Shown one piece after another: positions 1-64,000 of a stretch of 64,000 nt of DNA. Where the stretch lies: the NCBI RefSeq assembly GCF_003574315.2, contig NZ_AP025739.1:5022001-5086000 (forward strand). Reading direction: 5' to 3'. The position numbers were made by a program, and so were the translations under genes. The notes under the pieces were generated by a model. That model did not search any database. It worked only from the letters and a program-made list of their open reading frames with translations, and was not told the DNA's origin. Source of the stretch: Capsulimonas corticalis. GTDB lineage: Bacteria; Armatimonadota; Armatimonadia; Armatimonadales; Capsulimonadaceae. Position 1 is the stretch's first letter; each line of letters starts with the position of its first letter.

Positions 1-504
1 CGGCGCGCGTTGCTGCTGCTTTATCTGGAGAAGGCGGATGTGCTGCACGTGCATGAAGGCGTGGATAGTCCGAAGTTGACCACCGGTCACGGCGTGTCGC
101 TTCCGGCTCCGTCCGTCGTCCGTCTGCGCTACCATGTCAAGCGGCCGCTGCCCGAACTGAAGCTGTCCCGCCGGTCGATCTTCGCCCGGGACAACTACAC
201 GTGCCAGTACTGCGGCGTTCAGTCCCGGGACCTCACGATCGACCACATCCTGCCCAAGCGTCACGGCGGCGGCATGCAGTGGGAGAACCTCGTGGCCTGC
301 TGCCGGCGCTGCAATACGCGCAAAGCGGACAAACTCTTGCAGCATTCCGGAATGAAGCTGGCGCGCGCTCCGAAGCGTCCACGCTACGTCCCGTATATCA
401 GCCTGACAAAGTACATCAACGGTACGAAAAACGATGTCTGGCGCGATTACCTGCCGATCTTCGGCGATGTCGGCGGCGCCAGCGCCTACGCCGCCACCGC
501 GTAA
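1..504 (+). CDS. HNH endonuclease family protein (5' end outside window)
   Basis: The reading frame is open from base 1 (R-R-A before the first possible start, a TTG at 10), so the true start lies to the left of the window. The HNH fold is clear. A CQYC knuckle is followed by IDHI, then W-E-N-L and C-x2-CN, giving the Cys4 zinc frame and the catalytic His of the His-metal finger nuclease family. Stand-alone proteins of this type are common in bacteria and their cellular role is mostly unknown (restriction, repair or mobile origin). The Ala/Gly-rich end before TAA is ordinary. It is convergent with the methyltransferase at 580-1398. The family call is firm; the biological role is not. Confidence 0.85.
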   Translation, partial: RRALLLLYLEKADVLHVHEGVDSPKLTTGHGVSLPAPSVVRLRYHVKRPLPELKLSRRSIFARDNYTCQYCGVQSRDLTIDHILPKRHGGGMQWENLVACCRRCNTRKADKLLQHSGMKLARAPKRPRYVPYISLTKYINGTKNDVWRDYLPIFGDVGGASAYAATA

Positions 505-524
505 GCGCTGTATGAAATCAATAG

Positions 525-557
525 GGAGGGCCGGCGATTTAAAATCGCCGGCCCTCC
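525..557. terminator. Perfect GC-rich hairpin between convergent genes
   Basis: A 16-bp perfect inverted repeat (525-540 with 542-557) lies between the HNH gene stop and the stop of the convergent methyltransferase gene. The arms end in TTT/AAA at the tip. There is no U-run after either arm, so it is not a canonical intrinsic terminator. By position it probably ends or protects both transcripts. Confidence 0.55.
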
Positions 558-579
558 TGAACTTGAGTCATGTCCGTTC

Positions 580-1398
580 TTATCGACCCCGTCGATAACC
601 TCCCCGCGGAACACTCGCCTGTGCGTGGCGCGGAGCGGACGGCCGCGAGGCCGTTTGATATCCTCGCTGGCGCAGTATCTCAAAGGCGAAGACCGCCGCC
701 GCCGCCGCCGTGCCCAGGGAATGGGCTTCCGGGCGCGCGTAGGGAATTTCCAACTGCATGTCGGCGCGGTCTTGAAACGAGCGCGTCACGCCGCGCTTTT
801 CACCCCCAATGAGCAAAAACAAGGGCTGGGTCAGGTCGTTCTCGTAAAGCGGGCGAGATCCAGGGCCGTCGCCGGCGCAGGCGATCAAATAACCGGCGGC
901 CCGGAAGGCGCTGGCGGCTTCTTCGGCTGTCTCGGCGATCGCCGTGGGGATTAATTCCGATGCGCCCGCTGAGGCGCGCGCTACGACGCCCGCCGCGCTC
1001 ATCCAGTTGCGTGGACGCACCACCAGGCCGCTTGCGCCCGCCGCATAGAGCGATCGGATCGAGGCGGCGAAGTTAAACGGATCCTCCACGCCGTCGATCA
1101 TCACGCACCAGCCGCATTTTTCTCCACTTGCAATCAAATCCTGCAGCGGCGCGAATTTGCGCTCGCCGACACTGGCGATGACCCCGCCGTGCGTCTTTCC
1201 CGTCACATAGGCGTCCAATGCTTCTTCCGACTCGCGCTTCACAAGGACGCCGCGCCGCTGGGCGTCCTGTTCCAGGCGGCGAATGGCGGGATCGTTCTTG
1301 TCGCCTCGAATGGCGATGAAGTGAATCGGGCGGCTGCCCGATTGAAGCGCGGCCGTGACGGAGATGGCGCCTTCCAAAATTGCGTTGTCGGTTTCCAT
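580..1398 (-). CDS. TrmH/SpoU-family RNA 2'-O-methyltransferase
   Basis: A 272-aa SPOUT methyltransferase expected to methylate a ribose 2'-OH in tRNA or rRNA using SAM. Residues ~8-78 look like the SpoU substrate-binding domain. Motif 1 is at ~102-122 (D-G-V-E-D-P-F-N-F), motif 2 is LIGGEKRGV (196-204), and motif 3 starts at IPYARPEAHSLG (218-229). In motif 3 the usual S-L-N-V-S is S-L-G-T-A, so the conserved Asn is replaced, as in some divergent TrmH-like branches. The C-terminal ~25 residues are basic and probably disordered. The ATG at 1398 has no visible Shine-Dalgarno sequence. A strong terminator lies just upstream on the same strand, so the gene needs its own promoter or read-through. 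Target RNA unknown. Confidence 0.8.
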   Translation of the reverse strand: METDNAILEGAISVTAALQSGSRPIHFIAIRGDKNDPAIRRLEQDAQRRGVLVKRESEEALDAYVTGKTHGGVIASVGERKFAPLQDLIASGEKCGWCVMIDGVEDPFNFAASIRSLYAAGASGLVVRPRNWMSAAGVVARASAGASELIPTAIAETAEEAASAFRAAGYLIACAGDGPGSRPLYENDLTQPLFLLIGGEKRGVTRSFQDRADMQLEIPYARPEAHSLGTAAAAAVFAFEILRQRGYQTASRPSAPRHAQASVPRGGYRRGR

Positions 1399-1457
1399 GG
1401 TTGTTGTGATCTTTGCGGTGTCGAGGGTGGGGGGAGTTTACCTGATTTTGCAGGAAA

Positions 1458-1489
1458 ACAAAAAAAGAACCGCGGTCTTTCGACCGCGG
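1458..1489 (-). terminator. Intrinsic terminator upstream of trmH-like gene
   Basis: On the minus strand an 8-bp stem, CCGCGGTC/GACCGCGG (1489-1482 and 1477-1470), is closed by a GAAA tetraloop and followed by a T-rich run (complement of 1458-1469). This is a textbook intrinsic terminator for leftward transcription. The only annotated leftward gene nearby starts at 1398, beyond it, so it must end a short upstream transcript. Confidence 0.85.
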
Positions 1490-1537
1490 CGTCAAGTTGG
1501 GGATGAGCAATGGGAGGTCATAACAACCTCAAGCCAC
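1458..1537 (-). ncRNA. Candidate Pho-controlled small RNA (~80 nt) or attenuated leader
   Basis: The segment runs from a predicted start near 1537 to the terminator at 1458-1489 and holds no convincing protein gene. Predicted structure is a 5' hairpin (GAGGT, 7-nt loop, ACCTC), a single-stranded stretch containing CCUCCC, and the terminator hairpin. The CCUCC run is complementary to Shine-Dalgarno sequences, so pairing with mRNA leaders is conceivable (inference). Its promoter carries four Pho-box repeats. It does not resemble 6S, tmRNA or the SRP RNA core. The alternative is a terminated leader of the trmH-like gene. Confidence 0.5.
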
Positions 1538-1543
1538 GACCCT

Positions 1544-1598
1544 ATTATGCCGTCTGGTTGTTAAGAGAACATTAAGGGCGGATTAAGTTTGCGTTAAA
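1544..1598 (-). promoter_or_regulatory. Four-repeat Pho box with -10 element (leftward)
   Basis: On the minus strand the 8-mers TTTAACGC, CTTAATCC, CTTAATGT and CTTAACAA are each separated by exactly 3 nt (plus-strand TTAA at 1561, 1572, 1583, 1594; 11-bp period). Eight nt later comes CATAAT (1549-1544). This is the layout of PhoB/SphR-type promoters, where direct repeats replace the -35. The last two repeats match the box before the porin at 9511 in 17 of 19 positions, with the same 8-nt gap to the -10. The orientation points away from the chemoreceptor. Confidence 0.75.
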
Positions 1599-1703
1599 CG
1601 ATTTTCCTAAAGCAGCCAGGCCATTTTGCCGACAATTGCTTCAGGGCGCATTGCGCGTGCGCTCGCGATTATCTTTCAAATCGTGGAAATGGCAGGTCAC
1701 AAT

Positions 1704-3539
1704 ATGACGTCGGCAACCCCCTCTTCACAGAAGACGTTTCAAATTGCGGAAGCGGAGCAGCGTATGGACCGGCTGCTCGTCAACCTCCTCTGGGGCCACT
1801 TTGTCGTGGCCCTTTTGCTGAGCGGCTGGTATCACACGCTTGCGGCGGCGCTGTTGATCGGTCTGCCCGCCGTCCTCGTTCCGTACTTCTTGTCCCGCGC
1901 CTGTCCCGGCGCGACCGTCACGCGATGCTGCATCGGCGTCGCGCTGATGATTTATTCGGCGCTGTATATTCAGCAGACACATGGCCTTTCGGAGATGCAT
2001 TTTCATATCTTCAGCGCCCTGGCGTTTCTTCTCGCGTATCGCGACTGGCGTCCCATTGTGGCCGCCGCCGGCGCGGTAGCGGTGCACCACGTCGCCTTTG
2101 CCGTATGCCAGACGATGGGGCTTCCCCTTTACGTCTATAGCGGCGAGGGGCTTGGCGTCATTCTTCGGACGGTCGTTCATGCATCGTTCGTCGTCTTCGA
2201 AACCGTGGTGCTCGTTATTCTGGCCGTGGATATGCGGCGGGAATGGCGAGTCGCCGAGCAGCTCGGCGATATTGCCCGAACGCTTGGCGATGGACGGCTG
2301 TCGCAAAACGATCTGACCGTGCGGCTAGCGGACGCCGGGAGCGGGCCGCTGGCCGGCGTGACCCACTCCGTCAACTCCATGCTGGAGCGTATCTCCGGAA
2401 CGGTGCGCTCGACGCGCCGGGATGTCGATCTTGTCGTGGCGCGAGCTTCCGAGACGGTCGGCGCGGCGTCGGGCGTCATCGCCGGCGGCGAGGCGATCCA
2501 GCGCTCCATCCAGAACGTCGCCGACGGCGCTCAGAACCAGGCGCGGCTCGCGGAAGACGCCTGCCGTGAAATCCTCCAGGCGGCCGAAATGGCGGGCGAA
2601 ATCTCCGCCGGGGCCAAAAATCAAACCGAGCAGACTCAGTCCATGATGCAGTCCGTGCTCGACCTTTGCGCGCAGGCGATCTCCGTGAACGAAGCGACCG
2701 CCGAGGAAGTCTCGGCCGCGCATGACGCCCAGGTTTCGGCCGAGCATGCGGTCGCCGTGGTGCGCGCCAGCGCCGAGCTGACGAAGTCCGCCGTCGAGAA
2801 GGTCGCGCGGAAGCTGGACCAGCTGGGCGAGGGATCGGTTGGGATCGGACAGTTCGCCGAAACGATCGGACATATCTCCTCGCAGACCAATCTGCTGGCG
2901 CTGAACGCCGCGATTGAGGCGGCGCGCGCCGGCGAACACGGACGCGGCTTCGCGGTTGTCGCCGAGGAAGTGCGCAAGCTGGCGGACCAGTCGGCTCAGG
3001 CGGCGCGCCAGATCGATGAGCTCGTTTCCAATATGACGAAAGAGATCGCCGATGTCCTGCACATCACTTCCAAGAGCGCCGGCAGTGACAGCGACTTCGA
3101 CAAGGTTCTGGCGATGGCGGTGGAAGTGGTCGAGGCGGGAGAAGTCACCTCCGAGCTAGCCTCGCACATTCGTGAGCTGGCGCTGAAGAACAAAAAAGCG
3201 ACCGAGCGGATCGACGAGGGCGGCAAGGGGCTGACGGCGAACATCGAGCATCTGCATCGGCAGTTCGCCGCGCACAACGAGGCGGCGCTGCAAATGGTCG
3301 GTCAGGTCGAAGGAACGAGCGAGACGATCCGCGAGATCGCCCGCATCGGGGGCGACGCCAGCGCTTCGGCGCGGCAGGTGCAGAAGATCGTCGGCGAACA
3401 GCTAAGCACCCTCAGTCACGTTTCCGAGATCGCTCACCTTGTTTCGGAAGCCGCCACGGAGACGAGCGTGTCGCTGCAGCAGTTCCGCGTGGACGACGAG
3501 ATCGCCGGCGAAGGACAAGCGCTCCGGAAGGCGGCGTAA
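1704..3539 (+). CDS. Methyl-accepting chemotaxis protein with polytopic membrane sensor
   Basis: A ~611-aa chemoreceptor. About six hydrophobic segments (roughly residues 24-44, 46-64, 75-91, 98-112, 115-137, 154-175) form an integral membrane sensor instead of the usual periplasmic domain. The stretch [20 protein letters not shown] is typical of a membrane module seen in other MCPs. A HAMP-like linker follows, then a long coiled-coil signalling domain with the conserved hairpin tip ([20 protein letters not shown]) that contacts CheA/CheW. The ligand is unknown. The start is uncertain: ATG 1704 has GGCAGG 7 nt upstream, ATG 1689 and TTG 1626 are also in frame. Its stop overlaps the next gene's start (TAATG). 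No cheA or cheW lies in the window; cheD is at 31.9 kb. Confidence 0.9.
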
Positions 3540-4195
3540 TGGCCACCCTGCTTTCGATACGCCGCTCCCCGTGGGTGATTGGGAGTGTGATTGCCGCCTG
3601 GGGATTGGGGACCGTCGCGTCCTTCTGGCGGCTGGAGGCCCAGTACCTGCGTCCGGCGTCACGGCCGCGCGGCGCGGCGATCGCCCAGCCGGATCGCCGC
3701 CCCCCGCCGCCCGTGACGGCGCTGACGACGAACCGGGGAATCGTCGCCTTAGGCGCGCCCGGAACGATCACGCTCCTGAATTTCTGGAACGCCCACTGCC
3801 CGTGCTCTCGCTATATGGAGGCGCATGTCGCCGGCCTGCAAAAGCGATACGCGGCTTCGGGAGTGCGTGTGATCACGGTTGTCGAGGGCGACGCCGGCGT
3901 GGACACTGCGGAGGACCTGCTTGCGGCCTGGCGCGCGCGCGGAGGCGGCGAGGCGACGGCGGATCCGGACGGGCGCGTGGCGCGCGCCTTTGGGGTGTGG
4001 GCGGCACCGGGCGCGGCGATCATCGACCGCTCGGGGCGCGTTTCATTTGTCGGCGGCTACAACGCCGCGCGGTTCTGCGACAACACACAAACGGCGTGGG
4101 CGGCTCAGGCGCTGGACGCGGCTGTGCGAGGCGCCAAGCCACCGCGCGCGAAGACCCTCTTTTTCGGCTGTCAGGTCCTCGCGCAGCCCCGCTGA
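3539..4195 (+). CDS. Membrane-anchored thioredoxin-fold (redoxin/TlpA-like) protein
   Basis: A 218-aa protein with one N-terminal hydrophobic segment (~12-29), a Pro-rich linker (to ~60) and a thioredoxin-like domain. The active-site region NFWNAHCPCSR (81-91) has CPCS where classical thioredoxins have CxxC, so C87 and C89 are spaced as CxC, as in DUF6436-like redoxins. The sequence then follows the fold (VRVITVVEG, later A-P-G-A-A-I-I-D-R-S-G-R-V before a beta strand). It is probably periplasmic. Its ATG overlaps the chemoreceptor stop by 1 nt, so the two are translationally coupled, and a joint redox-sensing role is possible but unproven. Confidence 0.7.
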   Translation: MATLLSIRRSPWVIGSVIAAWGLGTVASFWRLEAQYLRPASRPRGAAIAQPDRRPPPPVTALTTNRGIVALGAPGTITLLNFWNAHCPCSRYMEAHVAGLQKRYAASGVRVITVVEGDAGVDTAEDLLAAWRARGGGEATADPDGRVARAFGVWAAPGAAIIDRSGRVSFVGGYNAARFCDNTQTAWAAQALDAAVRGAKPPRAKTLFFGCQVLAQPR

Positions 4196-4227
4196 CGCAA
4201 GTACGGGCGTTCGCTCGCCTCCTCGAA

Positions 4228-4257
4228 TTGACATCTTTTCCGCGCATGTGCTAGACT
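4228..4257 (+). promoter_or_regulatory. tyrS promoter, predicted leaderless start
   Basis: TTGACA (4228-4233), 18-nt spacer, TAGACT (4252-4257). The tyrS ATG at 4265 is 8 nt past the -10, where transcription should begin, and there is no Shine-Dalgarno sequence. The mRNA is therefore predicted to be leaderless. Confidence 0.75.
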
Positions 4258-4264
4258 GACTGTC

Positions 4265-5491
4265 ATGACGCTTGATATTGACCAGCAGATCGAACGGATC
4301 TCACGCGGCGCCACCGAGGTTCTCCCGCTTGCCGAGCTGAAGGCGAAACTGAAACGCTCTATTGCCGAAAGTCGCCCCCTGCAAGTCAAGCTGGGACTGG
4401 ACCCGACAGCGCCGGACATACACATCGGAAACGCGGTCGTTCTCCGTAAGCTGCGCCAGTTTCAGGATTTGGGACACGAAGTGACGGTGATCATTGGAGA
4501 TTTCACCGCGACGATCGGCGACCCCACCGGAAAGTCCGAAACCCGCAAGCAGCTCACCCAGGAAGAAGTCGCCGCGAACGCCAAGACCTACGCCGATCAG
4601 TATCACAAGATACTCGATCCCGCGAAGACGCGCGTCGTCTTCAACAGCGAGTGGCTGGGCAAGCTTGGCTTGTACGACATCGTCACGCTGCTCGCGAAAA
4701 CCACCGTGGCGCGGATTTTGGAGCGCGACGATTTCGACAAACGATTTCGATCGGGCCTGCCGATCCATACGCACGAAATGCTGTATCCGATCTGCCAGGG
4801 CTACGACTCGGTATACTTGAAGAGCGATATCGAAATCGGCGGCACCGAACAGCGCTTCAATATTATGATGGGACGCGATCTTCAGCGCGAGCATGGGATC
4901 GAGCCGCAGATCGCCCTCTTTATGCCGCTGCTGGTCGGCCTGGACGGCGTGGACAAGATGTCCAAGTCCAAGGGCAACGCCATCGGCATCGACGAGCCGC
5001 CTCTGGAAATGTTTGGCAAAATCATGTCCATCACCGATGAGATGATGCCGACATATTACGAGCTGTGCACCGATGTCCCGATGGACGAGGTCAAAGTGCT
5101 GACGGACGCTGAGGCGACGCATCCCAATCTCGCCAAAAGACGGCTGGGCCGCGAAATCATCGCGCTCTACCATGGCGCCGAAGCCGCTCAGATCGCCGAA
5201 GACGAATGGGTGAGAATTCATGTTCGCGACGGCGTTCCCGACGACGCGCCGGAGGTCATCCTCAGCGCGGATAAGCTGGATGAGAACGGCGCGATACGGA
5301 TCGCGGCGCTCGTGACGCTGTCGGGGCTTGTCCCTTCTTCGGGCGAGGCCAAACGCGTGGTGCAGCAGGGTGGGGTGAGCGTCTCCGGGACGAAGTATTC
5401 GGATCCGGGAGAATTGGTCGCCGTGCAAACCGGCCAGGTATTGAAGGTGGGAAAAAACCGCTTTGCGCGCTTGACGGTCGCCGCCGGTTAG
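4265..5491 (+). CDS. tyrS: Tyrosine--tRNA ligase (KMSKS type)
   Basis: A 408-aa class I aminoacyl-tRNA synthetase that charges tRNA-Tyr. The HIGH-type motif is DIHIGN (51-56). The second signature is KMSKSKGN (231-238), which puts it in the TyrRZ/TyrZ branch rather than the KFGKS branch of E. coli TyrS. The C-terminal ~65 residues form an S4 RNA-binding domain (S-G-E-A-K-R-V-V-Q-Q-G-G-V). Full length for the family. It is monocistronic by appearance, with its own near-consensus promoter. No T-box leader is possible, because the promoter abuts the start codon. Confidence 0.97.
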   Translation: MTLDIDQQIERISRGATEVLPLAELKAKLKRSIAESRPLQVKLGLDPTAPDIHIGNAVVLRKLRQFQDLGHEVTVIIGDFTATIGDPTGKSETRKQLTQEEVAANAKTYADQYHKILDPAKTRVVFNSEWLGKLGLYDIVTLLAKTTVARILERDDFDKRFRSGLPIHTHEMLYPICQGYDSVYLKSDIEIGGTEQRFNIMMGRDLQREHGIEPQIALFMPLLVGLDGVDKMSKSKGNAIGIDEPPLEMFGKIMSITDEMMPTYYELCTDVPMDEVKVLTDAEATHPNLAKRRLGREIIALYHGAEAAQIAEDEWVRIHVRDGVPDDAPEVILSADKLDENGAIRIAALVTLSGLVPSSGEAKRVVQQGGVSVSGTKYSDPGELVAVQTGQVLKVGKNRFARLTVAAG

Positions 5492-5521
5492 CTCCGGGAG
5501 GGCCGGGCGACGCAGGAATGG

Positions 5522-6154
5522 ATGACGGTTATGTCCGATGTGACAACACAGGCGACTCTGGATAATGATGCAGCGCCCATTGCGTCGACCGATGCGGATC
5601 TCTTCGAACAGGAGATGAATCCGCATCTGGACGCGCTGTATCGCAACGCGATGCGTCTGACGGGGAACGCCAACGACGCCGAGGATTTGCTTCAGGATAC
5701 TTATCTGCGCGCGTTTCGCTTTTTTCACCAGTATCAGCTGGGAACTAATGCAAAAGCGTGGTTGTTCCGTATCATGAACACGGTATTTTTAAACGAGTAC
5801 CGTAAAAAAGCCCGGCAGGGAGAGACGATCTCCTACGACGGATTGGAAGATTTCTATCTTTACAATCGCCTGACGGATGACCTGGCCTCCGGGGATCGCC
5901 CGGAGATCGAGAATCCCCAAAAGGCGGTGTTAGAGAAGCTTGACATTGAGGTCATACAGCGCGCGATCGATGCGCTGCCCATTGAGTTCCGCGAGACGGT
6001 TGCGCTCGCCACATTGGAAGAGATGTCGTATCAAGAGATTGCGGATGCGCTGGACATCCCTGTAGGCACGGTGCGGTCACGCTTGTCGCGTGGACGCAAG
6101 CTGCTGCAGAAGGCCCTTTGGGCGTACCTCAACGGAGAAGAAACCCGTGGATGA
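5522..6154 (+). CDS. ECF sigma factor, SigR/ECF12-like
   Basis: A 210-aa group 4 sigma factor. Region 2 spans ~30-105: A-E-D-L-L-Q-D-T-Y for core binding, then G-T-N-A-K-A-W-L-F-R-I-M-N-T and N-E-Y-R-K-K-A-R. Region 4 spans ~150-205, with a helix-turn-helix at Y-Q-E-I-A-D-A-L-D-I-P-V-G-T-V-R-S-R. The GTN(x)KAWL(x)RI...YRKK signature is that of the actinobacterial SigR/SigH group, which answers thiol-oxidative stress. The next gene encodes a matching zinc anti-sigma. ATG 5522 (AGGA just upstream) and ATG 5531 are both possible starts. The downstream gene begins inside its stop region, so the two are coupled. Confidence 0.88.
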   Translation: MTVMSDVTTQATLDNDAAPIASTDADLFEQEMNPHLDALYRNAMRLTGNANDAEDLLQDTYLRAFRFFHQYQLGTNAKAWLFRIMNTVFLNEYRKKARQGETISYDGLEDFYLYNRLTDDLASGDRPEIENPQKAVLEKLDIEVIQRAIDALPIEFRETVALATLEEMSYQEIADALDIPVGTVRSRLSRGRKLLQKALWAYLNGEETRG

Positions 6155-6431
6155 GCAAGTGAAAAAGACCGGCGCGTGCGTCGGGATCGATTATTATTCG
6201 TGTGAAGAAGCGATCAAGCGTCTTAACGAGTATCTGGACCACCAACTGACCGAAGAAGAGCGGGTTGTGGTGCTGAAGCATCTGGAGATCTGTAAGCCCT
6301 GCTTTAGCCGGTTCAGTTTCGAGCAGAACCTGATCGTCTCGGTGCGCGCGAAGCTCACCAAGATCTGCGCGCCGCAGCCGCTGCGCGAAAAGCTGCGGGG
6401 ACTGCTGCGTTCGGAAGATCGATTGATCTGA
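6147..6431 (+). CDS. Zinc-binding anti-sigma factor, RsrA-like
   Basis: A 94-aa soluble protein starting at GTG 6147, with GGAG upstream and overlapping the sigma stop (6152-6154). It carries H45-L-E-I-C49-K-P-C52, the H-x3-C-x2-C core of zinc anti-sigma (ZAS) proteins. A further Cys at position 19 sits 26 residues before the His, the same spacing I recall for C11-H37 of RsrA. L-N-E-Y-L-D and F-S-F-E-Q are further RsrA-like positions. No membrane segment is seen, so it should act in the cytoplasm. By analogy, disulfide formation would release zinc and free the sigma factor. Redox sensing is inferred from the family. Confidence 0.8.
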   Translation: MDEQVKKTGACVGIDYYSCEEAIKRLNEYLDHQLTEEERVVVLKHLEICKPCFSRFSFEQNLIVSVRAKLTKICAPQPLREKLRGLLRSEDRLI

Positions 6432-6484
6432 ATCGATCTTCCGAGGCGAGCGTCTCCAAGCAAAAGAGAATACGGTAAAAAAAG

Positions 6485-6517
6485 AACCCCATCGCCGAAG
6501 CGATGGGGTTTTTGTTT
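6485..6517. terminator. Bidirectional intrinsic terminator
   Basis: AACCCCATCGC (6485-6495) pairs with GCGATGGGGTT (6500-6510) around a CGAA loop. A T-run follows on the plus strand, and an A-run before the left arm gives a T-run on the minus strand. It ends the anti-sigma transcript rightward and the rpsF-ssb transcript leftward. Confidence 0.9.
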
Positions 6518-6545
6518 GTCTGAACAACATCCGTTGTCCGCGAAG

Positions 6546-7076
6546 TTAATTGTCCGCGAAAGGATCGTCGAACTCGTCTTCCTCCGCCGGCGGCTGATAG
6601 CGCGACGCGGGGGCGGCGCTGGGCGCGGCGGCGGCGGGACGCCGGGCCGGGGGCGCGGCGGCGGGCTGCGGCCGCGGCGCGGCGTAAGAGTCCGGAGCGC
6701 CTTCGTCGGCGTAACGCGGACCAGTGCTCTCCGCGCCTTCCTTCGGCCGATCTAAAGACTTGAGGTTGTCCACGACGACCTCGGTGTCGCGTCGCTTCTG
6801 GCCGTCCTGGGTGACGTATTCACGCACCTGGAGTCGTCCTTCGACGGCGACAAGCCGGCCTTTTCCCAAATAATTCGCCGCGTACTCCGCGGATTGCCGC
6901 CAAGCGACAATGGAAATAAAGTCGGCCTGCTTTTCCTGACCGTTCTGCCTGGCTTCCGACGACATCGGCCGGTTCACGGCCAGTCGAAACTGGGTGACGG
7001 CGATGCCGCTGGGCGTATACTTCAGCTCTGGATCGCTGGCCAGCCGGCCGATCAATATGACGCGATTCAAGTCCAT
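6546..7076 (-). CDS. ssb: Single-stranded DNA-binding protein
   Basis: A 176-aa SSB. The N-terminal OB fold (~1-105) begins M-D-L-N-R-V-I-L-I-G-R-L and includes T-P-S-G-I-A-V-T-Q-F-R-L-A-V-N-R. A Pro/Ala-rich disordered linker (~115-160) follows, then an acidic tail ending DEFDDPFADN. The canonical tip DDIPF, which recruits repair and replication proteins, appears here as DDPF followed by three extra residues. GGAG precedes the ATG. It follows rpsF on the same strand. The usual rpsR/rplI partners do not follow it; a terminator does. Confidence 0.95.
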   Translation of the reverse strand: MDLNRVILIGRLASDPELKYTPSGIAVTQFRLAVNRPMSSEARQNGQEKQADFISIVAWRQSAEYAANYLGKGRLVAVEGRLQVREYVTQDGQKRRDTEVVVDNLKSLDRPKEGAESTGPRYADEGAPDSYAAPRPQPAAAPPARRPAAAAPSAAPASRYQPPAEEDEFDDPFADN

Positions 7077-7142
7077 CTCTCGTAGCTCCTTTGTCGGTTC
7101 ACATTACACAGGGTCAAACACTCGTACAGGGCGATCGAGGAA

Positions 7143-7661
7143 TTAAGCCGCGGCAGCGGTTTCTTCCGTGGTCTCAGCAGCCGGGGCGGCCTCGGCGACT
7201 TCAGCGACCGGAGCGGCTTCGGCGACGGGAGCGGCTTCAGCGACCGGAGCAGCAGGGGCGACGGGCGCGGGAGCGGCGACCGGCGCGGGAGCGCTGGCGG
7301 CGGACTCGCCACGCGGCTGGCGGGCGGCGCCAGGCTCGTCGATTTCTTCGGGCTTGATGATCATGTAGCGAATCTGATCGTCGCTGATCTGGAAGGTGCG
7401 GCGCAGTTCCTTCTCAGCATCGGCTTCGCTGGTGAAGTTCATGACGACATAGCGGCCGTCGCTATGAGTGCGCCGGTCGGCGCCCTTAATCTGGTAGGCG
7501 AGCTTGCGGTTTTCCCACACGTCGATGTTCTCGACGGTTCCGCCGGCGGTCTCGACGACTTGCTTGTACTTGCCGGTGATGGCGGCGATCTGGTCGTCGC
7601 TGCTGCCGGAATCAAGAATGTAAATGGCTTCGTATTTTCGCTTAACGGCGATGGATGGCAT
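7143..7661 (-). CDS. rpsF: 30S ribosomal protein bS6 with long Ala/Pro-rich tail
   Basis: Starts at ATG 7661 (M-P-S-I-A-V-K-R-K-Y-E-A-I-Y-I-L), with a purine-rich GAGGGGG a few nt upstream; an in-frame start at 7712 would only add leader sequence. Residues 1-~98 are the normal S6 fold, which pairs with S18 in the 30S platform (E-N-R-K-L-A-Y-Q-I-K-G and Y-V-V-M-N-F). The remaining ~70 residues are low complexity, built on A-P-V-A-E and P-A-P-V-A units, making the protein ~172 aa against the usual 95-130. E. coli S6 also has a tail, but of Glu residues. Operon: rpsF-ssb. Confidence 0.95.
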   Translation of the reverse strand: MPSIAVKRKYEAIYILDSGSSDDQIAAITGKYKQVVETAGGTVENIDVWENRKLAYQIKGADRRTHSDGRYVVMNFTSEADAEKELRRTFQISDDQIRYMIIKPEEIDEPGAARQPRGESAASAPAPVAAPAPVAPAAPVAEAAPVAEAAPVAEVAEAAPAAETTEETAAAA

Positions 7662-7759
7662 GGTTATGCCCCCTCTCTTTGGACTTGTATTTTGGTCCCA
7701 CCCGTTCGCCACGGGGTAGGGCAGAGAGGAACAGAACCGAAACGGCTCAGTTCAACAAT
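7662..7759 (-). promoter_or_regulatory. Possible S6 autoregulatory leader
   Basis: The ~98-nt untranslated leader between the predicted start (~7759) and the rpsF ATG can fold CCCTACCCCGT against ACGGGTGGG with two single-base bulges, just ahead of the ribosome-binding site. bS6:bS18 leaders in many phyla use a bulged hairpin with a CCG element. I see a plausible hairpin but cannot confirm the motif by eye. Confidence 0.3.
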
Positions 7760-7765
7760 CCCGCT

Positions 7766-7794
7766 ATTATAGCACGCTGGGCATGAAATTACAA
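7766..7794 (-). promoter_or_regulatory. rpsF-ssb promoter
   Basis: On the minus strand TTGTAA (7794-7789), 17-nt spacer, perfect TATAAT (7771-7766). Predicted start near 7759. Confidence 0.8.
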
Positions 7795-7831
7795 GGAGAA
7801 CTTCAATGTGCCTGCCGCGCTCACGCGTCTT

Positions 7832-9337
7832 TTACAGTCCGTAGATATCCCCGTACTTCGCGCTCAGATACTGCAAATACGGAGCCGTGTCGAGGGCCTT
7901 GCCGGTGATTCGCTGGAGCAGCTCGGTCGCGGTGTACTTACGTCCCCACTGGTGGATGTTCTCGCGCAGCCAGCCGAGCAAAGGGGCGAACTCACCGCGC
8001 TCGATCTGGCCGCTCAGGTCGCCAAGGTCCGATTGTGCCTGCGTGAAGAGCTGCGCCGAGATGATATTGCCAAGCGAATAGGTCGGGAAGTAGCCAAGGC
8101 TGCCCATGGACCAGTGGACATCCTGCAAAATCCCCTGCGCGTCGTCGGGCGGAGTGAGCCCGAAATACTCCTGCATCTTCGCGTTCCAGGCCGCCGGCGC
8201 ATCCTTGACGGACAATCGCCCCTCCAACAGATCGGTCTCCATCTCGAAGCGGAGCAGGATGTGCAGATTGTAAGTGACTTCATCGGCCTCGACCCGGATC
8301 AGCGACGGCTCGACCTTATTCACGGCGCGGTAAAAGCGCTCGGCGTCCACATCGCTCAGCGACTCCGGGAATGTACTCTGGAGGCTGGAGTAGAAGTGCT
8401 TCCAAAACGGGCGGCTGCGGCCGACGAGGTTTTCCCAGAGGCGCGACTGGCTTTCGTGGACGCCGAGCGAGGTTCCGCCGCCCAGCGTATTGCCGTCGTA
8501 GCGCCGCGCGACGCCTTGCTCGTATAGGGCGTGTCCCGTCTCATGAATCGTGCCGAAGAGGGCCATCGGAAGAAAATTCTTGTCGAACCGGGTGGTAATG
8601 CGGACGTCGCCACTGGTGAAAGAGGAGCAGAACGGATGCACCGCGCGGTCCTGACGGCCGCGTTCGAAGTCGAATCCAAGCTCTTTGATGACGGCTTCGC
8701 CAAACGCTTCCTGCTTCGCCTCGTCGAAATCGCGTTTCAGGATCGAATCGTCCACGGCGTCCGGGCCGCGCTCGACAATGGCTTTGACCAGCGCGACCGA
8801 TGTCGGCTTGATCGCGTCGAACATCGCGCGCACATCGGCGGCCTTCATGCCGGGTTCGTATTGATCGAGCAGCGCATCGTAACGCTCGCCGGAATGGCCG
8901 AGGTGATCGGCGACTTGCCGCACCAGATCGACGATGTTTTCCAGGCACGGCGCAAACTTGGAGTAATTGCTGGCGGCGCGCGCTTCCGCCCACGCCTCAT
9001 GCGCCAGCGTCGTGACCTTCGCGATCTCCGCCACAAGCTCCGTCGGGAGCTTGGAAGCGTGATCGAAATCGCGGCGGGCAACGCGCACGAACGCCGCGTC
9101 ATCTGAGTCCGGGTCCAGCCCATCGGCGGCTTTTTCCGCCGCCGCGAGCAGGGTCTCGGTCTTCGACGAGACCGATAGCTCATGCGTGATCTTCGAAAGA
9201 ACTTCCAGCTGCGCCGCCCGATTCGCCGCGCCGCCCGCCGGCATGTGCGTCTGCTGATCCCACTCCAAAATACCCGCCGTCGAAGCCAGCGCGCTCACTT
9301 CGCCGAGGCGCTTCCTCAGATCCTCAAATTCCGACAT
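7832..9337 (-). CDS. Carboxypeptidase Taq (M32 metallopeptidase)
   Basis: A 501-aa zinc carboxypeptidase of family M32 that removes C-terminal residues from peptides in the cytoplasm. The catalytic HETGH is at 265-269. The family-specific HPFCSSFTSGDVRITTR stretch is at 234-250. L-E-W-D-Q-Q-T-H-M-P-A-G (24-35) is also characteristic. Length is normal for the family. The ATG at 9337 has GGAAGGA upstream. It is transcribed alone, away from the porin. Confidence 0.95.
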   Translation of the reverse strand: MSEFEDLRKRLGEVSALASTAGILEWDQQTHMPAGGAANRAAQLEVLSKITHELSVSSKTETLLAAAEKAADGLDPDSDDAAFVRVARRDFDHASKLPTELVAEIAKVTTLAHEAWAEARAASNYSKFAPCLENIVDLVRQVADHLGHSGERYDALLDQYEPGMKAADVRAMFDAIKPTSVALVKAIVERGPDAVDDSILKRDFDEAKQEAFGEAVIKELGFDFERGRQDRAVHPFCSSFTSGDVRITTRFDKNFLPMALFGTIHETGHALYEQGVARRYDGNTLGGGTSLGVHESQSRLWENLVGRSRPFWKHFYSSLQSTFPESLSDVDAERFYRAVNKVEPSLIRVEADEVTYNLHILLRFEMETDLLEGRLSVKDAPAAWNAKMQEYFGLTPPDDAQGILQDVHWSMGSLGYFPTYSLGNIISAQLFTQAQSDLGDLSGQIERGEFAPLLGWLRENIHQWGRKYTATELLQRITGKALDTAPYLQYLSAKYGDIYGL

Positions 9338-9381
9338 ACATATTATCCTTCCCCGACAATACGGTGATCCCAGACAGATAC

Positions 9382-9387
9382 ATTATA
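9382..9387 (-). promoter_or_regulatory. -10 element of M32 carboxypeptidase gene
   Basis: A perfect TATAAT on the minus strand (9387-9382) about 45 nt before the ATG; no good -35 is seen. The rest of the 302-bp gap to the porin holds the Pho-box promoter at 9511-9543. No RNA gene or ORF is recognisable in it. Confidence 0.5.
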
Positions 9388-9510
9388 CTATAACGCCCCT
9401 CTCCCCGGAAACCTGCCCGGCCTTCGACTTTTCTCTCCGTCTGTCCGGCAATCGTAAGCCTGGGTACTATTTAACAATTCTTCGTGAAATCTCTCTCAAA
9501 AACGGGTGTT

Positions 9511-9543
9511 CTTAATATTCTCTTAACATTCGCACAGTAAACT
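9511..9543 (+). promoter_or_regulatory. Pho-box promoter of SLH porin (and pst) genes
   Basis: CTTAATAT (9511-9518), tct, CTTAACAT (9522-9529), then 8 nt and TAAACT (9538-9543) as a -10. The two 8-mers with 3-nt spacer give the 11-bp period of Pho boxes. The sequence and the 8-nt gap match the four-repeat box at 1544-1598. Predicted start near 9550, leaving a ~90-nt leader before the GTG. Confidence 0.7.
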
Positions 9544-9639
9544 CGTGGCTGTTATGATGTCGATCCGCGACGCGCATGCCCGCTGATTTTTCAAGCCGGC
9601 ATGGCGATACGACGGATCATCGAGATCGAGGAGGATTTT

Positions 9640-11298
9640 GTGAAAAACTGGAACACCGCTATTGCGCTCGGCGCGCTGGCCGTGGGAGCTGTTGTCGCCG
9701 CTCCCGCCGCGCAGGCGCAGGGAACCTCGTTCCCGGATGTCCCGCAGAACCACTGGGCTTACACGTCGGTGCAGAGCCTTGCGGATAAAGGCCTTGTCAA
9801 GGGATATCCCAATGGGCAGTTCCTGGGCAACCGCGCGCTGACCCGCTATGAGTTCGCGACCGTTGTCGATCGTCTCCTTCAGACTATTGCCGATATGAAG
9901 AGCGGCGCCACGCCGACAAACGCCGTCACGCAGGACGATCTGAACAAGATCCAGGTCCTCGTGGACAGCTTCAAGACCGAATTGACCGCGATCCAGGCCG
10001 ACGTGACCAAGGCGCAAGCCGACATCGCCGAACTTCGCGGCAATGTCGAGGACCTTCGCCAGGACGTTCTGGACACCAAGGACCTCGCGAACAAAGCGCA
10101 GGACACCGCGAATAATTCGTACGGCGTCGGCGCGAAGCGCAAATTCCAGATCAGCGGCTACATCCAGGCGCGTTACTTCGATGCGACCGGCAGCGATAAC
10201 CAGGATCCCAAGAGCGTCAATCACCTCACCTATCCGCACGGCAAGGTTCCCGGCAACAGCCCTTACAACGGCACCTACGCTTCAGGGTCTAACGGGGCCT
10301 CCTTCATCGTTCGCCGCTCGCGCCTCAAGTTCACTGGCCAGCTGACGCAGAATACCCGCTACGCCATTCAGCTCGACGCATCGGGCTTCGCCAGTCCCAC
10401 GAGCACCCCGAACAGCAGCAACGCATCGAGCAACGCCGCGGTCAGCGTCCGTGAGGGCAATGCGACCTATGCGTTCGGCAATGGCGATCCCGCCAAGAAC
10501 CTGAGCATCACCGCCGGTATGTTCGCCAACCCGTTTGGTTACATTCTGCCGCTCTCGTCCGCCTCGACGATCCAGGCCGAACGGCCGCTTGCCTTCAACG
10601 AAGGCGGGCAGGGCTTGTTCGCCAACCAGGACTACGATCGCGGCGTACAGGTCGCGGGCGTCGCCGGTCCGGTCAAGTACACGGTCGCATTGGTCAACGG
10701 CACCGGTCTTGCCAGCAACGACACCGACCGACAGGTCGACCAGATCTATCGCCTCGCCTATCAGACGGGCGACAAGAAGCTGGGCGTTGGCGCTTCCTTC
10801 TACAACGGACACGTTGCGGATTACTCCAATACTGGAGCGGCCTACACCTCGCGCAAAAAGCAGCTGACCGGCGCGGACGTTCAGTACAACCCGACAGCGA
10901 ATATCTTCCTGAACGGCGAATACGTCGAAGGTAAGTTCGAGCAGCGGACCGCCTATGCTGGTCTCAACCAAGGCGCGCTTGCGTTGGCAACGACCTACGC
11001 ACCCGGCAATAAGATCGAAGGCTACTACGCGCTGGGCGGCTACAGCTTCAGCCCTGCCGGTACACATACACTGACCCTGGCCGCGAGCTACGATGAGTTC
11101 AACCGCGCTAAGAGCGGCGCCGGCAGCAACAGCTCGTACACGGACAAGAACTTCGGCTATGGCGCGCTTTACAACTTGGACAAGTCCACCCGCCTGCGCT
11201 TGTGGTACACCAAGCCCAATAAAGTCGCCCACGCTCCCGGCGCCGTTGATCCGGAGAAGGTTGGCCTGTTCGTAAGCGAACTTCAGGTCAAGTTCTAA
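9640..11298 (+). CDS. SLH-domain outer-membrane porin
   Basis: Start chosen at GTG 9640: AGGAGG (9629-9634) is 5 nt upstream, and the protein then begins with a clean signal peptide (K-N-W-N-T-A then a hydrophobic core, cleavage after A-Q-A, residue 26). Residues ~29-85 are an SLH domain (F-P-D-V-P-Q-N-H-W-A, G-Y-P-N-G-Q-F). About 100-155 is a coiled coil. About 165-552 is a beta-barrel with alternating strands, ending in Phe as outer-membrane proteins do. This is the OmpM/SomA/SlpA type, tethering the outer membrane to the cell wall. A Pho box upstream and pstSCAB downstream suggest a phosphate-induced porin (inference). Substrate not determinable by eye. Confidence 0.9.
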   Translation: MKNWNTAIALGALAVGAVVAAPAAQAQGTSFPDVPQNHWAYTSVQSLADKGLVKGYPNGQFLGNRALTRYEFATVVDRLLQTIADMKSGATPTNAVTQDDLNKIQVLVDSFKTELTAIQADVTKAQADIAELRGNVEDLRQDVLDTKDLANKAQDTANNSYGVGAKRKFQISGYIQARYFDATGSDNQDPKSVNHLTYPHGKVPGNSPYNGTYASGSNGASFIVRRSRLKFTGQLTQNTRYAIQLDASGFASPTSTPNSSNASSNAAVSVREGNATYAFGNGDPAKNLSITAGMFANPFGYILPLSSASTIQAERPLAFNEGGQGLFANQDYDRGVQVAGVAGPVKYTVALVNGTGLASNDTDRQVDQIYRLAYQTGDKKLGVGASFYNGHVADYSNTGAAYTSRKKQLTGADVQYNPTANIFLNGEYVEGKFEQRTAYAGLNQGALALATTYAPGNKIEGYYALGGYSFSPAGTHTLTLAASYDEFNRAKSGAGSNSSYTDKNFGYGALYNLDKSTRLRLWYTKPNKVAHAPGAVDPEKVGLFVSELQVKF

Positions 11299-11331
11299 CA
11301 TCGCAATCGCAATCAGATAAGGCGATCACAG

Positions 11332-11356
11332 GGATGGCCGCGGATCGCGGCCATCC
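11332..11356 (+). terminator. Intercistronic hairpin between porin and pstS
   Basis: GGATGGCCGCG (11332-11342) pairs perfectly with CGCGGCCATCC (11346-11356). No U-run follows, so it more likely acts as a stability or processing element than a full terminator. It leaves porin-pst co-transcription possible. Confidence 0.45.
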
Positions 11357-11387
11357 ACAGCCTTCGAATTTTAGGAGTCCTCTTTCC

Positions 11388-12386
11388 ATGTTCTTCAATA
11401 AGCTGAACAAAATCGCGGCGACGGCGCTGGCTCTCACGAGCCTGCTGGCCGCCGGCGCGCACGCCCAGAGCCTTACCGGCGCGGGCGCGACGTTCCCCGC
11501 TCCGCTGTACCAGAAGTGGTTCCAACAGTACAAGGCGAAAACCGGCGCTGAGATCAACTATCAGGCCATCGGCTCCGGCGGCGGCATCAAAGCCATCACC
11601 GCTCGCTCCGTCGACTTCGGCGCGTCCGACGCTCCGATGTCCGACGCCGAGCTCGCCAAGGCGCCCGGCGTCATCCACATCCCGACCGTTGCGGGCGCCG
11701 TCGTCGTCGCTTACAACGTTCCCGGCGTGGGCCCCGGCATTAAGCTGACCCAGGACGTGATCGCCGACATCTTCCTTGGCAAGATCACCAAGTGGGACGA
11801 TGGCCGCATCGCCAAGCTGAACCCTGGAACGAAGTTCCCGAGCACCGGCATCGCGCCGTTCCACCGCTCCGACGGCTCCGGAACCACGAACATCTTCACC
11901 ACGTTCCTGTCGGAAGTCAGCGGCGATTGGAAAGACCAGGTCGGCGCCGGCAAGTCGGTCAAGTGGGTCAAGGGACTCGGCGGCAAGGGTAACCCGGGCG
12001 TCGCCGCTCTGATCAAGCAGACCGAAGGCGGCATCGGCTACATCGAGCTGGCCTACGCCGTCACGAACGTCATCCCGTACGCGGCTGTCCGCAACGCCAA
12101 GGGCAACTTCATCTACCCGAGCGTCGCTTCGACCACCGCGGCCGCCGACGGATCCACGCTGCCTGCGGACTTCCGCAAGGTCATCACCAACACCAAGGCT
12201 GCGCAGGGCTATCCGATCACCGGCTTCACCTTCCTGCTGGTCTACCGCGACTCCAAGCCGGAACTGAAGAAGTTCCTGCAGTGGGCGCTGACCGACGGAC
12301 AGAGCCAGGCGGACGACCTGCTGTACGCCAAGCTGCCCGATAGCGTTCAGAAGCGCGCTTTGGCCGCTGTCGCGTCGCTCAAGTAG
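11388..12386 (+). CDS. pstS: Periplasmic phosphate-binding protein PstS
   Basis: Start at ATG 11388 (AGGAG upstream), giving a 332-aa precursor with a Sec signal peptide (cleavage after A-H-A) and no lipobox Cys. This fits a freely periplasmic protein in a diderm. Phosphate-site motifs are GAGATFPAPLY, I-G-S-G-G-G, F-G-A-S-D-A-P-M and R-S-D-G-S-G-T-T. It delivers phosphate to PstCA. First gene of pstSCAB, separated from pstC by a terminator-like hairpin, which should favour excess PstS over the transporter. Confidence 0.97.
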   Translation: MFFNKLNKIAATALALTSLLAAGAHAQSLTGAGATFPAPLYQKWFQQYKAKTGAEINYQAIGSGGGIKAITARSVDFGASDAPMSDAELAKAPGVIHIPTVAGAVVVAYNVPGVGPGIKLTQDVIADIFLGKITKWDDGRIAKLNPGTKFPSTGIAPFHRSDGSGTTNIFTTFLSEVSGDWKDQVGAGKSVKWVKGLGGKGNPGVAALIKQTEGGIGYIELAYAVTNVIPYAAVRNAKGNFIYPSVASTTAAADGSTLPADFRKVITNTKAAQGYPITGFTFLLVYRDSKPELKKFLQWALTDGQSQADDLLYAKLPDSVQKRALAAVASLK

Positions 12387-12395
12387 TCTTTCATG

Positions 12396-12433
12396 GTCCG
12401 CAAGCGCAGCACTTTCGCGCTTGCGGACTTTTT
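12396..12433 (+). terminator. Attenuator-type terminator between pstS and pstC
   Basis: A 12-bp perfect stem (12396-12407 with 12417-12428), 9-nt loop, then TTTTT. Being inside the operon, it should end part of the transcription after pstS. Confidence 0.8.
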
Positions 12434-12488
12434 GGCGCATCAAGCGCCTCCCCAATCGGGTGGGAAACGACCCGAAACTACGGTGGAT

Positions 12489-13514
12489 ATGACAACAACA
12501 CCAATCAACTCACCTTCCGCGGCTTCTTCATCGCCTAAGAAACTCGTGTTTCCCAAGGCGTCGTTTTCCATTCGCTACGGCGACCGAATTTACGCCGCCA
12601 TTACCTTCTTGGCGTCCCTCAGCATCTTTGGCATCATTGTCTGGCTCGCCGTCCAGCTGTCCAGCGCGAGCTCGGAATCGATCCACAAATTCGGATGGGG
12701 CTATATCACCAAATCGACGTGGGATGAAACGACCGATGTCTATGGGATCCTCCCTTATATCTTCGGCACCCTTTATTCCTCGTTCCTGGCCCTGCTGATC
12801 GCCGTGCCGATCAGTATCGGCTCCGCGGTTTTCCTCTCGGAACTTGCGCCGAAATGGCTGCGCACTCCGATGACTTTTTTGATCGAGCTCCTCGCCGCCA
12901 TTCCCAGTGTCGTGTATGGTCTCTGGGGAATTTTTGTGATGCTGCCGTGGCTCAAAGACCACGTCATGCACCCAATCGCGAACTCCCGAATTCCGCATAT
13001 CCCGATCCTCGGAGGACTCTTCTCCGGTGAGGCGATCGGTCCGAGCATGATGGCCGCCGGAATCATTCTGGCGATCATGGTCATTCCGTTTATCACCGCA
13101 GTGACGCGCGATATTCTGAAGGCGATCCCGAAGGCGCAGCGCGAAGGCTCATACGGCCTGGGAGCGACCCAGTGGGAGACGATCAGCCGTGTCGTGATTC
13201 CGTTCGCAAAGTCCGGTATCGTCGGCGCCGTGATGCTTGGCCTCGGCCGGGCGCTCGGCGAGACGATGGCGGTCACGATGCTGATCGGCAACCAGCCGCC
13301 CAGCACGCCGAACGGCATCTCGTTCTCGCTGTTCCAGCCCGGATATACGATGTCCAGCGCATTGGCGAACAAGTTCAATGAGGCCGGACCTGGTCTGAAC
13401 ACCTCCGCGCTGGTGGAGATCGGCCTTGTGCTGTTCTTCGTCACGATCGTCGTCAACATGGCGGCGCGCCTCCTGGTGTTCTACACGGCAAAGGATGTGG
13501 CTGGTGGTAAATAA
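12489..13514 (+). CDS. pstC: Phosphate ABC transporter permease PstC
   Basis: A ~341-aa inner-membrane permease starting at ATG 12489 (M-T-T-T-P-I-N-S), with a ~35-aa polar N-terminus and about six membrane helices. The EAA loop that contacts PstB is seen as E-G-S-Y-G-L-G-A-T-Q-W-E-T. G-R-A-L-G-E-T-M-A-V is the conserved family stretch with the Arg and Glu important for transport. An in-frame ATG at 12393 would lie in the terminator hairpin and is unlikely. The 3' end overlaps pstA. Confidence 0.95.
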   Translation: MTTTPINSPSAASSSPKKLVFPKASFSIRYGDRIYAAITFLASLSIFGIIVWLAVQLSSASSESIHKFGWGYITKSTWDETTDVYGILPYIFGTLYSSFLALLIAVPISIGSAVFLSELAPKWLRTPMTFLIELLAAIPSVVYGLWGIFVMLPWLKDHVMHPIANSRIPHIPILGGLFSGEAIGPSMMAAGIILAIMVIPFITAVTRDILKAIPKAQREGSYGLGATQWETISRVVIPFAKSGIVGAVMLGLGRALGETMAVTMLIGNQPPSTPNGISFSLFQPGYTMSSALANKFNEAGPGLNTSALVEIGLVLFFVTIVVNMAARLLVFYTAKDVAGGK

Positions 13515-14424
13515 CTCGACAGCAGTCAAGCCCCATCGCAGCAACGTCACCCAGCGCAAGATCGCGAACCGCATCATGCTGACCCTCTGCATGCTGGCGT
13601 CTCTCGCGGCCGTCACGGTGCTGGGACTGGTGCTGTTTTTCCTGGTCTCGAAGGGTTTCTCTTCGATCAACCTCAACTTCTTCACCAAGCTGCCCAACCA
13701 CGTGGACGAAAAAGCCGGCGGCATGTCGCAGTCCATTTATGGTACACTGGTGCTGTTAGGACTGGCGTCGCTGATCGGTCTGCCCCTGGGCATTCTCGGC
13801 GGCATCTACCAGCTGGAGGCGAAGGGCAAGTTCGCGATGATCGTCCGCTTCTTTACGGACGTTCTGAATGGAATTCCCTCGATCGTTATCGGCATCTTCG
13901 TCTATGCGATCTGGGTCTATCCAGAAGCGCAGCGGCATCCTGGAACGGGGTACTCGGCTTACGCCGGAGGCTTCGCGCTGGGAATCATGATGATCCCGAC
14001 GATCATGCGCACCACGGAAGAGATTTTGCGGCTGGTGCCGTTCTCGATGCGTGAGGCGTCTTTGGGCCTGGGAGCCACTCGATGGCGCACAATGTGGAGC
14101 GTCGTCCTTCCGACCGCGCGAGGAGGCGTCATTACCGGCATCATGCTGGCGCTCGCGCGAATCGCGGGTGAAACGGCGCCGCTGCTCTTTACCGTATTAG
14201 GGAATGAGTTCTTCGTCACGCACAAGGTCTTTGGGATCAAGGTTCCCACGCTCACCGCGCCGATCGACGCGCTGCCCCTGCGCATCTACAACTATGCAAC
14301 GGCGGTCGATCCCGACCAGCAGCGTATGGCGTGGGCAGGCGCCGTGGTGTTGATCACGCTGATCCTCGTTCTGAGCATCGCCGCGCGAACGGCGACACGC
14401 GGCAAGGTTCTGGAAGAAAAATAA
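13504..14424 (+). CDS. pstA: Phosphate ABC transporter permease PstA
   Basis: The second permease subunit, about 306 aa if it starts at GTG 13504 (AAAGGA 8 nt upstream, inside pstC); ATG 13495 is also in frame. Six predicted helices. The EAA loop is [14 protein letters not shown]. The motif [12 protein letters not shown] parallels the Arg/Glu segment of PstC. With PstC it forms the channel through the inner membrane. Translationally coupled to pstC on one side and 3 nt from pstB on the other. Confidence 0.95.
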
Positions 14425-14426
14425 CC

Positions 14427-15275
14427 ATGACAAACATCGTATCCAACGAAAAGCAGACGCCGCCGGCGCTTTCCAGGCCCGTCGTCAAGCCTCCGACGCC
14501 CGACGCCAACCGCGTTGCGTCAAAGTCCAAGATCGTCGCTAAGGACGTCGACTTCTACTACGGCGACTTCCACGCGCTGAAGAAGATCAACATCGTCGTC
14601 CCGGAGCATCAAGTCACGGCGTTAATCGGACCGTCGGGCTGCGGCAAATCGACCTTCCTGCGGACCTTGAACCGCATGAACGATTTGATCGACGGCACGC
14701 GCCTCACAGGCTCCATCACGCTGGACGGGCAGGATATCTACGACCGCACTCGCGATGTCGTCGGACTGCGCAAAACGGTCGGCATGGTCTTCCAAAAGCC
14801 TAATCCGTTCCCGATGTCCATCTACGATAATATCTGCTACGGCCCGCGCATCCATGGGATCCGCAACCGCAAGATGCTCGACGAGACCGTCGAGCGCACC
14901 CTGCGCGGCGCGGCCCTGTGGGAAGAAGTGAAGGACAAGCTGCACAAGTCGGCGTTCGCCCTTTCCGGCGGCCAGCAGCAGCGCCTTTGTATCGCCCGCG
15001 TTCTCGCCGTCGAACCCGACGTCATCCTGATGGATGAGCCCTGCTCGGCGCTGGACCCGAACAGCACCTTCCGCATCGAGCAGTTGATGGAAGATCTGCG
15101 CGGCCATTATACGATCGTCATCGTCACGCACAACATGCAGCAAGCGGCGCGCGTCTCTCAGCAGACGGGCTTCTTCCTGCGCGGCGAGCTGCGCGAGTTC
15201 GACGATACAAGCACCATCTTCACCAACCCTTCGGACGAAGAAACCGAGGCTTACGTCTCGGGCCGGTTCGGTTGA
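14427..15275 (+). CDS. pstB: Phosphate ABC transporter ATPase PstB
   Basis: A 282-aa ATPase powering PstCA. ATG 14427 (M-T-N-I-V-S-N) leaves a ~35-aa polar N-terminus before the nucleotide-binding domain. Walker A is GPSGCGKST, the Q loop is [10 protein letters not shown] (the PstB-specific form), the signature is L-S-G-G-Q-Q-Q-R, Walker B is V-I-L-M-D-E-P, and the switch His is in V-T-H-N-M. The operon ends here with a strong terminator. No phoU follows, which is unusual for a pst operon. Confidence 0.97.
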
Positions 15276-15303
15276 TATCCGGTCAAAATATCGAGTCATC
15301 CCG

Positions 15304-15340
15304 GACCGTGCAGGGCCTTCCGCCCCGCACGGTCTTTTTT
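15304..15340 (+). terminator. Terminator of pst operon
   Basis: GACCGTGC (15304-15311) pairs with GCACGGTC (15327-15334), with an inner GGG/CCC pairing, followed by TTTTTT. Confidence 0.9.
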
Positions 15341-15364
15341 CGTGTGAACGTCTAGAATATGGGA

Positions 15365-15370
15365 TATAAT
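15365..15370 (+). promoter_or_regulatory. -10 element placing mutY start at the ATG (leaderless)
   Basis: Perfect TATAAT, 6 nt before ATG 15377. The -35 region (TGTGAA near 15343) is weak. Transcription should start at or next to the ATG. The in-frame ATG at 15359 overlaps the -10 and is unlikely to be used. Confidence 0.65.
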
Positions 15371-15376
15371 CAATGT

Positions 15377-16510
15377 ATGGCAGCAGTATCTTTCGCCGGT
15401 TCGATCCCCTTGGAACCTTCCAAAAAGACAGTGCTCGGTGAGCGCCTTCTCCACTGGTACGGATTTCATAAGCGTGATTTGCCTTGGCGGCGATCGGAAG
15501 CCGGTTCTTACGGTGTCTGGATCTCCGAGATTATGCTCCAGCAGACGACCGTGGCCGCCGTCATCCCGTTCTATGAGCGCTGGATGACGCGGTTTCCGAC
15601 CTTGAGCGCGCTCGCGGAGGCGCCGGTCGACGACGTCCTGCGGCTGTGGGCGGGCCTGGGCTACTATGCGCGCGCCCGCAACCTGCACCGAACGGCGCAG
15701 ATCGTCACGGAGCGCCATGGCGGCGCGCTGCCGTCCGATCCAAAGGAGATCCTGGCGCTGCCGGGAATCGGGCGCTATACGGCGGGGGCGATCCTATCGA
15801 TTGCTCACAACCAATCGGAGCCGATCCTCGATACGAACGTGATCCGAGTTTTGGCGCGCGTGTATACGGTGACAGGAGATCCTAAAAAGTCCGCGCACAC
15901 ACAGTCCGTACTGTGGGATCTGGCGCGTGAGGTGATTCCCGACGGGCGCGCCTCGGACTTCAATCAAGCGATGATGGAGCTGGGAGCGCTGGTGTGTACG
16001 CCCGCCGCGCCGAGGTGCGAGGGATGCCCGCTGAACGCGATCTGTCAGGCGTACCTGGAAGGCGATCCGGCGCGCTATCCCGAGCTCGATAAAACGCGCA
16101 AATGGAAGGACGATGAAGACGTCTCTATCGCCGTGCAGAACGAGCGCGGACACTTTCTGGTAGTGCAGCGCCCGGCGGACGATCCGCTGTGGGGAGGTCT
16201 CTGGGAGCTGCCGCGCGCGCGCCGCCGCCCGGAGGAGACGCTGGAGCAGTGCGCCGCCCGCGCCGCCTTCGAGGCGGCGGAATTGACCGTTCCCTCTGTG
16301 GAGCAGTTCGGCAATTTGAAACACGTGGTCGGAAACCGGCGGATTACGCTGCATGGGTATCGCGCGCAGGTCGCGCGCGGCGCGCAACTTTCCCAGAACG
16401 GCGCGTGGAAGAAGCTGGAAGATTTTTCGGGGATCGCGATGGCGACCCCTCAGGTGCGACTGGTTACGAAGCTGAAACTGTCGCTGGTTCAGGGCAGTCT
16501 GGAGTTCTGA
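15377..16510 (+). CDS. mutY: Adenine DNA glycosylase MutY
   Basis: A ~377-aa glycosylase that removes A opposite 8-oxoG. The HhH-GPD motif is L-P-G-I-G-R-Y-T-A-G-A-I with the catalytic Asp in I-L-D-T-N-V. The 4Fe-4S loop is C-x6-C-x2-C-x5-C (C-T-P-A-A-P-R-C-E-G-C then N-A-I-C). The C-terminal third is a Nudix-like domain that reads 8-oxoG (V-Q-N-E-R-G-H-F-L-V-V-Q). ATG 15377 was chosen because a perfect -10 lies 6 nt upstream. A mutT-type gene follows 14 nt after the stop, so the GO repair pair is in one operon. Confidence 0.96.
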   Translation: MAAVSFAGSIPLEPSKKTVLGERLLHWYGFHKRDLPWRRSEAGSYGVWISEIMLQQTTVAAVIPFYERWMTRFPTLSALAEAPVDDVLRLWAGLGYYARARNLHRTAQIVTERHGGALPSDPKEILALPGIGRYTAGAILSIAHNQSEPILDTNVIRVLARVYTVTGDPKKSAHTQSVLWDLAREVIPDGRASDFNQAMMELGALVCTPAAPRCEGCPLNAICQAYLEGDPARYPELDKTRKWKDDEDVSIAVQNERGHFLVVQRPADDPLWGGLWELPRARRRPEETLEQCAARAAFEAAELTVPSVEQFGNLKHVVGNRRITLHGYRAQVARGAQLSQNGAWKKLEDFSGIAMATPQVRLVTKLKLSLVQGSLEF

Positions 16511-16524
16511 GAGGTAAGATTACG

Positions 16525-16932
16525 ATGAATATCGCTATCGCCATTATTAAACATCCAAAAGACGACCGTATTTTGATCGCGCAGCGCAAGGCCGACGTTC
16601 ATCTCGCCAATTTCTGGGAGTTTCCCGGCGGCAAATGCCATCCCGGAGAAACGCTCCGACAAGCCGTAAGGCGGGAGACGCGAGAAGAGGTCGGGCTGGA
16701 AATCGACATCCTTGAGGAGTGGAACTCGATCACTCACGACTATCCGGGCCGCACCGTCACGCTCTTTCCATTTCTCTGTCGCGCGCTCTCGGATGACGCG
16801 CGGCCGCTCGGCAACGGCAAGGTCGCCTGGGTGACCGTCGCCGAACTGCCGAACTACGAGTTCCCCGAGGCCAACGCGCCTCTGATCCGGCGGCTCCTGC
16901 GCTCCACCGTGCTCACCGCAGCCGCCGTCTAA
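16525..16932 (+). CDS. mutT: MutT-type Nudix hydrolase
   Basis: A 135-aa Nudix protein starting at ATG 16525 with GAGAGGT upstream. The Nudix box is present (GGKCHPGE then R-R-E-T-R-E-E-V-G-L). F-W-E-F-P-G-G-K is the MutT-like lead-in, and the N-terminus I-A-I-A-I-I-K fits 8-oxo-dGTP diphosphatases. The partner gene mutY supports that substrate: MutT cleans the nucleotide pool, MutY repairs misincorporation. Other Nudix substrates cannot be excluded by sequence alone. Convergent with ftcD. Confidence 0.85.
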   Translation: MNIAIAIIKHPKDDRILIAQRKADVHLANFWEFPGGKCHPGETLRQAVRRETREEVGLEIDILEEWNSITHDYPGRTVTLFPFLCRALSDDARPLGNGKVAWVTVAELPNYEFPEANAPLIRRLLRSTVLTAAAV

Positions 16933-16957
16933 GCCTCAACGTGGCTTCGCGCCAAAC

Positions 16958-16996
16958 AAGACGCCCCCGGCCCCCACAAGGAGCCGGGGGCGTCTT
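16958..16996. terminator. Perfect 14-bp hairpin between mutT and ftcD
   Basis: AAGACGCCCCCGGC (16958-16971) pairs with GCCGGGGGCGTCTT (16983-16996) and overlaps the ftcD stop codon. No U-run on either side. Same style as the hairpins at 525 and 25027. Confidence 0.6.
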
Positions 16997-17864
16997 ACGT
17001 CGGCCAGTTCTCCCATAGGACCTGGCCGGGCTTTATTCTCGTTGCTGCGATCGCATCACGGATGAGACCGTACGCGGAAAAGCCCGGCAGCGCGCCAATC
17101 ACTTCACTCTCCACGGCTTTTGTTCCCAGTTCTTCGGCTCGCCTGGCAATATAAGAAAATAGGGCGTAGAGGGAGACGGACTCCGGGTGAACGACGTTGA
17201 TCGACACCTGGCTCAATCCGCGCGACTCCAGCGCGAGCCCCAGGGCGCGCACGCCCACAAAGCCCGCCGCGCCATCCGCGCGCAGCTCACGCGCGATGGT
17301 CTTCGCCGCTCGGATGTCTGGAGTGCTGAGATTGACGTTATAGGCGATCAATGGCCCGCGCGCGCCGACGACGACCGCGCCGGCCGTGGGGTGGGGCGAT
17401 GACGGCCCGTAATCGGGCGTGATCTCGGAGAATGCGCCGCGCCGCACGTCCGGCAGCGCCCGGCGCCCGGTCGATGCGAACTCATACAGGAAGACCGGAA
17501 GCTGGAGATCTTCGGCGATCTCCGCCCCCAGCTGAGTGGCGAGACGGGCGCATTCCTCCATGGTGATATTTTTGATTGGAACGAACGGCAGCACGTCGAT
17601 CGCGCCAAGCCTGGGGTGGACGCCGTGGTGCTCGGTCAGCGAAATATGCCGAACGGCGGCGCCGGCCGCCGCCTTCGCGGCGGCGGCGACCGGCGCGGGC
17701 GGGCCGACGAACGTGACGACCATCCGATTATGGTCCGTGTCGCTGCTCCAGTCCACAAGGCGCACGCCGGGCGTCGCCGAGACCGCGCCGACAATCGCCT
17801 GAACAACTTCCGGACGGCGGCCTTCGCTGAAGTTTGGGACGCACTGGATGATCGGCTCACTCAT
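16995..17864 (-). CDS. ftcD: Glutamate formimidoyltransferase
   Basis: A 289-aa transferase moving the formimino group of N-formimino-glutamate to tetrahydrofolate, the last step of one histidine degradation route. The N-terminus I-I-Q-C-V-P-N-F-S-E-G-R and the stretch H-H-G-V-H-P-R-L-G-A-I-D-V are family hallmarks; the His residues belong to the active site. Only the transferase domain is present, without the cyclodeaminase part of the mammalian enzyme. ATG 17864 overlaps the stop of the upstream gene (ATGA). No other hut genes lie in the window. Confidence 0.93.
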   Translation of the reverse strand: MSEPIIQCVPNFSEGRRPEVVQAIVGAVSATPGVRLVDWSSDTDHNRMVVTFVGPPAPVAAAAKAAAGAAVRHISLTEHHGVHPRLGAIDVLPFVPIKNITMEECARLATQLGAEIAEDLQLPVFLYEFASTGRRALPDVRRGAFSEITPDYGPSSPHPTAGAVVVGARGPLIAYNVNLSTPDIRAAKTIARELRADGAAGFVGVRALGLALESRGLSQVSINVVHPESVSLYALFSYIARRAEELGTKAVESEVIGALPGFSAYGLIRDAIAATRIKPGQVLWENWPT

Positions 17865-18838
17865 CGGCCGGCCCTCCGCTCCAGCGCGTCCTGCGCCGCG
17901 ATCCGGTACTCCCAAATCTCATCCTCCAATAAGCCTTTCCAACCGTCGTCCGTCCCGTCAATCGCCTCGCCAATACTCTGGAACAAGCTCTCCAGCCCGT
18001 TGGGCAGCTGCGTGATCTTGGGGGCGGCGACGTTTTCCGCAACCTGTGCGGCGTCCTGCATCGAGACTAAAATGGTGTCGAACAATTCGCTGGCGCTGAG
18101 CCATTTCAGATGCGCCTGCGCCACGGAAAGACCGTAGAAGTTCTTGGTCATATTTCGATAACGCCAGATATTGGGGAAACGCGTGAAGGGAATATCGCCG
18201 CGCCAGGAGAACGTTTGGGTGGCTATGACATCAATCCCCAGATCTCGGCAGAGCGGGATCAGCGCGGCTGCGGCGCGCCGATCGACATAGTTGCAGCGCA
18301 CGATGACGAAATCGGGGGCGAACGCTTTGCCGCGAATGGCGTCGGCCAGCGCGTCGTAATCGCCATAGCAGGTGGCGCCGATCGATGTGATGCTTTGCGC
18401 CTGCCGCGCCTCCTGCATCGCCCGCACAGCGCCGTCGAGCGCTTCGCCGTGGTGGACTTCGCGTCGAAAATCGTAAAGGGAGAAGAGGTCCAGCGTCTGT
18501 CTGCCCAGCATCTCGTGTTTGCGCGTGATGGCCCTTAGGATCGCTTCGGCGGCGCCCTCCGCGGTGTCCGGGCAGCGCGCGAGCGCATCGCCGTCGGTCG
18601 TGCTGAGAAGGTAGGGAGGCGTGTTTTCCAAAGGGGCAAGCGCGGCGGCCAGCGAGATCGCTTCGCGCTCGTGGGCCGCATGGAACAGCGTTATCCCGGC
18701 GCCCAGGGCGTCGGAGACGGCGCGGGAGGAAAGTTCGGCGTTCTCGATCTCCGTCGCTGGGTTTGATTGCAGGCGTCGTTCGGAAAAACTGATGGAGGCG
18801 GGAAGAATATTGGTCAGCTGCTGGATTCGGCTCGTCAT
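17861..18838 (-). CDS. Aldo/keto reductase-like protein lacking the catalytic tetrad
   Basis: About 325 aa from ATG 18838. The overall pattern is an aldo/keto-reductase TIM barrel: A-L-G-A-G-I-T-L-F near the front, a long helix with M-Q-E-A-R-Q-A-Q-S-I-T-S-I-G-A, and a late P-N-I-W-R-Y region. The catalytic residues are not where they should be: the usual D-T-A-x-x-Y-G is H-A-A-H-E-R-E, and no clear Lys or His partners are seen. It is probably non-redox or has changed function. It shares an ATGA junction with ftcD, so they form an operon. Function unknown. Confidence 0.6.
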   Translation of the reverse strand: MTSRIQQLTNILPASISFSERRLQSNPATEIENAELSSRAVSDALGAGITLFHAAHEREAISLAAALAPLENTPPYLLSTTDGDALARCPDTAEGAAEAILRAITRKHEMLGRQTLDLFSLYDFRREVHHGEALDGAVRAMQEARQAQSITSIGATCYGDYDALADAIRGKAFAPDFVIVRCNYVDRRAAAALIPLCRDLGIDVIATQTFSWRGDIPFTRFPNIWRYRNMTKNFYGLSVAQAHLKWLSASELFDTILVSMQDAAQVAENVAAPKITQLPNGLESLFQSIGEAIDGTDDGWKGLLEDEIWEYRIAAQDALERRAGR

Positions 18839-18892
18839 GTTGCCTATTGGTTCCACGAAACGGCCTTTAACTCCTGCCGCCGAGGAATCTGC

Positions 18893-18920
18893 TTGACAAA
18901 CCCATCGGAAATCATACAAG
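18893..18920 (+). promoter_or_regulatory. Promoter of the CHAD/Ppx operon
   Basis: TTGACA (18893-18898), 16-nt spacer, TACAAG (18915-18920). Predicted start near 18927, giving a leader of ~23 nt that contains the GGAG before TTG 18950. No Pho-box repeats are seen here. Confidence 0.6.
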
Positions 18921-18949
18921 ATAGTGATCACACGCCTGGAGAAAAACGA

Positions 18950-19432
18950 TTGAAATCACCCTACAATATCACAGCGGACGCGTCGTTCACGCAGTCGGCT
19001 GTCACGGCGCTCAAAACGCAGTTTGACGAGGTGATGAAGAATTTGCCGGGAACGCGCGCCGGCGATGACATCGAGGCGCTGCACGATATGCGCGTGGCGA
19101 CCCGCCGTCTGCGAGCCGCGATGTCGATCTTCGGGCCGGTCTTCCCGGAGAAGCAATTTCGTCCGCTGGAAAAAGAGGTCGCCCGGATCACCGACGCCCT
19201 CGGCGGCGTGCGCGACGCCGACGTGCAGATCGATTTCATGCAGAAGATGAGTGACAGCGTTCCTGAAGCGGAGAAAGTCGGCTTGCAGGCGTTTATGGAG
19301 CATTTGAACGCGCAGCGGGATCGCGATCGCGTGATCATGATCAAAGAACTCAATCGTCTCGAAAAGAGCAAGTTCTCCCGGGACTTCGAAGCGATGCTCG
19401 ATCAATTGCAGGAGGATGCGGACCATGGCTAA
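18950..19432 (+). CDS. CHAD domain, N-terminal half, as separate protein
   Basis: A 160-aa all-helical protein. Start TTG 18950 (GGAG 18938-18941); upstream in-frame codons precede the promoter. It carries the first CHAD signature, HDMRVATRRLR (45-55), and L-G-G-V-R-D-A-D-V (84-92). CHAD domains are normally ~280 residues made of two such four-helix halves and bind polyphosphate through these His/Arg/Lys residues. This protein ends after one half. The following gene encodes the other half and starts within its last codons (8-bp overlap with AGGAGG upstream). A split domain acting as a heterodimer is the simplest reading. Confidence 0.85.
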   Translation: MKSPYNITADASFTQSAVTALKTQFDEVMKNLPGTRAGDDIEALHDMRVATRRLRAAMSIFGPVFPEKQFRPLEKEVARITDALGGVRDADVQIDFMQKMSDSVPEAEKVGLQAFMEHLNAQRDRDRVIMIKELNRLEKSKFSRDFEAMLDQLQEDADHG

Positions 19433-19943
19433 AGCTCTGCCGATTTACGCGGTCAACGCGAGCGGCGCACTGGCCGAGAACGCGCCGCTGATCGTCCACA
19501 CGCGTCTGGAGGAAGTCTATCGATTTGCGCGCTACGCGCACGATGTCGAGCGCGTGGAGGAACTGCACAACATGCGGATCGCCGCCAAGCGTCTGCGCTA
19601 CACCATGGAAATCTTCGCCCCCTGTTTCCCCGACGCCGAGTTTACTAAGATCTACAATCAAGTCAAATCGGTCCAGGAGCGGATCGGCGACATTCACGAC
19701 TCGGATGTTCGTATTCCGCTATTGACTGCTTTCCGTGACGAGGCCGCGAAGGATCGTCCGGAATACAAGATCGGGCTCGACAATCTGATTGCCGTGGAAA
19801 CGGCGAAGCGCGAAGCCAACTATTTGGATTTCGTCCGTTACTGGGAGAAGCTGCAAAAACAGGGCTTCAAGCGGCAGTTTTTGCAGCTGCTGGTCCCGAC
19901 GGGCGGGAATGAACGAAAGGAAGACGCAGAAATTGCCAACTAA
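19425..19943 (+). CDS. CHAD domain, C-terminal half, as separate protein
   Basis: A 172-aa protein starting at ATG 19425, 9 nt after an AGGAGG. It begins with a short linker and contains the second-half CHAD signature HNMRIAAKRLRY (48-59), then Q-E-R-I-G-D-I-H-D-S-D-V (84-95). It therefore complements the preceding gene rather than duplicating it. The good ribosome-binding site argues against a sequencing frameshift in a single gene. Predicted role is polyphosphate binding together with the N-half. The 3' end overlaps the next gene by 35 bp. Confidence 0.85.
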   Translation: MAKALPIYAVNASGALAENAPLIVHTRLEEVYRFARYAHDVERVEELHNMRIAAKRLRYTMEIFAPCFPDAEFTKIYNQVKSVQERIGDIHDSDVRIPLLTAFRDEAAKDRPEYKIGLDNLIAVETAKREANYLDFVRYWEKLQKQGFKRQFLQLLVPTGGNERKEDAEIAN

Positions 19944-20775
19944 CAACACGCCGGCGCGACGCGTCAAAAAGACGGCGGATCAGGCCGCCATGGACCAGGA
20001 GATCGTCAAAGCAGTCGTCGAGGACGCCATCATGGGGATCGCCGCGGATGTCGCGGCTATCACTTCCTCGGACGCGGCTGCCGGATCGGAGCTTTTGATC
20101 GCCGAAACGCCGGAAGAAGAGGCGATCTTCGATATCGCCCGCGTGCCGTATCTTGGCCCATCCCGTCTCACCGCGCTGGCGGCGGCGGGAATCACAACGA
20201 TTGACGATCTGCACAACGCTCCCGTCGAGACCATTGCGGCCATCAAAGGCGTCGGACTCAAACAAGCGGCGTATATCAAGAACTGGGTCGGCGAGCAGCT
20301 GGGCGCCGCGAGCGCCGCCGAAACGGTCTCGCTCGTCGTGGAAATCACGGACGACCTGCCGCCCGCGCCTCCCGTCTTGGATTCTCTGCCGCCGAGCGCG
20401 CCGGAAGATCTCCATGCCAACGACTCGACGCCGTTCGATCTTGTGACCTCCACCGCCAACGAGACCGCCCAGGACGATATGGAGGCGATCGACGCGCTCA
20501 TCAACCGCTTGAAAGAAAGCGTGCCGAAGAAGCTGCGTGAGAAGTCCCTGAAGCGACAGATCGATAAGATCGTCGCGGTAATTTCGGCGGTCCCGGAAGA
20601 GCGCGATCATTTGAGCACGTATGGCAAAAAGAAGACCGCGCGGACTTTGGACCAGATCGTCAAGTTCCTTTCGTCCGCGGTCAAAGAAGAATTGCCGTCG
20701 AAAAAGAAACAAACCGAGTTCAGCGAAGAGCTCAAAGAGCTGCGCAAGCGGCTGGAAAAAGCGCTGGACGATTAA
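19909..20775 (+). CDS. Helix-hairpin-helix protein of CHAD operon
   Basis: About 288 aa from ATG 19909 inside the previous gene. Three parts: a polar Ala-rich N-terminus (1-70); a helix-hairpin-helix segment (~78-130, V-P-Y-L-G-P-S-R-L-T-A-L, then I-K-G-V-G-L-K-Q-A-A-Y-I), the type that binds DNA backbone or mediates protein contacts; a Pro-rich spacer; and a Lys/Glu-rich helical C-terminus (~205-288) that looks coiled. No catalytic motif. Its place between split-CHAD and phosphatase genes suggests an adaptor, possibly linking polyphosphate and nucleoid. That role is inference. Confidence 0.6.
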   Translation: MNERKTQKLPTNNTPARRVKKTADQAAMDQEIVKAVVEDAIMGIAADVAAITSSDAAAGSELLIAETPEEEAIFDIARVPYLGPSRLTALAAAGITTIDDLHNAPVETIAAIKGVGLKQAAYIKNWVGEQLGAASAAETVSLVVEITDDLPPAPPVLDSLPPSAPEDLHANDSTPFDLVTSTANETAQDDMEAIDALINRLKESVPKKLREKSLKRQIDKIVAVISAVPEERDHLSTYGKKKTARTLDQIVKFLSSAVKEELPSKKKQTEFSEELKELRKRLEKALDD

Positions 20776-20788
20776 GGCGGCAAGAACG

Positions 20789-21427
20789 TTGCGGATCGGT
20801 GTACTGAGCGATATCCATGGCGACCTCGCCGCGCTGTCGCGTGTGTGGGCGCAACTGGCGCGTGAGGGGCTGACAACGGGAATTGTGCTGAACGCCGGCG
20901 ACAATGTCGGATACGGCAAGTCGCCGGAAAAGTGCGTGCAATTTCTCCGGGATCATCCCAATATCGTCAATGTGCGCGGGAATTACGACAAGCACGTCGC
21001 CCTCTTCCCCGAGCGGCGTGAGAAGTATCAAAAGAAGTGGGGGCGCTTGCGGCCCGACAAGTACGCGACGCTTCGCGACAGCAGCGCGGCGATCTCGGAT
21101 CCGTCACGGGCATGGCTCGCCGCGCTTCCGGACTTCGAGATCGTCGACGCCGGCGTCGCCCAGATCTTCCTGACGCACTATTCGCCGGGTTCCAAAGAAG
21201 GGCTGGGGGATTGGACGCCGGAGTCGCGGCTGGCGGAACTGGCGCGCAATACGGAGGCGCGGATCGTGGTCTCCGGCCACACGCACTCCGCGTTCGCGGG
21301 GTATGGCGGCGGCACGCTGTTTCTCAATCCCGGGACCGTCGGCCGCAACTGGAACAAACGCGCCGAGTACGCGATTTTGACGCTGGACGACAACTTGAGC
21401 ACGCGGGTGGAGCTAAAAAGCATATGA
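20789..21427 (+). CDS. Calcineurin-like metallophosphoesterase
   Basis: A 212-aa phosphoesterase starting at TTG 20789 (M-R-I-G-V-L-S-D-I-H-G-D). Metal-binding blocks in order: SDIHGD (7-12), L-N-A-G-D-N-V-G-Y-G, V-R-G-N-Y-D-K-H, L-T-H-Y-S-P and V-S-G-H-T-H. GNYD stands where many relatives have GNHD or GNHE. The size fits the YfcE/PP-type single-domain family, acting on phosphodiesters or phosphomonoesters. It sits 13 nt after the HhH gene and overlaps ppx by ATGA, hence the same operon. Exact substrate unknown. Confidence 0.82.
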   Translation: MRIGVLSDIHGDLAALSRVWAQLAREGLTTGIVLNAGDNVGYGKSPEKCVQFLRDHPNIVNVRGNYDKHVALFPERREKYQKKWGRLRPDKYATLRDSSAAISDPSRAWLAALPDFEIVDAGVAQIFLTHYSPGSKEGLGDWTPESRLAELARNTEARIVVSGHTHSAFAGYGGGTLFLNPGTVGRNWNKRAEYAILTLDDNLSTRVELKSI

Positions 21428-22350
21428 GCACACGAATCGCAGCAATCGATGTCGGCACGAACTCCACGAAAGCAACCCTCGCCGACGCCGATCAGGGCAA
21501 AATCACCATCGTTCGTGAAGACTCGGAAGTGACGCGCCTTGGCGAGGGCGTGGACGCCTCCAAAACGCTGAAGCAAATCGCCATGGACCGCACGCTCGCC
21601 GCCATTCAGCGCTTCGCCGACGCCGCGCGCGCCGATGGCGCGACGCGTATTGTTGCGGCCGGCACAAGCGCCATGCGGGATGCGTCCAATGGCCCCGAGT
21701 TTATCGACCGCATTCATCGCGATGCCGGGGTCTCGATTGAGATCATTACTGGCGATCGTGAGGCGGAGCTTGCTTATGCGGCGATCCGGTCCGACGACAG
21801 CCTGGGGCTTGCCGCGGACCTGGCTCTTCTTGTCTTTGATATCGGCGGCGGCAGCAGTGAATTCATTGTGGGCGAGGGGAACTCAGTACGCGCCCATCGT
21901 AGTTTGAATATTGGAGCCGTCCGGCTGACGGAGCGTTTTTTGCACGGCGATCCCCCCACTGCCTCCGAGCTGGAGGAAGCGGCGAGCTATACGCGGGAGA
22001 TGCTGGAGCAGTTCGAGCTTGCGCCGCACCCGAAGGCGATCGCCGGCATCGGCGGCACGGCGATCAACGTCGCCGCCGTCGCGGCGCATGCGGCGGGCGC
22101 GGGCGACGCCGAGATTCACGGCCGTTCCGTCACGCTGGCGGATGTCAATGATGTGCTGGGTCTCTTCATAAGCCGTACTACCGAGGAGCGCAAACGCGTT
22201 CCAGGACTGGAAAGCGCGCGCGCCGATGTGATTATTGGCGGTGTTTTGATCCTCCAGCATTTGCTGCAGCGAGCGGGCGTTGACCGTTTTGTGGTGAGCA
22301 AGCGCGGCCTGCGCTACGGATTGATTGCGGAAGCCGCGCGCGAGCGGTGA
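21424..22350 (+). CDS. ppx: Ppx/GppA exopolyphosphatase family protein
   Basis: A 308-aa member of the ASKHA fold. Phosphate 1 loop A-I-D-V-G-T-N-S-T-K (7-16), phosphate 2 region F-D-I-G-G-G-S-S-E-F. It lacks the C-terminal HD-type extension of E. coli Ppx/GppA, like the short Ppx of many bacteria. It hydrolyses polyphosphate ends or pppGpp; the CHAD neighbours favour polyphosphate. Last gene of the five-gene operon, its ATG overlapping the phosphoesterase stop. Possibly the sigma factor downstream is also reached by read-through. Confidence 0.9.
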   Translation: MSTRIAAIDVGTNSTKATLADADQGKITIVREDSEVTRLGEGVDASKTLKQIAMDRTLAAIQRFADAARADGATRIVAAGTSAMRDASNGPEFIDRIHRDAGVSIEIITGDREAELAYAAIRSDDSLGLAADLALLVFDIGGGSSEFIVGEGNSVRAHRSLNIGAVRLTERFLHGDPPTASELEEAASYTREMLEQFELAPHPKAIAGIGGTAINVAAVAAHAAGAGDAEIHGRSVTLADVNDVLGLFISRTTEERKRVPGLESARADVIIGGVLILQHLLQRAGVDRFVVSKRGLRYGLIAEAARER

Positions 22351-22391
22351 CTGAGGAGGATTTTTGACGAGCGGCGCCTAAATGATAGGCT

Positions 22392-22411
22392 GGTGTTTCT
22401 GTGTAAACACC
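22392..22411 (+). promoter_or_regulatory. Inverted repeat in sigma factor promoter region
   Basis: GGTGTTT (22392-22398) and AAACACC (22405-22411) form a 7-bp perfect inverted repeat around 6 nt. GGGATA follows at 22417, and GTTTCT (22395) plus GGGATA loosely resemble a SigB-type GTTT...GGGTAT promoter, though the 16-nt spacer is long. Operator or stress-promoter role is unproven. Confidence 0.35.
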
Positions 22412-22431
22412 TATAAGGGATAGTTTTTTTG

Positions 22432-23352
22432 ATGCAAGACCAAGATAGGGTTGATGTGACGAACGATACGCATTTGACCGATCGTCCTGCCGATACGAAT
22501 ACCGACGACGCTCCGCGCGCTGCGGATCGGGTTCCCCCGCGAATGGGGGAGATGACGCTGCAGACGCTATCGTTCCGTTACGCCCAGACACGAGACGAGG
22601 CGGCGCGCGAGACGCTGATCATGCATCACCAGAAGCTGGTGCATTATGTCGCCTCGCGTTTCATCGGCAGCGGCGAGACGCTCGAAGATTTGGTGCAGGT
22701 CGGCAATATCGGCCTGATCAATGCGCTGGACCGGTTCGACCCCTCCAAAGACGTCAAGTTTTCCACCTACGCCATGCCGACTATCGTCGGCGAAATCAAA
22801 CGCCACTTCCGGGATAAGACCTGGCAGGTCAAAGTGCCGCGCTGGCTCCAGGAGCTCTCGCTGAACGTGCGCAAGGCGCAGCAGCATCTCGTCGTGCGCC
22901 TGGGCCGCCCGCCCACGGTCAGCGAGATCGCCCAGGAAGTCGGCGCGACCGAGGACCGAACGCTGGAGGCGCTGGAGATCTGCCAGGTCGCGAGCACCAT
23001 CTCGCTGGACACCCGCCTGGACGCCCACGCCGGCGGCGACAGCGCGACCCTGATGGACATCGTCGGCCGCTGGGACGGCGGCCTCAGCGATATCGACACC
23101 TACTCCGACCTCCGCCACGCCCTGGAGTGCTTAGATCCGCGCGAACGCCAGGTTATCGAACTGCGCTTCTTCGAAGACCTTTCCCAGGTCAAGATCGCGC
23201 GCGAGCTGAACATCTCCCAAATGCACGTCTCGCGCCTCCAGCAGCGCGCCCTGGAGCGCCTGCGCTACATCCTGGCCGACGAAACCAAGCGTCCCAGCCG
23301 CCTGCGCCGCAAAGCCGCCGCCCGTTCGGAGCAGCCTCCGCTGCTGAATTAG
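22432..23352 (+). CDS. SigB/SigF-type RNA polymerase sigma factor
   Basis: About 306 aa from ATG 22432. A ~45-residue polar N-terminus replaces region 1. Region 2 (E-D-L-V-Q-V-G-N-I-G-L-I-N-A-L-D-R-F-D and F-S-T-Y-A-M-P-T-I-V-G-E-I-K-R-H) and K-V-P-R-W-L-Q-E-L are typical of the SigB/F/G group (alternative stress or development sigma factors). Region 3 (P-P-T-V-S-E-I-A) and region 4 (R-E-R-Q-V-I-E-L-R-F-F-E-D-L-S-Q) are complete. No anti-sigma or anti-anti-sigma gene is adjacent. The C-terminus adds a short basic tail. Confidence 0.92.
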   Translation: MQDQDRVDVTNDTHLTDRPADTNTDDAPRAADRVPPRMGEMTLQTLSFRYAQTRDEAARETLIMHHQKLVHYVASRFIGSGETLEDLVQVGNIGLINALDRFDPSKDVKFSTYAMPTIVGEIKRHFRDKTWQVKVPRWLQELSLNVRKAQQHLVVRLGRPPTVSEIAQEVGATEDRTLEALEICQVASTISLDTRLDAHAGGDSATLMDIVGRWDGGLSDIDTYSDLRHALECLDPRERQVIELRFFEDLSQVKIARELNISQMHVSRLQQRALERLRYILADETKRPSRLRRKAAARSEQPPLLN

Positions 23353-23455
23353 GCGACGATCTTTGTGAACGTCGCAATCTTTCGCCGGCCATTCTTGATT
23401 TTTGAAGACAATCTTTGGTCGCGCCAATCTTCATAATCTTAACGAAAGCAGAAGA

Positions 23456-25024
23456 ATGACTGACTATATCCTTTCCGGCGGGATGGTCTACGATGGCTGG
23501 GGCGGCCCTCCGCGCCGCGCCGATATCGCGGTAACCGGCGACGTCATTACCGCCATCGGCGATCTTTCCCAGGAAACCGCAGGCCGGATCTTTTCCGTCG
23601 AAGGACTTGCGGTTTCCCCGGGCTTCATCGATATCCACACCCACTCGGATTTCACGGTTCTCGATAATCCCGGCATGGGCAGCAGTCTGGCGCAGGGCGT
23701 TACGACGGAGCTGACCGGCAACTGCGGCATCAGCATTGGTCTGGCGACCAGCGATCCCGTGTTCGCGCAGGAGAAGAAGTGGACGGAGCGCGGCGGCAAT
23801 CCCGTGCAGTGGGAGCGGCTGAGCGAGTTCCTGGGCCATGTGGAGGCTGCCGCGCCCGCCGTCAATTTTGGATCGCTCGCCGGACATGGCACGATCCGAA
23901 AAGCCGTGATGGGGTTTGGCGAGAATGCGCCCGACGCGCAGGAATTGCTGCGGATGTCGGCGATGCTGGACGACGCCTTTGAGGACGGCGCATTCGGCCT
24001 TTCCAGCGGTCTGGAGTATATCCCTGGCTCGCACGCCGGGCATGACGAGCTGACGGCCCTCGCGCGCCGCGCGGCCGCCGCCGGCGCCTTTTATTCCACC
24101 CACATGCGCAATGAAGGCGACTTCCTGGTGGAAAGCGTGCAGGAGGCGATCGCCGTCGCCGAAGCCGCGAACGCGCCATTGCAGATCTCGCATCACAAGG
24201 CCGAGGGCCACGCCAACTGGGGCAAGATCGCGCAAACCCTCGCGCTGATCGAACAGTCTCGGGAGGCGGGGTTCGACGTCATGGCGGATATGTACCCCTA
24301 CAGCGCCTTCATGACCGGCCTCTCCGTGATCTTATTGCCCGAATGGGCCCGTCACGGCTCCAACACGGACCTTGCCGCGCGTCTGATCGAACCCCTCACA
24401 AGGTCACGCATTCTCGATGAGATCCACGCGAAAGATTGGGATTGGTCAGCGATCCAGATCGGCACCGCGCGTCACCACCGCGAGGCGCAGGGCTTGACGC
24501 TCGCGACCCTCGGCTTCCGCGCCGGCCTCTCCCCGGCGGAAGCGGCAATCGATCTGCTCGCCGCCGAAGACGGCTGGGTCTCCGCCGCCCACTTCGCCAT
24601 GTCCGAGGACGATATCGCCGCCGTCATGACCGACTCCCTCACCATGATCGGCTCCGACGGCGTCGCGCAGGATCCGCACGGCCCGCAATCCGGCGACAAG
24701 ACTCATCCCCGATCCTTCGGAACCTTCCCGCGCGTTCTCGGCCACTACGTCCGCGAACTCGGCGTCATCACCCTTTCGGAAGCCATTCAAAAAATGACCA
24801 CCCTGCCGGCCAAACGAATGAAGCTGACGGATCGCGGCGCTCTGGAAGTGGGACGCAAGGCGGACATTACCGTCTTCAATCCCGAAACCGTCGCCGACCG
24901 GGCGACATTCGACGAGCCGAATCAGTATCCGACGGGAATTGAGCTGGTATTCGTGAATGGGCGGCTGTCCGTGGAGGGTGGGGTTCCGACGGGAGTAAGG
25001 GCGGGGGCGGTGTTGCGGCGTTAA
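23456..25024 (+). CDS. N-acyl-D-amino-acid deacylase (D-aminoacylase)
   Basis: A ~522-aa amidohydrolase-superfamily enzyme starting at ATG 23456 (M-T-D-Y-I-L-S-G-G). Metal site H-T-H-S-D-F, the diagnostic G-N-C-G-I-S, S-G-L-E-Y-I-P-G, I-S-H-H-K-A-E-G with zinc His, and the catalytic Asp in M-I-G-S-D-G. The C-terminal G-T-F-P-R-V-L-G-H-Y block is conserved in D-aminoacylases. It frees D-amino acids from N-acylated forms, for example from cell-wall turnover. An in-frame ATG at 23402 exists but is less likely. Convergent with lon. Confidence 0.9.
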   Translation: MTDYILSGGMVYDGWGGPPRRADIAVTGDVITAIGDLSQETAGRIFSVEGLAVSPGFIDIHTHSDFTVLDNPGMGSSLAQGVTTELTGNCGISIGLATSDPVFAQEKKWTERGGNPVQWERLSEFLGHVEAAAPAVNFGSLAGHGTIRKAVMGFGENAPDAQELLRMSAMLDDAFEDGAFGLSSGLEYIPGSHAGHDELTALARRAAAAGAFYSTHMRNEGDFLVESVQEAIAVAEAANAPLQISHHKAEGHANWGKIAQTLALIEQSREAGFDVMADMYPYSAFMTGLSVILLPEWARHGSNTDLAARLIEPLTRSRILDEIHAKDWDWSAIQIGTARHHREAQGLTLATLGFRAGLSPAEAAIDLLAAEDGWVSAAHFAMSEDDIAAVMTDSLTMIGSDGVAQDPHGPQSGDKTHPRSFGTFPRVLGHYVRELGVITLSEAIQKMTTLPAKRMKLTDRGALEVGRKADITVFNPETVADRATFDEPNQYPTGIELVFVNGRLSVEGGVPTGVRAGAVLRR

Positions 25025-25026
25025 GG

Positions 25027-25064
25027 CCCTATTCCCCCGGCGCTAAAGCGCCGGGGGAATAGGG
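25027..25064. terminator. 18-bp perfect hairpin filling D-aminoacylase/lon junction
   Basis: CCCTATTCCCCCGGCGCT (25027-25044) pairs with its exact complement at 25047-25064 around AA. It occupies nearly the whole 41-bp gap between the two stops. No U-run on either strand. Confidence 0.6.
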
Positions 25065-25065
25065 A

Positions 25066-27444
25066 CTACACCTTCGGCAGCAGCGCCAGCTCCAGCACTT
25101 CGTCGACGTGCTTCACCACCTCGAACTTCATCTCCTCGCGCACATCGTTTGGCAGATCCTCTAAGTCCTTCTCATTCTCAAACGGCAGAATCACCGTGCG
25201 GATACCCGCGCGGTGCGCGGCGAGGACTTTTTCTTTGAGGCCGCCGATGGGCAGGACGCGGCCGCGCAGGGTGATTTCGCCGGTCATGGCGACGTCTTTG
25301 CGGACGGCGCGTTTGGTGAGCGCGGAGGCGAGGGCCGTCGCCATGGTGATGCCGGCCGAGGGTCCGTCCTTGGGGATCGCGCCGGCGGGAACGTGGACGT
25401 GGATCTCCAGGCGCTCGTAGAAGTCCTCTTCGATGTCCAGCGCGCGGGCGCGGGAGCGTACGTAGCTCAGGGCGGCCTGGGCGGATTCCTTCATGACGTC
25501 GCCGAGCTGGCCGGTGAGGGTCAGGCGGCCGTCTTTGCCGCGCATCAAGGTGATCTCGATCGAGATGACGTCGCCGCCGGCTTCGGTGTAGACCAGTCCC
25601 GTCGCGGCGCCGATCTCGTCTTCCTCCTCCATCACGCCGTAATGGTACTTGCGCTGGCCGAGGTACGTACGGATTTCTTCAGGACCGATCACGACTGGCT
25701 CCGTACGGCCCTGGGCGACGGCGCGGGCGACTTTGCGGCATACGGTGGCGATCTCGCGCTCGAAGCCGCGCAGGCCGGCCTCGCGCGTGTGCTCGCGGAT
25801 GATCTTGAGGATCATGACGTCCGGGATCGTGAGTTGCTCGGGCTGAAGGCCGTTGTCCTTGATCTGTTTGGGAATCAAGAACTTGCGCGCGATCTGGACC
25901 TTCTCATCTTCGATGTAACCCGAGAACGAAATGATCTCCATCCGGTCCCGCAGGGCGGGGGGGATGGGGTCGAGCAGGTTCGCCGTCGTGATGAACATGA
26001 CGTCGCTCAGGTTGAATGGGACTTCCAGGTAGTGATCGGAGAAATCGATGTTCTGCTCTGGATCCAGCGCTTCGAGCAGGGCCGACGACGGATCGCCTCG
26101 GAAGTCGGAGCCCATCTTGTCAATCTCATCCAGCATGAAGACGGGATTGTTGACTTCGGTTTGCTTGAGACCCTGAATGATGCGGCCGGGCATGGCGCCG
26201 ATGTAGGTGCGCCGGTGTCCGCGGATTTCGGCTTCGTCTCGAACGCCGCCCAGGCTGATCCGAATAAACTTACGTCCCAGAGCGCGGGCGATCGATTTGC
26301 CGAGACTGGTTTTGCCGACGCCGGGAGGGCCGACGAAACACAGGATCGGTCCCTTGAGCGTGCCTGTGAGCTTGCGCACGGCGAGAAACTCTAAGATCCG
26401 TTCTTTGACCTTCGGCAGGCCGTAGTGGTCTTCGTCGAGGATGCCGACGGCGTCGTCAATGTCCAGCGTCTCATCGGACGCCTTTGACCAGGGGAGGGCG
26501 ACCAGCGTGTCCAGATAGGTGCGGATGACGACGCCTTCCGGGGCGGCGTACGGCATCTTCTCCAGACGATCAATCTCCTTGATGGCGCGGGCGGCGACTT
26601 CCTCCGGCATGCCCGCTTCTTCGACCTTGACGCGGAACTCGTCGACTTCCGTCTGGCGCTCGTCGCGCTCGCCAAGCTCCTGCTGAATGGCTTTGAGCTG
26701 TTCGCGCAGGATGAACTCACGCTGTGTGTCGCCCATCTCTTTTTCGACCCGGTTGCGGATATTCTTTTGAATCTCCAGGATCTCGAACTCTTTTTTCAGC
26801 AGGATGCTGAGCTTCTCCAGGCGCTCCTGGGGATTGAGCAGCTCCAAAAGCTCCTGCTTGGTTTCGACGCGAAGCGAGGGCATATGCCAGGCGACATGGT
26901 CGGCGAGGCGTCCCGGCTCATCGATGCTCATCAATGAGATCAGCGCTTCGGGCGGGATATTCTTGCCGATATTGACGATCTGCTCGAACTGAGTCACGAC
27001 TGACCGCATGATCGCCTCGGCTTGCAGGTCTTTGGTTTCCAAGATCGGAAGCTTTTCGACCCGAACTAAGAAGTAGGGGTCGTTCTGGATAAATTCGACG
27101 ATCCGAACGCGCTCCAGTCCTTCCAGCATCACGCGGACCGTGCCGTCCGGAACCTTCAGGATCTGCATGATCTCAGCGATGATTCCGACGCTGTAGAGCT
27201 CGTTCGGCTCCGGGTCTTCCGTGCCGACCTCTCGCTGCGCCGCGAGCAGGATATGCTGGGAGCCGGCCATCGCCTCATCCAGCGCCCGCACCGATTTTTC
27301 GCGGCCGACGAAGAGTGGAAAGATCATCCGTGGAAAATGCACGTTGTCGCGGATGGGGAGAAGAGGAATCTCCTGAGTAGCGCCTGCGGCGTCCTTGCGA
27401 CGCTCGGCGACTTTTTTTGTGCGTGTGCTCGCTGTCCGCGCCAT
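25066..27444 (-). CDS. lon: ATP-dependent protease Lon
   Basis: A 792-aa LonA. The N-terminal substrate domain (~25-220, [15 protein letters not shown]) and a coiled coil lead to the AAA+ module with Walker [10 protein letters not shown] and Walker B V-F-M-L-D-E-I-D. The peptidase has the Ser-Lys dyad (Ser in D-G-P-S-A-G, Lys in [11 protein letters not shown]). Cytoplasmic quality control and regulatory proteolysis. ATG 27444 follows AAAGGA. It is adjacent to, but separated by a terminator from, clpX, so this is a protease-rich stretch. Confidence 0.98.
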
Positions 27445-27524
27445 GGAGTATTACATCCTTTGATTGAGATTTGGGAGTATCGGAATATGCCGCGATGAGG
27501 AGGGCGCGGCTAAAATGAATAAAG

Positions 27525-27549
27525 CCGGCTGGAAGGGACTTCCAGCCGG
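27525..27549 (-). terminator. Terminator of tig-clpP-clpX operon
   Basis: CCGGCTGGAAG/CTTCCAGCCGG (27525-27535 and 27539-27549), 11-bp stem, 3-nt loop. On the minus strand it is followed by a T-rich stretch (CTTTATTCATTTTA). Confidence 0.8.
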
Positions 27550-27564
27550 AAAACAGTGATACAA

Positions 27565-28830
<1,266 letters not shown>

Positions 28831-28879
28831 GCCTATCCTTCTTGCGACGCGGACGCCTCATTCGGAATGTGACGCCGGT

Positions 28880-29530
28880 CTAGCTTGATGGGCGATTGAG
28901 GACTTCATCGATGATGCCGTACTCAACGCCTTCTTCCGCCGACATCCAGTAATCGCGGTCGATGTCCTTCGCGACCTGCGAGAATTCTCGTCCGCAGTTC
29001 TCGGCGAGGATCTGGGTCAGTTTCTCCAGATAGCGATTCATCTCGCGGACCTGAATCTGAATATCCGCCGCCGTACCCTGCACGCCGCCGCTGGTCTGGT
29101 GGATCATGATGCGGGAGTTGGGAAGCGAAGTCCGCTTGCCTTTGGTCCCGCCCGACAGCAGCACCGCGCCCATGGACGCCGCCATGCCGACGCAGGTCGT
29201 GGCGATGTCCGGCTTGATGTGCCGCATGGTGTCGTAGATCGCCAGTCCCGCGATGACCGAGCCGCCCGGCGAATTGATGTAAACTTCGATGTCCTTGTCC
29301 GGATCCTCTTTCTCAAGGAAGAGGAACTGCGCGACAATGACGTTCGCCATCTGGTCGTAGATCTGATCGCCGATGAAGACGATGCGGTCCTTCATCAGAC
29401 GGGACCACAAATCGTAGGAGCGCTCGCCGCGGGGGCTTTGCTCGACGACCGTGGGGATCCACGTATTCTCAATCGAGCGCAGGCCCGCCGTCAGTTCCTT
29501 GCGCGTCAAACCCAAATCTTCAAGACTCAT
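28880..29530 (-). CDS. clpP: ClpP protease subunit
   Basis: 216 aa from ATG 29530, which overlaps the end of tig by 11 bp; longer in-frame starts lie deep inside tig. Catalytic triad S119 (G-M-A-A-S-M-G), H144 (M-I-H-Q-T-S-G) and D193 (R-D-Y-W), with the S-H and S-D distances of E. coli ClpP. A ~20-residue N-terminal extension precedes the usual W-I-P-T-V-V-E-Q start and may include a propeptide. Forms the tetradecameric chamber of ClpXP. Confidence 0.97.
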
Positions 29531-30968
29531 TCTGATCGTCGCTCTCTTTCTTTTTAGAGCTGGCCCGGGGCGCCTTCTTCTTGGGCGCGGGGACTTCCTC
29601 GCCTTCGGCGGTGGCGGCGGCAGCTTCGGGGGCGGCGGCTTCATCCGTCGGATTCTCGGTTTGTCCGGGCTTTACGACCTTCTCTTTAATTATGGCGGAA
29701 CCACGGATAAAGTCGAGGACTTTTTTCGCCTGAGCCCGATTGCGGATATTCTCGAAGCCTTCGTTCTTCTCCAGGAAGGCGCGCATGGCGGCCGGGCTGG
29801 TGTTCTGCTGCTCGGCGGCTTCCGCGATCGCCGCGTCGATGTCCGGCTCCGTCAGCGTGAGCTCTTCCTGGCGGGCGATCTCGCCCAGCACCAGACCGAC
29901 GCGAATGCGCTTCTCCGCCGAGTCCTTGAACTGGTTGTAGAGCTGCTCGCGGGAGGTGCCGATGTTGGCGAGGTAATCGTCGACGTTGGTGCCGTTCTGC
30001 GCCAGACGCTGCTGGAGGAACTTGTACTCGTCTTCGATCTCGGATTCGACCAGGACCGGCGGATACTGAATGGACGCCTTTTCGATGATCTTCTCGACCA
30101 GCGCGTTGTCCGCTTCGTTTTCCGAGGACTGAGAGAGCGATCTGCCCATATCGGTCTTGATATTGGACTTCAGCTCATCCAGCGTGGTGATGCGGCCGTT
30201 GGTGATCTTGCCGGCCAGCTCATCATTGCTCTCGGGAACGACCTTGGTGCGGACTTCCTTGATGGTGACGCTGAACTCAGCGTCCTTGCCTTGAAGTTCG
30301 ACCTGCGGATAGTCGGCGGGGTAGGCGAGGGTGAAGGTCTTGGTGTCGCCGACGCTTGCGCCGAGGATCTGCTCGTCGAAGCCGGGCAGGTTGTCCGCGC
30401 CCAGCTCGATCATGGTCGGGCGGGGTTCGGTGGCTTCCTGATCGTCGAGCTTCACGGAGACATCGGCGACGACGAGGTCACGGTTCTCCACCGCGCGCTC
30501 GGCCATCGGGTAATCGGCCGCGCGCTCGCGCAGGCGCTCGATCTCTTCATCCACGTCCGAGTCGCTGATGTCGTAGATCTTCTTTTCGACTTCGAGCCCC
30601 TTGTAATCGCCCAGCTCGACCTTCGGGGCCAGCGGGACGAGGGCTTTGAAGATGAAGGGGCTGCCGGCGAGGTCCAGCTGAAGAAGCTCCAGCTTCGGCG
30701 GAGCGTAAGGATCCGTCTCGCTTTCCTTCAGCGCGTCGCCGTAGGCGGATTCCACCAACAGCTCGGCCGTGCGCTGGCGCACATCGGATTCGGGTACGCG
30801 CTGACGAACGAACGACATCGGCGCTTTGCCCTTACGGAAACCGGGGACATTGACGTACTTCGCATATTCGCGATAAGCTTTGTCAACAGCGTGGACGACC
30901 TTGTCCTGTTCCACTTCAATCGTGAGAGCGACTTGACACGGGTCAATCGGCTCTTTTGTCACCTGCAT
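29520..30968 (-). CDS. tig: Trigger factor
   Basis: A 482-aa ribosome-bound chaperone with peptidyl-prolyl isomerase. ATG 30968 is preceded by AGGAG. The ribosome-docking signature is seen as P-G-F-R-K-G-K-A-P. The FKBP-like domain follows (~150-240), then the long helical C-domain. The last ~55 residues are low complexity (Ala/Glu then Lys-rich, ending D-D-Q-N-E-S), an added tail not part of the fold. First gene of tig-clpP-clpX, a common bacterial order linking folding and degradation. Confidence 0.97.
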
Positions 30969-31020
30969 GGGCGGTACAACTCCTGTAATGCGCAGTAATG
31001 AAAACGGCGGGGTTTGGAGC

Positions 31021-31050
31021 ATTGTACCAGAGCGTCATGAAGGTTGTCAA
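31021..31050 (-). promoter_or_regulatory. tig operon promoter
   Basis: On the minus strand TTGACA (31050-31045), 18-nt spacer, TACAAT (31026-31021). Predicted start near 31014, leader ~45 nt with AGGAG before ATG 30968. Confidence 0.8.
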
Positions 31051-31086
31051 TCAAGATTTGACGGCGACGGGGCCGCCAAATCCCTT

Positions 31087-31947
31087 CTAGCGCAGGATTT
31101 CGGTCGACTCTTTTCCGAGATCGGAAAGATCGCTGATTTGACGCTCGATCTGTTCGTCGGAAAGTCCCAGCCGTTCCTGCGCCTCGCGGTCCAGCGCATA
31201 GCGCAGGCCGTCGCCGCCGACCCCGATGCCCATCATCACGCAGATGACGTCGGCGACATGGACCAGCGCCGTGAGTTTGGAAAATTCCGACTGCGCCATC
31301 GGCGTATGGTGGTAGCGGACGGCCTGTACGAGCGGCGTCGGCAGGTTCCAGCGCTCCAGCACGCAGGCGCCGACTTCGGCGTGGTCAAATCCCAGGATGC
31401 GCTGCTCGGCTTCCATAAAGGAGATGTCTTCGTCTTCCGTGAGCTTGAGAACGCCGGAAAACTCGACCTGCATATGGACGCTGAGCAGGACTTTGCCGAC
31501 ATCGTGCAGCAGACCCGCGACAAACGCCTCTTCGGGCACGGGATAGTTAATGAGCGTCGCGAGCGACTGCGCGACATTGGCGCAGCCGCACGAATGCCGC
31601 CACAGCTCGCCGCGCTGCATGGCGTATCCCGCGAGTTCGCGCCCAAGCACGTCTTCGACCGAGCTTGCCATCGCCAGGTTGCGCACGGTGCGCATGCCCA
31701 GCAGCACGATCGCGTCGGAAACGGTGGAGATGCGCCGCGTCGCGCCGTAAAAAACGGAGTTCGCCAGCCGCAGCACCCGCGCGGTCAGTCCCTGGTCCAT
31801 GGAAAGAACGCGCGCTACATCGTTGGCGCTTGTCGTGGGCTTGTCGATCGTGCGGGCGACTTTGACGGCGACATCGGGCAGCGAGGGCAGGTCCTTGACC
31901 TGGCGCAGCAATATTTGCATTCGGACATCAGCGTTCACTGGATCCAA
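31087..31947 (-). CDS. HDOD domain signalling protein
   Basis: A 286-aa single HDOD domain (~15-215) with a helical C-terminal extension. The opening L-P-S-L-P-D-V-A-V-K-V is typical. The HD pair is kept as L-L-H-D-V-G-K (H148, D149), which many HDOD proteins lose, so phosphohydrolase activity is not excluded. HDOD proteins act in motility, c-di-GMP and stress signalling. It overlaps the end of cheD by 20 bp, so the two are coupled, pointing to chemosensory signalling. Substrate or partner unknown. Confidence 0.85.
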   Translation of the reverse strand: MDPVNADVRMQILLRQVKDLPSLPDVAVKVARTIDKPTTSANDVARVLSMDQGLTARVLRLANSVFYGATRRISTVSDAIVLLGMRTVRNLAMASSVEDVLGRELAGYAMQRGELWRHSCGCANVAQSLATLINYPVPEEAFVAGLLHDVGKVLLSVHMQVEFSGVLKLTEDEDISFMEAEQRILGFDHAEVGACVLERWNLPTPLVQAVRYHHTPMAQSEFSKLTALVHVADVICVMMGIGVGGDGLRYALDREAQERLGLSDEQIERQISDLSDLGKESTEILR

Positions 31948-32515
31948 TCCCTTTCAGCTCTCGGATCGGGGCGCAGACGCCCGAAAGATCCACAAGCAGC
32001 TTTTCCTCCGCGCCGATGGCGCGGACCAGAACGCGTCCTGTCTCCACTTCAAAAGTCACCGTGCGCCCGCATCGCCCTCCAACTTCCTCGGCGACGAGGG
32101 GAATATCGGCGAGGGCCAGCGCTTCCTTGACGGCGATGATATTTCGCGGCCCGATCTCCAGCCGCGAGCCCGGCACGCCGTTCGCGGATGCGGAGGTAAA
32201 GATCCGCGCGCCGCCGACAATGGCGGCGCGGATCGACGCGGCGCTTGCGCCGTTTTTAAACATCTCCGAAAGCGCGTGCGGCACCGCCGTCTCGGCGCAC
32301 TTGCCCAGAAGCGGTTCGGAGGACTTACCCGAAGATTTCCAAGAAGTATTGGGAAGGGTTTGGGGAAGGACGATGTGAACCATCGCGGCCAGCGATCGTT
32401 TTGGATCGTAAAGGCATAAGCCGATACACGCTCCCAGCCCAAAAGCCAGAAGGCGATCGCCCCGTGTACTGGTTAATTTGGTCTCGCCCATCTCGACGGC
32501 GATGATGTCTCCCAT
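31928..32515 (-). CDS. cheD: Chemoreceptor glutamine deamidase CheD
   Basis: A 195-aa CheD. The active-site Cys is in A-F-G-L-G-A-C-I-G (C30), His in M-V-H-I-V-L-P (H47), and Thr in A-E-T-A-V-P. I-V-G-G-A-R and R-N-I-I-A-V-K-E-A-L are later conserved blocks. It deamidates receptor glutamines and partners with CheC in many bacteria. A likely client is the chemoreceptor at 1.7 kb. AGGAG precedes ATG 32515. No cheC, cheB or cheR is in the window. Confidence 0.93.
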   Translation of the reverse strand: MGDIIAVEMGETKLTSTRGDRLLAFGLGACIGLCLYDPKRSLAAMVHIVLPQTLPNTSWKSSGKSSEPLLGKCAETAVPHALSEMFKNGASAASIRAAIVGGARIFTSASANGVPGSRLEIGPRNIIAVKEALALADIPLVAEEVGGRCGRTVTFEVETGRVLVRAIGAEEKLLVDLSGVCAPIRELKGIGSSER

Positions 32516-32578
32516 TGGCTCTCCTGTTGTTCCCCCGTGCCAATTGTGGCTTTTGAGAGAAAAAACTGGAGGGCGCCG

Positions 32579-33784
32579 CTAAGAGCTCAGCCGAATCACG
32601 GAGATTGTGTCGCCCGATTGAACGCCGGCGACCTCCTCGGGAACGATCATCAGGGCATTCGCGAGCACCATGGAGCGCAGCATGCCGGAGCCCTGCCGCC
32701 CCGTCGCCCGCACGCGCAGCTCATCGACGCTCTCGGTGACGACGGCGCGCTGGAAGTCACGGCGCCCGGTCTCATGCGCGACATCTTCCGTCAGGACGGC
32801 GGTTTCGATCTTGCGCATCGGATTCGCGGCGCCCAAAAGTTGCCGCAGGGCGGGGCGTACGAACAGCTCGAAGGTCACCATCGCCGACACAGGGTTGCCG
32901 GGCAGCCCAAAGAGCAGCGCCTGGCCGCAGCGGCCAAAAACGAACGGTTTGCCGGGCCGGATCGCCACGCGCCAGAACTCCACCGACCCACGCTCCTCCA
33001 CGACGGCTTTCACAAAGTCGAATTCGCCGACGGACACCCCGCCGGTCGTCAAAATCACATCGCAATCCGCGCAGGCGTCAAACGCCGCCCGAAGATCCGA
33101 AAACGTATCGCGCGCATGCACGCGCACGGCGACCTCGGCGCCCGCCTCCAGCACCTGCGCCGCAACCGCGTAACTGTTGGAGTTATAAATCTGCGCCGCG
33201 CCGAGCACGGCGCCCGGTTCGGCCAGCTCATCCCCCGTACTGATCACCCCGACGCGCGGCCGTCGATAAACGAGCGCCGCAGCACGCCCCGCCGCCGCGA
33301 ACATCCCAACTTCGGCGGCCCGGATGGCGGAGCCCTTCTCCACCACCAAAGTCCCCGCCGGCGCGTCCTCGCCCGCCTTGCGCACGAATTGACCCGGCGC
33401 AGCCCCCTCCAGCACCCACACGCCGTCTCCGACGCGTTTCGTATCCTCCACAGGGACCACGGTATCCGCGCCCGCCGGCATCGGCGCGCCCGTCATGATC
33501 GGCGCGGCATGTCCCGGCGTGACGCGCACGGCGACGTCGCCGCCCGCCGCGATCGTGTCGAGCAGCGCAAGCGCGACGGGCGTTTCCACTGAAGCGTTTC
33601 CCGCATCGGCCCCGACGACGGCGTAGCCGTCCATGGCGCTGTTATCAAACGGGGGGAGGGGAGACTGCGTGTGGATGTCTTCGGCGAGAGTGTGGCCGAG
33701 GGATTGTAAAATCGGGACGGAGACGGGCGTGGACGGAGAAATTTGTGCGAGGATGCGCGCGATGGCGTCGTCGTAGGAAAGCAT
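32579..33784 (-). CDS. moeA: Molybdopterin molybdenumtransferase MoeA
   Basis: A 401-aa enzyme inserting molybdate into adenylated molybdopterin. ATG 33784 (CGGAG 7-8 nt upstream) is preferred to TTG 33805. Conserved blocks: P-P-F-D-N-S-A-M-D-G-Y-A (early), V-T-P-G-H-A-A-P-I-M-T-G-A-P-M-P, T-G-D-E-L, T-T-G-G-V-S-V-G and F-G-L-P-G-N-P-V-S. It lies 63 nt upstream of cheD on the same strand, and a repeat element separates it from mogA. Confidence 0.96.
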   Translation of the reverse strand: MLSYDDAIARILAQISPSTPVSVPILQSLGHTLAEDIHTQSPLPPFDNSAMDGYAVVGADAGNASVETPVALALLDTIAAGGDVAVRVTPGHAAPIMTGAPMPAGADTVVPVEDTKRVGDGVWVLEGAAPGQFVRKAGEDAPAGTLVVEKGSAIRAAEVGMFAAAGRAAALVYRRPRVGVISTGDELAEPGAVLGAAQIYNSNSYAVAAQVLEAGAEVAVRVHARDTFSDLRAAFDACADCDVILTTGGVSVGEFDFVKAVVEERGSVEFWRVAIRPGKPFVFGRCGQALLFGLPGNPVSAMVTFELFVRPALRQLLGAANPMRKIETAVLTEDVAHETGRRDFQRAVVTESVDELRVRATGRQGSGMLRSMVLANALMIVPEEVAGVQSGDTISVIRLSS

Positions 33785-33808
33785 GGATAACTCCGGATAA
33801 TTCAAGTC

Positions 33809-34012
33809 GGCCTGCTGGCAAACCCGCCCCCGGCGCTTCGCGTGCTCCCTGGCAAACCCACCCCGGCGCTTCGCGCCACCCCTCCCGCCGACGGGAAGAG
33901 TTATTTCAGAGTGTGTTATCGCCAGCAGCTTCTATAAGAGGCAATCTTACCAACCCTTCCCACCCGAGGGAGGGGGCGGCCGAAGGCCGGGGGTGGGTTT
34001 GCCAGGGAGGAC
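33809..34012. repeat. Dispersed ~200-bp palindromic repeat, copy 1
   Basis: Non-coding block between mogA and moeA. It starts with GGCAAACCC..CCCCCGGCGCTTCG, partly duplicated, and ends with GGGGGTGGGTTTGCC in the opposite orientation. The core from 33901 (TTATTTCAGA, GTGTTATCGC, AGCAG, AGAGGCAATC, AACCCTTCCC) recurs in reverse complement at 59633-59690. It encodes no protein and looks like a non-autonomous (MITE/REP-like) element. Confidence 0.8.
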
Positions 34013-34039
34013 ACAAAGGCTGGGGGATGAGGGCCAATC

Positions 34040-34540
34040 CTAAACCGTCGGATGCCCCGCCGCCGTCCCTCGCAAGATCTCCGCCGCGTGCGGCAGGATC
34101 GGTTTCAAGATGGTCGCGCACTCGCCGGCGCCGGTGGGGCTGCCGGGGAGATTGACGATCAATGTTCGGCCGCGCGCGCCGGCGGCGCCGCGTGAGAGGG
34201 CGGCGAAGGGACTCTTTTTGACCGATTCGATCAGGAGGTATTGGCTGATATTGGGCGCGTCGCGCTCGATGACCTTGCGGGTCGCTTCGGGGGTGACGTC
34301 ACGCTCCGCGAAGCCGGTGCCGCCGGTGGTCAGGATGATGTCGATTTGCAGGTCGTCGCACCAGCGTTTCAGCGTGTCGGAGATCTGTTTGCGATCGTCC
34401 GGGACGACCGCGTAGAGCGCGATCACAAAGGGATCGCCAGCCAGGGCATTCTTGATCGCGGGGCCGGACACATCTTCCTGCTCCCCCGCCGCGCACCGGT
34501 CGCTAATCGTCAGCACGCCGACGCGCACTAGGTCTCCCAT
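34040..34540 (-). CDS. mogA: Molybdopterin adenylyltransferase (MogA/MoaB family)
   Basis: A 166-aa protein of the MoCF-binding fold, expected to adenylate molybdopterin before MoeA adds molybdate. Signatures: V-G-V-L-T-I-S-D-R at the N-terminus, [14 protein letters not shown] and N-L-P-G-S-P. MogA and MoaB cannot be separated by eye. The start overlaps the end of moaC by 13 bp, so moaA-moaC-mogA are one operon. Confidence 0.92.
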
Positions 34541-35001
34541 GTAAAGTCTCCGCTCTTTCCGCCGGTCTTGGACAACAGATGGATCTCGCCGATCTCAATT
34601 CTCTTGTCCACCGCCTTCGCCATATCGTAAATCGTCAGCGCCGCGACCGTGGCCGCCGTCAGCGCTTCCATCTCTATTCCGGTCGGCGCCACCGTCACGG
34701 CGGTCGTGGTGATCGTGAGGCGGTCCTCGCCAAACGTAAACTCCACATCGACATCCCAGAGGGGCAGCGTATGGCACAGGGGGATTAGCTCATCCACCCT
34801 TTTCGCCGCCAGGATACCGGCGACGCGCGCGACGGCGAGGGCGTCGCCCTTGCCCAGCGCATTATCGCGGATCAAGGACAGCGTTTGCGGCGCCATGCCG
34901 ACAACCGCCTGGGCGCGGGCCACGCGGCGGGTGGCCGCCTTGCCGCTGACATCCACCATGCGCGCCTGGCCGTGTTCGTCCAAATGGGTGAGCTCGGGCA
35001 T
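34528..35001 (-). CDS. moaC: Cyclic pyranopterin monophosphate synthase MoaC
   Basis: 157 aa, normal for MoaC. It acts after MoaA to form cyclic pyranopterin monophosphate. Conserved M-V-D-V-S-G-K (14-21 area), [28 protein letters not shown] and C-terminal Y-D-M-A-K-A-V-D-K blocks are all present. Starts 9 nt after moaA. Confidence 0.97.
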
Positions 35002-35010
35002 CGTTCTTTC

Positions 35011-36003
35011 CTAACCGCCGATCTGCGCCATGATTCGGATCGACCCGCCGCGTTCGACCCGGCCCTCGAAGTCCGACTGCTCGGGCTTGTGCGCCAGGGC
35101 CGCCTTAACGTGCCCGATCAGCTCCTCGTCGGACGCGCCCGCGCGCAGCGGAGTCTTGATATCGTATTCGTAATTGTCCGCGAGGCACGGAACCAGCGCG
35201 CCGTTCGCCGTGAGGCGCAGGCGGTTGCAGCTGGCGCAGAACTTATGTGAGATGGGGTTGATCACGCCCACTCGTCCCACGGCGCCGGGGATCTGGAACA
35301 CGCGCGACGTGCTGGATGACGCGGCTTCGATCGGCTGCAATTCAAACCGCTCGCTCAGCCGCTGGATCACTTCCTCGTTGGAGACGTAGCTCGCGCGCCA
35401 CTCCCAGGGCGTCACCTGTCCGATCGGCATGTACTCCAGAAAGCGCACATCGTAGGGATGATCGAGCGAAAGGGCGGCCATGTCCAGAATCTCATCGTCG
35501 TTGACGCCGCGCATCACGACCATATTGAGCTTGATCGGCGCGAATCCAAGCGCCTCCGCCTTCGCCAGGCCCGCCATGGCTTCGTCGAACTTTGCGAAGC
35601 GGGCGATCTTGACGAAGCGATCCGGCTGAAGCGTGTCGAGCGAAATGTTCAGACGGCGCAGGTCGGCGTCCCAGAGCGACTGCGCTTGATTCTCCAGCAG
35701 CACCGCGTTCGTGGTCAAGCCGAGATCGGTGATTTGCGGGACCGCCGCCAATCGCTGCACGAGTTCGGGAAGATTTTTGCGGACCAGGGGCTCGCCGCCG
35801 GTGATTCGCACCTTGCGCAGACCGTGTCCGGCTAATAAATTGACCAAACGCATGATCTCATCGAACGACAGCACTTCCTCCGGCGCATCGTACGGGACGC
35901 CATCGAGCGGCATGCAGTAAACACAGCGCAGATTACAGCGGTCCGTTACGGAGATACGCAGGTACTGGATGGCTCTCCCGAATGGATCGATGAGTGGAAT
36001 CAT
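35011..36003 (-). CDS. moaA: GTP 3',8-cyclase MoaA
   Basis: A 330-aa radical-SAM enzyme for the first step of molybdenum cofactor synthesis. The N-terminal cluster is C-N-L-R-C-V-Y-C (C-x3-C-x2-C in context), the SAM-binding stretch T-G-G-E-P-L, and the C-terminal cluster C-A-S-C then C in A-L-V-P-C. The essential C-terminal Gly-Gly is kept (M-A-Q-I-G-G). The promoter sits so close that the mRNA may be leaderless. First gene of moaA-moaC-mogA. moaD and moaE are not in the window. Confidence 0.97.
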   Translation of the reverse strand: MIPLIDPFGRAIQYLRISVTDRCNLRCVYCMPLDGVPYDAPEEVLSFDEIMRLVNLLAGHGLRKVRITGGEPLVRKNLPELVQRLAAVPQITDLGLTTNAVLLENQAQSLWDADLRRLNISLDTLQPDRFVKIARFAKFDEAMAGLAKAEALGFAPIKLNMVVMRGVNDDEILDMAALSLDHPYDVRFLEYMPIGQVTPWEWRASYVSNEEVIQRLSERFELQPIEAASSSTSRVFQIPGAVGRVGVINPISHKFCASCNRLRLTANGALVPCLADNYEYDIKTPLRAGASDEELIGHVKAALAHKPEQSDFEGRVERGGSIRIMAQIGG

Positions 36004-36012
36004 GATGCCCTC

Positions 36013-36018
36013 ATTATA
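36013..36018 (-). promoter_or_regulatory. -10 element of moaA, near-leaderless
   Basis: Perfect TATAAT on the minus strand (36018-36013), 9 nt before ATG 36003. With a normal start distance the leader is 0-3 nt, and the GAGGG between them would not be in the mRNA. The -35 is weak. Confidence 0.55.
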
Positions 36019-36053
36019 CCAGTAAGGCGTGAAAAATAAATCTCAATGGCCTC

Positions 36054-36082
36054 TTGACTTGATAGTAGACAGATGCTACAAT
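36054..36082 (+). promoter_or_regulatory. Promoter of Y-family polymerase gene
   Basis: TTGACT (36054-36059), 17-nt spacer, TACAAT (36077-36082). Predicted start near 36089, leader ~30 nt with GGAG before ATG 36118. I see no LexA-type palindrome of a known class. Confidence 0.75.
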
Positions 36083-36117
36083 GCAACACTTGTGCAGTAG
36101 AATGGAGTCTACGTACC

Positions 36118-37320
36118 ATGGCGCTCAAATGGTTGTTTTTGGATATGAACGCGTTTTTCGCCTCGGTGGAGCAGCAGGAGAACCCCCGGCTGCGCGGAAA
36201 ACCGGTCGCCGTCGTCCCCGTCATGTCGGATTCGACTTGCTGCATCGCCGCCTCTTACGAAGCCAAGCGCTTTGGAATCAAAACCGGGACGAATGTCGGG
36301 GAGGCCCGTCGTCTTTGCCCACACTTAATTCTGATTGAAACGACAAGCCACAGTCACTACCGAGAGTATCACAACGCGATCGTCAACGTCGTGGAGAGCT
36401 GTCTGCCCGTCACCGAGATCTGGTCCGTGGATGAGATGGTGTGTAAGCTCTGGGCGAATGAAAAGCGCGCCGAGGACGCCCTTGCCCTGGGCCAGAAGAT
36501 CAAATCGGAAATCTTCCGAAATGTAGGCGAACAGATGTGCTGTTCTGTGGGACTGAGTTTGAATCCGTTCCTCGCGAAAGTCGCGGGCGAGCTGCAAAAG
36601 CCCAACGGTTTGGTGGCGCTGGATGAAGAAGACCTCCCGCATCGCCTCTACAAGCTCAAGCTGACCGACTTTCCCGGCATCAATCGGAGCATGGAAGCCC
36701 GTTTCCATGCCGCCGGCGTGCGCACAACAGAACATATGTGCGCTTTATCGCAAGAACAGATGCGGCGGGTGTGGGGCGGGGTGATGGGGGAATACTGGTG
36801 GCGACAGCTGCGCGGCGAGTATGTCCAGCGGCCGACCAACGAGCGGCGCAGCGTCAGCCACACGCATGTGATGCCGCCGGAGCTGCGCACGCCCGCCGGC
36901 GCGGCCGCCGTCCAGTGCCGGCTTCTGGAAAAGGCGGCGGAGCGGATGCGCGGGCTGGGGTTTTACGCGCGCGGCATGGGCGTCTTCGCACGCGGCGTCG
37001 CGCACGACAAATGGGAGAACCACTGCCGCTTCGCCCCCTGCGCGGACACCTGGACATTGATGGAGATCATGCAGTCGCTGTTCCACCATCCTTTCCGGCA
37101 GCCCAAACAAGTCGGCGTCGCCCTCTACGACCTTGTCCCCGTCAAGAACGTCACCGGCTCCCTCTTCGACGACTACGAACGCCGCTGGCGCCTTTCCGTG
37201 GCGATGGACGGGATCAACCAGCGCTTCGGCCGCCACACGATCACCATGGCGAGCTCCCGCCGCGCGGAGACGGCGAAGGAGGATAAGATCGCGTTTGGGA
37301 AGATTGCGGAGATTGTGTGA
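36118..37320 (+). CDS. Y-family DNA polymerase (DinB/ImpB-like)
   Basis: A 400-aa translesion polymerase. Catalytic carboxylates: D9 in L-F-L-D-M-N-A-F-F-A-S-V-E and D105-E106 in W-S-V-D-E-M. The steric-gate region is F-F-A-S-V-E. A fingers Y-E-A-K-R-F-G-I-K motif is seen, plus a HhH (~V-G-L-S-L-N-P-F-L-A-K-V-A) and a little-finger domain. SVDEM, rather than SIDEAF, places it in the branch often labelled ImpB/MucB/SamB. No beta-clamp motif is obvious at the C-terminus. It has its own strong promoter and is divergent from moaA. Confidence 0.9.
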   Translation: MALKWLFLDMNAFFASVEQQENPRLRGKPVAVVPVMSDSTCCIAASYEAKRFGIKTGTNVGEARRLCPHLILIETTSHSHYREYHNAIVNVVESCLPVTEIWSVDEMVCKLWANEKRAEDALALGQKIKSEIFRNVGEQMCCSVGLSLNPFLAKVAGELQKPNGLVALDEEDLPHRLYKLKLTDFPGINRSMEARFHAAGVRTTEHMCALSQEQMRRVWGGVMGEYWWRQLRGEYVQRPTNERRSVSHTHVMPPELRTPAGAAAVQCRLLEKAAERMRGLGFYARGMGVFARGVAHDKWENHCRFAPCADTWTLMEIMQSLFHHPFRQPKQVGVALYDLVPVKNVTGSLFDDYERRWRLSVAMDGINQRFGRHTITMASSRRAETAKEDKIAFGKIAEIV

Positions 37321-37450
37321 GAGCGGGCAGGCGCTGCGTGGGGCGCGGCGTATCGCAAAAGGAGACGCCGACGGTAAATGCGTCATTAAATCGGCAAAAT
37401 GCATCAACCATCAGCGTCTTTGGATGTCGTTATCAGACCGGTATCGGGGC

Positions 37451-38317
37451 TTATCCACCGATCCCATTCAACTCTTCAATCGCGTCTTCCGGCAACTCGA
37501 GGCCGGCGCCGGCGACGTTTTCTCTGAGGTGCGCCACCGACGATGTCCCGGGGATGAGCAGAATGTTCGGGGCGCGGTGCAGCAGCCAGGCCAGGGCGAC
37601 GGCCATGGGGGTGGCGTTTAAACGGGCGGCGACTTGGGACAGCGTGTCCGATTGCAGAGGGGAAAAGCCGCCGAGGGGGAAGTACGGGACATAGGCAATC
37701 CCTTGTTCGGCCAGTGAGTCGATGAGCGCGTCGTCCTGCCGGTTCGCGATGTTGTAGAAATTCTGCACGCAGACGACCGGCGCGATGGACTGCGCCTCGG
37801 CGATTTGCTCGGCGTTGACGGTGCTTAAACCCAGATGCTTGATCAGACCGTCGCGCTGCATTTCGGCGAGCACGGTAAACGGCTCCTCGATCGAGCCCGC
37901 CGCCGGAGCGCTGAAGTCGCCGACGCGCAGATTGACGACGTCGATGGCGCTGACGCCGAGGTTGTTGAGGTTATCGTGGATGGCCTGGCGGAGATCGTCG
38001 GGCGACAGCGCTTTGGGCCAATTGCCGACCTCGTCCCGCCGCGCGCCGACCTTGGTGACGATCCGAAGCTGCGCGGGGTAAGGATGGAGCGCCTCTTTGA
38101 TCAGTTGATTGGTGACATGCGGGCCGTAGAAGTCGCTGGTGTCGATGTGGGTGACGCCGAGTTCAACAACTTCGCGCAGGACCGCGAGCGCGCCGTCATG
38201 GTCCTTCGGAGGTCCGAAGACGTGCGGGCCGGCCAGCTGCATGGCGCCGTAGCCTACGCGAGTGAGGATGAGATCTTCGGCGAGCTTGTATTCGCCTCCC
38301 GGCAGTGTGGTGGACAT
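37451..38317 (-). CDS. Aldo/keto reductase
   Basis: A 288-aa TIM-barrel NADPH oxidoreductase. D59 and Y64 (I-D-T-S-D-F-Y-G) and K89 (V-T-K-V-G) are in place. The fourth tetrad residue, usually His in a Q-x-H strand, is replaced in V-V-N-L-R-V-G, as in the YdhF-like branch. Coenzyme site P-G-T-S-S near the C-terminus. Divergent from an AraC-type regulator 145 bp away, which probably controls it. Substrate unknown. Confidence 0.9.
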   Translation of the reverse strand: MSTTLPGGEYKLAEDLILTRVGYGAMQLAGPHVFGPPKDHDGALAVLREVVELGVTHIDTSDFYGPHVTNQLIKEALHPYPAQLRIVTKVGARRDEVGNWPKALSPDDLRQAIHDNLNNLGVSAIDVVNLRVGDFSAPAAGSIEEPFTVLAEMQRDGLIKHLGLSTVNAEQIAEAQSIAPVVCVQNFYNIANRQDDALIDSLAEQGIAYVPYFPLGGFSPLQSDTLSQVAARLNATPMAVALAWLLHRAPNILLIPGTSSVAHLRENVAGAGLELPEDAIEELNGIGG

Positions 38318-38462
38318 GATGTTCTTTCTCCTGGCGTCAGTATGAGTTGATGATACCAGTGGCGTTCGGAGGAGACCGTGTCAAAACTTTCCGATTTCTT
38401 GCCTAATCCTGCTAAACTAGAAATTGTGTTAGGCTGCGGAGTATGGAAAGGGAAGATGCAGT

Positions 38463-39416
38463 ATGCTGGATCGATTAGTGGAGACGGTGACCCGTCATAC
38501 AGAAGGCCATTGCGGGCAACTCGTGATCGAAACGGCCGTCAAGGGAGTGTCTCTCCTGCGATCGCCCCAGCAGGACCGGCTCAGCCATTCGATTCTCAAG
38601 CCGACGCTGTGTTTCGTCGTCCAGGGGGCCAAGCAGAGCATGCTGGGAGACAAATGGATCAACTACCGCGCGGGGCAGGCGCTGGTGGTCAGCATCGAAA
38701 TGCCGGCGTTCGGCCGGATCGTGGAAGCCACCCAGAGCAAGCCTTATCTCAGCATCGGCGTCGAGCTCGACATTGCAGCCCTGCGGGAAGTCATGGAATC
38801 GCTCAGTCCACCGCCTCAAACGGCCAGGAAGGTCAACCGGGGCGTGTTCGTGACCGACTTTCACGATCCATTGGCGGATTGCTTGCTGCGGCTGATGCGT
38901 CTGCTGGATTCTCCCAGCGCAATCTCGGCGCTTTATCCGCTGATCATGCGGGAAATCTGTTACTGGCTCCTCACCAGTCCGTACGGGGGAGAGGTGGCGA
39001 ACATCGTTTTGGGCAGCGGTCATATGCAGGGCGTTATTCACGCCATCCATTCCCTGCGCGAGAATTTCGACCGGCCGATACGCATTGAAGAGTTAGCCGA
39101 CCGGGCGCGGATGAGCGCATCGGCCTTCCATCGGCAGTTCAAGCAAACCACATCCATGACGCCTCTCCAGTTCCAGAAGCAGCTTCGACTGCTGGAAGCG
39201 CGAAGGCTGATGCTGACGGATTCCGTGAGCGCGGAGGCCGCCGCCTATCAGGTCGGGTATGAGAGCGCCTCGCAGTTCAGCCGGGAGTACGCGCGCACGT
39301 TCGGCGCCCCGCCGCGCCGCGATATCGCGCGGATGAAGACGCCTGAGATATTGCCGCCGGCAAGTCCGCAGCTTCACGGGCCGGCGTGGTTTGAGCCGCA
39401 GACTTCGGTGGTTTAA
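38463..39416 (+). CDS. AraC-family transcriptional regulator
   Basis: A 317-aa regulator. The N-terminal ~20-170 matches the AraC-type N-terminal cupin-like domain (H-S-I-L-K-P-T-L-C-F-V-V-Q-G-A-K and Y-R-A-G-Q-A-L-V-V). The C-terminal ~205-300 has two helix-turn-helix motifs: I-E-E-L-A-D-R-A-R-M-S-A-S-A-F-H-R-Q-F, then A-A-Y-Q-V-G-Y-E-S-A-S-Q-F-S-R-E-Y. Divergent from the aldo/keto reductase, a very common pairing in which the regulator activates the reductase. Inducer unknown. Confidence 0.92.
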   Translation: MLDRLVETVTRHTEGHCGQLVIETAVKGVSLLRSPQQDRLSHSILKPTLCFVVQGAKQSMLGDKWINYRAGQALVVSIEMPAFGRIVEATQSKPYLSIGVELDIAALREVMESLSPPPQTARKVNRGVFVTDFHDPLADCLLRLMRLLDSPSAISALYPLIMREICYWLLTSPYGGEVANIVLGSGHMQGVIHAIHSLRENFDRPIRIEELADRARMSASAFHRQFKQTTSMTPLQFQKQLRLLEARRLMLTDSVSAEAAAYQVGYESASQFSREYARTFGAPPRRDIARMKTPEILPPASPQLHGPAWFEPQTSVV

Positions 39417-39433
39417 GGCGAAACGCGAAGCTT

Positions 39434-40657
39434 TTACGCCGGCGCGGTCGTCGCCTGCCGGCGCAGGGCGCCGCGCGCCAGGACGCCGGCGCCGATGATG
39501 AGGACGGCGCCGAGGAAGAACGGAGAGCCGGGGATGATTTTGGGGGTGGTGGGGCCGGTAAAGTAGCCGAAAATCCAGGTGGCGAGGATGGGGCCGACGA
39601 CGCCCGTCAGGCTCTGCAAGCTGGCGAGGGCGCCCTGGACCGCGCCTTGCTCATTCGCTTCGTACTGCTTGGAAAGCAGACCCTGAATCGTGGGGCCGGC
39701 GATGCCGCTCAGGCACCAGACGATCAGTACTGGGTACATCATCCAGCCCTTCGAGGCGAGGGCGAAGCCCAGGTATCCAACGACATTGAAGAGGAAGCCG
39801 ACGAGAACGGCGCGGCGCTCGCCAAGCTTAGGCACAAGGACGCGGATCAGGCCGACCTGGACAATGGCGGTCATGAGGCCGATCAGGGCGAGCGAAAGGC
39901 CGTTGTCGATCGGCGTCCAGTGGTAACGGTACGTGGTGTAGAGCACCCAGGTGCTTTGCAGGCACTGCTGCGCCAGGCTCAGCAGACCGATCGACGCGGC
40001 CATCGCGAGCACCCAGGGGAACCGGGCGAGGATGCCGAAGCCGCGCAGCGGGTTCAAGTTGCCGGCGGAGAGCGCGCGGCGGTTTTCCGGCGCCAGCGAC
40101 TCGGGCAGCACAAACGCGCCGTATATGCAGTTCAGAAGGCTGAGGCCCGCCGCCGCCCAGAACGGAGCGCGCGGCGAGACGGCGCCGAGCAGCCCGCCGG
40201 CGGCGGGACCGAGGATAAAGCCGATGCCGAACGCCGCGCCGATCATGCCGTAGCTCTGGGCGCGCTTCTCGGGAGGCGTCACATCGGCGATATAAGCGTT
40301 TGCGACGGTGAAGCTGGCGCCCGTAATGCCCGCCAGAATACGGCCGACAAAGAGCCACTCGATGGTGGGGGCGAGCGCCTGGATCACGTAGTCGACGACC
40401 GTGAAAAGCAGAGACAGCAAAAGGACCGGTCGGCGGCCGTATCGATCGCTGAGACTGCCGAGCAGCGGCGAGAAGAGAAATTGCATCAGGCCGAAGCACG
40501 CCATCAGCAGTCCGAAGACGTGCGCGCCGGCGCTGGGGCCATGCCCCGTCAGTGAGGACACCAGACGGGGCAGCACGGGGATAATCACGCCAAAGCCGAG
40601 AACATCAATCAGCAGAGTGATGAAGATAAAGACCAGACTGGCCGGGCGCTTTTGCAC
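39434..40657 (-). CDS. MFS drug/metabolite efflux transporter (TetA-like)
   Basis: A 407-aa 12-helix transporter of the DHA1 family. GTG 40657 has AGGAG upstream. The loop 2-3 signature is G-S-L-S-D-R-Y-G-R-R-P-V, and motif C-like G-P-A-A-G-G-L-L-G is in helix 5. The N-terminus F-I-F-I-T-L-L-I-D-V-L-G-F-G-V-I-I-P-V matches the TetA/TCR1.2 branch. Expected to export drugs or metabolites by proton antiport. Drug specificity cannot be read from sequence. Convergent with the AraC gene. Confidence 0.9.
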   Translation of the reverse strand: MQKRPASLVFIFITLLIDVLGFGVIIPVLPRLVSSLTGHGPSAGAHVFGLLMACFGLMQFLFSPLLGSLSDRYGRRPVLLLSLLFTVVDYVIQALAPTIEWLFVGRILAGITGASFTVANAYIADVTPPEKRAQSYGMIGAAFGIGFILGPAAGGLLGAVSPRAPFWAAAGLSLLNCIYGAFVLPESLAPENRRALSAGNLNPLRGFGILARFPWVLAMAASIGLLSLAQQCLQSTWVLYTTYRYHWTPIDNGLSLALIGLMTAIVQVGLIRVLVPKLGERRAVLVGFLFNVVGYLGFALASKGWMMYPVLIVWCLSGIAGPTIQGLLSKQYEANEQGAVQGALASLQSLTGVVGPILATWIFGYFTGPTTPKIIPGSPFFLGAVLIIGAGVLARGALRRQATTAPA

Positions 40658-40699
40658 GCAGTGACTCTCCTTCGAGACGGTTGTTGCAGCGTTGTATTG

Positions 40700-42493
40700 C
40701 TAGGAAGCGATGGCGAAGCGCATCTCCGTTTGCAGCCGCCACATGTCGGCGAACGTGCCGTTTCGGTCCAGCAGATCGGGCAGGGATCCGCTTTCCGTGA
40801 TATGGCCGTTTTCCAGCACGACGATGGTGTCGGCGTTACGAATGGTCGATAGGCGGTGTGCGACGATCAGGGTGGTGCGCCCTTTCATCAGGCGATCCAG
40901 CGCCTCCTGAACGACGCGTTCGCTCTCGCCGTCCAGCGCCGACGTCGCTTCGTCCAGGATTAAGACACGCGGTTCGCGGATAATGGCTCGCGCAATCGCG
41001 ATTCGCTGTTTCTGGCCGCCGGAGAGGCGCGCGCCCTTTTCGCCGATGATCGTATCCAGGCCGGCCGGGAGGCGCGAGACAAACTCCTCGGCGTTGGCGT
41101 CGCGGATCGCCTGCCGCAGTCGTTCATCCGTGACGTCCAATGTGCCGTACAGGATATTCTCGCGCAGGGTGCCCTGGAACAGCAGCGTCTCCTGGGAGAC
41201 AACAGCGACATATTCACGGAAGTCGCGCAGGTCCAGCGCCTCGATGTCGCTGCCGTCCAGCAGAATACGTCCGGCGGTCGGGCGCTGGAAGCCAAGCACC
41301 AGGCCCATCATCGTGGATTTACCGGAGCCCGAAGGGCCGACAAGCGCGACGGTCCGGCCGGCGGGAACGTCCAGCGTGAAATCCGTGATCGCGTCGGTCT
41401 CGCCGCCGGGATATCGGTAGGCCACTTGATCGAAGCGCAGGCCGCCGCGCACGTTGGGAATCGATTGCTTGCCCCGGTTGCGCTCGATGTCCGGAGATTC
41501 GAGCACGTCGCCGATGGAGCGGATCGCCTCGAAGCCGCGTGCGATATTCGGGAAGATATTGCAGATCGACAGGACCGCGCCCGTGATGCTACTGAAGTAG
41601 CCGCCGATCAGCACGACGTCGCCCGGGGTCATCGGCATGATCTTCTTAAAGCAGACCCAGCCGGCGACGGCGAAGCCGAGCAGGTTCAGCATTGTGAACA
41701 TGGACCACGCCGAGGACAAAAAGAGAGCGTTGGTGTAGTCGACTTTGATGCCGGCCTGTTTGACCTGGTCGAGCTGCCGGTCGATCTTTTCGATCTCCAC
41801 GTCCTCCACGGCGTGCGCGCGGGCGATCGGGATCATGTCGATCATGCTGACGATCTTGGACGACATGCCCTCGACTTCCTCGCGGAACTCTTTGTTGATC
41901 TTGCGCATGCGCTTTGAGAGCCACTGCTGCATGATCACGACCGGCGGGATCGCCAGCAGGAAGAACGGCAGGAACTTCGGCGCGCGCAGGGCGGTCACGA
42001 CGATGGCCGAGACCAGGGCGATGGCGGCGCCCATCGCCATTTCAAACAAGCTGCGCGTCATCTGGTCGATGGATTCCACATCGCGCAGGGCCTTGCTTTG
42101 CAGCACGCCGCTGCTCTTATGTTTGTAGTAAGAGATGTTGAGCTGCTGGAGACGGCGGCAGATCGCCGAACGCAGGGTCGCCTCCGCCGTGCGCGCGGCG
42201 CTGGCCATATTGTGGTAGTAGATCGTGTGGAACGGCGAGTTCAGCGCGACGGAAACTACGCCGATGATCGTATTGATCAAAATTGTATGGCCGCTGTGCG
42301 GAGTAGGCTTGGAAATCGCGTCGATCATGTTCGCCGTTACGATGGGGACGACCCATGTCGGCGACTGCTTAATAATGAAGAAGAAGATGGCGAGGGCCAC
42401 CGTTCTCCGGCGCTGGCCGTAGAGCATCAGCAGCGTGCGCCATGGGCGGTCGCTGCGATATCGGTCTTCGATTGGGGAGTGGTGGTCGCACAT
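40700..42493 (-). CDS. ABC exporter, fused membrane and ATPase domains
   Basis: A 597-aa half-transporter that should dimerise. Six helices in ~30-320, then the nucleotide-binding domain: Walker A GPSGSGKST, Q loop V-V-S-Q-E-T, signature L-S-G-G-Q-K-Q-R, Walker B V-L-I-L-D-E-A-T-S-A-L-D, and H loop A-H-R-L-S-T. This is the MsbA/LmrA type for lipids, drugs or peptides. It follows the MFS gene in the same direction with a 42-nt gap upstream of that gene, so the two exporters may be co-transcribed. Confidence 0.93.
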   Translation of the reverse strand: MCDHHSPIEDRYRSDRPWRTLLMLYGQRRRTVALAIFFFIIKQSPTWVVPIVTANMIDAISKPTPHSGHTILINTIIGVVSVALNSPFHTIYYHNMASAARTAEATLRSAICRRLQQLNISYYKHKSSGVLQSKALRDVESIDQMTRSLFEMAMGAAIALVSAIVVTALRAPKFLPFFLLAIPPVVIMQQWLSKRMRKINKEFREEVEGMSSKIVSMIDMIPIARAHAVEDVEIEKIDRQLDQVKQAGIKVDYTNALFLSSAWSMFTMLNLLGFAVAGWVCFKKIMPMTPGDVVLIGGYFSSITGAVLSICNIFPNIARGFEAIRSIGDVLESPDIERNRGKQSIPNVRGGLRFDQVAYRYPGGETDAITDFTLDVPAGRTVALVGPSGSGKSTMMGLVLGFQRPTAGRILLDGSDIEALDLRDFREYVAVVSQETLLFQGTLRENILYGTLDVTDERLRQAIRDANAEEFVSRLPAGLDTIIGEKGARLSGGQKQRIAIARAIIREPRVLILDEATSALDGESERVVQEALDRLMKGRTTLIVAHRLSTIRNADTIVVLENGHITESGSLPDLLDRNGTFADMWRLQTEMRFAIAS

Positions 42494-42628
42494 TGTCTTC
42501 TATTCCCTGGTTTCCATACCAATTGTGACGCAAGTATACCCAGTGAAACACCGGGAAGCGAGCGAGCTGTTAGAAATTTATATAAACTTTTTTCAAGCCT
42601 GGTAAGTTTGCTGATGCATCCTTCCAGG

Positions 42629-42651
42629 TTTTGTGAACTTTCCTCACAAAA
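42629..42651. promoter_or_regulatory. Inverted repeat in rpmH/ABC intergenic region
   Basis: TTTTGTGA (42629-42636) and TCACAAAA (42644-42651), 7-nt spacer. It resembles an operator in the 267-bp divergent gap; the regulator is unknown. No DnaA boxes are seen here although rpmH is often near oriC. Confidence 0.35.
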
Positions 42652-42693
42652 TTTCGTCTGGAGGCGGGATTTTTTTCGCTGGTGAAAATCGCG

Positions 42694-42723
42694 TTGTGAA
42701 TTTGGCGGTTCATGTGCTATAAT
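42694..42723 (+). promoter_or_regulatory. rpmH operon promoter
   Basis: TTGTGA (42694-42699), 18-nt spacer, TATAAT (42718-42723). Predicted start near 42730; GAAGGAA lies before the rpmH ATG. Confidence 0.85.
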
Positions 42724-42760
42724 ACACGGACTTTGTGTACACCTTTGAAGGAATAGAATA

Positions 42761-42922
42761 ATGAAGCGACCTTACCAGCCGAATGTCCGGCACAAAATGA
42801 AGACGCATGGTTTCCGCGAGCGCATGAGCTCCAACGACGGCCGCAATGTCCTGAAGCGCCGCCGCGCCAAGGGCCGCTACAAGCTGACCGTCACGCACTC
42901 CGTCAAGATCGAAAAGGGCTAA
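42761..42922 (+). CDS. rpmH: 50S ribosomal protein bL34
   Basis: A 53-aa basic protein. [12 protein letters not shown] and T-H-G-F-R-E-R-M through L-K-R-R-R-A-K-G-R are diagnostic of L34. The usual protein ends soon after K-G-R (44-47 aa). Here about ten extra residues ([10 protein letters not shown] and on) follow. First gene of rpmH-rnpA-yidD-yidC-jag, 12 nt before rnpA. Confidence 0.95.
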
Positions 42923-42934
42923 CGGTCCTTACCG

Positions 42935-43303
42935 ATGCTGCCGCGCTACGCCCGGCTGAAGCGTAACCGCGATTTTCGCGCTGTTTACGCTCGCCGGCGC
43001 TCCTTTCATGGCGGCGTTTTGATGCTTTACGTTCGTCCCCGGACCGCGGCGGAGCGATCCCAGGGATTGACGGCGCCACGGTTCGGTTTCGTGATCAGCA
43101 AGAAAGTATCGAAGCGCGCGAACATACGCAACCGGATCAAACGCCGATTGCGCGAAATTTGCCGGCTGCACGTGCTAACAAAGATGCGCACGGACGCCGC
43201 CGTGGATGTCATGATCGTCGCGCGGACGTCGGCGACGGACGCTAATTTTTCCCGCCTGATGGCCGATGTCGAATCGCTCGGTCGTCAGGCTGGATTATTC
43301 TAA
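42935..43303 (+). CDS. rnpA: Ribonuclease P protein component
   Basis: A 122-aa basic protein that aids the RNase P RNA in tRNA 5' maturation. The RNR signature is K-R-A-N-I-R-N-R-I-K-R-R-L-R-E. N-terminal L-K-R-N-R-D-F-R-A-V-Y and the strand F-G-F-V-I-S-K-K complete the fold. Follows rpmH, as in most bacteria. Confidence 0.97.
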   Translation: MLPRYARLKRNRDFRAVYARRRSFHGGVLMLYVRPRTAAERSQGLTAPRFGFVISKKVSKRANIRNRIKRRLREICRLHVLTKMRTDAAVDVMIVARTSATDANFSRLMADVESLGRQAGLF

Positions 43304-43363
43304 GGGCCATCCCGCGCCGTCCCGCTTTTACGGGACGGCGTCGGAGCGTCGCGGCTATAACCA

Positions 43364-43603
43364 ATGCAAGTCCTACGCTGGGTAGACAAGCTGCTTCGGC
43401 GCTTGCTGATCGGCTGTATCCGGGTGTATCAGCGCGGTATTTCACGCTGGACGCCCGCAACTTGCCGGTTTACGCCCAGCTGTTCCGAATACGCCGCGCA
43501 GGCGCTGGAAAAACACGGGGTTTTCCGTGGGACGGGCATGGCGGTCATGCGCCTGCTTCGCTGTCATCCGTTTCACCCCGGCGGACACGATCCCGTCGTT
43601 TGA
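43364..43603 (+). CDS. yidD: Membrane protein insertion efficiency factor YidD
   Basis: A 79-aa small protein with an amphipathic N-terminus ([14 protein letters not shown]) and the family motifs [11 protein letters not shown] and [15 protein letters not shown]. It sits at the inner face of the membrane and helps YidC-mediated insertion. Between rnpA and yidC as usual. Confidence 0.95.
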
Positions 43604-43703
43604 GCGGTCTGCTTGCCGCGCAGGATGCGCGCGTCATTCGATGAAACGGATTTAATGGGAATGGTTTGGTCGGCTTAGCCCGATCTGATGTCCTGGAGTT
43701 TGG

Positions 43704-44993
43704 ATGAAATTTCGCTTTTCGGTCTCGCTGCTCGCTTTGTTGACCGTCCTTTCCTTTGCTCGTCCCGCCGGCGCGCAGCCGCCGACGAACGTGCCGCCGT
43801 CGCCCGCTTATGGCGTCGCGGAGCGGATCCGGGCGCAGGCCGAATACGTACACGCTCAGTCGCTGACGAGCAGCCCGAATACGGAAGAGCAGAAGCGCCT
43901 TTCGAAGCTGCGCGCCAATCAGGCGATCAACAAGTATAAGGAAGTCGTCGCCAGTCGTATGTATAAGACGACCTGGTACGCCGCCGAATCGCTTTTCCAT
44001 CAAGCGCAGCTTGAGGAAAACGTTCTTGACAACAAGTCAAACGCGGTGGCGGCCTACAAGACGCTCCACAACCAGTTTCAAAACGTCATTTTTGACGACA
44101 AGATCAACGCGGAAGTCAATCTGCAGTCGGCGGAAAAGGCGCTTGATCTTGAGAACCGAACCAAGTTCCCTTCGAGCCTAGCCTATTCGGTGATCGACTC
44201 GCTGGTCAAGCTGTTCGGCGGGCGCCACTTTGCGTACTCGTACTTCCTGGCGATCCTTTCGATTTCGCTGCTCGTGAAGCTGGCGATGACGCCGCTGACC
44301 AACAAGCAGTATGCGACGATGAAGGAGCAGCAGAAGCTGCAGCCGCTCATCAAGGAGCTTCAGGCCAAGTACAAGGACAAAGAAGAGCAAGGCCGCAAGA
44401 TGATGGAGCTGTACAAGGAGCGAGGGATCAACCCCGCCGCCAGCTGCCTTCCCTTGCTGCTTCAGCTGCCCATCATGTACGTGCTCTGGTATACGATCAG
44501 CGTCTATCAGTATCAGTTTTCTCATGGAAGCTTTCTCTGGATCGGCAGCGGCTACGCGCATCAGTTCCCGTCGTTCCTCGGTGTGGACCTGAGCCAGCCC
44601 GACATTCCGATCCTGCTGCTGTACGCGCTGTCGATGTACATCCAGCAGAGAATGATGATCTCGCCCGATCCGCAGCAGGCCGAGCAGCAGCGGATGATGG
44701 CGATCATGACGCCGTTCATGAGCACATACTTCTTCTTGCAGTATAAGCTGTCGTCGGCGTTCATTCTGTATTATCTCATCTTCAATGTGCTGGGAACGGC
44801 GCAGCAGTACTACTACATGAAGAAGCGGCAGAGCGATGGGGACGGCGGCGGCGGCCTGTCGGTGCTGTCGACGGACCGGCCGACCGGAGGCTCGTCGGCG
44901 ACGCCGGCGCGAGTTTCCGCGAACGGCGCGGCGAAGCCCTCGGCGCGCGGAGCCATCGCGCCGAAATCGAGCGGGAAAAAGAGACGCCGCTAA
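43704..44993 (+). CDS. yidC: Membrane insertase YidC with TPR-like N-terminal domain
   Basis: A 429-aa Oxa1-family insertase. A signal-like segment (1-24) is followed by a soluble helical region (~30-155). That region includes a TPR-like unit (Y-A-A-E-S-L-F-H-Q-A-Q-L-E, then A-V-A-A-Y-K-T-L-H-N-Q-F) in place of the beta-sandwich of proteobacterial YidC. The five-helix core (~160-375) contains the cytoplasmic hairpin (Q-Q-K-L-Q-P-L-I-K-E-L-Q-A-K-Y-K-D) and ends in a basic tail (S-G-K-K-R-R-R) that can contact ribosomes. Confidence 0.93.
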   Translation: MKFRFSVSLLALLTVLSFARPAGAQPPTNVPPSPAYGVAERIRAQAEYVHAQSLTSSPNTEEQKRLSKLRANQAINKYKEVVASRMYKTTWYAAESLFHQAQLEENVLDNKSNAVAAYKTLHNQFQNVIFDDKINAEVNLQSAEKALDLENRTKFPSSLAYSVIDSLVKLFGGRHFAYSYFLAILSISLLVKLAMTPLTNKQYATMKEQQKLQPLIKELQAKYKDKEEQGRKMMELYKERGINPAASCLPLLLQLPIMYVLWYTISVYQYQFSHGSFLWIGSGYAHQFPSFLGVDLSQPDIPILLLYALSMYIQQRMMISPDPQQAEQQRMMAIMTPFMSTYFFLQYKLSSAFILYYLIFNVLGTAQQYYYMKKRQSDGDGGGGLSVLSTDRPTGGSSATPARVSANGAAKPSARGAIAPKSSGKKRRR

Positions 44994-45030
44994 AACGGCG
45001 CGAGCAATTATTGCCGAAGGGGACAACGAC

Positions 45031-45519
45031 TTGTCATCCCAGAACGAAGAGAATTCATTGGTTGCCGAACAAGCTTTGGAGCATTTGCGCGGAATCGTCG
45101 CGGGCAGCGGCCTACAGGCCGACGTGTCTGCGGGCGGTCAGCCCTTAGACGAAATTTCGGTCGAAATCACCGGTCCGGACGCCTCGTACTTTGTCGGTCC
45201 GCATGGGCAGTGTTTGGACTCATTGCAGTATCTGCTCAATCTGATCGTGAACAAAGGGCGCGAACCGCGCGTGCGCGTCTCCGTGGACGCCGACAAGCAC
45301 CGCGCGCGCCGCATTCAAACGCTCACGAAGTTCGCGCATCAGCTGGCCGATCAAGTGATCTCAAACGGCCAGGAAGCCGTCACCGATCCCATGAATCCCA
45401 TGGAGCGGCGCATCATCCATACGGTGCTCGCGGAGCGCAAGGACGTACAGACATACTCCGAAGGCGATGAGCCGGGCCGCTATGTCGTCGTCTGCCCCAG
45501 CACCGACGACAATGGATAG
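45031..45519 (+). CDS. jag: KH/R3H RNA-binding protein Jag (KhpB)
   Basis: 162 aa from TTG 45031, with GAAGGGGA upstream; longer frames run back into yidC. A type II KH domain (G-P-H-G-Q-C-L-D-S-L-Q-Y-L) is followed by an R3H domain with P-M-N-P-M-E-R-R-I-I-H and the ending D-E-P-G-R-Y-V-V-V. The separate Jag-N domain of Firmicutes is missing. RNA-binding partner of KhpA in other phyla. Last gene of the yidC operon, followed by a terminator. Confidence 0.9.
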   Translation: MSSQNEENSLVAEQALEHLRGIVAGSGLQADVSAGGQPLDEISVEITGPDASYFVGPHGQCLDSLQYLLNLIVNKGREPRVRVSVDADKHRARRIQTLTKFAHQLADQVISNGQEAVTDPMNPMERRIIHTVLAERKDVQTYSEGDEPGRYVVVCPSTDDNG

Positions 45520-45564
45520 CCGACGGACGCGGACGCAAAACGAATCATCAATGGCTGCGAATCT

Positions 45565-45589
45565 AAAAAGACGGGAAGCCGTCTTTTTT
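45565..45589 (+). terminator. Terminator of rpmH-jag operon
   Basis: AAAAAGACGG pairs with CCGTCTTTTTT around a GAAG loop (stem 45565-45574 with 45579-45588), ending in a T-run. Confidence 0.9.
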
Positions 45590-45673
45590 CTTTCGTGATC
45601 GCCGCGCGCAACTCCCCCTTGCCACCGCGAGAGCAAGAGGACGTCTTAATCGCCGGACAGGAAGAGAACGGTC

Positions 45674-47785
45674 ATGCGGGAAGAGCCCCAAACCGCGGAG
45701 CAATCCGCCGGGACGGGATGGGATGAGCCGGTGACGGCGGTGAAGGGCGTGACGGACGCGTTCGCGGCGGTGCTCGGCAAGGGTTTGAAGATCTGGACCG
45801 TCGGCGATCTGCTCGCGCACTATCCGCGCCGTTACGAAGACCGCACGCAGTTCAAACGGATCGTCGATGTGCGCCATGGCGACGCCGTGACGATCATGGG
45901 CAAAGTGCTTGGCGCGGAGAATGTCCCGACGCGATCGCGCGTCACGCTGACCAAGGTCGGGGTGGAAGACGACGGCGGCGTTGCGTACCTGGTGTTCTTT
46001 AACCAGTGGTTCGTCAAGAAGCAGTTCGATAAGATTCGCGGGCAGAAGATCGTCGTCTACGGCAAAGCGTCGCGCATGGGGCGGAATTTGGACCTGACGG
46101 AGGTCGAATGGGAGCCGTTTGACGAAGACAAAGATGCGCTTGCCGCCAATCGCATCGTCCCGATCTACCCGCTGACCGAGGGCGTTTCGCAGGCGCGCCT
46201 GCGCCGCGTCGCCTACGCCGCGCTGGAGCAGTTCAACACCGATGACGCCGCCGAACGGCTTCCGGCGGACTTGCTGCGCCGGGCGCATTTGCCCACGCTG
46301 AAGGATGCGCTCTGGGGCATCCACTTTCCGGTTTCGGACGAACAGCGGATCGACGGGCAGCGACGGCTGATCTTTGACGAGTTCTTTGTCTTGCAGCTCG
46401 TCCTCGCGCTGCGCAAGCGTCAGGTCCACAAGGCGCCGGGGATCGTATTTGAAAACACGGATGCGCCCGTAAAAGAACTTCAGGCCGCGTTGCCCTATGC
46501 GATGACGAACGCGCAGGACCGAGTGATCGCCGAGATCGCGATCGACATGCAGAGCGTGAAGTCGATGAACCGTCTCGTGCAGGGCGATGTCGGCGCGGGC
46601 AAGACCGTGGTGGCGATGGCGGCGATCATGATCGCCGTGCGCAATGGGTATCAAGCGGCGATGATGGCGCCGACCGAAATTTTGGCCGAGCAGCACTATC
46701 TGGGCATCCGCCGGATCATGGAGACGCTCGGCGTCACGGTGACGCTTCTTTCCGGCAGCCTGCCGGCGAAGGAAAAGCGCGCGGCGCTCGCGGCGGCGGC
46801 CTCCGGTGAGGCGAATATCGTGGTCGGCACCCATGCGCTGATTCAGGACACAGTCGCCTTTCACAAATTAGGGCTGGCGGTTGTGGACGAGCAGCATCGA
46901 TTTGGCGTGCTTCAGCGCGCGGCTCTGAAGGACAAGGGGACGTCGCCTGATATCCTGGTGATGACGGCGACTCCGATCCCGCGAACGCTGACTCTGACGG
47001 TCTACGGCGATCTGGACGTCAGCATCATCGACCAGCTGCCGCCCGGGCGCAAGCCGATCAAGACGCATTGGAAGCGCGGCGCGGAGCGGCCGATGGTCTA
47101 CGAAAGCCTGCGCGCGCTGCTGGCGGAGGGCCGTCAGGCGTATGTCATTTGCAGCCTGATCGAAGAGAATGAGAAGCTTCAAGCGCGCGCCGCGACGGAG
47201 CTTGCGAACCATCTTCAGGCGCAGGTCTTTCAGGAGTACAAAGTTGGACTGCTGCACGGCCAGATGAAGCCTTCGGAAAAAGAAGAGACGATGACGCGGT
47301 TCCGGGACCGCGAGCTGCACATCCTGGTTTCAACCACGGTGATCGAGGTCGGCGTCGATGTTCCGAACGCGTCGGTAATCATCATTGAGGACGCCGAGCG
47401 GTTCGGGATGGCGCAGCTGCATCAACTGCGCGGGCGGGTGGGGCGGGGCTCCACGCAGTCATACTGTCTGATGATCGGCGATCCCAAGAGCGAGGACGGC
47501 GCGGCGCGCCTCGCGACGATGGCGCGGACGACCGACGGTTTCTTGATCGCCGAGGAAGATTTGAAGCTGCGCGGGCCGGGCGATTTCTACGGCACGCGCC
47601 AGTCCGGGATCGAAACGCTGCCGTTTCTCGACGTGCTGCGCGACGTCCCGATTTTGAACGAAGCGCGCCAGGAAGCGTTTGCTCTCCTGGAAGAAGACCC
47701 GATGCTGAATCGGCCCGAGCACGCCGAACTGAAAGCGCGCGTGCGCAAGCAGTACAAGCGTGTGATGAAACTTACGTCAAGCTAA
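45674..47785 (+). CDS. recG: ATP-dependent DNA helicase RecG
   Basis: A 703-aa helicase that reverses stalled forks. N-terminal wedge OB fold (~30-150), Walker A G-D-V-G-A-G-K-T, motif II V-V-D-E-Q-H-R-F-G, motif III T-A-T-P-I-P-R-T, motif VI H-Q-L-R-G-R-V-G-R-G, and the C-terminal TRG-type segment with G-P-G-D-F-Y-G-T-R-Q-S-G. Length is normal. AGGAAGAG precedes ATG 45674. Confidence 0.98.
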   Translation: MREEPQTAEQSAGTGWDEPVTAVKGVTDAFAAVLGKGLKIWTVGDLLAHYPRRYEDRTQFKRIVDVRHGDAVTIMGKVLGAENVPTRSRVTLTKVGVEDDGGVAYLVFFNQWFVKKQFDKIRGQKIVVYGKASRMGRNLDLTEVEWEPFDEDKDALAANRIVPIYPLTEGVSQARLRRVAYAALEQFNTDDAAERLPADLLRRAHLPTLKDALWGIHFPVSDEQRIDGQRRLIFDEFFVLQLVLALRKRQVHKAPGIVFENTDAPVKELQAALPYAMTNAQDRVIAEIAIDMQSVKSMNRLVQGDVGAGKTVVAMAAIMIAVRNGYQAAMMAPTEILAEQHYLGIRRIMETLGVTVTLLSGSLPAKEKRAALAAAASGEANIVVGTHALIQDTVAFHKLGLAVVDEQHRFGVLQRAALKDKGTSPDILVMTATPIPRTLTLTVYGDLDVSIIDQLPPGRKPIKTHWKRGAERPMVYESLRALLAEGRQAYVICSLIEENEKLQARAATELANHLQAQVFQEYKVGLLHGQMKPSEKEETMTRFRDRELHILVSTTVIEVGVDVPNASVIIIEDAERFGMAQLHQLRGRVGRGSTQSYCLMIGDPKSEDGAARLATMARTTDGFLIAEEDLKLRGPGDFYGTRQSGIETLPFLDVLRDVPILNEARQEAFALLEEDPMLNRPEHAELKARVRKQYKRVMKLTSS

Positions 47786-47791
47786 AAAGAT

Positions 47792-47820
47792 TTGCAAAAT
47801 CGCCGCATTTCGAGTATTGT
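47792..47820 (+). promoter_or_regulatory. Possible coaD promoter
   Basis: TTGCAA (47792-47797), 17-nt spacer, TATTGT (47815-47820), 28 nt before ATG 47848. Confidence 0.5.
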
Positions 47821-47847
47821 TACCAGAGAAATGTCTGAGGCGCCGTC

Positions 47848-48330
47848 ATGATCGCTGTTTATCCCGGCTCGTTCGATCCCGTGACGAGCGGCCATTTCGA
47901 TATCATCAAACGCGCGGCGGCCATGTACGATGAGGTCGTCGTGCTGGTGGCCGTCAATTCCAGCAAGTCGCCGATGTTCGGCATCGCCGAGCGCGTGCAG
48001 ATGCTGGAGACGACGTGCCGCGAACTGGAGAACGTTTCGGTCGAGCGGCTGGAGAACGCGCTTCTCGTGGACTTCGCGGTGGCGCGCGGAGCGCAGGTCA
48101 TCGTGAAGGGTTTGCGCGCCGTCTCGGACTTCGAGTACGAATTTCAGATGGCGATGCTCAATCGCCGGCTTCAGCCGGCGGTGGAGACGGTCTTTTTGAT
48201 GGCGGCGGCCGAGCATTCGTTTCTGTCGTCCAGCATCGTCAAGGAGATCGGGCGGCTGGGCGGACAGATCGAAGGACTGGCGCCCGACGCCGTGCTGTCG
48301 TTTTTAAAGCAAAGTTTTGCGAATGTATAG
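47848..48330 (+). CDS. coaD: Phosphopantetheine adenylyltransferase
   Basis: 160 aa, normal length. It makes dephospho-CoA from 4'-phosphopantetheine and ATP. N-terminal Y-P-G-S-F-D-P-V-T-S-G-H contains the nucleotide-binding T-x-G-H-type motif. V-K-G-L-R-A-V-S-D-F-E-Y-E-F-Q-M and the late F-L-S-S-S-I-V-K-E-I block are diagnostic. CoA supply fits the fatty-acid genes just downstream. Confidence 0.97.
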   Translation: MIAVYPGSFDPVTSGHFDIIKRAAAMYDEVVVLVAVNSSKSPMFGIAERVQMLETTCRELENVSVERLENALLVDFAVARGAQVIVKGLRAVSDFEYEFQMAMLNRRLQPAVETVFLMAAAEHSFLSSSIVKEIGRLGGQIEGLAPDAVLSFLKQSFANV

Positions 48331-48406
48331 GCGGCCGGCAGTTTTAACCGCCGGCGTCTGGTTGTAGGCATTGGACGCACGGGCCTCGGTGGGAGGAGCA
48401 TAGACT

Positions 48407-49084
48407 GTGGATGTAATCAAGCTGCTGAACGAGCTGGAGAGCCTCGTTGAAGAACGACAGGTCATCATGGGCATTACCTGGGATTTTCATCGTGAGGATT
48501 TCCTCGACATCACGAATAAGATACGCGCGTCTCTCCCGGATGAGATGAAGCGGGCTTCGCGCCTGACGGCCGAAAGCGAAAAAGTGATCGTCGGCGCCCG
48601 CATGACCGCCGAACAGACGCTGGAAGACGCTCAGGAAGAAAGCAACCAGATCACCAAGGAAGCGCGCGCCAGCGCCGAGCGGCATCTGCGCGACGCCGAG
48701 TCGCAGGCGCAGAAAATGACCTCGACGGCCGAAGCGAGCGCCAAAGCCGTGGTGGGGGAAGCGCACGCCAAAGCCGAATCCATGCTGCGCGAGGCGCATC
48801 AGGAGAGCGAGAAGCTGATCAGCCAGAGCGAGCTGGTGCGCCTCGCGACGGTGCAGGCGCGCGAGATCATCGCCGCCGCCGAGTATGAAGCGCGCGATCT
48901 GCGCAAAGGCGCCGACGAATACGCGCACAGCGTGATGACGGATCTGGAGCGCACCGTGGGGGAATTGTCGTCCACGATCGAGCGCGGACGCAAGAAATTG
49001 GACCAGCGGCTGCGCGCCAACGAGAACGCCGCCTCGTTCTCCGATACCCGCAACGGCTCGGATTATGTCGGCAGCCGCCATTAA
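48407..49084 (+). CDS. Coiled-coil protein (DivIVA/ATP-synthase-b-like), unknown function
   Basis: 225 aa from GTG 48407 (GGAGGAG upstream). A short N-terminal region (M-D-V-I-K-L-L-N-E-L-E-S-L-V-E) resembles the start of DivIVA-like proteins. Residues ~45-205 are Ala/Glu/Lys-rich heptads (A-S-A-E-R-H-L-R-D-A-E, A-K-A-E-S-M-L-R-E-A), predicted as one long coiled coil. No membrane segment or catalytic motif. It lies between coaD and yceD, a position often held by cell-division or envelope scaffolds. No specific function is claimed. Confidence 0.7.
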   Translation: MDVIKLLNELESLVEERQVIMGITWDFHREDFLDITNKIRASLPDEMKRASRLTAESEKVIVGARMTAEQTLEDAQEESNQITKEARASAERHLRDAESQAQKMTSTAEASAKAVVGEAHAKAESMLREAHQESEKLISQSELVRLATVQAREIIAAAEYEARDLRKGADEYAHSVMTDLERTVGELSSTIERGRKKLDQRLRANENAASFSDTRNGSDYVGSRH

Positions 49085-49236
49085 AACATCCGCGATTCTT
49101 TATGAGAATGCCCGCTATTTTTTGCAATCTTTTGTACTTTTGATCGATTCTGGTCGCTTTTGTCTTAAGTTTCAGGTACAATGGATCGCTGTATTGATGG
49201 CCTGTGGAACGAAAACAGGTCTCAGGATATTTCGTT

Positions 49237-49749
49237 ATGCTGCGCTTGGATCTTGCTGAAATCATTCGAACCCCGGGGATGTACCACACCTACAAGGTGA
49301 ACGAGGCTCCGTACGCGACCGACGATGTCGAGTATGTCTCACCCATCACCGGCGACATCACGGTCACCAACACCGGCACGATGCTGCTTGTCCGCGGTCC
49401 GATCAAAACCACGATCGCCATGGAGTGCAACCGCTGCCTGGAGACCGTGCGCGTTCCGATCGAAACGGACATTGAAGAGCAATTCGACCTTCAAGAGATG
49501 GACGACTCCCAGCACCACGACAAAGTCGTGAAAGTGGTGGAAGAGGAAAACATCGGCGCGTTCGAGGATAAGGTTCTTTTGCTGGATGTTTTGATCCGTC
49601 AGGCGACGATTTTGGCGGAGCCGCTCATGCCGCTCTGCCGCGAAGACTGTCCCGGCATTCCCGTGAAATCTACGGATAAGGACGCCGATACCACCGAGCC
49701 GCTGAAGAAGTCGCCGTTCAGCGATCTTTCCAAGCTGCTGGAAGAGTAA
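49237..49749 (+). CDS. yceD: YceD/DUF177 family protein
   Basis: 170 aa from ATG 49237 (M-L-R-L-D-L-A-E-I-I, the family's start); GTG 49204 is in frame upstream. Contains E-C-N-R-C-L and C-R-E-D-C-P, two Cys pairs that may bind zinc, between which lies an acidic loop. DUF177 proteins are almost always encoded beside rpmF and are implicated in 23S rRNA accumulation. The rpmF gene follows after 65 nt. Confidence 0.9.
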   Translation: MLRLDLAEIIRTPGMYHTYKVNEAPYATDDVEYVSPITGDITVTNTGTMLLVRGPIKTTIAMECNRCLETVRVPIETDIEEQFDLQEMDDSQHHDKVVKVVEEENIGAFEDKVLLLDVLIRQATILAEPLMPLCREDCPGIPVKSTDKDADTTEPLKKSPFSDLSKLLEE

Positions 49750-49814
49750 GTTTTTCACAAAGATTTTTCGAGTTTTTGGAGCGATCAACGCTCCGCACGA
49801 GGAGGTGAACTTTC

Positions 49815-50033
49815 ATGCCATTGCCCAAGCGACGACATTCTAACCAACGGACCCGCAAGCGCCGCACGCACTACAAGCTGGAGCTTCCGGCTCTGGTCCG
49901 CTGCAACGTCTGCGCTCCGCTCGCCCCGGGAGTCTATCAGATGCGTTTGGACCACCATGCGTGTCCCGTCTGTGGAACCTACAACGGACGCCAGGCCATC
50001 AAGATCAAAGAAGCAGCTGGGACGGAAGAGTAA
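49815..50033 (+). CDS. rpmF: 50S ribosomal protein bL32
   Basis: 72 aa, preceded by an excellent ribosome-binding site (GAGGAGGTGA). N-terminal M-P-L-P-K-R-R-H-S-N-Q-R-T-R-K-R-R is typical. The zinc ribbon is complete (C-N-V-C and C-P-V-C), i.e. the zinc-containing C+ form. A C-terminal extension of ~10 residues is present. Followed by plsX, the standard yceD-rpmF-plsX order. Confidence 0.97.
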   Translation: MPLPKRRHSNQRTRKRRTHYKLELPALVRCNVCAPLAPGVYQMRLDHHACPVCGTYNGRQAIKIKEAAGTEE

Positions 50034-50061
50034 TCGATCTCCCGGCGCCCATGCCACGCAG

Positions 50062-50084
50062 CCGGCGGCGATGATCGCCGCCGG
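50062..50084 (+). terminator. Hairpin between rpmF and plsX
   Basis: CCGGCGGCGAT (50062-50072) pairs with ATCGCCGCCGG (50074-50084). No U-run follows; it may trim or attenuate transcription between the abundant ribosomal protein gene and plsX. Confidence 0.4.
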
Positions 50085-50172
50085 AGCGATGCAAATGCCG
50101 GGGAAATCCTCGCGGCGTACCTCGTCGCCCGTCATTCTGTTTTCCCTTTTTCAGTAACATCGTGGGACATTT

Positions 50173-51174
50173 ATGAAGATCGCGGTTGACGCGATGGGGG
50201 GCGACTTCGCCCCTGCTGAAGTTGTCAAAGGCGCATTGTCGGTAGCTCGTGAAGACAGTGCGCTCACCATTATCCTTGTCGGCGACGAAGCGGCGATTCG
50301 CTTGCAGCTCGCGTCGGAAGGCGATATCCCCAGCAATATTACAATCGAGCATACGGATGAAGTGATCGAGATGGGCGACCATCCCGCCTCCGCCGTCCGT
50401 AAGAAGCGCAACTCCTCCCTGGTCGTCTGCGGGCAGCTGGTCAAATCGGGGCGCGCCGACGCCACCATCAGCGCCGGAAACACCGGCGCGGCGATGGCCG
50501 TGGCGGCTCTCGACCTGGGACGCATTCCCGGCATCGAGCGCCCCGCGATCGCGGCGTCGCTTCCGACGGCCCATGGGGCGACCCTGCTTGTCGACGCCGG
50601 CGCGAACGTGGATTGCTCGCCGCAGAACCTTCTCCAATTCGCTTTGCTCGGCTCCATCTACGCCGAGAAGGTGATGGGAGTGGCGAATCCGCGCGTGGGC
50701 CTTCTCAACATCGGCGGCGAAGCGGGCAAGGGTAACGACCTGACCAAAACGACGTACGCCTTGCTGGAAAGCCGTCCTTTGAACTTCATCGGCAACGTAG
50801 AAGGCAAAGACGTCTTTGAGCATGCGGCCGATGTCGTCGTCTGCGACGGTTTCGCGGGCAATGTCCTTTTGAAGACGGGCGAAGCCGTCGCGGAGTACAT
50901 CGTCACGCTGCTGTCCCAGGAAGCGAAGGCCGGCGGTCAGGCGACGGTCGAGGCGCTCGGACCGCCGATGAAGCGGCTTCTCTCCAAGATCGACTATGCC
51001 GAAACCGGCGGCGCGCCGCTGCTGGGCGTCAACGGGGTTTCTTTTATCAGTCATGGGCGCTCTCGGGCGAAGGCGATCGCCAGCGCGATCCGCGCGGCGG
51101 CCAAGGCGGCCGGCACGGATTATGTCTCCACGGTCAGAGACGCCGTGCCGACATTTAGCGAGGAACGTCCATGA
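50173..51174 (+). CDS. plsX: Phosphate acyltransferase PlsX
   Basis: A 333-aa enzyme making acyl-phosphate from acyl-ACP for phospholipid synthesis. M-K-I-A-V-D-A-M-G-G-D-F-A-P, S-A-G-N-T-G-A-A-M, G-A-N-V-D-C-S-P and C-D-G-F-A-G-N-V are family blocks. First gene of the plsX-fabH-fabD-fabG cluster. Its stop overlaps a 10-codon ORF leading to fabH. Confidence 0.97.
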   Translation: MKIAVDAMGGDFAPAEVVKGALSVAREDSALTIILVGDEAAIRLQLASEGDIPSNITIEHTDEVIEMGDHPASAVRKKRNSSLVVCGQLVKSGRADATISAGNTGAAMAVAALDLGRIPGIERPAIAASLPTAHGATLLVDAGANVDCSPQNLLQFALLGSIYAEKVMGVANPRVGLLNIGGEAGKGNDLTKTTYALLESRPLNFIGNVEGKDVFEHAADVVVCDGFAGNVLLKTGEAVAEYIVTLLSQEAKAGGQATVEALGPPMKRLLSKIDYAETGGAPLLGVNGVSFISHGRSRAKAIASAIRAAAKAAGTDYVSTVRDAVPTFSEERP

Positions 51175-51203
51175 CGCAGCGTTACGTTAGCGAGGAGCGT
51201 TGA
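51171..51203 (+). CDS. Ten-codon ORF bridging plsX and fabH
   Basis: ATG 51171 overlaps the plsX stop (ATGA) and reads M-T-Q-R-Y-V-S-E-E-R then TGA, which overlaps the fabH ATG. It arises from a short duplication: TTAGCGAGGA(A/G)CGT occurs at the plsX end and again before fabH, each followed by ATGACG. It is more likely a translational-coupling relay or accident than a functional peptide. Confidence 0.25.
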   Translation: MTQRYVSEER

Positions 51204-52219
51204 TGACGGAAAGTACTGCGCTCCGCACCGTGGGCATCCTCGGTACGGGGTCTTATGCGCCGCCTCAGGTCGTCACGAACGACGACCTTGCGCAGCGGAT
51301 CGAGACGTCCGATGAATGGATCGTCAGCCGCACAGGCATTCGCGCGCGCCGCATCGCCGACGCCGATACCGCGACCTCCGATCTCGCGCTGGAGGCGTCC
51401 CGGCGCGCTCTCGCCGACGCGGGGGTAACCGCCGCCGAGATCGACCTGATCGTCGTCGCGACCTGCACCCCAGACCATCCGGGTTCTTTTCCCTCGACCG
51501 CCACGGTGCTCCAGCACCGGCTGGAAGCTTATCAGGCGTCCGCGTTCGATGTCGGCGCCGTGTGCGCGGGCTTCAGCTACGCGCTCCATATCGCCGCGCA
51601 GATGGTCCGGTCGGGCGCCAGCCGCCGAGCGCTCGTGGTGGGCGCCGAAACGCTCTCGAGAATTGTCAATTGGGACGATCGTAATACGGCGGTGCTTTTC
51701 GGCGACGGCGCCGGCGCGGCCGTGATCGGCCAGATCGACGGCGATGGCGGATATCTGGGCGGCATCCTCGGCGCGAACGGCGCCGGCGGTCCTTTGCTCA
51801 ATGTTCCGGCGGGCGGATCGCGCACGCCGCTCACCTCGGAGTGCGTCCGAGGCGGAGCCGATAAGATCTATCAGAACGGCAAGGAAGTCTACAAGTTCGC
51901 CGTACAGACGATGGGCGAGGCGGCGATCCAGGCGCTTAACAGCGTTGGGCTAACCCCCGAAGACGTCGACTGCTTTATTCCGCATCAGGCGAACATCCGA
52001 ATCATCACGAAGGCCGCCGAGCGGATGGACCTTCCGTTCGAAAAAGTTTTCACCAACCTCGAAAAATACGGCAACACGTCCGCCGCATCGATCCCGCTCG
52101 CGCTCGACGAAGCCGTCAAGCAGGGCCGTATTCAAACGGGAGACCTCGTGGTCCTCGTCGGATTCGGCGCGGGACTGACCTGGGGCGCCAACGTGGTGCG
52201 CTGGAGCAAAACATCTTGA
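51203..52219 (+). CDS. fabH: 3-oxoacyl-ACP synthase III FabH
   Basis: A ~338-aa condensing enzyme starting fatty-acid synthesis. Triad Cys in D-V-G-A-V-C-A-G-F, His in F-I-P-H-Q-A-N-I-R-I, Asn in Y-G-N-T-S-A-A-S. ATG 51203 with GAGGAG upstream. The stop overlaps the fabD TTG start (TTGA). Confidence 0.97.
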   Translation: MTESTALRTVGILGTGSYAPPQVVTNDDLAQRIETSDEWIVSRTGIRARRIADADTATSDLALEASRRALADAGVTAAEIDLIVVATCTPDHPGSFPSTATVLQHRLEAYQASAFDVGAVCAGFSYALHIAAQMVRSGASRRALVVGAETLSRIVNWDDRNTAVLFGDGAGAAVIGQIDGDGGYLGGILGANGAGGPLLNVPAGGSRTPLTSECVRGGADKIYQNGKEVYKFAVQTMGEAAIQALNSVGLTPEDVDCFIPHQANIRIITKAAERMDLPFEKVFTNLEKYGNTSAASIPLALDEAVKQGRIQTGDLVVLVGFGAGLTWGANVVRWSKTS

Positions 52220-53160
52220 AACTTGCCTATCTGTTTCCTGGACAGGGCTCGCAGGCAGTCGGAATGGGCGCGGACCTTTACGCGCACTCCGCCGCCGCGC
52301 GCTCAGTCTTTGACGAAGCCGACGAGCTTCTCGGGACAAAGATCAGCACGATCTGTCTCTACGGTCCCGAAGAAACGCTGAAAGAAACGCTTTACACGCA
52401 GCCGGCCATCTTTGTCTGCTCCGTCGCCGCCCTGCGCGCTCTGGAAGAGCTGGGCGCGCCGAAGCCCGAAGCGACCGCCGGTCACTCGATCGGCGAGTAC
52501 GCGGCGTGCGTGGCCGCCGGAGCGTTCGACTTCGAGACCGGGCTGCACCTGGTCAATCGGCGCGCGCAGGAGATGCACCGCACTTCCATCGCGGCCGAAG
52601 GCGCGATGGCCGCCGTGCTGGGCATGGACCCTGAGGCGGTCGTGGCGGCGTGCCAGGCGGCGGAAGCCGAAGGCGCGGGCATTGTGGACGCCGCGAACTT
52701 TAATGGCGGCGGTCAAGTCGTGATTTCGGGCGAGCCGTCGGGCGTCGCGCGGGCATCGGAAATCGCCAGAGAGCGCGGCGCGAAGAAGATCGTGGAGCTC
52801 AAAGTCTCCGGAGCTTTCCATTCCCGGCTGATGACGCCAGCCGTGCACTCGATGGCGGTGGAGCTGGGGAAGGCGTCGATCTCGGATACGACCATTCCTA
52901 TCGTCGCGAATTTGACGGCGGAGTATGAAACGTCCGCGTCCGATATCCGAAGCAACTTGGCGGCCCAGATCGATCATTCAGTGCGCTGGGAGCAGTCCAT
53001 TCAGCGTCTGGCTGCGGATGGGTTCGATACGTTTGTCGAGGTTGGGCATGGAACGGTGCTGTCGAAGCTGATGAAGCGGCTCGCGCCGGACGCCGCGGCG
53101 CTGGCGTCGGGTACGATGGAGGAAGCGCGGGCTGTCGCCGCGCTCGGAGGGAACGCCTGA
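52216..53160 (+). CDS. fabD: Malonyl-CoA:ACP transacylase FabD
   Basis: 314 aa, TTG start at 52216 with GGAG 9 nt upstream. Active-site Ser in G-H-S-I-G-E-Y, P-G-Q-G-S-Q at the N-terminus, catalytic His in G-A-F-H-S-R. Loads malonate on ACP. Stop overlaps fabG ATG (TGATG). Confidence 0.97.
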   Translation: MKLAYLFPGQGSQAVGMGADLYAHSAAARSVFDEADELLGTKISTICLYGPEETLKETLYTQPAIFVCSVAALRALEELGAPKPEATAGHSIGEYAACVAAGAFDFETGLHLVNRRAQEMHRTSIAAEGAMAAVLGMDPEAVVAACQAAEAEGAGIVDAANFNGGGQVVISGEPSGVARASEIARERGAKKIVELKVSGAFHSRLMTPAVHSMAVELGKASISDTTIPIVANLTAEYETSASDIRSNLAAQIDHSVRWEQSIQRLAADGFDTFVEVGHGTVLSKLMKRLAPDAAALASGTMEEARAVAALGGNA

Positions 53161-53930
53161 TGGCTTTGGATCTGACGATGAGCCTGGAAGGGCGCAATGC
53201 GATCGTGACGGGCATGAGCAAGGGCGGCGGCGGCATCGGCCGCGCGATCGCGCTTGCTCTCGCGGAGCTGGGCGCTAATGTCGCGGTGACCGGCGGCTCG
53301 TCGGCGGCCGCCGCCGAGGCCGTGGCGGCCGAGATTGAGGCGCTGGGCCGCAAGGCGATCGCCGCGCAGTGCGACGTCTCGAACGCTTCCCAGGTGGAAA
53401 ATTTGATGTCACAGGTATTGACAACCTGGGGCAGTTTGGATATAGTAGTGAACAACGCCGGGGTGACGAAAGACGGCCTGGTCATGCGCATGTCCGAAGA
53501 GGACTGGGACCTGGTGCTTGATATCAACCTCAAGGGCGCTTTTTTGATGACCAAAGCGGCGCTGAAGCCCATGATGAAGCAGCGTTCGGGTAAGATCATC
53601 AATATCTCGTCGGTGATCGGTCTGATCGCAAACCCCGGACAGGCGAACTACTCGGCCTCCAAGGCCGGCTTGATCGGTTTCACGCGGACCGTGGCGAAGG
53701 AAGTCGCCACCCGCAATATTCAGATCAACGCCGTGGCCCCCGGCTTCATTGAGACGGCGATGACCGATGCGCTCAATGACGAGCAAAAGGCGAAGATCGT
53801 CAAAGAAATCCCGGCCGGTCGGCTGGGTTCCCCGGAAGACATCGCGGCGGCGGTGTCGTTCCTATCCTCCAGCCTTTCAAATTACATCACCGGTCAGGTT
53901 TTGACCGTGGATGGTGGGTTGGTGATCTAG
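53160..53930 (+). CDS. fabG: 3-oxoacyl-ACP reductase FabG
   Basis: A 256-aa SDR enzyme. Catalytic Ser in N-I-S-S-V-I, Tyr-x3-Lys in Y-S-A-S-K, and N-N-A-G in the fourth strand. The glycine-rich NADP loop reads T-G-M-S-K-G-G-G-G-I-G, about three residues longer than the usual T-G-x3-G-I-G. FabI-type enoyl reductases also have altered loops, but Y-S-A-S-K and the overall pattern are those of FabG. A consensus-like promoter lies inside the gene (53418-53446). Confidence 0.93.
   Translation: MALDLTMSLEGRNAIVTGMSKGGGGIGRAIALALAELGANVAVTGGSSAAAAEAVAAEIEALGRKAIAAQCDVSNASQVENLMSQVLTTWGSLDIVVNNAGVTKDGLVMRMSEEDWDLVLDINLKGAFLMTKAALKPMMKQRSGKIINISSVIGLIANPGQANYSASKAGLIGFTRTVAKEVATRNIQINAVAPGFIETAMTDALNDEQKAKIVKEIPAGRLGSPEDIAAAVSFLSSSLSNYITGQVLTVDGGLVI
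53418..53446 (+). promoter_or_regulatory. Possible internal promoter in fabG, toward acpP
   Basis: TTGACA (53418-53423), 17-nt spacer, TATAGT (53441-53446), within the coding sequence ~565 bp before acpP. It could give acpP extra transcription. Confidence 0.5.
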
Positions 53931-54010
53931 ACGGTAAACTCAATCAGTCCGCGATTCAAGCGCATTTGCGCGCGGCGCGAAATGATCATTGTTATTAAGG
54001 AGACGACGGC

Positions 54011-54244
54011 ATGTCAACGTTCGAACGTGTGAAGAAGGTAGTTGTGGAGCAGCTGGATGTGGCTGAGGACGAAGTGACCCCGCAGGCGTCGTTTATCGAC
54101 GATCTGGGCGCGGACTCCCTCGACGTCGTCGAGCTGGTCATGGGGCTGGAAGAAGAGTTCGACGTGAACATTCCGGATGAAGACGCCGAGAAGATCACGA
54201 CGGTGCAGGAAGCGGTCGATTACATCGACGAAAAGTCCAAGTAA
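54011..54244 (+). CDS. acpP: Acyl carrier protein
   Basis: A 77-aa acidic protein with the phosphopantetheine-accepting Ser in [16 protein letters not shown] precedes ATG 54011. Between fabG and fabF as usual, and closed by its own terminator, consistent with high expression. Confidence 0.98.
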
Positions 54245-54257
54245 TCATTCGCAGTCC

Positions 54258-54293
54258 GGTCCGCCTGTTACACCGGGCGGACCTTTGTTTTAT
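54258..54293 (+). terminator. Terminator after acpP
   Basis: GGTCCGCC (54258-54265) pairs with GGCGGACC (54276-54283), followed by TTTGTTTTATT. fabF beyond it needs read-through or a separate start. Confidence 0.8.
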
Positions 54294-54332
54294 TGGATTT
54301 AGCAAGAGCGCCGATTGGGCGCAGGGTGGGGC

Positions 54333-55580
54333 ATGGGTAACGAAAGACGCGTCGTCATCACCGGTCTGGGAGCGATTACTCCTCTTGGCATCGGCGTCGA
54401 CGAATATTGGACCGGTTTGCTTGAGGGCCGCAGCGGCGTTGGCCCCGTCGAAGGCTTTGACTGCTCCGAGATCGGCACGCGCATCGCCGCGCAGGTCAAA
54501 GGGTTTGTCCCGGAAGATTACATCGATCGCAAGGAAGCGAAGCGGATGGACCGCTTCGCTCAGTTCGCCATGGCGGCGTCCCGAATGGCGCTCGATGATT
54601 CGGGTCTCAAAATCGACGATTCGAACCGGGAGCGCTATGGAACGTTCATCGGCAGCGGCATCGGCGGGATTGCGACGCTGGAGGAACAGCATCGCCGTCT
54701 GATCGAAGGCGGAATGGGACGGGTAAGCCCGTTCTTCATCCCCATGATGATCGCGAACATGGCGACCGGGCAGGTCGCCCGCGCGCTGGGCCTGCAAGGG
54801 CCGAGCGAAACGGCGGTGACCGCCTGCGCCACGTCCACCAACTCGATTGGCGACGCCTATGAAGTGATCCTGCGCGGCGACGCCGACGGCGCCGTCGCCG
54901 GGGGCAGCGAAGCGGCGGTCACCCCAATCTCCATGGCCGGCTTCTCGAACATGCGCGCCATGTCTCGCCGCAACGACGACGCCGCGCACGCCTCCCGTCC
55001 CTTCGACGTCGGCCGCGACGGCTTTGTTCTGGGCGAAGGCTGCGGAGTCATCGTCCTGGAAGAGATGGAAACGGCCGTGGCCCGAGGGGCGCGCATCTAC
55101 GGCGAGATCCTTGGCTACGGCATGAGCAACGATGCTTACGACATGGTGAACCCCGCTCCGGAAGGCGCCGGCGGCGCGCGGGCGATGGCGGCGGCGATCA
55201 AGCGCGCCAAAATCTCCCTTTCGGAGGTCGGCTACATCAACGCGCACGGCACGAGCACGCCTGTCGGTGATGTCCTGGAAGTCCAGGGGATCAAGACGGT
55301 CTTTGGCGAACACGCCTACAAGATGGCGGTCTCGTCGACAAAGTCGATGACCGGGCACCTTCTCGGCGCCGCCGGCGCCATCGAAGCCATCGCCACCACG
55401 CTCGCGCTGCACCACGGCGTTCTGCCGCCGACGATGAACCTGGAAACGCCCGACGCCGGTTGCGACCTGGACTTCGTCCCGGGCGCCGCGCGCAAGCAGC
55501 AGGTGGAGGTCGCGATGTCGAACTCCTTCGGCTTCGGCGGACATAACGCGACCATTGTATTGCGCCGCTGGCAAGGTTAA
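54333..55580 (+). CDS. fabF: 3-oxoacyl-ACP synthase II FabF
   Basis: A 415-aa elongating synthase; ATG 54333 follows AGGGTGGGG. Triad: Cys in T-A-C-A-T-S-T-N, His in N-A-H-G-T-S-T-P, His in M-T-G-H-L-L-G-A-A-G. C-terminal S-N-S-F-G-F-G-G-H-N. Elongates acyl-ACP. Last gene of the fatty-acid block. Confidence 0.97.
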   Translation: MGNERRVVITGLGAITPLGIGVDEYWTGLLEGRSGVGPVEGFDCSEIGTRIAAQVKGFVPEDYIDRKEAKRMDRFAQFAMAASRMALDDSGLKIDDSNRERYGTFIGSGIGGIATLEEQHRRLIEGGMGRVSPFFIPMMIANMATGQVARALGLQGPSETAVTACATSTNSIGDAYEVILRGDADGAVAGGSEAAVTPISMAGFSNMRAMSRRNDDAAHASRPFDVGRDGFVLGEGCGVIVLEEMETAVARGARIYGEILGYGMSNDAYDMVNPAPEGAGGARAMAAAIKRAKISLSEVGYINAHGTSTPVGDVLEVQGIKTVFGEHAYKMAVSSTKSMTGHLLGAAGAIEAIATTLALHHGVLPPTMNLETPDAGCDLDFVPGAARKQQVEVAMSNSFGFGGHNATIVLRRWQG

Positions 55581-55586
55581 CGCGCC

Positions 55587-56045
55587 ATGCCGCCCGATCA
55601 CCGCGACCTTCTGCGCCAAACGGCGGAGAAGGTCGATACGGGAACCGAAGCTTCCGAGACGTCCCGCGCCTTCGTGGTGTTTAATACGACGCGCGCGCCT
55701 TTGACCGGAACGGCTGTCTTTCACGCCGAGATGTCCTGGCCGCGCGGCGCGGACCTTCCGCCCATCGCCGTGACCGAAATGGCTGGCCGGCCGGTCCCAC
55801 GCGTTGTCGGCGACGTGTTAAGAAGTGAAGATGAGCGGGGGCGTCCGGACCGTGAACGGATTGCCTTCGATATTCGTTTCGCCGTGACGGATGTTCCGGC
55901 TAACGGCTGGAAAACTTACCTCGCGTGGTTTACCGAAGATCCGGCGCCGCCGAATGCGGCGGACCTTCCCGAGGCCGAAACGGGGCTGATCGCAATCGAA
56001 ACGACGCGCCATGGCGGCGATTTCCCGGCGAGCGGAACTTTTTGA
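55587..56045 (+). pseudogene. Alpha-mannosidase-like (GH38) C-terminal fragment
   Basis: A 152-aa ORF 6 nt after fabF with no good ribosome-binding site. It reads like the region just after the catalytic domain of GH38 mannosidases: a start like L-L-R-Q-T-A-E-K-V-D-T-G, then F-V-V-F-N-T-T (compare the family's V-V-F-N-P-L-S), a polar loop R-P-V-P-R-V-V, and V-P-A-N-G-W-K-T-Y-L-A-W (compare V-P-x-x-G-Y-x-T-Y). The catalytic part and the rest of the C-terminus are absent. Either a decayed remnant or a small beta-sandwich protein of unrelated function. Confidence 0.45.
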
Positions 56046-56070
56046 CTTCCGCTGGACCGTATGTTATACT
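56042..56070 (+). promoter_or_regulatory. Strong promoter for small ORF, predicted leaderless
   Basis: TTGACT (56042-56047), 17-nt spacer, TATACT (56065-56070), then 6 nt to ATG 56077. Confidence 0.75.
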
Positions 56071-56076
56071 GATTTG

Positions 56077-56406
56077 ATGTTCCAGCAAACGCTTGTTCAA
56101 CTCCAGATTTTGCTCACGATGGCGCCGGGATTGGCCATATGGCTCCTGGTCACGCCATCGGCGCAGCCGTTCCTGGTGCAGGCGCTCAGCGCCGGCTCCG
56201 GGCAGGTCATCTGTCTGACGCAGCCGATGGCGCTGCACCGCGAGGGACGCGGATACACGGTCGCGCATGGCAGTGAACGAAGCCGGGTGGCGACGCCTCT
56301 CATATGCGCGACCCCCGTGTGTCTACAGACGATGGCCGCCCTGGCCGGATCCGTCTGTTCCGTCACTCGCTCCATCTCTTTTCCCCAAGCCGCCCGCGCT
56401 CCTTAA
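56077..56406 (+). CDS. Small putative membrane protein, unknown
   Basis: 109 aa starting at the ATG that a near-consensus promoter places at the transcription start. The N-terminal ~35 residues are hydrophobic (L-Q-I-L-L-T-M-A-P-G-L-A-I-W-L-L-V) and could span the membrane. The rest is mixed, with several Cys (V-I-C-L-T, L-I-C-A-T-P-V-C-L). No family recognised. The promoter is the main reason to believe in it; coding character is moderate. It lies 124 nt before secA and could instead be the secA leader region. Confidence 0.4.
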   Translation: MFQQTLVQLQILLTMAPGLAIWLLVTPSAQPFLVQALSAGSGQVICLTQPMALHREGRGYTVAHGSERSRVATPLICATPVCLQTMAALAGSVCSVTRSISFPQAARAP

Positions 56407-56530
56407 CTCGGGCTTCCTGTTTCGCCGCTCTTATTCCATTCACAATCAATTTTGAGATCGTTGTTCGTTTTACGACTCCGCCTGCCAGGGATGTGCAGGC
56501 GCGCGTCCGCTTGTCCGAAAGGGATTGACC

Positions 56531-59509
56531 ATGCAGTTTTTACGCAAATTTTTTGACACCAATGAACGGGATGTCGATAAGTATCGCAAAGTCGTCGAGA
56601 AGATCAACGCGATGGAGCCCCAGATGCAGAAGCTCTCCGACGAGGAGCTGGGCGCCAAGACCGTCGAGTTCAAAGAGCGCATCCAGAAGGTCTTCGACGC
56701 CGAGTGCAAAAAGCGCGGCAAGGAGTGGCTGGAGCTGGACCGCGTCGAGAAGCGCGCCATCGGCGACCTCGCCCTCGATCCGCTGCTGCCGGAAGCCTTC
56801 GCCGTTTGCCGCGAGGCCGGCAAGCGCAGCCTGAACATGCGCCCCTTCGACGTACAGTTGATCGGCGCCATGGTCCTTCATGACGGACGCATCGCGGAGA
56901 TGAAGACCGGTGAAGGCAAAACCCTCACCGCGACGCTGGCGATCTACCTGAACGCGCTCACCGGGCACGGCGTCCACCTGATCACCACCAACGACTATCT
57001 GAGCAAAGTCGGCGCCGTGGCGATGGGCCCGCTGTATCACTTCCTGGGGCTGTCGGTCGGCATCATCCAGGGCCAGAGCCCGGAGACGGGCGATGTCGGC
57101 GGTACATATATCTACGATCCCGAATATCGCCATCCGGATCCCCGCTACGACTACGCCCGTCCCGCCGCCTCGCGGCGCGAGGCTTACGTCTGCGACATCA
57201 CCTACGGCACCAACAACGAATATGGCTTCGACTACCTGCGCGACAACCTGGCCGGTCCGGCGCAGGAGCTCAACCAGCCGGAGCTGATGTTCGCCATTGT
57301 CGACGAAGTCGACTCGATCCTGATCGACGAAGCGCGTACGCCGCTCATCATTTCGGGACAGGCCGAGGCGTCCTCCGATCTCTATGTGAAGATGGACCGC
57401 ATCGTGCGCCAGCTCAAGCCGGAGCGCGACTACACGGTGGAAGAGAAGCACAAGTCCGCCGTTTTCACGGATGACGGCCTGCGCCGCGTCGAGCTCGCGC
57501 TGGGCGTCACGAACCTCTCCGACGCCGAGCACATCAACTTGATGCAGCACGCGAACTCGTCGCTCAAGGCCCACGCCGTTTACAAGCGCGATATCGATTA
57601 CCTTGTGAAGGATAACGAAAAGGGCAAGCGCGAAGTCGTCATCATCGACGAGTTCACCGGACGCCTGATGTTCGGACGCCGCTGGGGCGACGGTCTGCAC
57701 CAGGCGGTCGAAGCGAAGGAAGGCGTCAAGATCGAGAACGAGAACCGAACGCTCGCCACGATCACCTTCCAGAACCTGTTCCGCCTGTATCCCAAGCTGG
57801 GAGGCATGACCGGAACCGCGAAGACCGAAGAGGATGAGTTCCGCAAGATCTATGCCCTCGACGTCGTTTCCGTCCCAACCAACAAGCCGATGGTCCGCAA
57901 AGACAACCCGGACATCATCTTCAAGTCGGAAGAAGCGAAGCTGCGCGGGATCGCTCGTGAGATCCTGACGATCCATTCGCGCCACCAGCCGGTGCTGGTC
58001 GGAACCCGATCCGTCGAAATGTCCGAGCGCGTGTCGGACCGTCTGCGCTACGATCGCCTGAGCATGCTCGCTCTCGTGGATATCCTGCGCGATAAGCTGG
58101 AAAACGCCAAGGGCCTGGACAAGACGAAGTACGGCGAGTTCAGCACTCTGCTTAACCAGAAGCTGACCACACTGACGCCGGGCAAGCTCTCCGAAGTGAT
58201 CAAGCACTTCGAGATTCCCGCGAGCGCCACCGATCCCGCGAACCTCGCGGCCCTCGCCAAGCTTCTGGGCGTAGCGGATGAGTTCAAGCCGGTGCTGGAA
58301 TCGTCCCTGACCCAGGGCATCCCGCATAATATCTTGAACGCGAAGTCGCATGAAAAAGAAGCGAAGATGATCTCGGAGGCGGGACGCAAAGGATCCGTCA
58401 CCATCGCCACCAACATGGCGGGACGCGGCGTCGACATCCTGCTCGGCGGCTCGATCGTTCCCGATGACGACGACAGCGGCGACGACTATGAGTACCGCCG
58501 TGGCGGCCCGTCGGTAGTCGGCCTTACTCCGGTCGGCGAGCGCGGCAGCGCCGAGCATCAGGCGGAGGCCGACGAAGTGCGCAGCCTGGGCGGCCTCTAC
58601 ATCGTCGGCAGCGAACGCCATGAATCGCGGCGTATCGACAACCAGCTTCGCGGCCGCGCCGGCCGCCAGGGCGACCCGGGCGCATCGCGCTTCTTCGTCT
58701 CTCTGGAGGACGAACTGTGGCGCTTGTTTGGCGACAAGGCCAATTCGCCCATGCTCTCCGGCTGGGCGGAGGATCAGGCGATCGACGCGCGGCTGCTTTC
58801 TGCGATGATCGAGCGAGCGCAGAAGAAGGTCGAACAGCACTACTTCGATCAGCGCAAGCACACGCTGGATTACGACGATGTCATGAACGTCCAGCGCGAA
58901 AAGATCTACGGCGAGCGCCGCCTGATCATGCAGGGCGCAAGCCTGCGCGACACGATCCTGGGCTTCCTGATCGAGAATGTCAGCCAGAGCGTCGATATGT
59001 ACGCCGCCGCGTCCACGCCGAAGGACGAATGGGATCTGGACGGCCTGTTCACGCATCTCAACACGATCTTCCCGCTGGACGAGTACGCGGATCGCACGGA
59101 CCTGAACAACAAGGGATACGACGAGCTTCAGGAGTTCCTCGCCGACACCGCGCAGACGGCCTATGTGGACAAGGAAGAAGCGCTCAAGACCGCCATGGGC
59201 GAGGAAGAGGGCGAAAAGCAGCTGCGCGACTTGGAGCGCGGCCTGATGCTGCAAGCGCTGGACCGCCACTGGATGGACCATCTGAGCGGCATGGACTATC
59301 TGCGCGAAGGCATCGGCTGGCGCGGATACGCCGGCATCGATCCGCTGGTCCTCTACAAAAAGGAAGCCTACGATATGTTCCAGCAAATGCTGGCGTCCAT
59401 GCAGGAGGAAGTCGTGACCGTGCTCTTCCGAATGTTGGAGAATGTCGGCGGTGAAGAAGAGGGCGAAGAGGAAGAAGAAGAGATGGTGATCGAGTCTTTG
59501 CCGGTGTAA
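56531..59509 (+). CDS. secA: Preprotein translocase ATPase SecA, with insertion
   Basis: About 992 aa from ATG 56531 (AAGGGA upstream). Walker A M-K-T-G-E-G-K-T, V-D-E-V-D-S-I-L-I-D-E-A-R-T-P motif, and Q-L-R-G-R-A-G-R-Q-G-D-P-G in NBD2. Between S-V-E-M-S-E-R-V-S-D-R-L and G-I-P-H-N-I-L-N-A-K there is an extra ~85 residues (about 503-590) where most SecA proteins have a short linker. The C-terminal zinc motif that binds SecB is replaced by a Glu-rich tail (E-E-E-E-E-E-M-V-I-E). Drives Sec-dependent export. Confidence 0.97.
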   Translation: MQFLRKFFDTNERDVDKYRKVVEKINAMEPQMQKLSDEELGAKTVEFKERIQKVFDAECKKRGKEWLELDRVEKRAIGDLALDPLLPEAFAVCREAGKRSLNMRPFDVQLIGAMVLHDGRIAEMKTGEGKTLTATLAIYLNALTGHGVHLITTNDYLSKVGAVAMGPLYHFLGLSVGIIQGQSPETGDVGGTYIYDPEYRHPDPRYDYARPAASRREAYVCDITYGTNNEYGFDYLRDNLAGPAQELNQPELMFAIVDEVDSILIDEARTPLIISGQAEASSDLYVKMDRIVRQLKPERDYTVEEKHKSAVFTDDGLRRVELALGVTNLSDAEHINLMQHANSSLKAHAVYKRDIDYLVKDNEKGKREVVIIDEFTGRLMFGRRWGDGLHQAVEAKEGVKIENENRTLATITFQNLFRLYPKLGGMTGTAKTEEDEFRKIYALDVVSVPTNKPMVRKDNPDIIFKSEEAKLRGIAREILTIHSRHQPVLVGTRSVEMSERVSDRLRYDRLSMLALVDILRDKLENAKGLDKTKYGEFSTLLNQKLTTLTPGKLSEVIKHFEIPASATDPANLAALAKLLGVADEFKPVLESSLTQGIPHNILNAKSHEKEAKMISEAGRKGSVTIATNMAGRGVDILLGGSIVPDDDDSGDDYEYRRGGPSVVGLTPVGERGSAEHQAEADEVRSLGGLYIVGSERHESRRIDNQLRGRAGRQGDPGASRFFVSLEDELWRLFGDKANSPMLSGWAEDQAIDARLLSAMIERAQKKVEQHYFDQRKHTLDYDDVMNVQREKIYGERRLIMQGASLRDTILGFLIENVSQSVDMYAAASTPKDEWDLDGLFTHLNTIFPLDEYADRTDLNNKGYDELQEFLADTAQTAYVDKEEALKTAMGEEEGEKQLRDLERGLMLQALDRHWMDHLSGMDYLREGIGWRGYAGIDPLVLYKKEAYDMFQQMLASMQEEVVTVLFRMLENVGGEEEGEEEEEEMVIESLPV

Positions 59510-59540
59510 GGGATCTATCCCCGCGCTTCGGCCGACCCCT

Positions 59541-59773
59541 CCGGGGCAAACCCACCCCGGCCATCGGCCGACCTTTCCGGGGCAAACCCACCCCGGCGCT
59601 TCGCGCCACCCCTCCCGCCGACGGGAAGGGTTAGTCGGATTGCCTCTGACGAAAACTGCTTGCGATAACACGTTCTGAAATAACCCTTCCCGTCGGCGGG
59701 AGGGGTGGCGCGAAGCGCCGGGGTGGGTTTGCCCCGGAGAGGTCGGCCGAAGGCCGGGGGTGGGTTTGCAGGG
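59541..59773. repeat. Dispersed palindromic repeat, copy 2 (long inverted repeat)
   Basis: Fills most of the 337-bp secA-pilT gap. The inner arms, 59577-59633 and 59681-59737, are 57-bp perfect inverted repeats with a 47-nt loop; with a few mismatches the arms extend to about 59541 and 59773. The loop and inner arm match copy 1 (33809-34012) in reverse complement, including TTATTTCAGA, GTGTTATCGC and AGAGGCAATC. Non-coding; it would form a very stable cruciform or RNA hairpin. Confidence 0.9.
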
Positions 59774-59781
59774 ATATAAAC

Positions 59782-59824
59782 AAAATTCGCCTGCGATCAG
59801 AAAAACTGATCGCAGGCGCATTTT
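59782..59824. terminator. Bidirectional terminator between secA and pilT
   Basis: 19-bp arms with one mismatch (59782-59800 and 59806-59824), loop AAAAA, and TTTTG/TTTT runs on both strands. Serves the convergent secA and pilT genes. Confidence 0.85.
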
Positions 59825-59846
59825 GTTTTATGGACAAGGACAGATC

Positions 59847-60911
59847 TTACGCGGGGCGCCGCACCATCTGTTTCATTTCGGTAACGTTGCCCGCGTACGA
59901 AATTGCTTCTTCCTCGGAGATCAATCCCGCGCGGAAGTACTTCAGCAGACACTGGTTCATGGTCTGCATTCCCCAGAAGTTACCCTCGGCGATGGCGCCG
60001 TAGAGCTGGGAGGCGCGGCCTTCTTCGATCAGCTTGATGATCGTCGGGGTGGCGATCATCGTTTCGACGGCGCCGACGCGGCCCGTGCCGTCGGCGCGGG
60101 GGACGAGCTTTTGCGAGATAACGCCCTTCAGCGAGCCGGAGAGACGCAGACAGAGCATGTCGCGGTCCTGAGGGGGGTACATGTTGATGATACGGTCCAG
60201 GGTCTCCGCCGCCGATGCGGTGTGCAGGGTGGAGAAGACGAGGTGACCGGTTTCCGCCGCCGCCAGCGCGACGTTCATCGTTTCGATGTCGCGCATTTCT
60301 CCAATCAGCAGGATGTCCGGGTTCTGACGCAAACTGTACTTAAGCGCGTCGTGGAACGAGTCCGTGTCCAAACCGACTTCACGCTGGGAGACAATCGACA
60401 TTTTGTCCGGGTGGACGAACTCGATCGGGTCCTCGACCGTGATGATGTTCGTGCGCCGCGTCGAGTTGATCAGGTCGATCATGGCCGCCTGAGTTGTGGA
60501 TTTGCCAGAACCGGTCGGTCCCGTGACGAGGATCAGGCCCTGGCGGTTTTTTGTCGTGTCGCCGATGACCGACGGCATTCCGAGCTGCTCCAGGGAGAAG
60601 ATCTTGAGCGGGATCAATCGGCAGACAAGACCCATGGTGCCGCGCTGCTGGTAGACGTTGCAGCGGATGCGGCAGACGCCTTCCACTTCAAACGCCAGGT
60701 CGAGCTCATGGCGGTGCTCAAAGCGGCCAATCTGCTCGTGGGTCATGACGCTGTAGGCGAGCGTCCGCGTTTCCTCCGCGGTCAGCGGCGGCTCGTCCAG
60801 GGGCTGGATTCGCCCGCTGATGCGCATCGCCGGCGGGCTGTTGGCTTTGATGAAAAGGTCCGACGCTTTCTTTTGCGCGGACAATCTGATCAGGTCGTAA
60901 AGATCGTGCAT
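59847..60911 (-). CDS. pilT: Type IV pilus retraction ATPase, PilT family
   Basis: 354 aa. Walker A G-P-T-G-S-G-K-S-T, Asp box I-T-V-E-D-P-I-E-F, Walker B I-L-I-G-E-M-R-D, His box T-G-H-L-V-F-S-T-L-H-T. The C-terminal A-I-R-N-L-I-R-E helix of true PilT reads T-I-I-K-L-I-E-E-G-R-A, so it may be a PilT paralogue (PilT2/PilU-like). AAGGA precedes ATG 60911. No pilin or pilB is in the window. Confidence 0.92.
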   Translation of the reverse strand: MHDLYDLIRLSAQKKASDLFIKANSPPAMRISGRIQPLDEPPLTAEETRTLAYSVMTHEQIGRFEHRHELDLAFEVEGVCRIRCNVYQQRGTMGLVCRLIPLKIFSLEQLGMPSVIGDTTKNRQGLILVTGPTGSGKSTTQAAMIDLINSTRRTNIITVEDPIEFVHPDKMSIVSQREVGLDTDSFHDALKYSLRQNPDILLIGEMRDIETMNVALAAAETGHLVFSTLHTASAAETLDRIINMYPPQDRDMLCLRLSGSLKGVISQKLVPRADGTGRVGAVETMIATPTIIKLIEEGRASQLYGAIAEGNFWGMQTMNQCLLKYFRAGLISEEEAISYAGNVTEMKQMVRRPA

Positions 60912-60977
60912 CCTCAGGTCCTTATAATTACAAATTCGTTTGTGCGGCGCGATCCGGCACAGCGTTGCGCTCTGAAT

Positions 60978-61652
60978 TTAAGCGTTGCGCGCCATCGCCA
61001 TATAGACCAATCCACCGGCGATCGCCGCGACAGCCGCAATCAGCGCTACCTGCCAAAATCGGATCGGCGCATGCCCGCTATTGTTTTGACGCGCGGACTG
61101 CACGGAAGCTTCACTTGGCTGGTAAAGAGGCAGATTGAGCTTGCGATAGTGGGGATCGTGGATCAGCACGCGGTAGCTGTACGTCGAGCCGTGCTGGTCC
61201 AGCGTGATGCTGACATCCTTGCCGTCATATCCGCGCAAGCCATGGAACTGAAACTTCGGCGTGACGAAATAGGTGATGGCGACTTGCGGATACGGGCGCA
61301 GCGCATCGATGATCGGTTCGATCGGGAAATACTGACCCGCCGCCGGAACCGCGCCCGAGGCGGTAAACACGGCGCTGGTCATCTTCTGGGTCGCTCCCTG
61401 CACGGGCGCGACGTCTTCCGTAATGGTGAGGCCTTTGATCGCCCATCCGGTGGACGATTGCAGCGCGGCGATATCCCGGCTGACCTGCGCTTTGGGCGCG
61501 ACGGCGGGGTAGGTGAGGGCCATCTGGCCGTCGCCTTTTTCCGAGGCGTAAACGATCAGCAGCAGGTCCGGCTGTGTCGCCGGCTTCGCCATGGCGGGAA
61601 CGGCGGTCGCGAGAAGAAAGGCCGACGCAGCGATTGCGCGGAAGGCTCTCAT
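60978..61652 (-). CDS. Secreted/membrane-anchored protein of unknown function
   Basis: 224 aa from ATG 61652 (AGGAG upstream). Signal peptide 1-~22 (A-A-S-A-F-L-L-A-T-A-V-P-A-M-A), a periplasmic domain of ~170 residues with alternating strands (L-L-L-I-V-Y-A-S-E-K-G, Y-F-V-T-P-K-F-Q-F-H-G-L), and one C-terminal membrane helix (Q-V-A-L-I-A-A-V-A-A-I-A-G-G-L-V-Y). No known family recognised. Located between pilT and an NtrC-like regulator gene with its own promoter, so a link to pili or envelope sensing is possible only by position. Confidence 0.65.
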   Translation of the reverse strand: MRAFRAIAASAFLLATAVPAMAKPATQPDLLLIVYASEKGDGQMALTYPAVAPKAQVSRDIAALQSSTGWAIKGLTITEDVAPVQGATQKMTSAVFTASGAVPAAGQYFPIEPIIDALRPYPQVAITYFVTPKFQFHGLRGYDGKDVSITLDQHGSTYSYRVLIHDPHYRKLNLPLYQPSEASVQSARQNNSGHAPIRFWQVALIAAVAAIAGGLVYMAMARNA

Positions 61653-61712
61653 AACAGTGGCTCCTTCGCGATGAGCCCGAGCCAAACAATGCGGCCGCGC
61701 CATCGTGGGCAC

Positions 61713-61742
61713 ATTATACACCCTTAGGAAGAAACAACGCAA
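61713..61742 (-). promoter_or_regulatory. Promoter of membrane-anchored protein gene
   Basis: On the minus strand TTGCGT (61742-61737), 18-nt spacer, perfect TATAAT (61718-61713), ~55 nt before the gene's ATG. The leader contains AGGAG. Confidence 0.65.
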
Positions 61743-61759
61743 GCGCGGACACGGTTCCA

Positions 61760-62986
61760 TCAGAGCAGAGATCGTTCGCGAATCATCGTCGGCAGCATGG
61801 AGGGAAGCAGGACGGTGGCGTCCGGATCGGACATGACGGTGCAGCGCTCGATCACGTTCTCCAGCTCGCGCACATTGCCGGGCCAGGAGTATACGCTCAG
61901 GGCCAGCATCGCCTCCGGGGACACCGAGGAGATATTGCGTCCGTTTTCCCGGTTGAACTTGTCCAGAAACACATCGACCAGGATCGGGATATCCTCGGCG
62001 CGCTCACGCAGGGGCGGAAGCACGATCTGAATGACGTCGAGACGGTAGTACAGATCTTCGCGGAACTTGCCGTGCTTGATCAGCTGCTCCAGATCAGCGT
62101 TGGTCGCCGCGATGAGGCGGACATCCACCTTGATGGTCTTCGTGCCGCCGACCCGCTCGAATTCCCGCTGCTGGAGGACGCGCAGCAGTTTGATCTGGAC
62201 GGACGGAGAGATATCCCCGATCTCATCCAGAAACAGCGTGCCGCCGTGGGCCATCTCGAATCGGCCCTTTTTCTCGGCGAGGGCGCCGGTAAAGGCGTTC
62301 TTGTCGTGCCCGAAGAGCTCGCTTTCCAGCAGCGTCTCCGAAAGAGCCGCGCAGGAGATGGCGACAAACGGTCCGGAGGCGCGGTCCGATTGCTGGTGCA
62401 GGGAGCGCGCCACGAGTTCCTTGCCCGTGCCGCTTTCGCCGCGGATTAGCACCGTGGCGCGGGAGGCGGCCACGCGGCTGATCATCTGCTGGATCTGCTT
62501 CATGGCGGGGCTGGCCGGCTCGCTGACGGCGCTTGCGGGACGCTTCTTCGTCCCGGCGGCGGTGGCGGCCCCGGATTCGCGATGCTCCGTGCTGCGCTCG
62601 ACGCAGCGCTTGACAATGGCGCGGACCTCGCCCACATCAAAGGGTTTCGTGATATAGTCGGCGGCGCCGTAACGCATGGCGTCCACACAGGTCTTGATCG
62701 TCGCATACGCGGTGATCATGATGGCGACGGAATTCGGGTGCTTGACTTTGACCTTTTGCAGCAGCTCGACGCCGTTCATGTCCGGCATGATCAAATCCGT
62801 CACCAGGACGTCGATGGTGTTGCTGGACGCGATTTCCAGAGCCTTCAATCCGTTTTCGGCGGTGAAGACCTGATAGCCGTCCTTTTTGAAGATCGCTTCC
62901 AGCACGCGCCGGATATTCTGCTCGTCGTCGGCGATCAGCAGATTGCGCGGCTGCGCGGAAGTTCCGTCTTTACTTGCTGTCTCCAT
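61760..62986 (-). CDS. NtrC-type response regulator lacking DNA-binding domain
   Basis: 408 aa from ATG 62986. Receiver domain (~14-130; acidic pair D20-D21, phospho-acceptor D64 in L-V-T-D-L-I-M-P-D, Lys in Y-I-T-K-P-F). AAA+ sigma-54 activator domain (~165-400) with Walker A G-E-S-G-T-G-K-E, the sigma-54 contact loop as N-A-F-T-G-A, Walker [10 protein letters not shown] and P-G-N-V-R-E-L. It ends right after this domain, so the usual Fis-type helix-turn-helix is missing, as in FlgR-like activators. Pairs with the kinase gene just upstream. Confidence 0.9.
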
Positions 62987-63075
62987 ACTGAGGCATGCCG
63001 CTGTGGGCCGACTCCTTCCTTGTACAATCACGACGCCCAGAGGCGCCGACTTCAAGTCTGATCCTAGGCCGGCCT

Positions 63076-64000
63076 CTATGCGAGGTCCGTGCTGGACCAT
63101 TCAAAATATCCGCCGGGCCGGTCGCTGCGCTGATCGGAGATATCCGTGCGCGCCTGCGGAACGACGGTGGTGTAAAGCGGATGCACCGGAAGCTGCATGG
63201 TGAAGGTGGATCCTTCTCCAGGCATGCTGCGCGCGGTGAGCCGCCCGCCGTGTGTCTCGACGATCTTGCGCGCGATGGCGAGGCCCAGGCCCGTGCCTTT
63301 GGTCTTCGTCGTGAAAAACGGCGTCCAGATCTTCTCCAGCTTGTTGGCGTTGATGCCCACGCCCATATCTTCAAAATCCACTTCGGCGATATCTTGTTCC
63401 ACGAGATACCGTGTGATAATCGTCAGCTTGCCGCCGTGCGGCATCGACTGCGCGGCGTTGATGACGATATTTCGGATCACTTGCTCGATCTGTGATTTAT
63501 CGACGAGGACATTGGGCAGGTCTTCGGCGTATTTCTGTTCGAACTCGATGTCCTGGTCGTGGAGGTAGGCGCTCATGAACTGAATGAGACGTCCGAGGAT
63601 CTGATTGAGGCTGACGCTCTGCATCTGCGGCGGGCTGACGCGCGAGAACTCCAGAAACTCGCTGGTCATTCGGTTGAGGCCGTTGACTTCCTCAATGATA
63701 ATATCCAAAAATTCGCCATGCAGCTCAATAAATTCGTCGGGCAGCTCATTTCGCAGCAGCTGCGCCGCGCCTTTGATGGAGGAGAGCGGGTTGCGCAGCT
63801 CATGCGCGATGTTCGCGGCCAGCTGTCCTGTTTCGGCGAGCTTGCTTACGCGCTCCACTTCTTCCTTCATCTGCATCTCATTGGTGACGTCTTCAAAGAC
63901 GACGACCACGCCGAGATACTCCCCGGATTCGCTTTTGAGCTGCGAGGCGCTGAGATTGACATAGGTCTCGTCGCCCTGCGGCGAATGGTAGCAGAGCTGG
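63076..64000 (-). CDS. PAS-domain sensor histidine kinase (5' end outside window)
   Basis: The frame stays open to the right edge, so the N-terminus is missing. At the edge is the end of a PAS domain ([13 protein letters not shown], then V-V-V-V-F-E-D-V-T). Then the dimerisation helix with the phospho-His ([16 protein letters not shown]), N box ([12 protein letters not shown]), G1 D-M-G-V-G-I, F box P-F-F-T-T-K and G2 G-T-G-L-G-L-A-I-A. NtrB/PilS-like kinase, 89 nt upstream of the NtrC-type partner and surely its cognate kinase. Confidence 0.93.

Follow-up and report, generated by a model that had tools for sequence, protein, structure and literature searches.

The cyanobacterial SphR box is an 8-bp motif, CTTAACCT, found in at least three tandem copies with 3-bp linkers (PMC1906773), and in Synechocystis the TTAA cores of the box are required for PhoB binding (PMC11126600). 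Among small RNAs, three described systems are closest to the locus considered here. Yfr1, a C-rich cyanobacterial sRNA of 54–69 nt, has two stem-loops flanking an unpaired stretch and a constant 11-nt motif (PMC2190773). PsiR1 is a phosphate-stress-induced transcript of Synechocystis 6803, which is missing even from Synechocystis 6714 (PMC5386190) and is therefore poorly conserved. EsrL, a phosphate-induced sRNA of enteropathogenic E. coli, is reported to be under PhoB control, and PhoB binding was not seen in K-12 ChIP-seq (cited in PMC10294691).

In the window (the whole 64,000-nucleotide stretch of DNA that was analysed), the minus strand from 1598 to 1460 carries, in this order, four YTTAAY 8-mers spaced exactly 11 bp apart, a gap of 8 nt, CATAAT, some 78 nt and a terminator (Table 1). 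We suggest that this unit is quite probably a stand-alone non-coding RNA gene of about 78 nt, representing a new family of Pho-regulated, trans-acting sRNAs that pair with mRNAs and have a Yfr1-like build. The preliminary description had claimed the four 8-mers, their spacing and a minus-strand −10 placed 8 nt further on, and all of these are read directly at 1598–1544. Even when three mismatches are tolerated, an array of four boxes occurs once in the 64 kb window and never in 100 dinucleotide shuffles, and thus exceeds chance. As in a Pho box, where at least three tandem TTAA-core 8-mers with an 11-bp period are expected, there are four such boxes in the window and three or four in each of the six genomes carrying the unit.

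Table 1. Features of the predicted RNA gene and its surroundings (window coordinates).
Feature	Position	Strand	Basis or remark
trmH-like SpoU RNA methyltransferase, downstream neighbour outside the RNA gene	580..1398	-	PF00588, 5.7e-22; ATG at 1398
Putative own -10 of trmH, TAAACT, past the terminator	1435..1440	-	inferred
Intrinsic terminator, stem 1490-1469, GAAA loop, U-tract to 1460	1460..1490	-	
Predicted small RNA, ~78 nt	1460..1537	-	start inferred ~7 nt past the -10, give or take a few nt
Conserved stretch CAUUGCUCAUCCCC, proposed seed; part between the hairpins UGCUCAUCCCC	1499..1512	-	
5' hairpin, outer stem GUGG/CCAU, inner stem GAGGU/ACCUC, variable loop of 6-7 nt	1510..1537	-	
-10 element CATAAT	1544..1549	-	8 nt past the last box
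Gap between last box and -10, 8 nt	1557-1550	-	
Array of four Pho boxes (YTTAAY 8-mers, 11-bp period)	1558..1598	-	sequence, shuffle control, six genomes
Pho box CTTAACAA	1565-1558	-	
Pho box CTTAATGT	1576-1569	-	
Pho box CTTAATCC	1587-1580	-	
Pho box TTTAACGC	1598-1591	-	
Upstream of the SLH-porin/pst operon: Pho boxes CTTAATAT and CTTAACAT, gap of 8 nt, TAAACT	9511..9543	+	validates box type

The type of the boxes can be judged from the genes at which they occur. The two promoter-proximal boxes, CTTAATGTTCTCTTAACAA, agree with CTTAATATTCTCTTAACAT (9511–9529) in 17 of 19 bases, and the 9511 site has the same 8-nt gap to its TAAACT, exactly as was claimed at the outset. This site lies upstream of an SLH porin with a match to phosphate-selective porins, which is followed by PstS (PBP_like_2). 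Two further genes occupy the places of pstC and pstA (assigned by position), besides PstB, whose match to TIGR00972 (406 bits) is the only one above the cut-off in the genome. As a separate observation, the first gene of the pst operon (window 9511–15275) is apparently the one for the SLH-domain porin, which matches phosphate-selective porin O/P in Pfam and stands behind a Pho box.

A motif scan of the genome had been proposed as a check in the preliminary description. When three boxes at 11-bp spacing were sought, seven exact matches turned up, at five places, and 26 matches once two mismatches were tolerated; since the reversed control pattern gave 17 matches at the latter threshold, single two-mismatch matches are weak. 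Among the genes adjoining the arrays are an alkaline phosphatase (PF00245) operon, PF04185 phosphoesterases, a calcineurin-type phosphoesterase (metallophosphatase) and several DUF1559 pseudopilins, so that, together with the pst operon at 9511, the same motif stands at phosphate genes of the same genome. Because the arrays sit at phosphate genes and the motif equals the cyanobacterial SphR box, the assignment of the four elements as putative Pho boxes is well supported by association. Like the cyanobacterial SphR/PhoB sites, they are tandem 8-mers equal to CTTAACCT with 3-bp linkers and TTAA cores; the differences are that the host here belongs to Armatimonadota, that the gap to the −10 is 8 nt and that the regulator is a putative one.

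The DUF1559 pseudopilin genes deserve separate mention. They were repeatedly found behind Pho-box arrays, at L056, L061, L068 and L077 in G000, where they were confirmed by Pfam, and also at L192:6163-6271 in G006 and L193:4930 in G002. Some of them adjoin phosphoesterase genes. This location suggests phosphate-regulated pseudopilins for secretion or surface display of phosphatases.

The 85-nt strand folds better than 200 of 200 shuffles (z −4.2). A GAAA-loop terminator had been claimed about 80 nt past the start, with the trmH-like gene beginning only thereafter, and both the stem and the trmH start codon (1398) are found accordingly. The terminator hairpin is GC-rich with the tail TTCTTTTTTT, and across the six genomes eight of its nine pairs have changes on both sides with 100% pairing retained, though its sequence differs between genera. 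The outer stem of the 5′ hairpin is retained, in G002 with AUGG/CCAU and in G005 with GUGG/CCAC; this hairpin varies little, and little covariation is consequently seen there. Over the whole structure, two-sided changes occur in 9 of 18 pairs and 99% of cells are paired, a level that 0 of 500 shuffles reach. These figures lean somewhat towards the structure model, to which the alignment of six rows had been fitted. Sliding the partners as a control lowers pairing to 42–59%.

Between the hairpins lies an exposed, unchanging stretch, UUGCUCAUCCC(C), also given as UGCUCAUCCC(C), and the exposed seed of the RNA is UUGCUCAUCCCC. As expected of a trans-acting sRNA, the seed is highly conserved and accessible: CAUUGCUCAUC is identical in all six genomes, whereas loops, linkers and the terminator sequence vary, and in computed ensembles it is mostly unpaired (in G000, G001 and G004 a part of it is only about 50–80% unpaired). 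The CCUCC stretch, earlier proposed as possibly masking ribosome-binding sites, turned out to be mostly paired, mainly within the 5′ hairpin, and it is UUGCUCAUCCCC that is exposed instead.

This architecture resembles Yfr1, in that two stem-loops, the 3′ one being the terminator, surround an unpaired stretch with a constant motif. However, the motif is ACUCCUCACAC in Yfr1 and CAUUGCUCAUC here, Yfr1 is described without Pho control, and no homology between the two is shown; with the ultraconserved ACUCCUCACAC absent and UUGCUCAUCCCC as its exposed stretch, the RNA does not belong to the Yfr1 family. PsiR1 is likened to it by description and not by sequence: it is a phosphate-induced small transcript (induction being predicted here) from a bacterium whose Pho boxes are of the YTTAAY type. 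EsrL shares the reported PhoB control (Pho control is predicted here) but differs in its gamma-proteobacterial host and in its Pho box. The unit is a new RNA family of an already known kind, with Yfr1-like architecture, predicted PsiR1/EsrL-like control and an exposed motif unlike that of Yfr1.

The unit was found in six of the seven genomes of the family, one copy each, that is, in six species. By genus labels these represent four genera (g1, g2, g4 and g5, of which g1 and g2 contribute two genomes apiece), or five if the window's own genus is counted with its sister. In the DNA search of relatives, the same-genus copy showed 87% identity over about 158 nt, and copies were found in other genera too. 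Each of the six genomes has three or four boxes, the identical 8-nt gap, a −10-like hexamer (CATAAT, CATAAT, CATAAT, TATAAT, CAGAAT and TATACT), an RNA of 73–78 nt, the 5′ hairpin, CAUUGCUCAUC and the terminator. In G005 the promoter and RNA are intact between rpe (ribulose-phosphate 3-epimerase) and an unrelated gene. In the seventh genome, G003, which is 87% complete, the unit was not found, which may reflect absence, divergence or incomplete assembly.

A lack of conservation of box, hairpin and terminator in related genomes had been named as grounds for giving up the idea of a phosphate-starvation small RNA. All three were kept in six genomes together with the 8-nt spacing, once at another locus, and the boxes are those of the pst and phosphatase genes; the idea is therefore supported as a prediction from sequence, though not the active role given to CCUCC.

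When models R1 and R2 were run over 291 genomes of the phylum, and R2 over 19 genomes of the order, no convincing member appeared outside the family. The matches were weak (E about 1e-5 or worse) and, where inspected, proved to be terminators, one of them behind the groEL-like 3′ end of a gene in family f28, or a tRNA plus terminator in G007. The f28 genomes (L030:1501-1549, L028-L037) have a strongly conserved C-rich stretch and terminator after the groEL-like 3′ end, a false positive for the model, yet a conserved element in itself. When 84,980 species genomes were scanned for the exact pattern, only five stretches came back, every one from Armatimonadetes/Capsulimonadaceae, and the same pattern had no match in the viral contigs scanned. 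Rfam 15 had no match in the window, and the best weak match in the relatives' loci reached 28.3 of 75 bits, far under the cut-off. In agreement with the initial statement that no such sRNA is known to be described in the phylum, the open-access literature searched yielded no description of any sRNA from it.

Based on these features, we propose the following course of events. Under phosphate starvation, a PhoB/SphR-type response regulator would bind the tandem YTTAAY boxes, which would stand in for a −35 element, and transcription would begin just past CATAAT. The RNA would end at its own terminator, so that trmH would be transcribed separately. The folded RNA would present UUGCUCAUCCCC largely unpaired, with the 5′ hairpin on one side and the terminator hairpin on the other, and the exposed stretch would most likely pair with translation initiation regions of mRNAs and repress them. 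Its perfect partner is GGGGAUGAGCAAUGG, which resembles a Shine–Dalgarno sequence followed by a start codon; from this form we infer repression of translation by base pairing.

Target searches bear on this mechanism. The 15-nt complement with two mismatches or fewer was searched in seven genomes and gave no target common to several genera. Neither GGGATGAG or GATGAGCA upstream of ATG, sought in the seven genomes, nor a duplex scan of 120 start regions revealed a target conserved among genera. Recurrent matches (FliP-like, ABC ATPase, SDR and transposase, named by eye from short peptides) look like coding coincidences, and others are restricted to the close pair G006/G002. The RNA might instead bind a protein or act on another small RNA as a sponge. 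Such a role would suit both the outcome of these searches and the constancy of the single-stranded stretch, but it leaves aside that the exact complement of the stretch is laid out as a ribosome-binding site and start codon, and that Yfr1, which has a matching architecture, was proposed to act by base pairing (PMC2190773). We consider it unlikely.

The best single lead was traced to orthologs. It is a perfect 10-nt complementarity (UUGCUCAUCC with GGAUGAGCAA) between the seed and the start of an anti-sigma gene at 6147–6158, about 4.6 kb away, of which G004, G006 and G002 retain 7–8 nt. At GUGGAUGAGCAAG (6139–6160) the ECF sigma gene (5522–6154) runs into the zf-HC2 anti-sigma gene (from 6147); this overlap, to which the sRNA seed is complementary, is retained in several relatives. 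Since the site also contains part of the sigma gene's end with its stop codon, its conservation is explained without the RNA. The lead was judged weak, and it is highly doubtful that the RNA couples phosphate starvation to the ECF sigma factor through this site. If it did, starvation would lower the anti-sigma factor and the sigma factor would be freed.

The unit might also be the 5′ leader of trmH, with a Pho-regulated promoter and an attenuator or riboswitch-like terminator governing read-through into the methyltransferase gene. trmH lies directly downstream in five of the six genomes, hence some read-through into it is possible, and an attenuator would likewise have its terminator placed between promoter and gene. 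However, the G005 copy has no trmH downstream; in five genomes a separate −10-like hexamer follows the terminator (TAAACT, TAAACT, TAAGAT, TACACT and TACAAT, each preceded by GG); no antiterminator pairing is apparent, and the minimum-energy fold always contains the full terminator; and no Rfam leader family matches. Being intact away from trmH in G005, the unit is an independent gene. An independent RNA gene accounts for the lack of a conserved ORF, the G005 locus and the second −10, whereas an attenuator of trmH fails on G005, and we give the leader little credence. At the other end of trmH, a 15-bp palindromic stem (525–557) separates it from a convergent HNH-type gene and is probably a shared bidirectional terminator.

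A tiny mRNA for a nine-residue peptide (ATG ACC TCC CAT TGC TCA TCC CCA ACT TGA, MTSHCSSPT) is extremely improbable and was rejected, for this ATG with its well-placed GAGG Shine–Dalgarno is present only in the window and G001, while the ATG is missing in G004, G006, G002 and G005, where single-base indels occur yet the CAUUGCUCAUC nucleotides are unchanged. By its sequence, the unit has its own promoter and intrinsic terminator, is short and contains no conserved ORF, as would be expected of a trans-acting sRNA gene.

Phosphate-induced sRNAs are few in the literature searched, and PsiR1 is not shared even by a sister strain. The sRNA predicted here is conserved across genera, in a phylum without a described sRNA in that literature. 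Since its promoter, boundaries and seed are all defined, direct testing is possible in the cultured genus Capsulimonas. Furthermore, the use of the cyanobacterial type of Pho box by a family of Armatimonadota offers a handle on its whole phosphate regulon.

Follow-up and report, generated by a model that had tools for sequence, protein, structure and literature searches.

CHAD domains normally consist of a single chain made of two matching halves. They are described as specific polyphosphate-binding modules with internal pseudo-twofold symmetry, and in Chlorobium CtCHAD the polyphosphate contacts are His253, Arg256, Arg260, Arg296, Arg418 and Tyr419 (PMC6537752). The known CHADs (PF05235: CtCHAD 6qva/6qv7/3e0s, Ricinus RcCHAD 6qv5, PptA 6rn5, E. 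coli ygiF 5a60) have two homologous halves, as does the gene pair described here, which lies in a 64,000-nucleotide stretch of the Capsulimonas corticalis genome (the window). The window pair shares with them the basic contact residues and the predicted overall fold; however, known CHADs carry both four-helix bundles on one chain, whereas in the window the halves are separate polypeptides encoded by overlapping genes and come without a CYTH/TTM domain. The adjacency of CHAD and Ppx also has a known counterpart, from which the window differs by its two-gene CHAD, an additional HhH protein and a YfcE-type phosphoesterase, and other split loci by the fusion of the N half alone to Ppx. We found no description of a split CHAD in the open-access literature that we searched, and the word 'split' does not occur in the accessible portion of PMC6537752; a mention in Iyer and Aravind (2002) or Tumlirsch and Jendrossek (2017) is possible.

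A CHAD domain encoded by two overlapping genes

The operon is tight and runs in the order ORF1, ORF2, HhH protein, YfcE-type phosphoesterase (MPE) and Ppx/GppA (Table 1), PPK1 being encoded elsewhere in the same genome. The sequence-only reading had assigned the second CHAD ORF its own start and an AGGAGG, and had placed an 8-bp overlap at the head of a compact operon; both features are present, and the downstream genes follow at distances of -35, +13 and -4 bp. ORF1 matches positions 2-133 of the 228-position Pfam profile PF05235 with 110.7 bits and ORF2 positions 144-227 with 69.1 bits (cut-off 25.6), the single-contig genome (7.65 Mb) having no other CHAD match. Complementary above-cut-off halves, found in the same order in 6/6 CHAD-bearing genomes of the family, are more than chance would produce; the earlier claim of a CHAD divided over two proteins thus holds, and the split of the window's CHAD is confirmed as real and kept in relatives. 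Profile comparison revealed that the N and C halves are paralogous over their whole length (probability 99.4, E 1e-21, 159 columns). Since the halves are paralogues, the split would turn an ancient duplication into a two-subunit protein.

Table 1. Features of the CHAD/Ppx operon, in window positions.
Feature	Position	Strand	Remarks
ORF1, CHAD N-terminal half, 160 aa	18950..19432	+	TTG start, GGAG 8 nt upstream
AGGAGG, ORF2 ribosome-binding site, inside ORF1	19410..19415	+	9 nt before ORF2 ATG
ORF1/ORF2 overlap, 8 bp, ATGGCTAA	19425..19432	+	ORF1 stop embedded in Met-Ala-Lys start of ORF2
ORF2, CHAD C-terminal half, 172 aa	19425..19943	+	ATG start
HhH protein, 288 aa	19909..20775	+	35-bp overlap with ORF2
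Calcineurin-like metallophosphoesterase (MPE), YfcE family, 212 aa	20789..21427	+	TTG start; 13 bp after HhH gene
Ppx/GppA family phosphatase, short form, 308 aa	21424..22350	+	ATG start; 4-bp overlap with MPE

Conservation of the split and of its junction

The split has the same location in each of the six CHAD-bearing family genomes, and DNA-verified splits occur in 26 of the 71 CHAD-bearing genomes among 151 Armatimonadota genomes searched; split pairs were also found in Chloroflexota/Thermomicrobia, Thermoleophilia, Poribacteria and Planctomycetes. One-gene CHADs are present in some more distant relatives, which would agree with a single CHAD gene broken at 19425 by a sequencing or assembly frameshift or by recent pseudogenization, and one other CHAD (G014/L042) does appear broken, in three pieces. 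However, when relatives were checked for the continuous gene by which the sequence-only reading expected a local frameshift to be revealed, the close ones proved to be split identically, which rules out such an event at 19425. Also against breakage, the 75 deduplicated split pairs come from several phyla and three frames, mostly with ribosome-binding sites, and contact residues are retained on both halves; we regard the probability of this explanation as negligible. The one-gene CHADs of distant relatives are a different, conserved state.

Across the same 75 pairs, the C half starts at -30 to +10 nt relative to the N stop in 70, the overlap measures 8 bp in 18, and a ribosome-binding site of at least four bases is found in 59, against a 12.5% background and with a start choice that partly favoured such sites. 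It might be proposed that a programmed frameshift or readthrough fuses both ORFs into one chain, given that many junctions have short overlaps and that shifting by +1 within the window's overlap would yield a continuous CHAD. Nonetheless, the gaps span -29 to +140 nt and the junctions use every relative frame, so that no one recoding signal fits all split junctions and recoding is ruled out as a general mechanism; the conservation of Met-Ala-Lys at the start of the C half and the ribosome-binding site of ORF2 further make this reading very improbable. The location of that ribosome-binding site inside ORF1, together with the ORF1 stop inside the ORF2 start, rather suggests that the two proteins would be co-produced through translational coupling.

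In the paralogue tree N and C halves, including those of one-chain CHADs, are cleanly separated (97); the inner root is poorly supported and the fused rows are mostly basal. The concatenated tree requires at least seven changes between split and fused states, three of them forced by starred branches. One fused CHAD gene (L011) contains an internal ATG with a GGAG, from which some one-gene forms would be expected to be recent fusions.

Contact residues, predicted fold and pairing of the halves

The six CHAD contact residues are all present in the window pair and are divided between its members: by alignment, His45, Arg48, Arg52 and Arg88 of ORF1 are equivalent to CtCHAD His253, Arg256, Arg260 and Arg296, and Arg58-Tyr59 of ORF2 to Arg418-Tyr419. 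Arg48, Arg52 and Arg88 are found in 75/75 split pairs and His45 in 72/75; Arg58 and Tyr59 also occur together in 75/75, a figure partly imposed by the search motifs outside Armatimonadota. Joined as one chain, ORF1 and ORF2 are predicted to adopt a canonical CHAD fold (pLDDT 93.8, pTM 0.90). The top Foldseek match of this model is 6qva (E 6.6e-10, TM 0.75/0.79), the crystal structure of a CHAD with polyphosphate, to which it aligned in the VIA comparison with Z 28.1 and rmsd 3.1 over 308 residues, the first non-CHAD row of the VIA list appearing at Z 10.2. Because the chain was joined and one-gene CHADs were included in its alignment, the model speaks for fold compatibility and not for dimerisation of separate chains.

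Taken with the gene anatomy, these data make it probable that ORF1 and ORF2 form an obligate, translationally coupled CHAD heterodimer binding polyphosphate beside Ppx. Each subunit would be a four-helix bundle. Together they would build the canonical CHAD with its pseudo-twofold symmetry, and the basic groove for polyphosphate would lie where the subunits meet; the full site would therefore be held by neither half alone. The full-length paralogy of the halves and the pseudo-twofold axis of CHAD would also permit each half to homodimerise (N2, C2), so that N2 and C2 would be distinct pseudo-symmetric polyphosphate binders, each with a role of its own. This we consider improbable, as the genes of the two halves overlap or abut and stay side by side in a fixed order, and the clean N and C groups include one-chain CHADs, whose halves must pair together. 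Likewise, inspection by eye of the match tables of CHAD-bearing genomes revealed no isolated half in complete context, the exceptions being at contig edges or weak or broken extra matches. A bolder elaboration of the heterodimer, which we hold to be rather doubtful, is an openable clamp whose subunits would close round a polyphosphate chain in the central groove, binding requiring dimerisation, and pass the chain to Ppx, while in Armatimonadota the HhH protein would tie the granule to the nucleoid.

Polyphosphate context and the HhH protein

The window phosphatase scores 192.2 bits against PF02541 (cut-off 27); its NCBIfam match to the exopolyphosphatase family TIGR03706 is below the cut-off (236.6 vs 307 bits) and extends over positions 1-298 of 300, which makes Ppx rather than GppA activity likely. 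The MPE is above the YfcE phosphodiesterase cut-off (TIGR00040, 62.2 vs 56.25 bits). Among the 65 split loci with at least 1.5 kb on both sides, 43 have a same-strand Ppx within 3.5 kb, and one split CHAD (L100) is directly downstream of ppk1; some lack a nearby Ppx, for instance in Poribacteria (L083) and in order f2 (L039). Ppx-CHAD-N fused proteins occur at 21 loci, Pfam-confirmed in K. racemifer, and CHAD-phosphoesterase fusions in methanogens. Ktedonobacteria carry a Ppx fusion of the N half and keep the C half separate, Ppx being there literally joined to what the clamp would use as one jaw. A search of 72 loci for the downstream sigma-factor gene as a conserved neighbour gave no match (phmmer, E 1e-5).

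The adjoining Ppx, the PPK1 of the genome and both kinds of fusion bear out the polyphosphate operon proposed earlier. The five-protein complex proposed with it stands in part: a two-part binder agrees with both the conserved residues and the predicted fold, while a single complex of all five proteins and the adaptor role given to the HhH protein remain putative. The HhH protein and MPE are dispensable in the family, where one operon (G003) is without HhH and another (G005) without HhH and MPE; no HhH-protein match was found in either genome. The CHAD dimer, in cooperation with the co-expressed Ppx and possibly the phosphoesterase, would bind polyphosphate and manage its turnover.

The HhH protein comprises a predicted N-terminal helix, an (HhH)2 domain at about 73-137 (PF14520 HhH_5, 39.2 vs 27 bits), a low-confidence linker and a C-terminal helical bundle at 175-287. 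Fold neighbours of the HhH domain are the Rad51/RadA N-domain, NusA AR2 and UvrC, all at Foldseek E >0.1. Profile comparison of the C-terminal bundle did not support a third CHAD-like bundle (probability 0.2 with the C half, 21.6 with the N half); its best structural match, Z 11.1, is under the tool's stated helical-bundle noise level. As a generic nucleic-acid or protein-binding fold absent from two family members with split CHAD, the protein might be an unrelated nucleic-acid-binding passenger of the operon. We judge this a minority possibility, since full-length relatives are enriched in CHAD-bearing genomes (25/71 vs 1/80 CHAD-lacking; Fisher p 1.4e-8, with non-independent genomes and a match cut-off chosen after viewing the data), and the gene directly adjoins CHAD in 21/26 cases, split and one-gene forms alike. 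No full-length match was retrieved from 121 Chloroflexota genomes at an E cut-off of 1e-12, and seven of them gave partial matches to the HhH region only.

This accessory, found in Armatimonadota, may connect the polyphosphate/CHAD assembly to nucleic acid. The Caulobacter HhH phasin PhaH and the Pseudomonas histone-like AlgP are granule organisers (PMC13052382). PhaH is a storage-granule protein with an HhH domain and the window has such a domain in a polyphosphate gene set, but the setting here is a polyphosphate operon, not PHB, and the likeness is one of domain layout only; by this analogy, it is tempting to guess that the HhH protein tethers polyphosphate granules to DNA.

We know of no studied polyphosphate handling in the phyla with the HhH protein and YfcE-type phosphoesterase, which are new candidate polyphosphate-granule proteins. 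Half-length CHAD genes in phyla with split CHAD should not be annotated as pseudogenes or frameshifts. The conserved natural split permits a direct test of whether the polyphosphate site needs both halves, and lets one ask whether either half could be exchanged or joined to an enzyme, Ppx being the natural case, and by what steps split and fused states change into each other. Finally, split and fused CHADs, repeatedly interconverted across several phyla, constitute a natural experiment on the origin of an internally duplicated domain.

A CHAD domain spread over two genes

On the plus strand of the C. corticalis window, positions 18950-22350 hold a run of five closely packed genes, in which the CHAD N-terminal (ORF1) and C-terminal (ORF2) halves overlap by 8 bp, ORF2 and the HhH gene by 35 bp, and the phosphoesterase and Ppx genes by 4 bp, the HhH gene lying 13 bp before the phosphoesterase.

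Genes of the CHAD run and its flanks (window coordinates)
Feature	Position	Strand	Remarks
ORF1, CHAD N half	18950-19432	+	TTG start
ORF2, CHAD C half	19425-19943	+	ATG start
HhH gene	19909-20775	+	
Phosphoesterase gene	20789-21427	+	
Ppx gene	21424-22350	+	
Sigma-70 family factor	22429-23352	+	regions 2, 3, 4 exceed Pfam cut-offs
Aldo/keto reductase and formiminotransferase genes	16995-18931	-	divergent, upstream of operon

Both halves score above the Pfam cut-off, ORF1 covering CHAD profile positions 2-133 and ORF2 144-227 (of 228), and the 7.65-Mb single-contig genome has no CHAD match besides these two; a second Ppx-GppA gene and a PPK1 are also present in it. The sigma-70 factor gene begins about 80 bp 3' of Ppx on the same strand; no sigma factor gene adjoining CHAD was recognised in the relatives examined. 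Just 5' of ORF1 a perfect TTGACA, followed 16 nt on by a weak -10-like TACAAG, was picked out by eye (18893-18920, plus strand), a pair that is not among the listed matches of a consensus scan.

The sequence-only reading had proposed a CHAD domain divided between two genes, an arrangement that a sequencing error at the junction could mimic. In our Armatimonadota sample (C. corticalis and 150 further genomes) 71 of the 151 genomes carry CHAD; separate adjacent half-ORFs were confirmed at the DNA level in 26 of these, and within the family to which the window belongs every genome with CHAD (six) has the split, which rules out the artefact. The proposal was correct, and its taxonomic reach is wider than the window could reveal. 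The sole same-genus genome (G001, 69% complete) gave no CHAD match. Beyond the 26, one genome (G014) has a damaged-looking CHAD in three pieces (locus L042, 6027-6879), probably through assembly frameshifts.

Distribution, junction and history of the split

A scan of named genomes with a C-half profile, seeded by split C halves and biased towards them, retained 79 loci, with split pairs in Ktedonobacteria, other Chloroflexota, Thermomicrobia, Thermoleophilia, other Actinomycetota, Poribacteria, a Planctomycetales MAG and others; the named strains include Ktedonobacter racemifer, Dictyobacter and Patulibacter. Unseeded samples were searched with the Pfam model, adjacent complementary halves being read by eye from match tables and only G151, G154, G155 and G160 also inspected as loci. 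Such halves were found in 20 of 108 CHAD-bearing genomes (201 sampled) from the phylum of K. racemifer and in 7 of 88 (198 sampled) from that of Patulibacter; a single CHAD match with an internal in-frame stop occurred in three further genomes and one further genome, respectively. No additional one-gene CHAD was detected in 16 of 17 genomes holding a split locus, G160 being the one with both.

The distance from the N stop to the C start is between -30 and +10 nt in 70 of 75 deduplicated split pairs, the commonest values being -8 (18 pairs), -4 (18) and -14 nt (10). At least four bases of AGGAGG lie 3-12 nt 5' of the C start in 59/75, against 12.5% at random positions, a frequency partly favoured by our choice of start codons. 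All three relative frames are represented and gaps extend to +140 nt, a variety that speaks for translational coupling of the two genes rather than for frameshifting.

On a tree of 129 concatenated N+C pairs, 75 of them split and 54 one-gene, at least 7 changes of state are needed, three being forced by well-supported branches, compared with 41.5 under shuffled labels. Families f9 and f24 have one-gene CHADs nested within split ones. For one of these, L011, inspection by eye revealed an in-frame linker ATG with GGAG 5 nt upstream, at the position where split relatives begin the C gene, as would be expected of a recent fusion.

Gene neighbourhoods and the HhH protein

Among the 65 split loci flanked on both sides by 1.5 kb or more, 43 have a same-strand Ppx gene within 3.5 kb, 8 have the phosphoesterase and 13 the HhH gene. 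In Ktedonobacteria and records labelled as related to them, 21 loci encode Ppx and the CHAD N half as a single protein, with the C half in the gene that follows (confirmed with Pfam in K. racemifer). Three methanogen loci (L137, L141, L150) encode a one-chain CHAD fused to a YfcE-like phosphoesterase of the same family as the window's (about 680 aa), followed by a Ppx-like gene (L137 checked by Pfam), and in an Actinomycetes MAG (L100) the split pair is directly 3' of ppk1. Counter to a polyphosphate link, the neighbours of the pairs in Poribacteria and order-f2 Armatimonadota are other genes, such as those for a ROK kinase and an M23 peptidase. In L100 (860-4534) a histidine phosphatase gene belongs to one tight run with ppk1 and the split CHAD; at L052 (8153-11407) two Ppx-family genes, one short (319 aa) and the other long (530 aa), share a stretch of about 3 kb beside split CHAD and HhH.

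The HhH protein family conserves both the HhH domain and the C-terminal region. In the predicted structure an N-terminal helix and an (HhH)2 domain are joined by a linker of low confidence to a C-terminal helical bundle, which is modelled with confidence. Fold searches related the HhH part to nucleic-acid-type HhH domains (weakly in Foldseek, Z about 8-9 in a second comparison); the bundle had no decisive match. Full-length relatives (E <=1e-15) occur in 26/151 Armatimonadota genomes, that of G001 being a C-terminal part only; among 121 Chloroflexota genomes no full-length match was found (E cut-off 1e-12). They are present in 25/71 CHAD-bearing and 1/80 CHAD-lacking Armatimonadota genomes (Fisher p 1.4e-8, with a cut-off set after viewing the table, on genomes that are related to one another), and the gene adjoins CHAD, split or one-gene, in 21 of the 26. 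The Caulobacter PHB phasin PhaH, said to bind DNA via HhH (PMC13052382), offers a precedent for an HhH protein on storage granules, by analogy and with no claim of homology.

Two halves of one domain

Along their length the N and C halves are paralogous (probability 99.4, E 1e-21), and a joint tree separates them cleanly into two groups (support 97), from split or one-gene CHADs alike; thus the split follows an old internal duplication. Among the polyphosphate contacts published for Chlorobium CtCHAD (PMC6537752), His253, Arg256, Arg260 and Arg296 of bundle 1 correspond to ORF1 His45, Arg48, Arg52 and Arg88, and Arg418 and Tyr419 of bundle 2 to ORF2 Arg58 and Tyr59. His45 is kept in 72/75 split pairs and the three arginines each in 75/75, as are Arg58 and Tyr59, which outside Armatimonadota were partly imposed by the search motif.

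Modelled as a joined chain, from an alignment with 19 natural one-gene CHADs and 15 halves, ORF1 and ORF2 are compatible with the canonical CHAD fold (pLDDT 93.8, pTM 0.90). All six chains retrieved by Foldseek at E <=0.001 were CHAD proteins, and in VIA-align the CHAD-polyphosphate complex 6qva scored Z 28.1, against 10.2 for the first non-CHAD row. This model covers the joined chain and not the pairing of separate chains; the element is a two-gene CHAD, very likely heterodimeric, its novelty lying in the form of a known domain rather than in a separate type of system.
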